This document shows, one piece after another, positions 1 through 32,238 of a DNA stretch of 32,238 nucleotides. The notes under the pieces were generated by a model. That model made no database searches. It worked only from the letters and a program-made list of their open reading frames with translations, and was not told the DNA's origin. The number at the start of each line of letters is the position of its first letter. The stretch's first letter is position 1. Position numbers and translations under genes: made by a program. Origin of the DNA: Promethearchaeota archaeon Loki_b32 (GTDB lineage: Archaea > Asgardarchaeota > Lokiarchaeia > Sigyniarchaeales > SOKP01); contig NJBH01000013.1 in the NCBI GenBank assembly GCA_005223125.1, positions 1 through 32,238 on the forward strand. Reading direction: 5' to 3'.

Positions 1-537
1 GTGTCAAAGGACGTAGGGCTTGTTAACCATTCCTGTGGTTCTGTCTTAGAGCGTTACTGGCTGTCATCCTCAGGGGTCGCCATTGTGGTGGAAGATGATA
101 CTCCCCTCATGTACAGCTTTAACACTAGTACAATGTGCTTCAAGGCAGACCCTACAGATTCCATGTATGTGAATTCTGATCTTCCTCCAAAGCTTAGTTA
201 TGCCATATGCACAGGACAAAATATGAAAGATATCCATCTGTATATGATGAATAAATACTTAGCCAAACCAGAAGCCCTGCCAGATGAGAGAATGATCCGT
301 CAGCCCATCTGGTCCACGTGGGCAAAGTTCAAAATGTTCATAGACCAGAACAAAACAATTGAGTTTGCCACAGAGATTGCGAACCATGGTTTCTCAGGAA
401 GCCAAATTGAGATTGATGACAAGTACACAACCACTTATGGGGACTTCATCTTTGACCCTGAGATGGGGCCTCATGCACGTGGTGTAGGATACCTGAATGA
501 GGAGATGGTCTTTTTGAGAAATATAATGACCCTGTAA
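1..537 (+). CDS. GH31 glycosidase fragment, MYORG-like, probably animal DNA
   Basis: The reading frame is open from the window edge, so the 5' end is missing, and the first GTG may be an internal codon. Residues 15-155 read like the segment before the catalytic site of GH31 family proteins related to animal myogenesis-regulating glycosidase (MYORG): LERYWLSSSGVAI near 16-28, PDERMIRQPIWSTWAKF at 94-110, HGFSGSQIEIDDKY at 129-142 and YGDFIFDPE at 146-154. After FDPE (about base 462) the family consensus (normally KFP and a strand leading to the catalytic Asp) is lost and the frame runs to a stop at 535-537, so the tail is probably intron or damaged. GC is near 47% with many CTG, TCC and GCC codons, unlike the AT-rich remainder. 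I infer a metazoan exon joined to the archaeal contig. A recent gene transfer is the less likely alternative. Confidence 0.6.
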   Translation: MSKDVGLVNHSCGSVLERYWLSSSGVAIVVEDDTPLMYSFNTSTMCFKADPTDSMYVNSDLPPKLSYAICTGQNMKDIHLYMMNKYLAKPEALPDERMIRQPIWSTWAKFKMFIDQNKTIEFATEIANHGFSGSQIEIDDKYTTTYGDFIFDPEMGPHARGVGYLNEEMVFLRNIMTL

Positions 538-562
538 CTTTTCCCATATGTTTTCCCCTTAG
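538..562. other. Probable chimeric junction
   Basis: Between the stop of the GH31-like frame and base 563 lies a short pyrimidine-rich stretch ending in CCCCTTAG, which resembles a eukaryotic 3' splice site. Immediately after its TAG (560-562) begins an open archaeal-type frame that runs without a stop into the giant protein. Base composition and codon use change at this point. No start codon exists between 563 and the ATG at 680, although the intervening 39 codons look coding. That is what an artificial join cutting into a gene would produce. The exact breakpoint cannot be fixed by eye. Confidence 0.5.
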
Positions 563-3500
563 TTTAACCTTGAATTCTTTGGCATTGATGATCAACGATA
601 TCTTTATCTTGCTCAAGAGGCGTGTGAGGATAGTTTATTTGAGACTGACCAAGATAGAAAAGATAGAGCTATAATCAAAATGGTTGATTTTGCTCAAAAT
701 TCTTATACAAACTTAGATTATTTACTTGTATCGAGCGAATTACCTTCATATAATAGTATTGAGCATTATCTTTTTGATCATGGAAAGGAAGATTATCGCA
801 CTGATGCTTATGATAATCATCAAAGCTATACATTAGGGTTTTTAGAACAGGCCATCAATACAGCTTCAAGAGGAGAGTATGATGCAATAAGACCCATGTG
901 TATTAACGGACGACCTGCATACATGTATATTAACAGCAATGATGAGTTATCTCAGCTTATTCAACCTCTATCACCCTTATATCAACCTGTCGTCATAAGC
1001 AGTACCAGATATGAAGATGAAGAGCTTCAAATTCCAGAGAGCACCCTCTCTATTGATATTCAGAGCACGTTATTGGACGAGTCCTACACTCAAGGAATCG
1101 ATGCGAGCAGTCTTATGTATTATGAATTGGAAAGAGGATATCAGGCAAAAATCCCTCTTTTTAGCGACGAGTTTAAATATCCTATTAGCAAGATCACCAT
1201 CGATGTATTAACTCCAGTCTCTAATTATGATTATTCATCCAATACATATTTTATTACATATGATTCAGATATCGAGCTCCTATCCAGTATATATTTTACT
1301 ACATATGTTTCAGGAATCGAACTCTCATCCAGTCAATATTCCCTTGAAGGCGGCAACTTATTCTTTTACAGTCCCATTGATGATATAATTCTTTCAGCTT
1401 TTAATTTTAAGGCATTACAAGATGAATTTATAGAGTTAACTCAAAACTGGGATGAAGGAACCCTCTTTTATAGGGTTAATATTCACTTTTCACAGGTTAT
1501 TGCTGATACTTCCATGACATCGGGAGTTATAGATACTGTATCTAATGAAGATGGGAGAAATGCCTTAGCGCAAACCACCCAATATCTGATCAGCGATTAC
1601 TTTAACGTGTTTACCTTAGCAGAATCATATGCTTTAGGACAAGCAGAAATGGATTATATTGTCCAACTTACAACCCTTTCCACCTTAATATCTTCAGTCG
1701 TTCTATTACCAGTCGTAATTGCTTCAGCAGCAGCGTCAGGATTATCACAGGGTATAAATAAAATGGCTGAAGATGCTCTTACAACTACTATATCATCAGA
1801 GGTTGCTAGAGCTGTTGGAATGACTCTATTGAAATACATTGCTTCAATACCTGTTCAAGTGATGACGGAGGTTTTTGAAGAACTCTATATAGATACACTC
1901 ATAGAGGAAACGTTTGAGAAATGGGGTGATTCTACAGGTTTCTGGTCTTCTCTTTTCTGCTCATTTAGGGAGGTGATTTTCGGCGCTCCAAGTGCCTTCC
2001 TAGGGAGCTTGTCTTCAGATACAAATATAAATACCCAAATGACCGCTAATGAAATTCAATTATTACAAGAAATCGAATTAATGCAAGAACATTCATGGTT
2101 TGCTTACCATGTTATGCAAGAGTCGACTTTAGATCATGCAATATCTGAGGATGTTGTTGTTCAATCTCAATTACAAATTAATAATATAAATCAACTTCAA
2201 GCACAATTAGCTGAGCTTGGACTCATTAGGCAGAGAAGTAGTATAAAGGCAAGTTCCATAATCAGCTCACAAACTATATTCCAAGGTATTTTTTCCCTTC
2301 CAGGGTTTTTTGTAGGAGGTTTTAGTTTAGGCTTTACTGGAATGCTTCTTGACCTATCGGTCGATTATCTATTCGATGTCCAATTAGCACGGCACATGAT
2401 TGACAAAAGAATACAGACATTAACCCAAACTCAGCACCAATTAGACCTTGAAGGAGAGGACCTCGGAAAAGTGCTCGAAGCGGAGGTGGTTCCTAATATC
2501 CCTGAGGTCAAGAATGTACTTGCAATGGCAAAAGGAATTGCCACCATCGATCCAACTCAATACAGTGCTTCTGAATTTGAAGCTCAAGTACAACTGCGAC
2601 TGAATGAACTCGATACATTAGGATCATATATAGAAAGTATGAGAGAGAGGCAGCAAGAAATTGAAGAGTCTCACAATATAATAAGTGCTATACCAAAGAC
2701 AGTAATTCCAGATGCTCCTAATTCAGACACTTTGCAGATAGTAGTAAGTGAAGAAGCCGCAATAGAAGCTGATCCTGTTATTGATGTAGGAGGAATTAAG
2801 CTTTGGATTCAACCACTTCCTGCTAATTATTATGGTTCAGAAAAAGATATGACTTTAAACGAATTATTAACAATAATGGGAATCTTAAATCATCCATATA
2901 AGTGGTTAAGTTTTACAGATCAGTATGGGAATCAGTATATTTTAAGGGATAGAGCTGTTGCAGTCACTGATGAAGGATTTAGAGAAATTAGAGGGGATTT
3001 ATCCTTAAAAGAAGTGTTTAATATCATCGGATATGATACTTCTACTTTGCCTCAACAGTTCCATGGTATTGCGCCATCTTTAGAAATAAAGACTGATTTA
3101 ATAAATATGCCCTCTTGGATGTTCGATTCTGTTCAGCCTTTATCATCACATATTTCTGTTTGGGCTAGCGCCTTGCCTGGGTATGCCTATATTAAAGCAC
3201 ATTTTCAACATCACTTCAAGGGAAGTGGTAATTTTGATATGATCTTTAATACTTATGAAAAGGCTCAACTTTTGGAAACTTTGTATAATTTAATCATAAA
3301 ACCTTTAAGAAGTAAATTTCTTATGGAATTTGATTTTGGGAAAGACGGAGCTTATGATATTGAAAATATCAAAAATGCATTTAAGGGTTATTTTGAGAGG
3401 ATGTGGAAAGGAAAAGATGTTCGGGATAGTCTTGGAGTTCATTGGTGGTCCTTAAACAAGAAAAAAGTGTGGGGAGATTTTATAAATGAGTTATTTGATA

Positions 3501-6500
3501 TGATGTTTGAAAAAGGGTTTGATCCAATATTTGGAGGAGGTTTGAATTATATACAATATGTATTAGAGGAAAGGATTACACTTGCGATTCTTGACGTTAT
3601 TATGAGGGAATCTGTTGAAATTTGTGATTCGGATTTAAAATTAAATACGTTTAGTGTAATTCCACAGAGGTTAAGTAATTTTATATCTGATTATTTTGAT
3701 TCTTCAAAGACTACTAAAAATGATATTGAGGCATTCTTCTTTGGCAGTCATACGGAAGATGGCAAAGTCTACAAAGAATATGGTAAGACTCACTTTTTTA
3801 ACTTGCTTGCAACTACTTTTTTCAGTGATCAAAGAACTGATCGAATGGTAATTCCAACTCTTCCGACTTCTTTCTTTGGCTATAGAAAAGAGGCCATGTA
3901 CTTCTTTTATGAGTTACCATTAGTAATGGCAGGTATGTTTGTAAAGGAAGATTTTAACCTTGAAAATTTTTATGATCACATTGAATATTCTTTTGACGAC
4001 CAATTTTTCACTGATGTTAATGAATTAATCCTAGATGGGATTGACATCTCCAATATATTCCCCTCAAGTTCTAGGTGGCCTGATCTTAATGTATATGAGT
4101 TTCTCTCAACAGTTATTTCACATCATATGAAGTCTACCTATTTACAAAGATTTAGTGCAGAAGCGTATGGTGGACGAATTAGAGCAGATTGTTTGTCCGG
4201 CCTTGTAATTGATTTTTACAAACAGATTATGAGTGATACTAAAATTCTTCCTGAACATGTACTTGAGTTGATATTACCAGCGAGAAACATAAACGAAGCC
4301 TCGATTATACTTAATAAGATTATTCACAAAGGCAGAAACGAATTAAATTATGAGACAAATTTTGAATCATTATACCAAGGGAAAACGTACAAAGTTCCTT
4401 CACAACATGTATACCTCTTTAAGGTTACAAGTTGGCTTAATCAATTAATCCAAGAAACTGATAGATCAATTACCAATATCAGGGAATTACGTGAATTTAT
4501 CGAGGATATATTTGATGATCCAGATTTTTATAATGGACTTCTTGATTTAGTCGAAGAAGTATTAGGTCAAAAATTTAAACAAGAGGAGATTTTTAGTCAA
4601 GGCTTTATAGGAGATGTCTTCTGTGAAAATATTATGAATTTATTCAAAGATAATCTTAACAAATTAGTTGTTCCAGACATCACCTCTAATAAGGGGTTCT
4701 CTTTATCATGGAGTGCTTACGTCGATATATGGTTTGATACCAATAAAGAAGGAAAGCAAGTTATCTTTACGAGCTCAATGCTTGATGCAAGTACTATCTT
4801 TTTGTTTGAAGATGGAGTTAAGAAAGAATTGCCTAAAGATCATATCTTTAAGCAAGCAATGGTAGTGGTTCATAATGATAATGGTGATAACATGATATGT
4901 CCAATTGATCAAATTAGTAATTTACCAGATCATGTACATGAAGGATTACTTTATAGGGACCGGAATGGAGCAGAGTCAATTTATCATAATATCTACGTAT
5001 GTAATGAGAACGGAGACCAATTATTTGGGAAAGTGTACATTGATGATAATGGGTATTTTGCTATCGATAACCTCGATTGGCCATTAATGTATTTAACAGC
5101 TCCCAAGGTTATATCTACTTCACAGAGGTTTTCTAAATTACAAGACTCAGATATTAATATATATTCAACTCATTTCTATACAGCCGTTGGTTATGCAACA
5201 GGGAATAGATATATTACTACATTACAAAAAACACTAGTTAATGTTATCCCCAATCCAGTTTACAAATCCTACCTACCAAATGCTAAGGCAAGGAATAGAG
5301 GTGTTCGGATTGACCACTCCATTCCAATTCTGGGAAGCCGACAAGTAATCGAATTATCAGAGTCATTTAATACACTTCAATTTTTTGCTAATGCGAAGTT
5401 TGGTGAAGAATTCCTCTATAAAACCTATTTAAGTCTTATAGGTTTTAGGGATATTATAAGGACTCCTGATGATCGAGCTCCTAGTAAAAGAAGTTCTCCA
5501 ATTGTTTATATTAATGATAAAATCGGATTTCTTAACATTAAGTACGATCCATACAGCGGAGCCGTAGATTTAAAATCTTATCGTGATAAATCTGACATTG
5601 AAGGCATATTTAATGTATTATTTAACACTAAAGAGCCGGTTATGGATTTCTTATTTCTCAAGGAAGAGGATGGAAGTATCATTCCGCGTCATGGTGATGA
5701 AGTCAAGATTAAAACTTGGTTGCACAACCTTTTCAATAAAATTACAGACCAGCAGCTAAACTTAGGCAGTGAAAGAATTAGTTTATTAATAAAGGAGGTA
5801 AGAGACAATCTTTTATCCAAATATACTCAGAATCCTATTGATATTACTAGTGATAGTAGAAATTTCTTATCCTTAAAAGAGATTGAGGCAGGTAAATTCA
5901 TTTATGAGCAAATCTCACTCCTTTTCGGTCATTTTACTTTAAGGCTTCTTTATATGCGTATGATTGATTTTTATGGTAATTCTAATTCATTCAAGATCGA
6001 TTTTAGGAGCATACCAAGTGTTGATGACATTTTAATCTATTTGAATGATTTCTCAATAATTACTTCTAATCAACAATTTGACGATAGTCCAATTTCATCA
6101 GAAGATTCTGTTTTCGCAAATGACAATCTATTTTCATATCTCTTCCTCGATTCATTTTTAGTATTGCCTGTTTTGAAAGGTTCCGATTTAAAGAATAGGA
6201 TATCGTTTGGAAACTCTCCATTAATTTTTCTTGAATCTGATATAAATTCTTTATTATCTAGGAGGATTACAGGCGAATATCATAGGACTTTTTATCAGAG
6301 GATTTCAAAATATTTCTTCAATAAATATAACACTTTCTTACAATCTCTTAATACAGTCGACAATTTTCAGACATATATAAATCGCTTCATTAACTCTGGT
6401 TGGGAGATGTTTAATGTCATTAAGAATGAATTAAAGAGGAATGTTTATTCCAGAGGCGATTTAGCATTAAAGCAGAAGGTAGACTTATATAACAGATTAT

Positions 6501-7414
6501 TAATTAGTGCCGAAAAAGAAATTTTTGATTATGGTGATCATACCGTATTGTTACAAGGGAACCATTTCCATAATATTCGCTTCCAGACAGAGAATTTGAT
6601 TATTGGTTGGAGTGAATTTACATATGATTTTAGCTTCGGAAGCCAGTATAATGTCCTTCAACGGGAAATTATTTTTTGGCAAGTAAATGACCCTATCACA
6701 GGAGACCCTTTTACATTACCTATTGAGAAGACGTATTTTGATGGAAAAGATATTTTTATATGGAGAGGAATGAAATTTGGTAAAGATACCATCTCTAAAA
6801 AAGATTTTAATAGTAATCAATATAATCAAGGATCAGTAGAAGAGAGGGCTGACATTTTAAGAAATGTTATAGAGGATAACTTTGGAGTAGATGGTAGTGT
6901 TAGAATTTATCCTCTATACAGACCTAATCCCGATCTTGGTTATCACTTTCTTTTACGTACAGATTTTGCTAGTAATTATATTCCAAATTTCAGACAACCT
7001 CTCACTAGTGGATTGAGTGACGCCAGAAGATTTGACATTAATTTGAATGATCCAGATGTTCAATATAAGTTAGAACATATAGCTAGACTCTCTCCATCCT
7101 TTGTTGAGCCAGGTTATTATGCTTTTGCGAAAGATTTCCTATTTATTATGACTTTAAATGACATAGGTGATATACCTATATATCAATATGATAAGATGGT
7201 ATGTGCTTTTGATAGAAATAAATTTTATTCCCCTGAGGAGATACCTTCTTTTGGTGACGGCGTTTCTAATAGATATAAACCAGTAAAAATAACTAATACA
7301 GAGGATGGAGTAGCTATTAGCAGACAATTAATTAAACTATGGACAAAGGAAAGAAATTATATACCTATTAGTACAGAGTATGCGTTTCCTGATGGATATC
7401 ATGTATGGTGGTAA
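563..7414 (+). CDS. Giant protein of unknown function, 5'-truncated
   Basis: I do not recognise this protein. The first ATG is at 680 (2,244 residues), but the same frame is open from 563 with coding-like acidic sequence (FNLEFFGIDDQRYLYLAQEA...), so at least 39 N-terminal residues exist and the real start is probably lost at the junction. Numbered from the ATG: 1-300 is mostly beta-like and carries a 15-residue tandem repeat at 189-218. A hydrophobic, Ala/Val/Leu-rich stretch at about 328-353 and a Gly/Phe-rich one at about 533-560 could span a membrane. Gln/Glu-rich coiled-coil segments lie near 455-525, 570-600 and 640-680. The remaining 1,500 residues are rich in Phe, Tyr, Asp and Asn with no motif I can name, ending in HVWW. 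Without the N-terminus a signal peptide cannot be judged. Giant secreted or membrane proteins are common in Asgard genomes. No catalytic role is proposed. Confidence 0.8.
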   Translation, partial: FNLEFFGIDDQRYLYLAQEACEDSLFETDQDRKDRAIIKMVDFAQNSYTNLDYLLVSSELPSYNSIEHYLFDHGKEDYRTDAYDNHQSYTLGFLEQAINTASRGEYDAIRPMCINGRPAYMYINSNDELSQLIQPLSPLYQPVVISSTRYEDEELQIPESTLSIDIQSTLLDESYTQGIDASSLMYYELERGYQAKIPLFSDEFKYPISKITIDVLTPVSNYDYSSNTYFITYDSDIELLSSIYFTTYVSGIELSSSQYSLEGGNLFFYSPIDDIILSAFNFKALQDEFIELTQNWDEGTLFYRVNIHFSQVIADTSMTSGVIDTVSNEDGRNALAQTTQYLISDYFNVFTLAESYALGQAEMDYIVQLTTLSTLISSVVLLPVVIASAAASGLSQGINKMAEDALTTTISSEVARAVGMTLLKYIASIPVQVMTEVFEELYIDTLIEETFEKWGDSTGFWSSLFCSFREVIFGAPSAFLGSLSSDTNINTQMTANEIQLLQEIELMQEHSWFAYHVMQESTLDHAISEDVVVQSQLQINNINQLQAQLAELGLIRQRSSIKASSIISSQTIFQGIFSLPGFFVGGFSLGFTGMLLDLSVDYLFDVQLARHMIDKRIQTLTQTQHQLDLEGEDLGKVLEAEVVPNIPEVKNVLAMAKGIATIDPTQYSASEFEAQVQLRLNELDTLGSYIESMRERQQEIEESHNIISAIPKTVIPDAPNSDTLQIVVSEEAAIEADPVIDVGGIKLWIQPLPANYYGSEKDMTLNELLTIMGILNHPYKWLSFTDQYGNQYILRDRAVAVTDEGFREIRGDLSLKEVFNIIGYDTSTLPQQFHGIAPSLEIKTDLINMPSWMFDSVQPLSSHISVWASALPGYAYIKAHFQHHFKGSGNFDMIFNTYEKAQLLETLYNLIIKPLRSKFLMEFDFGKDGAYDIENIKNAFKGYFERMWKGKDVRDSLGVHWWSLNKKKVWGDFINELFDMMFEKGFDPIFGGGLNYIQYVLEERITLAILDVIMRESVEICDSDLKLNTFSVIPQRLSNFISDYFDSSKTTKNDIEAFFFGSHTEDGKVYKEYGKTHFFNLLATTFFSDQRTDRMVIPTLPTSFFGYRKEAMYFFYELPLVMAGMFVKEDFNLENFYDHIEYSFDDQFFTDVNELILDGIDISNIFPSSSRWPDLNVYEFLSTVISHHMKSTYLQRFSAEAYGGRIRADCLSGLVIDFYKQIMSDTKILPEHVLELILPARNINEASIILNKIIHKGRNELNYETNFESLYQGKTYKVPSQHVYLFKVTSWLNQLIQETDRSITNIRELREFIEDIFDDPDFYNGLLDLVEEVLGQKFKQEEIFSQGFIGDVFCENIMNLFKDNLNKLVVPDITSNKGFSLSWSAYVDIWFDTNKEGKQVIFTSSMLDASTIFLFEDGVKKELPKDHIFKQAMVVVHNDNGDNMICPIDQISNLPDHVHEGLLYRDRNGAESIYHNIYVCNENGDQLFGKVYIDDNGYFAIDNLDWPLMYLTAPKVISTSQRFSKLQDSDINIYSTHFYTAVGYATGNRYITTLQKTLVNVIPNPVYKSYLPNAKARNRGVRIDHSIPILGSRQVIELSESFNTLQFFANAKFGEEFLYKTYLSLIGFRDIIRTPDDRAPSKRSSPIVYINDKIGFLNIKYDPYSGAVDLKSYRDKSDIEGIFNVLFNTKEPVMDFLFLKEEDGSIIPRHGDEVKIKTWLHNLFNKITDQQLNLGSERISLLIKEVRDNLLSKYTQNPIDITSDSRNFLSLKEIEAGKFIYEQISLLFGHFTLRLLYMRMIDFYGNSNSFKIDFRSIPSVDDILIYLNDFSIITSNQQFDDSPISSEDSVFANDNLFSYLFLDSFLVLPVLKGSDLKNRISFGNSPLIFLESDINSLLSRRITGEYHRTFYQRISKYFFNKYNTFLQSLNTVDNFQTYINRFINSGWEMFNVIKNELKRNVYSRGDLALKQKVDLYNRLLISAEKEIFDYGDHTVLLQGNHFHNIRFQTENLIIGWSEFTYDFSFGSQYNVLQREIIFWQVNDPITGDPFTLPIEKTYFDGKDIFIWRGMKFGKDTISKKDFNSNQYNQGSVEERADILRNVIEDNFGVDGSVRIYPLYRPNPDLGYHFLLRTDFASNYIPNFRQPLTSGLSDARRFDINLNDPDVQYKLEHIARLSPSFVEPGYYAFAKDFLFIMTLNDIGDIPIYQYDKMVCAFDRNKFYSPEEIPSFGDGVSNRYKPVKITNTEDGVAISRQLIKLWTKERNYIPISTEYAFPDGYHVWW
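1244..1333 (+). repeat. 45-base tandem duplication inside giant gene
   Basis: Two adjacent 45-base units (1244-1288 and 1289-1333) encode TYFITYDSDIELLSS and IYFTTYVSGIELSSS. About nine of fifteen residues are shared, and the DNA is clearly similar (shared runs around TTCAG, ATCGA and ATCCAGT). The unit length keeps the frame. It looks like a local duplication that has since diverged. Confidence 0.75.
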
Positions 7415-7420
7415 TAAATT

Positions 7421-7434
7421 ATTATTTTTTTTTC
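7421..7434 (+). terminator. T-rich terminator between convergent genes
   Basis: The 20-base gap between the stop of the giant gene and the stop of the convergent LRR gene contains a run of nine T on the plus strand. Oligo-T tracts directly after stop codons are the usual intrinsic termination signal of archaea. No hairpin is needed or seen. Confidence 0.45.
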
Positions 7435-8826
7435 TTAAATGATAATTCTCAATTTTTTTCTTTTTTTTAATGATTTGGGGATATTCTCAATATTATTTTT
7501 CACTAAGTTAATAAGTTTTAGATTTTCGAGCTTTTCTATATGTTCAGGTAAACTTTCAATATTATTATCCTTTAGATTCAACCTCTCCAAGCTCTTCAAG
7601 TTCTGAATTGATTTAGGTAAGTAACCTATTTTATTTGAACTTAAATTGAGTGTTTTTAAATTATTCAAGCCTCCCAGAGATTCAGGTAGTGTCTTTATTT
7701 GGTTGTTTGAGGCATCCAGACTTTCTAGATACTTGATTTTACCTATAGAATTTGGTAAATCGGTTATTTTATTATATGATATATTAATTTCTTTGAGGTT
7801 TCTACAGTTTTCCATTGATTCCGGTAACAGGATTAATCTGTTATTGTTTAATATCAATCTTTCTAAGGACTTTAGAATTGTAATATCTTCAGGGATCGAC
7901 GCTATTTGGTTTATACTTAGACTTAACAATTTTAGTTTCTGAAGATTTATAATGTCTTTATTAACACTTTTTATTTTATTTACTCCCAGAAGCAACAATT
8001 CTAGCGAGGTTAATCCATAAATTTTTTTTGGAATCTCTTGAAAAGAATTTCTTGATAAATCTAATTCAGTTAGATTTTGCAATTTTACAATACTGCTGGA
8101 GATATTTTTAAGTCTATTATTACTCATGTAAAGTTTTCTTAGTGTTTGTAGACTATATATTGATTCTGGTAACAGTTCCACATGATTATTTCTAATATCG
8201 AGTCCTACTAATTTTCTACCTTCTATTTCTATTCCATATTTTCTACCTTGAGGTTGAGCCAAACAATTTATTTCAAATTCAATTTCAAAATCTCTATTTA
8301 ATTTTTGTTTTAAGAGGTTAAGTTTCTCTAATGTATTAAAATCAAGAAAGAATTTCACGAACTCCTTTTTAACATAATTTTTTAAATATCCATTCTTAAT
8401 TAAGAATTGTCTGACAGATAGATAATTACTTTCATATCTTTTAATTATTTCTTCAGTAAATACTTTTTTTGCATTTATATCTCCTACTTCAGCCAGCTTC
8501 TTCAATAATGGAAAAGCTAAATTTCTATGGAGTAAGCGGGTATCATAATTATTTTCTACCCAGAATTGAAGATTTGAGCAATGTGCCCAGAATATTGTCT
8601 CCGCAGGGATTTCTAGCTGTTTCATTCCCATTTCATCTTCTGATAATCCATATTCTTCAAGTACCTCATCGACGGAGTCTATATTAAGTAAGTTTTCTAC
8701 CTCATCAATGGTTTTTTTTATCAGGATATGCTTACATTGGTTAAAGAGTTGATTCTTTACATATATATTAGTTATTCTATTTTCAAGCTTTAAAGTTATA
8801 AATTCATTAATTTTGAAATTCAACAT
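7435..8826 (-). CDS. Leucine-rich repeat protein, lokiarchaeal type
   Basis: The frame opens with a GTG at 8838 and an ATG four codons later at 8826. I favour the ATG, giving 463 residues, because NEFITLKLENRITNIYV then sits at the N-terminus; neither has a ribosome binding site. The first 190 residues form a domain (AHCSNLQFWVENNYDTRLLH, LAFPLLKKLAEVGD) that I associate with LRR proteins of Lokiarchaeia. From about residue 205 there are eleven 23-residue repeats of the form LxxLxLxxNxIxxLPxSIxxLxx with almost no interruption, ending in a short basic tail (LKKRKKLRIII). There is no signal peptide or membrane segment, so it is probably a cytoplasmic protein-binding scaffold. The family resembles eukaryotic Ras-suppressor/SHOC2-type LRRs, but the partner is unknown. 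It is transcribed divergently from the zinc-ribbon membrane protein. Confidence 0.9.
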   Translation of the reverse strand: MLNFKINEFITLKLENRITNIYVKNQLFNQCKHILIKKTIDEVENLLNIDSVDEVLEEYGLSEDEMGMKQLEIPAETIFWAHCSNLQFWVENNYDTRLLHRNLAFPLLKKLAEVGDINAKKVFTEEIIKRYESNYLSVRQFLIKNGYLKNYVKKEFVKFFLDFNTLEKLNLLKQKLNRDFEIEFEINCLAQPQGRKYGIEIEGRKLVGLDIRNNHVELLPESIYSLQTLRKLYMSNNRLKNISSSIVKLQNLTELDLSRNSFQEIPKKIYGLTSLELLLLGVNKIKSVNKDIINLQKLKLLSLSINQIASIPEDITILKSLERLILNNNRLILLPESMENCRNLKEINISYNKITDLPNSIGKIKYLESLDASNNQIKTLPESLGGLNNLKTLNLSSNKIGYLPKSIQNLKSLERLNLKDNNIESLPEHIEKLENLKLINLVKNNIENIPKSLKKRKKLRIII

Positions 8827-9042
8827 TAATTTATACACTCTTTACTTTCCATAGTATCTAAGGGAATTATATGATTTAAATTTTCAGAGAGTTCACCCTT
8901 AGAGATTTATCTAGTCATTTTTAATTATGACTAACAAAAATATTTATTAACTTTAAACTCATTATTAGTTAAGAGATTATATCATAATTTTTAGAATGTT
9001 GAGATTAATGATAAAAATTTAAGAAAAGGTATTGAAAGAAAT

Positions 9043-9432
9043 ATGTTGTTTCAGACTATAGAGTTTTTACAAGTTATAGCAGATATCATAGGAGCTATCC
9101 TAATCTTCTTAAAACCAGTTGTAACTCCAATCGGAGTATGGATGACAAATTGGATCACTACCACTATAGATTTTTTACAACAAAATCTTAGTAGTGACTT
9201 AACCATATTCATTGTTATTTGTGTGATTCTCGTAGTTTCTGGTATTATAATTAATATCATATGGCCAGGAGATATTAAAGGAACTATCTTTTCGAAAGGT
9301 AAAATTGAGGATCTAGAGGATAAGATTGATAAAGAAGAAGAAGATATTGTGGATTCCGTAAGGCGTTGTAAAGATTGTGGCAATCCTATTGGAGATGCGG
9401 ATGTATGCCCCTTATGTGGAGCCCGCAATTAA
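9043..9432 (+). CDS. Two-helix membrane protein with C-terminal zinc ribbon
   Basis: This 129-residue protein has hydrophobic segments at about 5-30 and 53-74, a charged linker (85-105, rich in Glu, Asp and Lys) and a C-terminal zinc ribbon with Cys109, Cys112, Cys122 and Cys125 (CKDCG...CPLCG). The ribbon should face the cytoplasm if the charged linker stays inside, though topology is not proven. Zinc-ribbon membrane proteins of this build are common in archaea and mostly uncharacterised, so I give no function. The last 17 codons and the bases after the stop are duplicated about 1 kb downstream. Confidence 0.75.
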   Translation: MLFQTIEFLQVIADIIGAILIFLKPVVTPIGVWMTNWITTTIDFLQQNLSSDLTIFIVICVILVVSGIIINIIWPGDIKGTIFSKGKIEDLEDKIDKEEEDIVDSVRRCKDCGNPIGDADVCPLCGARN

Positions 9433-9485
9433 AATTCTAATTTTTTATATTAACAACTATTTCTTAATTTTAAGTTTCATCTTTT
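9379..9485 (+). repeat. Direct repeat copy 1: zinc-ribbon gene tail
   Basis: Bases 9379-9474 (last 17 codons and stop of the zinc-ribbon gene plus 42 downstream bases) match 10374-10469 with 7 differences in 96 bases. A further 11-base match (9475-9485) follows directly here but is separated by 59 extra bases in copy 2. On the minus strand the shared downstream part reads as the end of a convergent gene (…KLKIKK, stop). In copy 1 that gene has lost the 59 bases. Confidence 0.85.
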
Positions 9486-9556
9486 CCTAAAAATTTTTTT
9501 TTATTAAAGAAATTTAAAATAATGATATTAGAATTAGAAGATCTTTTAAGAAAATT

Positions 9557-9660
9557 TAAAAAAGCTCTTTAATGAACTTTTCTAAAACTGTAAATATCGC
9601 ATTATATTTAGCGCTTTGATAATAAGGAGTTCCACTTGTTTTTATGTTAAATTTTGTGCC
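9557..9660 (-). pseudogene. Possible remnant of an unknown gene
   Basis: The 400-base gap between the zinc-ribbon gene and the VOC gene has no intact gene. On its minus strand, a stop-free stretch of 34 codons ends in TAA at 9557-9559 and reads …NIKTSGTPYYQSAKYNAI… with sensible amino-acid use, but it has no start codon and begins right after an in-frame stop. I take it as the tail of a decayed gene and cannot name the family. The rest of the gap is AT-rich, with a T-run near 9491-9503 that may terminate the zinc-ribbon transcript. Confidence 0.3.
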
Positions 9661-9833
9661 TTAGGAAAACCAAGATTATATATTAAATATTTATTTTAAA
9701 AAAGTCAAAACTTCTATAAGGTGGATTTAATCCCCGTAAATATATTATAATCAGTAGATTTTTTTATTGTATTCAAGAATACCACATAGTATAACTAAAA
9801 TTATTCAAAACAATGATATAGAAGTGTAAAAAA

Positions 9834-10256
9834 ATGGTAAAAATTAATCCGTATTTAATGGTTAAAAGCGGTAAAGAAGCGATTGAATTATATAAAGAGG
9901 TTTTTGGAGCTAAACAACTTGTTCACATGCCCTTTCAAAAAGAAATGGGTGCCAATTTTGGATTTCCGGATGATTTTGATTATGAGAACTCTACAATGCA
10001 TGCCGAACTTGAGATAGGGGGTGCTAAAGTAATGCTCTCTGATAATGCGATGAATAAAAATGGTTCTGGAAATGTTCAGGTATTTGTTGATCTTGACTCT
10101 AAGAAGGATTTAGATGAGATTTATGAAAGGGTCAAGAAAAAGAAATTTCAAATTATAATGGACTTAACAAAGACTTTTTGGGGGGCTTGGTTTTTAATGT
10201 TTGAAGATTCCAACGGAATAGGGTGGCAATTAGCATACGGTGGTACTCCATCATAA
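9834..10256 (+). CDS. VOC superfamily protein, PhnB/glyoxalase-like
   Basis: The 140 residues have the layout of PhnB-like members of the vicinal oxygen chelate superfamily: MVKINPYLMVKSGKEAIELYKEVFGA at the start (beta strand, then the helix that positions the ligand), HAELEIGGAKVMLSD at about 65-80, FVDLDSKKDLDEIYERV at about 90-106, and WGAWFLMFEDSNGIGWQLAY at the C-terminus. Such proteins usually form dimers with a metal or small-molecule pocket between beta-alpha-beta-beta-beta units. Substrates in this subgroup are mostly unknown, so neither glyoxalase nor antibiotic-binding activity can be claimed. It stands alone, with an oligo-T tract (about 10268-10290) just after the stop. Confidence 0.85.
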   Translation: MVKINPYLMVKSGKEAIELYKEVFGAKQLVHMPFQKEMGANFGFPDDFDYENSTMHAELEIGGAKVMLSDNAMNKNGSGNVQVFVDLDSKKDLDEIYERVKKKKFQIIMDLTKTFWGAWFLMFEDSNGIGWQLAYGGTPS

Positions 10257-10373
10257 TTACTGAAAAAAATTAACTTATTTTTATTTTTTTAATAATCAAA
10301 CTCTGCTATTAACATATATCAAGGGTTTCAGTTGAGTGATTGGAAAGATAATATCTTCTCACGGTATTCTCAC

Positions 10374-10469
10374 GGTAACCCCATTGGGGATGCAGATGTA
10401 TGCCCCTTATGTGGAGCCCGCAATTAAAATTCTAATTTTTTATATTAATAACTATTTTTTAATTTTAAG
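10374..10469 (+). pseudogene. Truncated duplicate of the zinc-ribbon gene tail (copy 2)
   Basis: The sequence encodes GNPIGDADVCPLCGARN followed by TAA, identical in protein to the end of the zinc-ribbon membrane protein. All five coding differences from copy 1 are synonymous third-base changes, so this was once a functional paralogue under selection, or a gene-converted copy, before its 5' part was lost. Just upstream an 11-base unit (TTCTCACGGTA) occurs twice in tandem at about 10355-10377, probably marking the break. The surrounding 416-base gap (10257-10673) holds no intact gene. Confidence 0.75.
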
Positions 10470-10539
10470 AAGTAATTCAGCAACATATTTACCTAGATCC
10501 TTAGCAATTAGCCCCCCTAATTCATCAGTTTCATCTTTT
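10452..10539 (-). pseudogene. Remnant tail of a convergent gene
   Basis: On the minus strand, 28 codons read KDETDELGGLIAKDLGKYVA… and end …LLKIKK with a TAG at 10452-10454. An in-frame stop lies just upstream and there is no start, so only a C-terminus remains. It overlaps the 3' flank of zinc-ribbon copy 2. In copy 1 the equivalent stretch lacks 59 bases. The one difference within its shared codons is also synonymous (AAG/AAA). The family is not recognised. Confidence 0.4.
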
Positions 10540-10673
10540 TATATTATAATTTTGATTTTGATAAGAATGTTTTATTAAATACATAATATTAGCATAACAT
10601 TAAATTTATATTTTGGATCTATACTAGTTAGTGTAATAAGAATATATTTGATCCATAGATTAGAAGAACGCAC

Positions 10674-11426
10674 ATGGGCTTTAATAACAACAATCTTGAA
10701 AGTTTTAAAAACAAAAAGGATCTTATTGATGAATTATATTACTATAAATCTATCATTCTAAAGAAAATAAAGAATGGAGATTATAATTCTGCATTAGAAA
10801 AAGTAAGATCAGCATTAGTGTTAATTGAAGAACATAAAGATTCTTTTAATATTGAAAAAGAACTTCTTGATTTTTATAATATAAATAAAAAAGTAAGAGA
10901 CGATTTGGTAAATCATAGAATGATTTATGAGCGTCGATTCAACAATCTTTTAAAAGAAAAACTTAGTGAGAATAATCTGGAAAACTTTTCTAAATTATTA
11001 GCTATGTTAAAGAATGAAGTAGACCAAAATCTTGATAAATATAATCTACAACATATCAGTGCAAATATCACCAAATATTTTAAATATATTAAAAAAATGT
11101 ATGAAATTCTAAGCTGTTATAGGGTTCTAAATTACCATAATGCTTCCGATAAAATTTTCGACTTTGTAAGAGACATAAAAACTGAAAATTTTCCAAATTT
11201 AAAGATGTTAATCTCCTTAACTTATCAAAATCTAATAAGAAATAGATTATATCTGTGTTCAAAAGAATGTGATAAATTGACACTTTCTGATCTCTCTCAA
11301 AAAATGGCTATCAATCAAGATCAACTAATTGATTTTATTAATCTAATTCAAAAACAACCAAAAAGCCCTATACAAGACTATATACCAAGAACTCAAGAAG
11401 TAGTGTTTAAAAAGTCACGATATTAA
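10674..11426 (+). CDS. All-helical protein with possible C-terminal winged helix
   Basis: The 250-residue protein is predicted by eye to be almost entirely alpha-helical, very rich in Lys, Asn, Leu and Ile. Residues 15-60 (ELYYYKSIILKKIKNGDYNS) look like a TPR-like helical hairpin. The C-terminal part, about 185-240, has the pattern of a small winged helix (LSDLSQKMAINQDQLIDFINLIQ), like the end of a PCI domain. PCI proteins are helical repeats capped by a winged helix and pair with MPN proteins in the proteasome lid, COP9 signalosome and eIF3. A PCI assignment here is only my inference. The gene ends 38 bases from the convergent radical SAM gene of the JAMM run. The start ATG lacks a visible ribosome binding site. 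Confidence 0.65.
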   Translation: MGFNNNNLESFKNKKDLIDELYYYKSIILKKIKNGDYNSALEKVRSALVLIEEHKDSFNIEKELLDFYNINKKVRDDLVNHRMIYERRFNNLLKEKLSENNLENFSKLLAMLKNEVDQNLDKYNLQHISANITKYFKYIKKMYEILSCYRVLNYHNASDKIFDFVRDIKTENFPNLKMLISLTYQNLIRNRLYLCSKECDKLTLSDLSQKMAINQDQLIDFINLIQKQPKSPIQDYIPRTQEVVFKKSRY

Positions 11427-11464
11427 TTAAATCTCTCATCCTTATTCTCCTAATTAATGAAATT

Positions 11465-12388
11465 TCATAAACCTCTATAAAAATCCGGTCTTAGTATATC
11501 AGAATGAGTAATTCCATAATTAAGTACTTCAATAATTTTTTCCTTATCTCTATCCAACACTCCTTTAATGGGAAGATAATTACTTGCGTGATTGCTTCGG
11601 AATATGCAATTAGCACTTTTATTTTGAAACTTAACATTTTTAATGAATTCCTTCAATTCTCGTAAAATTTCTACAGAATTCATCTCCTGAAATTCCCCTT
11701 TTGCCATTCTTTTAAAAATTTCTGTTCCGGAAGGTGTCATTAGAGTAAGAAAGGCAATATACCATATTCTATCGTCATCAGGACAAATTTTATTAACTAA
11801 ATCAGCTGATTCTAAAGCGTGCGTTTTTGAGATTTCTGGATTATTTGCACCACCAAGACCATTTATAAAAGTAGCTGATAATGTGATATTCGCTTTCATT
11901 AATTTATTCGATGCTTTAATATAATCGTCCCTGGTTGCATGCTTATGAATATCTTCAAGTAACTTATCATATCCAGATTCAAAACCAATGTAAGCGATTT
12001 TTAATCCTGCGTTTGATAATTCTTTTAATTGAATATCTGATTTTTTTAAAATATCTTTAGCATGAGCATAAACTCCACACCTCTCTAAATTTGGAAAAAT
12101 CTTCATCGAATATTTAGTCAATTCAAGAAGCTTTTCAGTAGGTGTAACCATAGCATTTCCGTCCAAGAAAAATATTCGTTTTACATTTGAACCATAAATC
12201 CGTTTAGCAGTATCTAAATCTTTTTTAACATTATCTACTTCTCTTACTAAGAATTTCTTTCCAATGTTGGAAACACAAAAATCACATTTATAAGTACAAC
12301 CCTCTGTAACTTGAATTAATAGTGAATACCCTTCACTAGGTGGACGAAAAACAGGTTTACAATAATAGATTTCTTCCTTAGTATGCAT
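11465..12388 (-). CDS. Radical SAM protein
   Basis: The protein (307 residues) carries the radical SAM cluster motif CTYKCDFC (Cys31, Cys35, Cys38; CX3CX2C), which binds a 4Fe-4S cluster and S-adenosylmethionine. Other family features are a GFESG strand-loop near 137-141, GLGG near 175 and the preceding RIFFLDGNAM around 70-79, in the barrel layout of HemN/Elp3-like members. It has no B12-binding or TRAM domain. The substrate is unknown. It is the third gene of a co-directional run with the zinc-finger protein (51-base gap) and the JAMM-TPR protein. A paralogue with a different cysteine spacing lies at 26397-27305. Both open with an RPP.E.YS.LI.VT.GC block. Confidence 0.88.
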   Translation of the reverse strand: MHTKEEIYYCKPVFRPPSEGYSLLIQVTEGCTYKCDFCVSNIGKKFLVREVDNVKKDLDTAKRIYGSNVKRIFFLDGNAMVTPTEKLLELTKYSMKIFPNLERCGVYAHAKDILKKSDIQLKELSNAGLKIAYIGFESGYDKLLEDIHKHATRDDYIKASNKLMKANITLSATFINGLGGANNPEISKTHALESADLVNKICPDDDRIWYIAFLTLMTPSGTEIFKRMAKGEFQEMNSVEILRELKEFIKNVKFQNKSANCIFRSNHASNYLPIKGVLDRDKEKIIEVLNYGITHSDILRPDFYRGL

Positions 12389-12439
12389 TATGTTATTAAA
12401 AAAATGATAAAAATTGAGAACTATTTATATTTTAATAAT

Positions 12440-13126
12440 TTATTTATTATCTTTAACATCATCTGCATCAGGGGGCCTTTTTGGACAAGAACTTAAATGG
12501 CGACCAAGTCTAACAAACTCTTTTTGACAATAAGGACAAGCTTGCTTCTCTGCTGTACTTTTTTCTCTTGTTCCCGGTTTTCCACTAACTTTTTTCTTTT
12601 TTTTCTTTCCCCTAGTTGGCATGATATCTTCTATACTTGCATCATCGGGAGCAAACTCACAATTTTGAATGTGTGAAGAAAGATTATCGAATATATCTCC
12701 ACAGAACGGGCATTCTGTTATATCAGCTATTTCTGAATCTTCAAGGTCCGCCTTTCCTGCTTTTCTCTTTTCAAATTTCATTGGTGCTACTTCATCTTCT
12801 TCTTCAAACTCATCAATTGATAAATCAATTTTATCTTCCGATGTTATTTCTGCGATTTCAAATTCCTCCAGTTTTATCGCTCTTTCTTTAATTTTTTTTT
12901 CAGCAATCTTTTTGCTTTCTTCAAATATTTCTGAAAATCGCCGAGTGTTTTTGGCTGGATCATATTTGGTACACACTTGGCATACATAAGCTCGAGTGCC
13001 TAAAGTCAATTCTCTAGCAAGACAATAACATAAAGCTTGAAGACTGTTACTAATATTGCCTTTCGGTTCAAGGTGTTTACATACAATTTTTCTTGAATAT
13101 TTAATTTTTTGTTTACGTCTGGGAAT
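12440..13126 (-). CDS. C2HC zinc-finger protein, probable ATT start
   Basis: From the only standard start in frame (TTG at 13007-13009) the product has 189 residues. The frame continues open to 13132, and the extra sequence is clearly coding: IPRRKQKIKYSRKIVCKH…, then ALCYCLARELTLGTRAYVCQ running into the TTG frame. The extension has no ATG, GTG or TTG. An ATT at 13124-13126 sits six bases after GGTGA of a perfect archaeal Shine-Dalgarno, so I place the start there (228 residues). The N-terminal 55 residues hold C, CxH, CxC and CxxC ligands. The middle is acidic. Two fingers of the CX2CX9HX3C type follow (CPFCGDIFDNLSSHIQNC and CPYCQKEFVRLGRHLSSC), split by a Lys-rich linker. They resemble C2HC or UBZ-like fingers that bind nucleic acid or ubiquitin. 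Its place between a JAMM protease gene and a radical SAM gene makes a role with the JAMM protein plausible but unproven. Confidence 0.8.
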   Translation of the reverse strand: MPRRKQKIKYSRKIVCKHLEPKGNISNSLQALCYCLARELTLGTRAYVCQVCTKYDPAKNTRRFSEIFEESKKIAEKKIKERAIKLEEFEIAEITSEDKIDLSIDEFEEEDEVAPMKFEKRKAGKADLEDSEIADITECPFCGDIFDNLSSHIQNCEFAPDDASIEDIMPTRGKKKKKKVSGKPGTREKSTAEKQACPYCQKEFVRLGRHLSSCPKRPPDADDVKDNK

Positions 13127-13130
13127 AAAC

Positions 13131-13137
13131 GATCACC
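13131..13137 (-). promoter_or_regulatory. Shine-Dalgarno GGTGATC that decides an ATT start
   Basis: On the minus strand, GGTGATC complements the 3' end of archaeal 16S rRNA and is followed by GTTT and then ATT. The in-frame stop TGA lies inside this motif, so translation of the frame cannot begin further upstream. No ATG, GTG or TTG lies within the next 110 bases in frame. Confidence 0.65.
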
Positions 13138-13229
13138 AAAAGAAGTATGTAAGATAGTTATTCTTAAAATTTAATTTTTTTGAATTTAAGTAAAAGAAAT
13201 TTAATAAATTTACAAATTTAAAAATAGAT

Positions 13230-14804
13230 TTAAAAATTAAAATTTAAATTTTTGATATCTTTTGAAATTTTATTCTTTAATTCAATATTTTCCAGATTTG
13301 GTAATAATTCTTCAACAATATCTTTTAATTCTACAATTTTTTGAATAAGCAAATCAGGTTTATTCCAAAAATCTGTTCTTAATGGATGCATCTTTAAGAG
13401 AGCTTTATTAAAATTCTCAATAGCTGCTCTATAAAATAAGCAAGTATTTTCTAGTTTATTAAGCCTTGATTGATAAATTGAACCAATTTTATTAAAACAC
13501 ATACCTGCCCCTGCAAAATCACCTTCTTTTTCAAAATTTATAGCCGCATCTTGAATTTTATTCAGAGCATCTTCTAAAACTTCATTATCTCCTTTTTTTA
13601 ATAGCAAATAACCTCTAATATAGTAAGCTACTCCTAAATAAAAACGATGATTTTGTTTTTTAGCAAGTTTAAATAAATCGTCAGAAAATTCTCCCGCAAA
13701 AATTAAGTGTTCATTTGAAATGCATTTTTGAGTAACAATTCTTAAAAGCTCTAAAACTCTTTCAAAATCTTTATTTTCTCTATATTTTTCAATTCCTTCC
13801 CTAAATTTTTCAATTCCTGTAAAGGAATCTTTATTTTCGAATGCTTGATTTCCTTCATAAATTAATTGTTCTGTTGTTTCTTTCAATTTGATTTCTTTCT
13901 GCTTTTTCTTTCCATCGATCTCGCCATAAAAGAAATCATCAACTCCAAATGTAATATCTTCAGTCATAGGAATTTCGGTTAAAAAATTTTTAGTTTTTAT
14001 ATCGTTTGGTTCAGAACGGGCCTGAACTTTTTTTTCTTGTGAAAATTCTTCTCTGTACGCAGATTGTAAAGGTTTTCCTTCAGTTACCAGGGCAGATAGC
14101 TCAGATAAAACATTTGCAAAGAAGTATTTATTTAATCCGTCCACAACATAATCTATTTTATGATAATTATTGTCAAATCCAGGATCATTTACATTCATAC
14201 TTACGTCAGTTATTCTATAGATTTCAAAACCAGTATCATATTTTGTCATAGGGTATTCAGAGCCGTCTTCAACTTTTATCATTTCTTCTTTCTTCTTTCC
14301 TAAAAGGGTGTGATCAAATACTAAACCACAAAAATCGTTATTGTTTTGCTGAAATCCTAATTGGTTAATTAAATCTATATATGAAAAAAATAAGTTTAAT
14401 CCAGGATGGCTATGAAACCATCCAACTATATAATACCCTTTTCCCTCTTTATCAAGTTTCTCTTGAATTTCTTCGATAAATCCATAATGTCTTTCGTCCA
14501 ACTGAACATCAGTCGCATGTCCAAATGTTAAAGCTTCTGCACGCTCTACATAAACTAATTCTTCATCAGATTTTCCAATTAATAAACCATATATTTCTTT
14601 CCATTCCGCTGGAGGTATTGATTTATTTGCAAATCTGCTTGTGTATAAGATTATAGTTTTATAGGCATCTGCTCTAATAACTACTGGCTTACTGATTTTT
14701 TCTATTTGCTTTTCCTCTTTAGTATCTTCATTTTCTAAATTAGATTCCATATTTTCGTTTCCTGAATTTTCGTTATTATTGGGGTTTTTAAATTTCTCTG
14801 ACAT
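13230..14804 (-). CDS. JAMM (MPN+) metalloprotease fused to TPR-like helices
   Basis: The 524-residue protein starts with a 40-residue acidic, Asn-rich tail. Residues 42-170 form a JAB1/MPN/Mov34 domain with a complete JAMM site: Glu70 (KEIYGLLIG), His131 and His133 (VGWFHSHPG), Ser141 and Asp144 (HxHx7SxxD). This is the zinc site used by Rpn11 and CSN5 to cut ubiquitin-family conjugates, so the enzyme is predicted to be active, not an MPN-minus scaffold. Residues 305-520 are helical with TPR-like pairs (EGNQAFENKDSFTGIEKF, YLGVAYYIRGYLLLKKGD, AGMCFNKIGSIYQ). A catalytic MPN domain and helical repeats in one chain is unusual, since in eukaryotes these lie on separate MPN and PCI subunits. A GGTTGAT sequence sits directly before the ATG. 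The gene is first in a run with the zinc-finger and radical SAM genes. The ubiquitin-like substrate is inferred; no ubiquitin, E1 or E2 gene is in the window. Confidence 0.88.
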   Translation of the reverse strand: MSEKFKNPNNNENSGNENMESNLENEDTKEEKQIEKISKPVVIRADAYKTIILYTSRFANKSIPPAEWKEIYGLLIGKSDEELVYVERAEALTFGHATDVQLDERHYGFIEEIQEKLDKEGKGYYIVGWFHSHPGLNLFFSYIDLINQLGFQQNNNDFCGLVFDHTLLGKKKEEMIKVEDGSEYPMTKYDTGFEIYRITDVSMNVNDPGFDNNYHKIDYVVDGLNKYFFANVLSELSALVTEGKPLQSAYREEFSQEKKVQARSEPNDIKTKNFLTEIPMTEDITFGVDDFFYGEIDGKKKQKEIKLKETTEQLIYEGNQAFENKDSFTGIEKFREGIEKYRENKDFERVLELLRIVTQKCISNEHLIFAGEFSDDLFKLAKKQNHRFYLGVAYYIRGYLLLKKGDNEVLEDALNKIQDAAINFEKEGDFAGAGMCFNKIGSIYQSRLNKLENTCLFYRAAIENFNKALLKMHPLRTDFWNKPDLLIQKIVELKDIVEELLPNLENIELKNKISKDIKNLNFNF

Positions 14805-14992
14805 ATCAACCTTTCCTAATTTAATAATTAATTCTAAAAAAATAATAAATGTATACTTAATTAAAATTATGTATGATTAGTTCATAATAAGTGGTTTTAT
14901 CAAATGTTTAAAGACTTCTAATGAAAGTATAGAAAAAGCTCAAGTTGATTTAAGTAAAAGTCAATCTAATGCTTATTAAAAAAAATATAGGG

Positions 14993-15114
14993 CTAGCTAG
15001 CTTGAATGCTCAAAGTAGAAAAATAAAAAAAAAAAGTAAATTTAATTTAATTTTTTGATATTGATTTTCATGATTTTAGGTTTTTTTTCTTAAAGTGCCT
15101 GAAAACCAGAATGC
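14993..15114. repeat. Direct repeat copy A: tail of the binding-protein gene
   Basis: This stretch spans the last 14-15 codons of the substrate-binding protein gene (minus strand) and 75 bases beyond its stop. It is repeated at 17715-17834. Two 29-base blocks are identical (14993-15021 with 17715-17743, and 15051-15079 with 17771-17799), with a diverged A/T-rich part between. Read on the minus strand, copy A has a long T-run (about 15022-15036) that could serve as terminator, then the palindromic GCTAGCTAGC. Confidence 0.85.
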
Positions 15115-17593
15115 TGGATACCAGACCAAGTATTGCCATGAGTAAGAATCCATTATATCCTGGAATAGCTGCAGATCCATCGCCCTCTTCAATTAAAACA
15201 TCGACACTAATACAATTGGATAATGTATACCCATACTCGTTATATGCTGCAACAATGTAATAATAGGTTCCATCCGACAGTCCGGTAATAGAGTATGGTG
15301 ATATTGCATTTTGAAAGGAAAGTGAAGTTTGGCTGTAATCAAGTTCAGTGATATAACTATTGGATGTAAAAACCGAATAATTATCTGCTCCTTGAGAACT
15401 GGCCCATACTAATTTGAAATCTCCATCAAGATCAGGTGTATCAGCACTGGATAACAACGTAAATTGTTCTGGAACTCCTTCTACAACAGTAACACTAATA
15501 CAATTGGATAATGTATACCCATGCTCGTTATATGCTGCAACAATGTAATAGTAGGTTCCAACCGACAGTCCGGTAATAGAGAATGGTGATATTGCATTCT
15601 GATCAGCAATTAGAGTAAGACTTCCGTTAATAACAGTAATAAAACTATTAGATATAAAAACCGAATAATTATCTGCTCCTTGAGAACTGGTCCATATTAA
15701 ATTGAAATTTCCATCAAGATCAGGAGTATCTGCATCAGAATCCAAATAAAAATCATCTGGCGCCCATTTTAATGAAAATAAATCAAGTATTTCCATTACA
15801 TTATAAGAAAAGTTTTCTAATTCTGCCTTATGAACTTGTTGTACTAAATAAACCCAACCTGATATATGACAGTGGCTTGCTGGATTTAATGGGCGGTTTA
15901 CGTCATAAATTAATGATTGGATCTTCATATAATAGTCTAATTGTGTTAAATAATCAGTTTCAGCTGCGGCCGCATTCATCAATTCAGTTAATCCACCAGA
16001 ACTAGTATCGTTAATCCGTGAAAAGCATGAGCCAGAAGCTAAATTGAATAATGGATCAATCATATTGAATGGATTTAAATAATCTGCGCACCATCCAATA
16101 TATGCAATATCCATTTGCCAAGGACTGTTTTCGCCTACGTCTAAATAAAGACCCCACTCTCTCACGGTTTCTGTCATTTCAATTCCAATCATATCAAAGT
16201 TGTCGTCCAGTAATTGATTTAACACTAGGTTGGTTACACTTCCAAAGTGTCTGTTTATTTCAAGATTTCTTCCAAGGATGTTTTGACCCATCCAATCAAG
16301 ATCAGTATTGACATCAAATCCAGAACAATCAATACCACCACGTGCAACGATATCAGCAGCGTTATCTTTCAAGATCTGTCTTGCTTTTACGATATTGGCT
16401 TCCCATGTGAAACTAGAGTCACTGGCTTGTACTACAGATGCATTATGTCCAGGCATAGCTCGAGGAACTGCGGTAGTTCCTTCAACAGCATAACCAGCTT
16501 GAATTTCTTCATAGATATATGTATAGTTAATTGCTAATGCAAGAGCTCGTCTTAAGTATGCAGGGTTTTTCTGGTATTGATGATCACCTGGAACGATCAT
16601 ATTACCCCCAGTATCTCTTGGGCCAGAGTAAATTTCTAAATAGAAGTAGCAGAGATTTTCACCAACATCTTCTACATGAAAGTCTGGATCGGCTCTGAAC
16701 GTATCGATATATATTTTTGTGACGTCATCAATATAATCAAATTGTCCGGCTAAAGCTGCATTCATTCTACCTGTATCATCTTCTATGATCGTCCAAATCA
16801 TTTCTTTAATTTTGGCTTCTCCTCGCCAGTAATTTTCAAATACTTTAAACCTTACTTCCACATCTCTCCAAAAATGTTGATAATCAAAAGGACCAGTACC
16901 AACTAAATCATCAGTTTCTAAATCTAAATAGGTATATCTAGGGGTAGACTCAGGTGATAAAATATCGGTAGCACCAAAACAGAGTAAATCTAATAACGCA
17001 CCAAAAGGCTTACTTAAAATTATTGTAAATTTGTAAGGATCTATATTATCATCTGCAATAAATGAATCAAAGATAGGCGTGCCATCAGCATGAAAGAATA
17101 ATGAACTTGGAAATGCTGGCCATGATGTTGAATTGTAAGGAAGAGTACCTGTGGCATCAATGAAATATTGTACTCTTTCAAAATTCCATTTAACATCTTC
17201 GGCAGTCATCATTGTTCCATCATGGAATTGTACACCTTGTCTTAACGTAAAAGTGATTTGAGTATCACTATCCCAAACCCATGATTCAGCAAGCACAGGC
17301 TTTATTGCATAATTAGGATGAGTTGACCAATTGTACTCAACTAAACCCTCTACAACTTGGTATTGTACGTTATGTGATGGAACATCCCAAGTATCAACAG
17401 GATCAAGTGCTGCAGGATTACTCGCAAAACCCACTTTAAATGGAACAGTGGAAGAAGGAATTGGATATTGTTCAATCGATTTTATCCCATTTCCGTTATA
17501 TTCATTCTGATAAACTAGAATTATTGAATAAGCTGTTATTGAGGTAGAAAGTATAAGAAAAAGAAGAAAAAAACCATAAGTCTCTTTTTTCAT
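15068..17593 (-). CDS. ABC-type oligopeptide substrate-binding protein with stalk repeats and C-terminal anchor
   Basis: The frame opens with a TTG at 17635, but the ATG at 17593 is better (841 residues) because it places the hydrophobic segment YGFFLLFLILSTSITAYSII directly after MKKET, as a signal peptide or anchor. About 35-600 is a family 5 (peptide/nickel type) binding protein: PVLAESWVWDSDTQITFTLR, GVQFHDGTMMTAEDVKWNFE, GTGPFDYQHFW and YLRRALALAINYTYI are typical blocks. Then come two near-identical ~96-residue fibronectin-like units (LDGNFNLIWTSSQGADNYSV, LDGDFKLVWASSQGADNYSV) and a C-terminal IPGYNGFLL…-type hydrophobic anchor with a basic tail, like PGF-type archaeal surface anchors. 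It should sit outside the cell on a stalk and feed a peptide importer. No permease or ATPase genes for it are nearby, so it is an orphan here. Confidence 0.9.
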   Translation of the reverse strand: MKKETYGFFLLFLILSTSITAYSIILVYQNEYNGNGIKSIEQYPIPSSTVPFKVGFASNPAALDPVDTWDVPSHNVQYQVVEGLVEYNWSTHPNYAIKPVLAESWVWDSDTQITFTLRQGVQFHDGTMMTAEDVKWNFERVQYFIDATGTLPYNSTSWPAFPSSLFFHADGTPIFDSFIADDNIDPYKFTIILSKPFGALLDLLCFGATDILSPESTPRYTYLDLETDDLVGTGPFDYQHFWRDVEVRFKVFENYWRGEAKIKEMIWTIIEDDTGRMNAALAGQFDYIDDVTKIYIDTFRADPDFHVEDVGENLCYFYLEIYSGPRDTGGNMIVPGDHQYQKNPAYLRRALALAINYTYIYEEIQAGYAVEGTTAVPRAMPGHNASVVQASDSSFTWEANIVKARQILKDNAADIVARGGIDCSGFDVNTDLDWMGQNILGRNLEINRHFGSVTNLVLNQLLDDNFDMIGIEMTETVREWGLYLDVGENSPWQMDIAYIGWCADYLNPFNMIDPLFNLASGSCFSRINDTSSGGLTELMNAAAAETDYLTQLDYYMKIQSLIYDVNRPLNPASHCHISGWVYLVQQVHKAELENFSYNVMEILDLFSLKWAPDDFYLDSDADTPDLDGNFNLIWTSSQGADNYSVFISNSFITVINGSLTLIADQNAISPFSITGLSVGTYYYIVAAYNEHGYTLSNCISVTVVEGVPEQFTLLSSADTPDLDGDFKLVWASSQGADNYSVFTSNSYITELDYSQTSLSFQNAISPYSITGLSDGTYYYIVAAYNEYGYTLSNCISVDVLIEEGDGSAAIPGYNGFLLMAILGLVSSILVFRHFKKKNLKS
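15204..15740 (-). repeat. Two ~250-base direct repeats coding the FN3-like units
   Basis: Bases 15204-15452 and 15492-15740 repeat at a 288-base period. Long stretches differ at only one base in 15-20, for example around the codons for GTYYYIVAAYNE and SSQGADNYSV. The middle of each unit (around ITELDYSQTSLS versus ITVINGSLTLIA) is much more diverged. This points to a recent duplication or ongoing gene conversion at the flanks. Confidence 0.85.
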
Positions 17594-17714
17594 TTTATTT
17601 TGCCTTTTCTGTTTGTATTTATATAAACTTATCAAAAAAATGATAAGTTGATTAATAGATTATCGTGCTATTATAAAAATTTTTCCTTGAACATTTTTCG
17701 AACAATAAAGTACA

Positions 17715-17834
17715 CTAGCTAGCTTGAATGCTCAAAGTAGAAAGATTTGAAAAATAATACTTTAATTGTATTTTTTGATATTGATTTTCATGATTTTAGA
17801 TTTTTTTCTTCATGTGCCTGAAGTTCAGCATTGC
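17715..17834. repeat. Direct repeat copy B: duplicated tail fused to comE
   Basis: This is the partner of copy A, at a constant offset of about 2,720 bases. Its coding part now forms the end of the comE-like gene: copy A encodes …VFRHFKKKNLKS, while copy B encodes …NFRHMKKKI in the same frame. A one-base deletion in the A-run of copy B brings a TAA forward. The binding-protein gene is therefore flanked on both sides by the same 120-base segment. Confidence 0.8.
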
Positions 17835-18374
17835 CTTACAAAATCGAGTTTTAATCTCCTCAGGATGTAAAAGGATGTTACTTACGTGAGCATTACCGGG
17901 TTGAGTTCTAATGAGTACAAAATGGCATCCAGTACCCAAGTTTTTTAGGCCTTGAATTATATCTTTTTCTTTGTCGATAATAGTAATTGATTCAAATCCT
18001 GCTCCTTTTGCGATGACTTCTAATTTTGTTTTACCACTTGTATAAGTTTTTTGATCACCAGTAGATCCATAAGAAGAATTATCTATAACTATGAGAGTTA
18101 AATTATTTGGGCTATTATTAGCTATTGTACTGAGACTTCCGAGATTCATTAATAAGGAACCATCTCCATCGATACAAACAACTCTTTTGTTGGGTTTTGA
18201 AATAGCTAAACCAAACGCGATGGAAGAAACTAACCCCATTGATCCTAACATATAAAAATTCTCCTCTCTATCATCAATATCATAAAGTTCTCTTGAAGGA
18301 GTACCAAGATTACAAACAACAAGTTCATTATTTAAGGATTCAACAATTTGTTTTATTGCGTCGTATCTTTTCAC
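17796..18374 (-). CDS. comE: Sulfopyruvate decarboxylase beta-like subunit (ThDP-binding)
   Basis: This is the thiamine-diphosphate-binding half of a two-subunit decarboxylase. The cofactor motif is GDGSLLMNLGSLSTIA…DNSSYGSTG, very close to ComE/phosphonopyruvate decarboxylase sequences. An ATG at 18389 would give 197 residues, but a GTG at 18374 (192 residues) is preceded by GGAGG eight bases upstream and overlaps the comD stop as GTGA, so I prefer it. ComD and ComE together decarboxylate sulfopyruvate to sulfoacetaldehyde in coenzyme M synthesis; phosphonopyruvate or a related 2-oxo acid is the alternative substrate. Family members normally end near …RFxKAM. Here an extra LNFRHMKKKI follows, derived from the tail of the neighbouring binding-protein gene, probably harmless. 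Confidence 0.82.
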   Translation of the reverse strand: MKRYDAIKQIVESLNNELVVCNLGTPSRELYDIDDREENFYMLGSMGLVSSIAFGLAISKPNKRVVCIDGDGSLLMNLGSLSTIANNSPNNLTLIVIDNSSYGSTGDQKTYTSGKTKLEVIAKGAGFESITIIDKEKDIIQGLKNLGTGCHFVLIRTQPGNAHVSNILLHPEEIKTRFCKAMLNFRHMKKKI

Positions 18375-18871
18375 GGTATTTTCCTCCATAAATTTCTTTT
18401 TAGAAGGATTCCTACTGATTTTTTTGACTTTTTACAAACATCGACAGCAAATTTTACTTCTTTAATATTTTCCATTGAATTAATAATAAATTTTCTAATA
18501 TTTAATAAATCTAATAGATCTGGCGTAAGTTGGCCCATTGGAATTTGAGCCTCAATTTTTTCTCCTTCGGCACCTCTATGACTCATTATAAATATTATAG
18601 GAATTTTGTATAATTGTAATAAGGATTTTATGGCATTTATTGAGTTGCCTAGTCCCGAATTTTGCATCAAAATTGCTGGTGTTCTTCCGCCTAAATAAGC
18701 ACCTGCTGCAATTCCTACTCCTTCTTCTTCCCGCGTTACCGGAATATGCTGAATTTCTTTTTTTTCATCAATAAGTTTTAAAATATCCTTTAACAATATA
18801 CAAGGTAATGATAAAATTAAATCTACTCCGGATTTTTTAATCATTTTATATAATTCAATATCTGCTTTCAT
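18371..18871 (-). CDS. comD: Sulfopyruvate decarboxylase alpha-like subunit
   Basis: The 166-residue protein matches the pyrimidine-binding (PYR) half of ThDP decarboxylases. It has VTREEEGVGIAAGAYLGG at about 45-62, containing the conserved Glu that activates the cofactor, then MQNSGLGNSINAIKSL and PIIFIMSHRGAEGEK, all characteristic of ComD and of the N-terminal part of phosphonopyruvate decarboxylase. It ends in a GTGA overlap with the comE-like gene, so the two are co-translated subunits. In methanogens this enzyme serves coenzyme M synthesis. No other coenzyme M genes are in the window, so the pathway remains open. Confidence 0.85.
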   Translation of the reverse strand: MKADIELYKMIKKSGVDLILSLPCILLKDILKLIDEKKEIQHIPVTREEEGVGIAAGAYLGGRTPAILMQNSGLGNSINAIKSLLQLYKIPIIFIMSHRGAEGEKIEAQIPMGQLTPDLLDLLNIRKFIINSMENIKEVKFAVDVCKKSKKSVGILLKRNLWRKIP

Positions 18872-18960
18872 AACATTAATTTAATTAGATGTGTTTAATT
18901 TGAAATTTAACGTTACTTAAATGATCACTAATTTACAACTATCTTTAAAACTTAAGAATT

Positions 18961-18970
18961 AATTTATAAT
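18961..18970 (+). promoter_or_regulatory. Likely TATA box for the four-helix membrane protein
   Basis: The sequence AATTTATAAT is centred about 32 bases before the GTG at 18998. Archaeal TATA boxes lie about 26 bases before transcription start, so the mRNA would begin within a few bases of the GTG. That is consistent with a leaderless or nearly leaderless message. Confidence 0.35.
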
Positions 18971-18997
18971 ATTGTACTGGAATAATCATTTTAGAAG

Positions 18998-19384
18998 GTG
19001 AATAAAATAATAATTGAACTAATTGCTTCAATATACATAATTTTAATCGGAGTCGCAATGTTGAGCATGTGGCTCTTTTTATTAATAAAGAGAGAAGTAC
19101 CAGAACTTAAAACTAAGCCAACTCAAATATTTTTTCATTTAATTGCTGAATTTTTGACCTCTACTATGCTTATACTTGGAGGAATTGGATACATAACAAA
19201 TCAATCTTGGGGGGTGGCAATATTCTTCATTGCTATTGGAATGACAATCTATTCTACCATAAACGCAGCAGGTTTTTATGGGCAATTAAAAGATTGGCCA
19301 ATATTTATTACATTATTAGTATTTACACTTATTTCTCTTCTGATAATGTCTTTAATAATACTTGTCGAATTCCAAGTCCTATGA
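18998..19384 (+). CDS. Four-helix membrane protein, unknown function
   Basis: The protein (128 residues from a GTG start) consists almost wholly of four hydrophobic helices at about 3-29, 46-68, 72-92 and 100-124, with short charged loops (IKREVPELKTKPTQ between helices 1 and 2, GQLKDWP between 3 and 4). I recognise no family motif. The TATA-like box near 18966 makes the GTG plausible as a near-leaderless start. The alternative is that GGTGA at 18997-19001 acts as a ribosome binding site for a nearby ATA or ATT codon. It ends eight bases before the convergent CoA-transferase family gene. Confidence 0.65.
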   Translation: MNKIIIELIASIYIILIGVAMLSMWLFLLIKREVPELKTKPTQIFFHLIAEFLTSTMLILGGIGYITNQSWGVAIFFIAIGMTIYSTINAAGFYGQLKDWPIFITLLVFTLISLLIMSLIILVEFQVL

Positions 19385-19391
19385 TAAAAAC

Positions 19392-20606
19392 CTATATTAT
19401 CCCTTTTTTTCTAAAATCTCGAATATCTTCCTCAGGATAACCAAGATCTCTAAGTATTTCTTTCGAATTTTGACCAAGTTTTGGTGCTAAACTCCTTATT
19501 TCTAGAGGTGTTCTTGAATATTTTATGGGTGAGGCTATATTTTGTATTTTACCGAATCTAGAATGATTCATTTCAACAACCATATTACGTGCTTTAATCT
19601 GAGGGTCTTCACAAGCTTCAGCAAAAGAATTTACGGGCATGACACACGCATCTAGGTTTTTAAAAATAGCCAACCATTCTTTTTGATTTTTTTTTAAGAA
19701 TTCTTCCTGCAATTCTTTAAAGACTTCTTCTCTCTCCTCTCCTGTAACAAATTGTTTTAGTTTTAAATCATCTCGATCAAGACCTTTACATAGTTCTCGC
19801 CAGAATTTTACTTCTACAACTCCAACAGATAATAATTTATCATCTTTAGTTTTGTAAACATTATAAAAAGGAAAGTCACCATGTAGGGGATTCTGTGTAT
19901 CAACGCCATCATTTACATTTTTAGAGAAATGAAATGAGGCTACGTAAGGCATAAAAGAAAACACACAATCCGTCATTGAAATATCAATATATTGCCCTTT
20001 CTTTTCTAAATTATTATCTCTTTCCATAATAGCTCCTAGTATTCCAATGACAGATACTAATCCTCCACCAATATCTGCAGCTTGAATACCAGGAGGTATT
20101 GGTTTTTTTTCTTGAGGTTCATTACCTTCAATCACTCGTTCTTTATTTAAATCTAAAATTCCGCATATTCCTACATAATTGAGATCATGACCTGCAATTT
20201 GTTCATATGGTCCATATTGACCATAACCTGTTAAAGAACAGCATATTATTGAGGGATTTATTGATGTTAAAGTATCATAATCAATTTTTAATTTTTTAGT
20301 AACCTTAGGTCGAAAACTATCAAGAACTACATCAGCTTCTTTTACCAGTTTATAAAAAATCTCCAGTGCTTTCTCTTTTTTTAGGTTAAGTGTAATTGCT
20401 TTTTTATTCCTATTAAGAATTGAATTAAAAGCACTTTCACGATACCTCCCTTTTTGAAAGAATGGAGGTGGATGGCCATAGGGATAGTTAGGATCTTCTA
20501 TTTTAATAACATTTGCTCCGAGATCAGAGAGTATCATGGAGCAAAATGGTCCAGGTAGCATTCTCGTTAGATCTAATATAACTTTCCCTTCTAAAGGTAA
20601 AGACAT
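19392..20606 (-). CDS. CaiB/BaiF CoA-transferase family, alpha-methylacyl-CoA racemase-like
   Basis: The frame is open to 20720, but homology begins at the ATG at 20604-20606 (404 residues; MSLPLEGKVILDLTRMLPGP), and the upstream part overlaps the LRR gene. Family III CoA-transferase features include SDLGANVIKIEDP (28-40), LNLKKEKALEIFYKLVKEAD, DSFRPKV and SLTGYGQYGP. The active-site pair follows the racemase pattern: His140 in AGHDLNY and Asp178 in AADIGGG, as in mycobacterial MCR (His126/Asp156). This favours epimerising 2-methylacyl-CoA esters over CoA transfer, although the family is hard to subdivide by eye. It suggests branched fatty-acid or isoprenoid-acid breakdown. No ribosome binding site is visible. 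Confidence 0.85.
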   Translation of the reverse strand: MSLPLEGKVILDLTRMLPGPFCSMILSDLGANVIKIEDPNYPYGHPPPFFQKGRYRESAFNSILNRNKKAITLNLKKEKALEIFYKLVKEADVVLDSFRPKVTKKLKIDYDTLTSINPSIICCSLTGYGQYGPYEQIAGHDLNYVGICGILDLNKERVIEGNEPQEKKPIPPGIQAADIGGGLVSVIGILGAIMERDNNLEKKGQYIDISMTDCVFSFMPYVASFHFSKNVNDGVDTQNPLHGDFPFYNVYKTKDDKLLSVGVVEVKFWRELCKGLDRDDLKLKQFVTGEEREEVFKELQEEFLKKNQKEWLAIFKNLDACVMPVNSFAEACEDPQIKARNMVVEMNHSRFGKIQNIASPIKYSRTPLEIRSLAPKLGQNSKEILRDLGYPEEDIRDFRKKGII

Positions 20607-20673
20607 AATATTTAAAAAAATAGATAACATAAAAGTATTCATGAAAAGTGCAAAATCGTGAATGAATACCTGA

Positions 20674-22101
20674 TTATTGAATTTTAAACACTTGATTTTT
20701 CCTTCTTTGAAGCCAGTCAATCCTTCCTGATTTACTTAATTTAAATGTCTGATATTTATTATTATTTAAAACAATCATCCAAGACGAATTAGTTAAATAT
20801 TCAATGTAATCTTTCACATGACCTAACTCTTTAAGAATTGATTCCGATTCAAATCTTTTTAAAATAAATTTTATATCTCTTATTTTAACTGATTGTTTAA
20901 TTAAATCATCTATCTCATTTATTTTATCAGGATAGACATCCCATAATGATTTTCCAATAAAATTTTCTTCATTATTTTTTATATCTAGTACTTTTATGTG
21001 ATTAAACATTTCAATTTCTTCAATTTCTGATATCTGGTTAAAGCCAATATATAAATGTTCCAATTTCATTAAATTCTCTAATCCTTTGACTCTTTTTATT
21101 TTATTATTTCTTAGATCTAAAAATTTTAATTCTCGAAGATTTTCTAATCCCTTTACTTCAGCTATATTATTATGACTTAAGTCTAGAAATTCTAATTTTC
21201 GAAGATTTTCTAATCCTTTTATTTCAGATATTTGATTACTGCTTAGATCAAGTCTTTTTAAATTGGTGAGTTTTCTTAATCCTTTAATCTCAGTAATTTG
21301 ATTATTACGGAGATTTAATACTTCTAAGTTTGAGAGGCTTTCTAATTCTTTAATCTGTGAAATGCTATTATCAAATAACATTAATAATTTTAGATTAGAA
21401 AGACCGCTTATTCCTTCTATTATAGATATTTCATTATTATTCAAGTACAAAGACTCTAGCTTATGTAAATCTAATAAACCTTCGACTTTTTTGATCATAT
21501 TACCTTGCAAATGCAAAGATCTCAGGTTATTTAATTTATCTAGACCATTTAATACACTGATTTGATTATAATTGAGAAATAATTTCTTTAAATTGGTTAA
21601 ATTTTCCAAATTTTTAATTTTTCTTATATTGTCGATATTCCTATTATTAAGATTAATGAGTGGATAAAATTCTGAAGGAAAAAAAATATGTCCTTCAAAA
21701 TTAACGTACTTCAAGTTTTTTAAAACAGATTTTAATTTGTTATCTGATGATTTTTCTATAGATTTGATAATATGAAATAAACAAGAATCAGCTTTATCGT
21801 ATTTTATCGCCCATGTAATTGGTTTAATTGCTTTTTCTGAAAAATTAAGAATTAAAATACGTGCTGCCTGTCCTCGAACTTGTTCATTCAGATCAGAGAT
21901 TAATAAATTCTCAAGGAAGTTAAATACTTTTTCATCTTTAGTTTTTATTAATCCCAGAAATTTGATTGCTAATATTCTAGTTTTATCTTCATAATCATGA
22001 ATACCATCAATTAATGAAATTAATAAGGCTGAGGTTTGATTTTTATCTAATTTCTTATTCTGAAATTCTTTATAAATCTTATTTGGGGATAATATTGACA
22101 T
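20674..22101 (-). CDS. HEAT-like plus SDS22-type leucine-rich repeat protein
   Basis: The start is the ATG at 22101; the codon before it is a TTG. The protein has 475 residues. About 25-140 are paired helices with HEAT-like character (DKTRILAIKFLGLIKTKDEK, LNEQVRGQAARILILNF). From about 160 to 385 run ten 22-residue repeats of the SDS22 type, LxxLxLxxNxIxxIxGLxxLxx, several ending in the same KGLENLR. A helical region of about 95 residues follows. There is no membrane segment. HEAT-LRR proteins of this kind are abundant in Asgard archaea and are presumed scaffolds, perhaps for small GTPases or phosphatases. The adjacent 66-base units at about 21120-21260 are nearly identical in DNA, so the repeat array has grown recently. 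Confidence 0.9.
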   Translation of the reverse strand: MSILSPNKIYKEFQNKKLDKNQTSALLISLIDGIHDYEDKTRILAIKFLGLIKTKDEKVFNFLENLLISDLNEQVRGQAARILILNFSEKAIKPITWAIKYDKADSCLFHIIKSIEKSSDNKLKSVLKNLKYVNFEGHIFFPSEFYPLINLNNRNIDNIRKIKNLENLTNLKKLFLNYNQISVLNGLDKLNNLRSLHLQGNMIKKVEGLLDLHKLESLYLNNNEISIIEGISGLSNLKLLMLFDNSISQIKELESLSNLEVLNLRNNQITEIKGLRKLTNLKRLDLSSNQISEIKGLENLRKLEFLDLSHNNIAEVKGLENLRELKFLDLRNNKIKRVKGLENLMKLEHLYIGFNQISEIEEIEMFNHIKVLDIKNNEENFIGKSLWDVYPDKINEIDDLIKQSVKIRDIKFILKRFESESILKELGHVKDYIEYLTNSSWMIVLNNNKYQTFKLSKSGRIDWLQRRKNQVFKIQ

Positions 22102-22224
22102 CAATTAGTTAAATTTATGAGTTTAAATGATGATCCAGTACAAAAATAAACACTATTTTATAAAAATACTGAGATAATTAAAATTTACTCTTTTTTATTA
22201 AAAAAGAAAAAAAAGTTTTAAATC

Positions 22225-22737
22225 CTATATATATATTATTTCAGATTCCATTTTTTCTGTATCCACAATAGCAAATGTAGCTCTCCCGGTGATATAACCA
22301 CAAACTTCACCCGGATTTATCACCAAACTACCATTATCTAACTTTTTATTAGATAAAGAATGTGTGTGTCCAGATAAAATTATATCAAATTTTCCGGAAT
22401 TTGCTAAGGCTTCAATTGTCTGTTCTCTGGGCATGTGAGACGCAAAAATTCTTTTACCCCCTAATTCTAAAATCATCTCATGACCGTTCTGAGGAAACTC
22501 ACATATTTGTCCTAAATTTTGCTTTAAAAATAGTTTTTCTCCATCATTATTTCCAAAAACTCCATAAAAATTCCTTTTTATAGAATCATTTAACTTGTCA
22601 AACCATCTCTTTACAAAGGGTGCTACATAATCTCCACAATGTATAAGTGCATCTACATTTCTTTTATTTATTATTGACACAGCTTTTAATATATTATTCA
22701 TATGATCATGTGAATCACTCAATACTGCAATTCTCAT
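22225..22737 (-). CDS. YfcE/MJ0936-like metallophosphoesterase
   Basis: The protein (170 residues, the usual size) has every metal-site block of the calcineurin-like fold in order: DSHD (Asp8, His10), HCGDYV (Asp36), GVFGNNDG (Asn63/Asn64), FASHMP (His about 101) and SGHTHS (His about 123 and 125). Members bind two divalent metals, often Mn or Ni, and hydrolyse phosphodiesters such as bis-p-nitrophenyl phosphate. The natural substrate is not settled; it may be a cyclic or nucleotide phosphodiester. The shape also matches the Vps29 retromer subunit fold, but the full set of metal ligands argues for an enzyme. A good ribosome binding site (AAGGAG) lies upstream of the ATG. It is divergent from the polyprenyl synthase gene. 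Confidence 0.93.
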   Translation of the reverse strand: MRIAVLSDSHDHMNNILKAVSIINKRNVDALIHCGDYVAPFVKRWFDKLNDSIKRNFYGVFGNNDGEKLFLKQNLGQICEFPQNGHEMILELGGKRIFASHMPREQTIEALANSGKFDIILSGHTHSLSNKKLDNGSLVINPGEVCGYITGRATFAIVDTEKMESEIIYI

Positions 22738-22846
22738 TCTTTTATATTCTCCTTAGTTTAAAATTGATAGAATTTAGATATAATTAAATTAAATTATTAT
22801 ATATTTTATATTAATAAAGAAACCATATGTAATATGTAAATTAGAT

Positions 22847-23920
22847 ATGATTGAAGATTTCTTTAAAAAAGAAACTATAATTGTTAACAATGAATTGAAG
22901 AAGTATTTTAATCATCTGTACAAAACGGAGAAAGACCTACTTCTTAAAGATTTCATAACTCAATTAGAACAATTCATATTAAATGAGAAAGCAAAAAGAA
23001 TTCATCCTGTTTTGTTAACTGCAGCTTTTTCTGGTATTGTGAATCCTATGTATCTAGAAGATCAATTAGAACAAATCCGTGAAGTTTCAATTTCAGTTGA
23101 GTTATTACATAGTGGTCACTTGATTCATGATGATCTTTTAGATGATGATATGGTGAGAAGAGGTAAGCCTACTTTTCACGTACAATTAAAAAATGAATTA
23201 AACCATGTCTATAAAGATGTAAATTTACCGAATAAAAATGAACTATCTGGAATGTATGGACGAGATATGAGTATTTTAGGAGGAACTCAAGGATATCTTT
23301 TAGGTTTAGATATTTTAAAATCCTCAAAATTCCCAGAAAAATTAAAATTATTAGCCATTAATGAATATACGGAAGCTATGGATTATCTCATGAAAGGACA
23401 ATTAATAGAAGAATACATGACCTATAATAACATAACAATGACATTAGAACAATATTTGAATATTGCAGAATGTCAAAGAGCAAAAATTTTTGAGAAATCT
23501 ACAAAAATTGGAGCAATATTAGCTAAAGGAAATCTTCATTACCAAATTAAACCATTAAGTGAAGCCATGTTAAGTATTGGACAAGCTTATTCTATTCGCG
23601 ATGATATTCTTGATTTAGAAGATGATATTAAAGGCAAACAGAAAAAAATTGTCTATATTCTTGCCGTACAAAATACAGATGAAGCTCAATCTAAGAGGTT
23701 AAATGAGCTATATCATAAAGAAGAAATAACAAAGAACGACATTGAAGAAGTAAAAGATATTTTTAATAAAACTAATGCCTTAATGATAGCTGAGCATCTA
23801 GCTAAAAATTTAGTAGAGCAAGCTAGAAATCATTTAAAGAATATTTATCCTGATCTAAATAAAAAACAGAAGGTATTTTTTAATATATTCTCAGATTTTG
23901 TCCATTTACGAGAATATTAA
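22847..23920 (+). CDS. Polyprenyl diphosphate synthase (GGPP synthase-like)
   Basis: This trans-prenyl chain synthase has 357 residues. The first Asp-rich motif is DDLLDDDMVRRGKP with Asp95, Asp96 and Asp99; the second is RDDILDLEDD with Asp252, Asp253 and Asp256. They bind the allylic diphosphate through magnesium. It should make the geranylgeranyl (C20) or longer chains of archaeal ether lipids. The residue five before the first motif is Gly90, not the Phe or Tyr that limits product length in short-chain enzymes, so a longer product is possible. Two differences from typical enzymes stand out: about 25 extra residues between RRGKPTFH and GRDMSILGG, and a short sequence after the second motif (DIKGKQKKIVYILA). 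It is convergent with the small GTPase gene. Confidence 0.9.
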   Translation: MIEDFFKKETIIVNNELKKYFNHLYKTEKDLLLKDFITQLEQFILNEKAKRIHPVLLTAAFSGIVNPMYLEDQLEQIREVSISVELLHSGHLIHDDLLDDDMVRRGKPTFHVQLKNELNHVYKDVNLPNKNELSGMYGRDMSILGGTQGYLLGLDILKSSKFPEKLKLLAINEYTEAMDYLMKGQLIEEYMTYNNITMTLEQYLNIAECQRAKIFEKSTKIGAILAKGNLHYQIKPLSEAMLSIGQAYSIRDDILDLEDDIKGKQKKIVYILAVQNTDEAQSKRLNELYHKEEITKNDIEEVKDIFNKTNALMIAEHLAKNLVEQARNHLKNIYPDLNKKQKVFFNIFSDFVHLREY

Positions 23921-23938
23921 AAATTTCTTCTATTTAAT

Positions 23939-24535
23939 CTATACTACCACATAGGATATATGTTGTTTCTTCAACATAAGGTTATTCAATTTTTTAAAAA
24001 CTTCTAAAACGTTATAATTCTCTAAAGCAGATGTCCTATGAAAACCAACAAGTTTTCTTTTTTCTAAATATTTAAAAATTAAATCATCGTTAACGATTTC
24101 TGAATCTGATGTTTTATCTATTAAATCGCTTTTGCTCCCTACAAGTAGTATTGGAATGTTTCGATCAACTGCATTCTCAATTACTTTATTATACCAAAAA
24201 TCTAATTGATTGAATGAAGTATAGTTAACGGAATCAAATACTAATAATGCACCATTAGCACCTTCTATAAATTTTGGGATTAAAGGAGCGAATCTTTCTT
24301 GTCCTCCAAAATCAAAAATAGAATTTACGACATAATTTTCTTTTAATGTATTAGGATCGTTTGTTAAATCAATTCTTAGATAAACAGAATGAAAATTGAT
24401 TCCTATTGTTGGAGATGTATCAAAATTAAATGAATTGAAACAATAACGATTGAAAAGAGAAGTTTTACCAACTGAGCTGGATCCGCATATCACTGTTTTA
24501 AAGCTAAACAGTATGTCTTTCTGATTATAACTCAT
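23939..24535 (-). CDS. Ras/Rab-like small GTPase
   Basis: This 198-residue protein is a eukaryote-like small GTPase of the kind typical of Asgard archaea. The G1 P-loop is GSSSVGKTS (18-26), G2 Thr43 lies in SPTIGINF, G3 is DFGGQERF (75-82) with the catalytic Gln79, G4 is SKSD (134-137) in place of NKxD, and G5 is TSAL (168-171). The Rab-like TIGINF and GGQERF suggest membrane-traffic-type ancestry, but its cellular role is unknown. The first G4 residue is Ser rather than Asn, which may lower guanine specificity slightly. The C-terminus (HISYVVV) has no cysteine for lipid attachment. A ten-residue charged loop (DLTNDPNTLK) interrupts the region between G2 and G3. Confidence 0.93.
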   Translation of the reverse strand: MSYNQKDILFSFKTVICGSSSVGKTSLFNRYCFNSFNFDTSPTIGINFHSVYLRIDLTNDPNTLKENYVVNSIFDFGGQERFAPLIPKFIEGANGALLVFDSVNYTSFNQLDFWYNKVIENAVDRNIPILLVGSKSDLIDKTSDSEIVNDDLIFKYLEKRKLVGFHRTSALENYNVLEVFKKLNNLMLKKQHISYVVV

Positions 24536-24689
24536 TGATTCATATTCTCTTTAATTTTTTAAAACTTAAATTCTACCCTATTAAAATCTTTTAAGTAAAA
24601 AAATTTGTTCAATAGATTTGATTGAGAAAATTATGAGAACCTTATATATTTTGCTTGAAAAGTTGACATTAATATAAGATAAATTGCCT

Positions 24690-26282
24690 TTAGAACCCAA
24701 CTGCTTGCCCATCTTTGCGCCAATCTGATGCCCCTAAATACCCATCATCTAATTTATATATTAATTGAGCTCCTCCAAATTTATAAAAATGTTCTTTAGA
24801 GACAATATGTCCAAGCTTAGATAGACCTTCATAAATAGTATTCTTAAATCCTGATTCAAGAATAACATCCCTACCATTCATTAATCTCCATCTAGGTGCA
24901 TCGATAGCTGTTTGTGGATTTTGGCCATCTAGGAATATTCTAATCATCATCTGAGCATGGCCTTGTGGTTGCATTGATCCTCCCATGACACCGAATGAGA
25001 TTAAAGGTTCTCCTTGCTTTGTCACAAATGCAGGAATTATTGTATGATAGGGTCTTTTATTCGGACCAACTTGATTTGGGTGTCCTTCTATTAAATTAAA
25101 ACCATTAGCTCGATTTTGAAGAGTGATACCAGTTCCTGGAATAACAATTCCTGATCCAAATCCCATATAATTTGATTGAATATAAGAAACCATTATTCCT
25201 TCGGCATCAGCAGTTGTTAAATATACGGTATCTCCAAACTTAGGCACACCTGCATCAAACTGTTGAGCAATCTTTAAATCAATTAGCTTTGCTCTGTCTT
25301 TTAAATAGTTTGGGTTTAGGAAAAAATTAGGTTTAAACTCTAAAGTTGCTGGATCAGAAACATATCGATAAGCATCTGCAAAGGCTAGCTTCATTGCTTC
25401 GATTTGTAGATGTATGCATTCCACCGAATCTGATTCATAGAATGCTAAATCAAGATTTTTGAAAATACCCAACATAATTAAGGCTGCTAATCCCTGACCG
25501 TTGGGGGGAATTTCATGCAATGAAATTTCATTTAATTCTATTGAAATTGGTTTTTCCCATGTGATCTTATGATTCTGTAGATCTTCAATTGTAATTAGGC
25601 CTCCTGTATTTTTCGCATGTTTTGCAATCTTTTTTGCTAAAATTCCGCTATAGAACGCTTCTCCCTCTGTTTCAGCGATAAGCCTTAGTGTTTTTGCCTG
25701 ATCTGCTGATTTAAAGATTTCTCCTGGTCTTGGAGCCTTCCTATTTATCATAAAGGCATTATGAAAATCTGGAAATTCTTGCCTTTTAAATCTCTTTAAA
25801 AGATGAGGCCAAATTTTTGATGTAATCGGTGAGACTAAAAATCCATGTTCTGCGTAATTAATAGCGGGCTCAAATAGTTCCTTAAATTCTAATCGACCAT
25901 ATTTTGTAGATAATTCAACCCAAGCAGAAACGGCTCCTGGTATTGTTACAGAATCCCAACCAGATTCAGGCATTGATTTATAATTAGAAAAGTGCTCTAT
26001 TGTCCATGCCGCTGGTGATCTACCTGAAGCATTTAAACCAACTATTTTTTTACCATCCCATAAAATCGCAAAAGCATCACTTCCAATCCCATTCATAGTT
26101 GGTTCAACTATTGTCAATGCTATTGCAGAAGCAATAGCAGCATCTACAGCATTTCCTCCCTTCATTATCATTTGAAGTCCCGCTTGAGATGCTAACGGTT
26201 GAGATGTTGAAACTATATTTTTTGCCAAAATAGGCATTCTTTGGGAGGGATAAGTAAATTCCCAGTTAAAATTAACATTCAA
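24690..26282 (-). CDS. Gamma-glutamyltransferase family protein, cytoplasmic type
   Basis: The frame starts at a TTG directly after an in-frame stop, giving 530 residues. The next ATG (26237) would cut into the conserved MPILAKNIVSTSQPLASQAG block. Other family blocks are KGGNAVDAAIASAIAL (41-56), WDSVTIPGAVSAW (109-121) and the autoprocessing site FGDTVYLTTADAEG, where Thr352 should become the N-terminal nucleophile of the small subunit. FGSGIVIPGTGITLQNR and FGVMGGSMQPQGHAQ follow as in active enzymes. The family transfers or hydrolyses the gamma-glutamyl group of glutathione-like peptides, and close relatives act on acylated beta-lactams or other amides. No signal peptide is present, so it should act in the cytoplasm, and glutathione may not be the substrate. 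Confidence 0.92.
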   Translation of the reverse strand: MNVNFNWEFTYPSQRMPILAKNIVSTSQPLASQAGLQMIMKGGNAVDAAIASAIALTIVEPTMNGIGSDAFAILWDGKKIVGLNASGRSPAAWTIEHFSNYKSMPESGWDSVTIPGAVSAWVELSTKYGRLEFKELFEPAINYAEHGFLVSPITSKIWPHLLKRFKRQEFPDFHNAFMINRKAPRPGEIFKSADQAKTLRLIAETEGEAFYSGILAKKIAKHAKNTGGLITIEDLQNHKITWEKPISIELNEISLHEIPPNGQGLAALIMLGIFKNLDLAFYESDSVECIHLQIEAMKLAFADAYRYVSDPATLEFKPNFFLNPNYLKDRAKLIDLKIAQQFDAGVPKFGDTVYLTTADAEGIMVSYIQSNYMGFGSGIVIPGTGITLQNRANGFNLIEGHPNQVGPNKRPYHTIIPAFVTKQGEPLISFGVMGGSMQPQGHAQMMIRIFLDGQNPQTAIDAPRWRLMNGRDVILESGFKNTIYEGLSKLGHIVSKEHFYKFGGAQLIYKLDDGYLGASDWRKDGQAVGF

Positions 26283-26396
26283 TCAAGCTCACTGTACTTT
26301 AATACTGTTATTTTATAATAATAAAGTCTAAAAATCCCTTTTCCTTTATAATAATTGTAATCAAGATTGTTTAATAGATATTCTTAATGAATCGAT

Positions 26397-27305
26397 ATGG
26401 CTATAAAAATCCCCCCTGATCAAATTGTTATTAGACCTCCAGTAGAAGCTTATTCTGTTTTAATACCTGTGACTGGTGGATGTGCATGGAATAAATGTAG
26501 ATTCTGTGGAACTTATAAAGGTGTATATGGAGTTACTCAGAATTATGCAATACGGTCTTTAGAGGATGTTAAAAAAGATATTGATAAATATGCTGAGAGT
26601 AATTATCATGGTTTTCCGGTATTTTTAGCAGGAGGCAATCCTACTTCTGCACCAACAGATTACTTAGTTGATATTATCGAATATGTTAGAGCTAAATTAA
26701 GAAATGTTCCACGAATAAGTTGTTACGCTAAATCCTTAGATATTCTAAGAAAATCTGATTATGAATTAAAAGCATTAGCAAAAGCAGGATTGGACATTGT
26801 TTATATGGGATTGGAGAGCGGCTCAAATACTATACTAAGAATTATGAAAAAAGGAACTAATGCCGAATCTATGATAAAAGCAGGGAAGAGAATGTTAAAT
26901 GCGGGAATTATGATCTCATTATACATCATCTTGGGATTAGGAAGTTATAAATATTCAGAAGAACATGTAAGGGAGACTGCAAGAGTATTAACCGAAATAA
27001 ATCCAACTATTTTTAGATTTCGAACTTTGAATATTTTACCTGGAACCCCTCTCTGGGATGAATGGAAATCAGGTGACTTTAAATTATTAAGTCCAGTAGA
27101 AAATTTAAAGGAAGAAAGAGAAATCATAGCAAAATTAGGTGAAAATGTTACATCTCAGGTTTTTAACGACCATGTATCTAATTATTGTGCAATAGAATCT
27201 TCAAATATTCAAGAAGATCGTGAAAAGTTTATATTAACATTAGATTTTTATATTAATAATCCTAAAATGCAAAACTTACAAAGAAAGAACTTAACTCGCA
27301 TGTAA
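26397..27305 (+). CDS. Radical SAM protein (CX4CX2C type)
   Basis: The protein has 302 residues. The cluster motif is CAWNKCRFC with Cys29, Cys34 and Cys37, a four-residue first gap as in the GCxxNKCxFC group of HemN/YgiQ-like radical SAM proteins. It also has VFLAGGNPTSAPTDYLVDII, a GLESGS strand end near 141-146 and LGLGSYKYSEEHV. It is homologous over most of its length to the radical SAM protein at 11465-12388, which has the canonical spacing. The substrate is unknown. It stands alone between the gamma-glutamyltransferase gene (divergent) and the convergent roadblock-like gene. Confidence 0.9.
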   Translation: MAIKIPPDQIVIRPPVEAYSVLIPVTGGCAWNKCRFCGTYKGVYGVTQNYAIRSLEDVKKDIDKYAESNYHGFPVFLAGGNPTSAPTDYLVDIIEYVRAKLRNVPRISCYAKSLDILRKSDYELKALAKAGLDIVYMGLESGSNTILRIMKKGTNAESMIKAGKRMLNAGIMISLYIILGLGSYKYSEEHVRETARVLTEINPTIFRFRTLNILPGTPLWDEWKSGDFKLLSPVENLKEEREIIAKLGENVTSQVFNDHVSNYCAIESSNIQEDREKFILTLDFYINNPKMQNLQRKNLTRM

Positions 27306-27339
27306 AAAATTAATTTTAAGATTATAATATACTATCCGG

Positions 27340-28644
27340 TTAAATATCAAGGACTTCTTTTATAATTGTTAATATTTCTTCTTGATTAAACAAATTTGTA
27401 TCACCAGTTTTTTTAAACATCTCAATTTGTTCGATATAATTTGATTCGAATAGATTTGTTAGATAATTAAGTCTTTCTTTAAAACTGGCATCTGCAGGTT
27501 TAAAAAGAAAGCATACTAAATGTATATATTTGCCATAAGTAGCTTGGACATAAAAACCTTTATAATTAATCTCTTCCATTATTGATCCACCAATTTGAGA
27601 TACAAATGAATCCATTGCAGTTAAAAATCCTGATACTAATGCTTGTTCATTGAAATTTTCACTAGCGTAGTTAATAATAGGAGTTCCACTTGTTCTTTCC
27701 ATAATTATTAAATCTCTGAATATCTCTGAATATTCTGGTTTTCTATCATCCTTAAGTAGTAATTTATTGTGTTCAAGATTATTATAAATATCAAAAAGTC
27801 TATAATCGAATGATTCAAATGAGCTTGATTCGTCAAAATAATAATCTGATAGTTTAATCACTTGAGAAGGAGCTCTCATAGGCTCTCTTGGTAGTGCTCT
27901 TATAAAATTGTTCCTGGCCTCAAAATCATATTTATCATTTTTTTTTCCTTTGGTTAAACCATAAACTATTTTCCGTGATGGATCGACAACATAAATCCAA
28001 CAATTTAAGCTTTTCATATCAGAAATAAGTTTTTTAAATCCTATTTTAAGAGCACCCATTGGAGTGGTTACAAAAATATTCCAACTAGCAACTTTTGAAG
28101 CTTTTCCTATTGATTTCTTAGTTTCCAGATAAGTCTCTGCGTTAATGTTAACTCCATTCATTACAAATACCGCTCCTGTTTTTACTTTGGATTTTTTAAT
28201 TGTTAAATACATGTCCATTTTGGTTGAAATAGAGTTAAATGAAGTATTATAAACTACAATCTCAAGATCAGCACAATGATCCGCAAAAGTGTCAATTAAA
28301 TCTTGCTTAGCGATAAAATCTAAATGATATAAATACTTCTTAAATGTTTTTGAACTAATTATTGCATTTCCACAATATTCCAAGGGATCATCATACTTTT
28401 TCTGCCAATCGGTTGTATTATAAATATTAGTTAAATGCACCAAAATACGCTTTATATATTCAAGTCTAGTAAGAGATTCATTATCACCGATAAAAATTCC
28501 ATACTCCCTCATGAATGCCAATAACTCTTTAATCGTACAATTAATTAATATATAATTAATAGAAAATAGACCAAATTTCTTTTCGCTTTTATTTATAAGG
28601 TATGGAATAATAGTGTCTACAGTAAGTTCTGTTTCAGTTCCCAT
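27340..28644 (-). CDS. Protein with possible C-terminal roadblock/longin-like domain
   Basis: The 434-residue protein has no family motif I can name with certainty. The N-terminal 90 residues are helical. A middle alpha/beta part (about 120-260) contains GAVFVMNGVNINAETYL and SLNCWIYVVDPSRKIVYGL. The last 125 residues alternate strand and helix as in roadblock/LC7 or longin folds: RDLIIMERTSGTPIINYASE, LVSGFLTAMDSFVSQIGGSI, YKGFYVQATYGKYIHLVCFL. In Asgard archaea such small domains are common and, in eukaryotes, bind small GTPases. A GTPase-linked regulatory role is therefore possible but is only inferred. The protein lacks membrane segments. It stands alone, ending 35 bases from the convergent radical SAM gene. 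Confidence 0.6.
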   Translation of the reverse strand: MGTETELTVDTIIPYLINKSEKKFGLFSINYILINCTIKELLAFMREYGIFIGDNESLTRLEYIKRILVHLTNIYNTTDWQKKYDDPLEYCGNAIISSKTFKKYLYHLDFIAKQDLIDTFADHCADLEIVVYNTSFNSISTKMDMYLTIKKSKVKTGAVFVMNGVNINAETYLETKKSIGKASKVASWNIFVTTPMGALKIGFKKLISDMKSLNCWIYVVDPSRKIVYGLTKGKKNDKYDFEARNNFIRALPREPMRAPSQVIKLSDYYFDESSSFESFDYRLFDIYNNLEHNKLLLKDDRKPEYSEIFRDLIIMERTSGTPIINYASENFNEQALVSGFLTAMDSFVSQIGGSIMEEINYKGFYVQATYGKYIHLVCFLFKPADASFKERLNYLTNLFESNYIEQIEMFKKTGDTNLFNQEEILTIIKEVLDI

Positions 28645-28738
28645 TTTACCACTTAACCCTTTAATTTGAACAAAATAAATTAGATGTTTATATTTACATC
28701 TATGGTAATTAAAAATATTTATAATATATATAAAGTAT

Positions 28739-28751
28739 AAAAAAAAAAAAA
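28739..28751 (-). terminator. Oligo-T tract downstream of the regulator gene
   Basis: An uninterrupted A-run on the plus strand is an oligo-T tract for minus-strand transcription. It lies about 95 bases after the stop of the winged-helix regulator gene and before the ATG of the next minus-strand gene. It is a plausible archaeal termination site and would separate the two transcripts. Confidence 0.35.
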
Positions 28752-28845
28752 TGTCGTTTTTAAATCACGTACTAAGAAAATTCTTTGAACTTTGTAATCA
28801 TTAAAAAACAAAAAGAAATAATCAAAACTAGAATTAAATTGGTAT

Positions 28846-29910
28846 CTAATATAACTCAATTAGTTTATCTATTTTTTTAACATATTCACTATACTCTGAT
28901 ATAACACCCAAAATATAGTCACAAATTTTATAAATCTGAGCAAAAGCTTCTAAATTTTCTAATTCAGACTTATTGTTCTCTAACTCTAACTTCATAATTT
29001 CTAACTCTTTCCCCCATTTTGTTATTCTATTGATAATATGCCTTGATAATCTGATTAGTATTAATGAATCAGCACCGTAGGTTATTTTACCCTTAGGAGA
29101 AGTCTCTTCTTTATAGATAAGCTTATTCTCTAAAAGTTGATTTACTTCCTCAGAAATTTTCCCAGATGATAATCCAGTAATTTCGTTTAATGTTTCTTGA
29201 GTGAGATATTTCCTTGTCATAAAATATCCTAAAATCTTAATAAACATAGGGTCACGGGTAGAAAACATTGGCGAAGCTAAAAGTTGATTTATTATATCAC
29301 TCTCAATTAAATAAACTTCTTCATCAAATCGTATTTCCTTCATATCATTATGGACATATTTAGATCGCTCGGAAGATTTTGTTGAGTATTGTTTTTGAAT
29401 TTCCTCAGATAAAATCCCGTCAGAAGAAAATATTTTTTTATAGATTTCAAAACTTTCAATCAATTCATCAATTCTTTGTGAAAGATGTTTAGCACCTTTC
29501 TTAGATTGTCCAATTAATTTCTTTAAGGTTTCAATTTTATTTTTTAGATAAATTTCTATAGAACCTAAACTACTTACTGCGATCTCAATCGCTCTAGTAG
29601 TAAGAACCTCAAGCTTACCAGAAAAAGAATACGTAAAGGTATGAGTACGGTCAATGCGTTGTTTTTGAAAGTGTTCTGTCCCTGTCATGACCGATAGATA
29701 AGTTGATACTGTACCCATTGAAAATCCTGTCAATTCTTTTATCTCTTTCTGAGTTAACTTCCCATGAATAAGTAAATAACAGGCGATTGCTGACATTTTG
29801 GGATTAGCTCTCTTACTTTGTCCGATATCTAAAAGAATTTCTACAAGTTTGTTTTCATATATGCGTAATTTTTCATCGAAAAGATGACTTTGTTCCTCTT
29901 CTTCTGACAT
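28846..29910 (-). CDS. Double winged-helix regulator, GbsR/MarR-like
   Basis: The protein (354 residues) holds two similar DNA-binding units. Unit one, about 18-110: MSAIACYLLIHGKLTQKEIKEL then SMGTVSTYLSVM as the recognition helix and a short wing (HTFTYSF). Unit two, about 210-300: PMFIKILGYFMTRKYLTQETLN, LSSGKISEEVNQLLENKLI and a wing KGKITYGAD. Each is followed by a long coiled-coil helix, as in GbsR-type regulators. Two units in one chain could make a pseudo-dimer. It is divergent from the ABC exporter genes across a 517-base spacer, so I expect it to control them and itself. The effector is unknown. The Lys-rich hinge after residue 135 may be flexible. Confidence 0.85.
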   Translation of the reverse strand: MSEEEEQSHLFDEKLRIYENKLVEILLDIGQSKRANPKMSAIACYLLIHGKLTQKEIKELTGFSMGTVSTYLSVMTGTEHFQKQRIDRTHTFTYSFSGKLEVLTTRAIEIAVSSLGSIEIYLKNKIETLKKLIGQSKKGAKHLSQRIDELIESFEIYKKIFSSDGILSEEIQKQYSTKSSERSKYVHNDMKEIRFDEEVYLIESDIINQLLASPMFSTRDPMFIKILGYFMTRKYLTQETLNEITGLSSGKISEEVNQLLENKLIYKEETSPKGKITYGADSLILIRLSRHIINRITKWGKELEIMKLELENNKSELENLEAFAQIYKICDYILGVISEYSEYVKKIDKLIELY

Positions 29911-30427
29911 AACTCGTTTTATATTATGTATTTTGTCTAATTTATTTAATTTTAAGTTCTCCTTGATAAATATTATATAAAAACTTGAATTTAAATCTTT
30001 TCATGAAATTTGAAATTTAAAAATCTTTTCTTGTTGTAAGGTCTTAGAACTTTTTATGAAAATATTACGGAAAACCTGTTCTTGGACTTATAGACGATAT
30101 AAGCTCTTTATGGCGCTTTAGATTGAAGTATAACAATGACATCTCCGTATTCGCGCGTAATAATTTACTATCGATTTGCTTTTGTCGAAAATTTTTATAC
30201 TTTTTTATAAATTTCAAAGAATATGAAACATAACCTTAGAGCTAAATATCTAAAATTATTATGATTTTATATGATAACATTTAAATACTCAGGTTTATTA
30301 TTAATATTTGGATTTCTCAATTTTCAAGTTTTATGAAAACTGAGAAGGTGTGTTTAATTTAGGTATGAATAAAAGTTAAATTTCAAAAAGATTTAATTAA
30401 AATTAAAGAAAACAGAGTTTATAACAA
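29911..30427. promoter_or_regulatory. Divergent regulatory spacer of regulator and ABC exporter
   Basis: This 517-base gap has no intact gene. For the regulator, the minus strand carries TTTTTATATAAT at about 29972-29984 as a TATA candidate. For the exporter, TTTAAATA near 30280-30288 is a candidate about 140 bases before the ATG. A short inverted repeat AGTTTT-ATG-AAAACT (30327-30341) lies downstream and could be an operator, though in AT-rich DNA a six-base arm is weak evidence. A GC-richer block at 30060-30240 looks like an old gene remnant. Confidence 0.35.
30065..30235 (-). pseudogene. Remnant of a foreign gene, possibly a transposase tail
   Basis: The minus strand is open for 56 codons between two stops and encodes …RQKQIDSKLLRANTEMSLLY followed by FNLKRHKELISSISPRTGFP. 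The pattern of an acidic residue, SL, then NLKR is reminiscent of the final helix of IS1182/IS5-type DDE transposases. The GC content (CGC, GCG, CCG codons) exceeds that of the flanks. There is no plausible start and no inverted repeats, so at best it is a fragment. The plus strand is also open here, so the coding strand is not certain. Confidence 0.3.
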
Positions 30428-31342
30428 ATGTCTAAAGAAATTATTATTCAAATCCAAAACTTAACAAAATATTATGGTAAATCACGTGGTATTGAAAAAC
30501 TAAATCTTGAAATATACAAAGGTGAAATATTTGGATTACTAGGTCCTAATGGAGCGGGAAAAACAACAACTTGTAGAGTTCTTCTTGATTTGATCCGAAA
30601 AACTTCAGGTGAAGCACAGATTTTTAATCTTGATGTACACCATCATTCAATTGAAATTCGTCAGCGTACTGCTTACCTTCCTGGTGATTTAGGTTTATTT
30701 CAAGAAAAAACTGCTAGAAGAAACCTACAATATCTTCTTGGCCTTTATGAAAATCATATTCCGATCAGGCGAATTGAGGAGTTGGCAGGGATATTCGGGT
30801 TAGACCTTGACAGAAAAGTTAAAGAACTCAGTAAGGGGAATAAGCAAAAAGTAGGAATAGTGCTTGCATTAGCCCCAAAAGTAGATCTTCTCATTTTAGA
30901 TGAACCTACAGCTGGATTAGATCCTCTAATCACAGCTGAATTCTATAAGATCCTTCATGAACAGCAAGAGGAGACAGGTTCAACTGTACTTCTTAGCTCT
31001 CACTTGCTTGGTGAAGTTGAAAAAGTAGCTCATCGTGTTGGTATCATAAGAGAAGGATCATTAGTTGAGGTAGCGACAGTACAGCAACTAAAAAGCATGG
31101 CAATGAAGGAGATTAAGGTTGAATTTGCCACTAAAGTTGCACTACAGAAATTCTCTGATCAACTACCTTCTAAAATTGTAGAAAGTGTTATTTTAAATGA
31201 AACACGTGCTTCATTTATGATTGCTCGGGAAGAATTAACTAAAATATTAAACCTACTTTCAAAATCTGAGATCTTAGACATAGAAGTTACAAGTCCAGCG
31301 CTTGAGGATATATTTTTGAAATATTATGAGGTGGTATCGTAA
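30428..31342 (+). CDS. ABC transporter ATP-binding protein (ABC-2 type)
   Basis: The protein has 304 residues. Walker A is GPNGAGKTTT (39-48), the signature LSKGNKQ (134-140), Walker B LLILDEPTAGLD (154-165) and the switch His lies in LLSSHLLGEVE near 194. The Q-loop position reads YLPGDLGLF without a clear Gln. A C-terminal extension of about 80 residues (from about 220) is typical of CcmA/NatA-like exporters. It energises the membrane protein encoded directly after it, probably for efflux of a drug, lipid or ion. The gene has a leader of over 100 bases if the TATA candidate near 30284 is used, and it is divergent from the double winged-helix regulator. Confidence 0.95.
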   Translation: MSKEIIIQIQNLTKYYGKSRGIEKLNLEIYKGEIFGLLGPNGAGKTTTCRVLLDLIRKTSGEAQIFNLDVHHHSIEIRQRTAYLPGDLGLFQEKTARRNLQYLLGLYENHIPIRRIEELAGIFGLDLDRKVKELSKGNKQKVGIVLALAPKVDLLILDEPTAGLDPLITAEFYKILHEQQEETGSTVLLSSHLLGEVEKVAHRVGIIREGSLVEVATVQQLKSMAMKEIKVEFATKVALQKFSDQLPSKIVESVILNETRASFMIAREELTKILNLLSKSEILDIEVTSPALEDIFLKYYEVVS

Positions 31343-32164
31343 ATGAAACGATTTTTCAGTTCAATTAAGGAGTTAATTTTAGAAAAGAAATTCATGATTC
31401 TAATATTAGGTGGCGGAATTGGCTTATTAAGCTTTTTTATAGTAGCTCTGATATCGGATTTAGATTTACAGTCAATGCAGGATATTTTTAGCGCATTTCC
31501 TGAGGAATTTTTGGAATTTTTTGGAGACTTGGCGGTATTAGCTAACCCTTATGGATTTTGGACTATGGAAATGTTGAGCTTTATTTGGCTATATGCAGGG
31601 ATTCTTTTTATCTTTACGGCTAGTTCTCTCCTCTCTCATGAAGTAGAAAATAAAACAATTGATCTTTCCCTCTCTAAACCAATTTCTCGGTACAATTTCC
31701 TTGGAAGTAAAATCACATTCCTTTATGTATTTATAATGACAACAATTGGTATTTTCTTTCTAATTACTCTAGGAAGTATGGCAGCTTCATCAACATTTAG
31801 AACAGAAGGTATTTTCTTAGAGAGATTTTTAGCAGCTTATTTTTCTGTTGTTCTCTTCCTCGGAGCGTTAGCAATGGTAGCTAAATTCATGTCGACAATA
31901 TTCTTAAGTACGAAAAAGTCAATTGCATTGGGAGTGATGATTTTATTTATAATGTTTTTTCTCGGTGAGTTTTATGTGTATATGGATGAGGCAATACAGG
32001 ATATTAAATACATTTCAATTTTCTATTATTTCAATCCTGTCGATTATATGGTAAATGCAGACACCGCTATATTTACTCGAGATATTGTAATATTAGGAAC
32101 AATCAACGTTGCTCTCATCGTTGGCAGTTTATTTATTTTTAATAGGAAGGATATCCCAAATTAA
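31343..32164 (+). CDS. ABC-2 family transporter permease
   Basis: The 273-residue protein has six likely membrane helices at about 16-38, 72-95, 120-146, 160-182, 190-212 and 246-266. It has an SLLSHEVENKTIDLSLSKPI segment at about 93-112, which is the conserved cytoplasmic block of NatB/ABC-2 permeases (E..x.TidlllskPisR). Its ATG follows the stop of the ATPase gene with no gap, and GAGGTGGT (31328-31335) inside the end of that gene is a strong ribosome binding site. The two proteins therefore form one exporter. The exported compound is unknown. Confidence 0.92.
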   Translation: MKRFFSSIKELILEKKFMILILGGGIGLLSFFIVALISDLDLQSMQDIFSAFPEEFLEFFGDLAVLANPYGFWTMEMLSFIWLYAGILFIFTASSLLSHEVENKTIDLSLSKPISRYNFLGSKITFLYVFIMTTIGIFFLITLGSMAASSTFRTEGIFLERFLAAYFSVVLFLGALAMVAKFMSTIFLSTKKSIALGVMILFIMFFLGEFYVYMDEAIQDIKYISIFYYFNPVDYMVNADTAIFTRDIVILGTINVALIVGSLFIFNRKDIPN

Positions 32165-32165
32165 T

Positions 32166-32191
32166 TTTTAAAACTTTTTTTTTATTATTCA
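32166..32191 (+). terminator. Oligo-T terminator after the exporter operon
   Basis: Two T-runs (five and nine T) follow within 26 bases of the permease stop, separated by AAAAC. This fits archaeal intrinsic termination of the two-gene transcript. Confidence 0.5.
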
Positions 32192-32238
32192 GATAAGTTT
32201 AAATCTCTTTCTTAAGCTTGTTTATAATCTAAAATCTC

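Follow-up and report, generated by a model that had tools for sequence, protein, structure and literature searches.

Eukaryotic Rpn11 and CSN5 are JAMM (MPN+) proteins that function within lid complexes, together with an MPN- partner and PCI subunits. An archaeal relative, CsRpn11 of Caldiarchaeum subterraneum, has been described with a ubiquitin modification operon (PMC6043591). The accepted start codons of archaea are AUG, GUG and UUG (PMC7531240). Conserved starts other than ATG, GTG and TTG, placed behind a conserved Shine-Dalgarno motif, occur in infC, which encodes IF3, and in Streptomyces sigR, whose codon is GTC in some species and GTT in others (PMC5472188). Both genes are bacterial and IF3-dependent; in place of IF3, archaea have aIF1, which reportedly makes initiation complexes at non-AUG codons less stable (PMC6237735).

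The locus studied here comes from the genome of a Lokiarchaeal (Asgard) archaeon and lies in a window of 32,238 nucleotides, by which we mean the whole stretch of DNA that was analysed. On the minus strand, the gene for a JAMM metalloprotease with TPR-like helices (JAMM-TPR) is followed by that for a zinc-finger protein (the zinc or finger protein) and then by a radical SAM gene, the three being separated by 103 and 51 bases, in agreement with the coordinates of an earlier note on this DNA. JAMM-TPR shares with CsRpn11 a JAMM domain that has a complete metal site, but it is encoded away from the ubiquitin loci, and it has a TPR-like array and a zinc-protein neighbour. It shares with eukaryotic Rpn11 and CSN5 the MPN+ fold and the H-x-H-x7-S-x2-D motif, but it carries the helical partner region within its own chain, and none of the adjacent genes encodes an MPN- partner. 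The reading we prefer, tentatively and at not quite an even chance, is that JAMM-TPR is a deubiquitinase with the zinc protein, made from a near-cognate start codon, as its partner, and with the radical SAM enzyme as an optional neighbour. Should the pair function in this way, a dedicated deubiquitinase with a lineage-specific partner of its own would exist in Lokiarchaea outside the ubiquitin operons, which would bear on the origin of JAMM assemblies of several subunits, among them the proteasome lid and the COP9 signalosome.

The JAMM-TPR protein and the ubiquitin system of its genome

JAMM-TPR (524 aa; 13230..14804, minus strand) matches the Pfam JAB family above the cut-off (E 2.2e-11). 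Its JAMM/MPN+ metal site is complete, consisting of the catalytic Glu E70 within WKEIYG (14595..14597, minus strand) and the H-x-H-x7-S-x2-D motif, here HSHP-x6-S-x2-D (residues 131-144; 14373..14414, minus strand), and E70, H131, H133, S141 and D144 are identical in 28/28 aligned JAMM-TPR proteins. A disordered linker of about residues 241-296 connects the JAMM domain to the TPR-like array (residues 296-523; 13236..13919, minus strand), for which the AlphaFold model has ten helices at residues 296-518, with pLDDT mostly 79-94, and Pfam gives weak TPR_8 and SNAP matches. The best PDB sequence-profile match is Caldiarchaeum Rpn11 (E 2.9e-17), followed by yeast Rpn11 and CSN5, and Foldseek pairs the model with Rpn11, CSN5 and BRCC36 at E about 1e-8 and also with Caldiarchaeum Rpn11. 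Invariant residues, profile, model helices and fold thus all bear out the earlier proposal of an intact Rpn11/CSN5-type JAMM domain fused to TPR-like helices. With these active-site residues intact, JAMM-TPR is probably a deubiquitinase of the Rpn11/CSN5 class.

The earlier note had also asked whether the same genome has a ubiquitin-like protein. It encodes ubiquitin-like proteins together with E1 and E2 enzymes, which makes a deubiquitinase plausible. One locus combines an Rpn11-like JAMM with a ubiquitin-like protein, an E1 and an E2, and another has JAMM, E1 and E2 genes; these operon-type genes sit on contigs C44 and C36, apart from JAMM-TPR, and the operon-type JAMM, on C44, is a different gene. 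Within the window, the open reading frame list and Pfam/NCBIfam scans of the neighbours contain no ubiquitin-like, E1 or E2 genes. Because the genome encodes at least six further JAMM proteins, one of them in a ubiquitin locus, JAMM-TPR may act on another modifier. In the preferred reading, JAMM-TPR would most likely be a zinc-dependent deubiquitinase that takes the cell's own ubiquitin-like modifiers off target proteins, while the TPR-like array would serve to bind a partner or a substrate.

Domains and role of the zinc protein

The zinc protein (228 aa when read from ATT; 12440..13126, minus strand) carries two C2HC fingers of the form C-x2-C-x9-H-x3-C, finger 1 with C139, C142, H152 and C156 (12659..12712, minus strand) and finger 2 with C197, C200, H210 and C214 (12485..12538, minus strand). 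Their ligands are invariant in the family alignment, with H-x-C in the second finger in genus g2. The earlier description of two UBZ/C2HC-like fingers is right as to the two C2HC motifs and unsupported as to UBZ. In UBZ fingers of the RAD18 type the C-to-H spacing is 11; here it is 9, and ubiquitin-binding zinc-finger families are absent among the best Pfam matches of 30 family members, so we rejected a UBZ identity. A third cluster, absent from the earlier note, is formed by C16, C35, C49 and C52 (12971..13081, minus strand). This N-terminal four-cysteine domain is invariant in 30 proteins, has no relative in Pfam or PDB searches, and is retained across all sister families.

The zinc protein family is limited to this order: profile A3 finds it in 75/228 genomes of the phylum and in none outside the order. 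Within the family it is present in 58/65 genomes, and in 15/15 of good quality, so the observation is not a chance one. Sister families have lost one finger or carry a winged helix as the C-terminus, so that recruitment of a ubiquitin conjugate, the function first suggested for the finger protein, cannot be its constant role. In eight genomes of the sister families the finger protein occurs without JAMM-TPR, which indicates a separate role for it.

That role could be in transcription or translation, with the zinc protein a nucleic-acid-binding regulator that is a substrate or target of JAMM-TPR and not its adaptor. The eight genomes just mentioned would fit this, as would the winged helix that replaces the C-terminus in family f4, where one member matches the TFIIIC B-block above the Pfam cut-off (5.8e-7). 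The family alignment shows a basic N-terminus and a basic linker ahead of the second finger, and a finger of this type is also present in a protein whose gene adjoins Trm1-like and FtsJ-like methyltransferase genes. We nonetheless consider such a regulator doubtful, since the constant part of the zinc protein is the N-terminal cysteine domain and the predicted fold of the whole protein matches nothing solved: the model (pTM 0.33) has no Foldseek match at E <= 0.001, and the finger alignment, used as a profile against the PDB, returns only weak matches to C2H2 fingers and short pieces. In the preferred reading the zinc protein would be the most likely partner of JAMM-TPR, its constant N-terminal cysteine domain binding JAMM-TPR or a shared complex. 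The C-terminus, which varies between two fingers, one finger and a winged helix, would tether the complex, probably to nucleic acid or to a nucleic-acid-bound machine.

Start codon and leader of the zinc-protein gene

The zinc-protein gene starts at the near-cognate codon ATT (13124..13126, minus strand), and the 103-base gap to the JAMM-TPR gene is exact only with this start. The position of the start is backed by the homologous codon in 55 relatives, and in 46/56 genomes the conserved frame opens at ATT, ATA, ATC or ACG. In 18-19 genomes no ATG, GTG or TTG start lies close to the conserved N-terminus. The codon switches repeatedly on the tree (6 two-state changes, 14 codon changes) yet mostly remains non-standard. 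It is usually preceded by a Shine-Dalgarno motif, in the window GGTGAT, 5 bases ahead of ATT (13132..13137, minus strand), which is kept in most of the family. The spacing between motif and codon differs by numbers of bases that are not multiples of three, so the stretch upstream of the start is not read in frame.

Three other accounts of this start were considered and rejected. The first standard option for the window's gene, TTG at 13009, would remove half of the conserved N-terminal cysteine cluster, which lies ahead of it; standard gene finders would truncate the protein, with loss of half of its most conserved zinc site. GTG or TTG starts further upstream are incompatible with the stops and frame-changing indels of that stretch. 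A general habit of near-cognate starts in these genomes does exist, as the metallophosphoesterase gene has an ATT start in 6 of 32 or 33 genomes and single near-cognate cases occur elsewhere; nearly all starts in the other neighbourhood gene families are ATG, however, and among 21 families a near-cognate start is the rule for the finger gene only (eight "missing" starts in a family of antisense frames were discounted as artefacts).

An alignment of 18 genus members shows a conserved leader ahead of the finger gene, CAAAAAAATT..TTTTAAG..TACTTCTTTTGGTGAT (13132..13182, minus strand), in which the ribosome site comes after an AT-rich, promoter-like segment; outside this leader the intergenic stretch is unconserved. 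The AT-rich segment is a putative promoter, and with a separate conserved leader the finger gene may not share one transcript with the JAMM gene.

Like infC and sigR, the zinc-protein gene combines a conserved start other than ATG, GTG or TTG with a conserved Shine-Dalgarno motif, and like sigR it varies in the codon used, here among ATT, ATA, ATC and ACG; unlike them it is archaeal. The conserved near-cognate start hints at translational control. In the preferred reading it would keep the level of the zinc protein low, or dependent on how strictly the ribosome selects start codons. An extension that we think improbable is that this gene does in archaea what infC and sigR do in bacteria: initiation stringency, acting through aIF1 or the zinc protein itself, would tie the dose of the deubiquitinase partner in Asgard archaea to the state of the translation machinery. 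An ATT/ATA/ATC/ACG start used across an archaeal family would enlarge the accepted set of archaeal start codons, and this result is separate from the pairing with JAMM-TPR and easier to test. Neither the JAMM arrangement nor the start codon is described in the papers searched, which were queried for JAMM proteins and start codons of Asgard archaea and for archaeal AUU starts.

Gene order and the radical SAM neighbour

The JAMM and finger genes lie at most 600 bases apart on one strand in 52/53 family loci that have both; gene order across relatives, the check proposed earlier, is thus conserved for this pair. The JAMM-TPR gene is likewise missing from five family genomes that have no finger gene; these joint absences may be assembly gaps. 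The trio sits inside a larger block of conserved order that includes unrelated genes, and conserved order alone is therefore no proof of joint function. The genes may simply share an ancestral neighbourhood, held together by little regional rearrangement and with no joint function, and other pairs in the block are as constant: metallophosphoesterase with polyprenyl synthase (26/27 within the family) and CoA-transferase with metallophosphoesterase (22/22 in genera g2-g9). In sister family f3, moreover, the genes for polyprenyl synthase and metallophosphoesterase remain close to that of the finger protein or of the radical SAM enzyme. We regard this explanation as rather unlikely, because the JAMM and finger genes hold together where their surroundings change. 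In f3 (L126, L127) the radical SAM gene is inverted and the two remain in tandem, and the block's sulfopyruvate decarboxylase, orf128 and orf250 genes are found around them in some genomes and not in others. Outside the family, a full-length JAMM-TPR is present in 4/26 genomes tested, and the finger gene is near it in 4/4 (on the same strand in 3).

The radical SAM enzyme (307 aa; 11465..12388, minus strand) has a Pfam match (E 3.1e-16) and the CxxxCxxC motif, without a recognised accessory domain. The earlier note had linked it with the JAMM protein. One such link would be a three-protein pathway, with the radical SAM enzyme acting first on a protein or cofactor and the JAMM and zinc proteins processing the modified product. 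Its gene does lie within 600 bases of the finger gene on the same strand in 46/46 family loci with both, and in the sister families it is adjacent in 6/12 genomes and within 5 kb in 10/12. Yet seven relatives (five genomes of the same genus and two others) keep the JAMM/finger pair with the radical SAM gene out of the cluster, the copies elsewhere in such genomes being only 46-49% identical, and in other genomes it adjoins the finger gene without a JAMM gene. A dedicated link between JAMM and radical SAM is therefore weak, and we judge the pathway very unlikely. In the preferred reading the enzyme would be a frequent but optional neighbour with a job of its own: its best solved match is GDGT tetraether lipid synthase, and in f3 a polyprenyl synthase gene follows it, which points to lipid or other metabolism.

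A probable near-cognate start codon for the finger gene

In our view, the most solid new fact to come from this locus is how the gene for the 228-residue zinc (finger) protein begins. This gene (12440-13126, minus strand) is the second in transcription order of a three-gene row, after the JAMM-TPR gene (13230-14804, minus strand) and before that for a radical SAM enzyme (11465-12388, minus strand), and its translation very probably initiates at a near-cognate codon, ATT at 13124-13126. The conserved reading frame opens xPRRK, with codon x in 56 genomes being ATT (31), ATG (8), ATA (7), ATC (5), ACG (3), GTG (1) or TTG (1). In most genomes GGTGAT or a close variant lies 4-8 bases ahead of this codon, replaced by GGTTGG in one group of genus g8, and the spacing between motif and codon varies by non-multiples of three. 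No in-frame ATG, GTG or TTG occurs near the conserved protein N-terminus in 18-19 genomes.

The neighbouring genes nearly always start at ATG: 28 of 28 JAMM genes, 12 of 12 orf250 genes and 37 of 40 radical SAM matches. Among 21 gene families of the fetched loci, with one antisense frame set aside, the finger family alone departs from standard starts as a rule; in one genus, six genomes have ATT at the start of the metallophosphoesterase gene. On the JAMM-protein tree the finger codon changes at least 14 times, yet only six changes between the standard and non-standard classes are needed, so the codon drifts within the non-standard set. Such drift would be expected if a weak start were selected for, or were tolerated. 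Within the genus, about 50 bases ahead of the start codon are conserved and the remaining intergenic region is not. That the start serves regulation is an inference, which we hold to be less likely than not.

Conserved near-cognate starts repressed by IF3 are known in bacteria for infC, which has ATT in E. coli and ATC in Streptomyces, and for Streptomyces sigR, which has GTC or, in some species, GTT (PMC5472188). The archaeal factor aIF1 reportedly makes initiation on non-AUG mRNA less stable (PMC6237735), and the start codons named in a review of initiation in archaea are AUG, GUG and UUG (PMC7531240). We found no earlier report of the finger-gene start in the open-licence literature.

The zinc protein and its linkage to the JAMM gene

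In the alignment, the zinc protein has an N-terminal cluster of invariant cysteines (C16, C35, C49 and C52), a helical, acidic middle and two C-x2-C-x9-H-x3-C fingers. Of the family's 65 genomes, 58 have it, and a profile search across 228 genomes of the phylum added 12 genomes, drawn from three further families of the order, and no others; the many further weak matches in these genomes cover the finger motif alone. Members examined from sister families f2 and f3 have one C-terminal finger, and the homologues from f4 (L132, L133, L134) have none, their C-terminus being a winged helix; only the N-terminal domain is constant across families. In one of these f4 homologues a TFIIIC B-block match (5.8e-7) exceeds the Pfam cut-off. 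The earlier note had called the fingers UBZ/C2HC-like; we abandon the UBZ reading, as the best Pfam matches included no family of ubiquitin-binding fingers and the C-to-H spacing of 9 is not that of the UBZ type. Structure searches found no solved relative. A CPYCGK-type finger like that of the zinc protein opens a 203-residue protein elsewhere in the window's genome (contig C11, L138:4359-4967), beside Trm1-like and FtsJ-like methyltransferase genes, and most genomes of the family encode a protein of about this size with the motif.

In all 18 relatives from the genus, and in 34 of 35 from other genera of the family, the JAMM and finger genes sit side by side on one strand (median gap 103 bases; 718 in the exception), and the expected conservation of gene order thus holds. 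Order alone is weak evidence of joint function, since the block contains further conserved gene pairs. Outside the family, 26 genomes were searched and four carry a full-length JAMM-TPR gene (G149, G150, G151, G157), all with a finger gene nearby. Two of them have the pair in tandem, about 100-165 bases apart; in a third the genes share a strand but are separated by about 1.3 kb, and in the fourth they are convergent. The family genomes that have no finger gene (G024, G030, G033, G038, G057) have no JAMM-TPR gene either, although gaps in these assemblies may be the cause. Together, linkage and co-occurrence support a partnership of the two proteins.

In all 46 family loci that hold the two, the radical SAM gene comes after the finger gene, and it adjoins the finger gene in 6 of 12 sister-family genomes, even without a JAMM-TPR gene. 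Seven genomes have the cluster without it (G003, G010, G013, G016, G017, G041, G054), some with a 46-49% identical copy elsewhere and nothing closer, and these clusters leave the proposed specific link between the JAMM/finger pair and radical SAM chemistry unsupported. In five f3 loci (L125, L127, L129, L130, L131) a polyprenyl synthase-like gene adjoins the radical SAM orthologue or is close to it; together with a tetraether synthase match, this neighbour hints at a lipid role.

A putative deubiquitinase among several JAMM proteins

The 524-residue JAMM-TPR protein matches Pfam JAB at 2.2e-11, and its metal-site Glu, two His, Ser and Asp do not vary among 28 proteins 48-82% identical to it. 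A profile of these 28 finds a Caldiarchaeum Rpn11 homologue as the best solved structure (2.9e-17), followed by yeast Rpn11 and CSN5. The predicted model (mean pLDDT 74) comprises an MPN domain, which Foldseek groups with CSN5, Rpn11 and BRCC36, and, beyond a disordered linker, ten helices at the C-terminus. The described fusion stands as to the intact metal site and the helices; Pfam recognises TPRs only weakly, so "TPR-like" is the right wording. From its predicted anatomy and its context, the protein is probably a deubiquitinase, a well-founded reading.

The same genome, Lokiarchaeal like all its close relatives with database records, holds a ubiquitin system, as anticipated: E2 matches above cut-off, ubiquitin-like matches and four ThiF/E1 matches. 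On contig C44 one locus combines genes for a ubiquitin-like protein, E1 and E2 with those for an Rpn11-like JAMM and for a membrane protein whose C-terminus is rich in cysteine. A second locus, on C36, has a JAMM, E1 and E2, and contigs C21 and C1 carry more JAMM genes. The genome therefore has several JAMM proteins, and the one in the window is not the operon-type enzyme. On C21 (L095), two adjacent genes encode JAMM proteins with long coiled-coil tails, and about 5 kb from them a third JAMM gene adjoins an AAA ATPase-like gene. In sister orders (families f5, f6 and f7), a JAMM relative of about 580-600 residues (L170, L171, L172, L176) adjoins genes that by eye are moaC-like and mogA-like, with a moeA-like gene at two of these loci and a 2'-5' RNA ligase-like gene often nearby.

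Other features of the window

A 2244-residue open reading frame (680-7414, plus strand) matched no Pfam or NCBIfam family, and a separate observation concerns 22225-22737 (minus strand). Two genes (17796-18871, minus strand) match sulfopyruvate decarboxylase subunits alpha and beta above NCBIfam cut-offs; this enzyme belongs to the coenzyme M pathway. Most of the genus has both genes, but few other genera of the family do.
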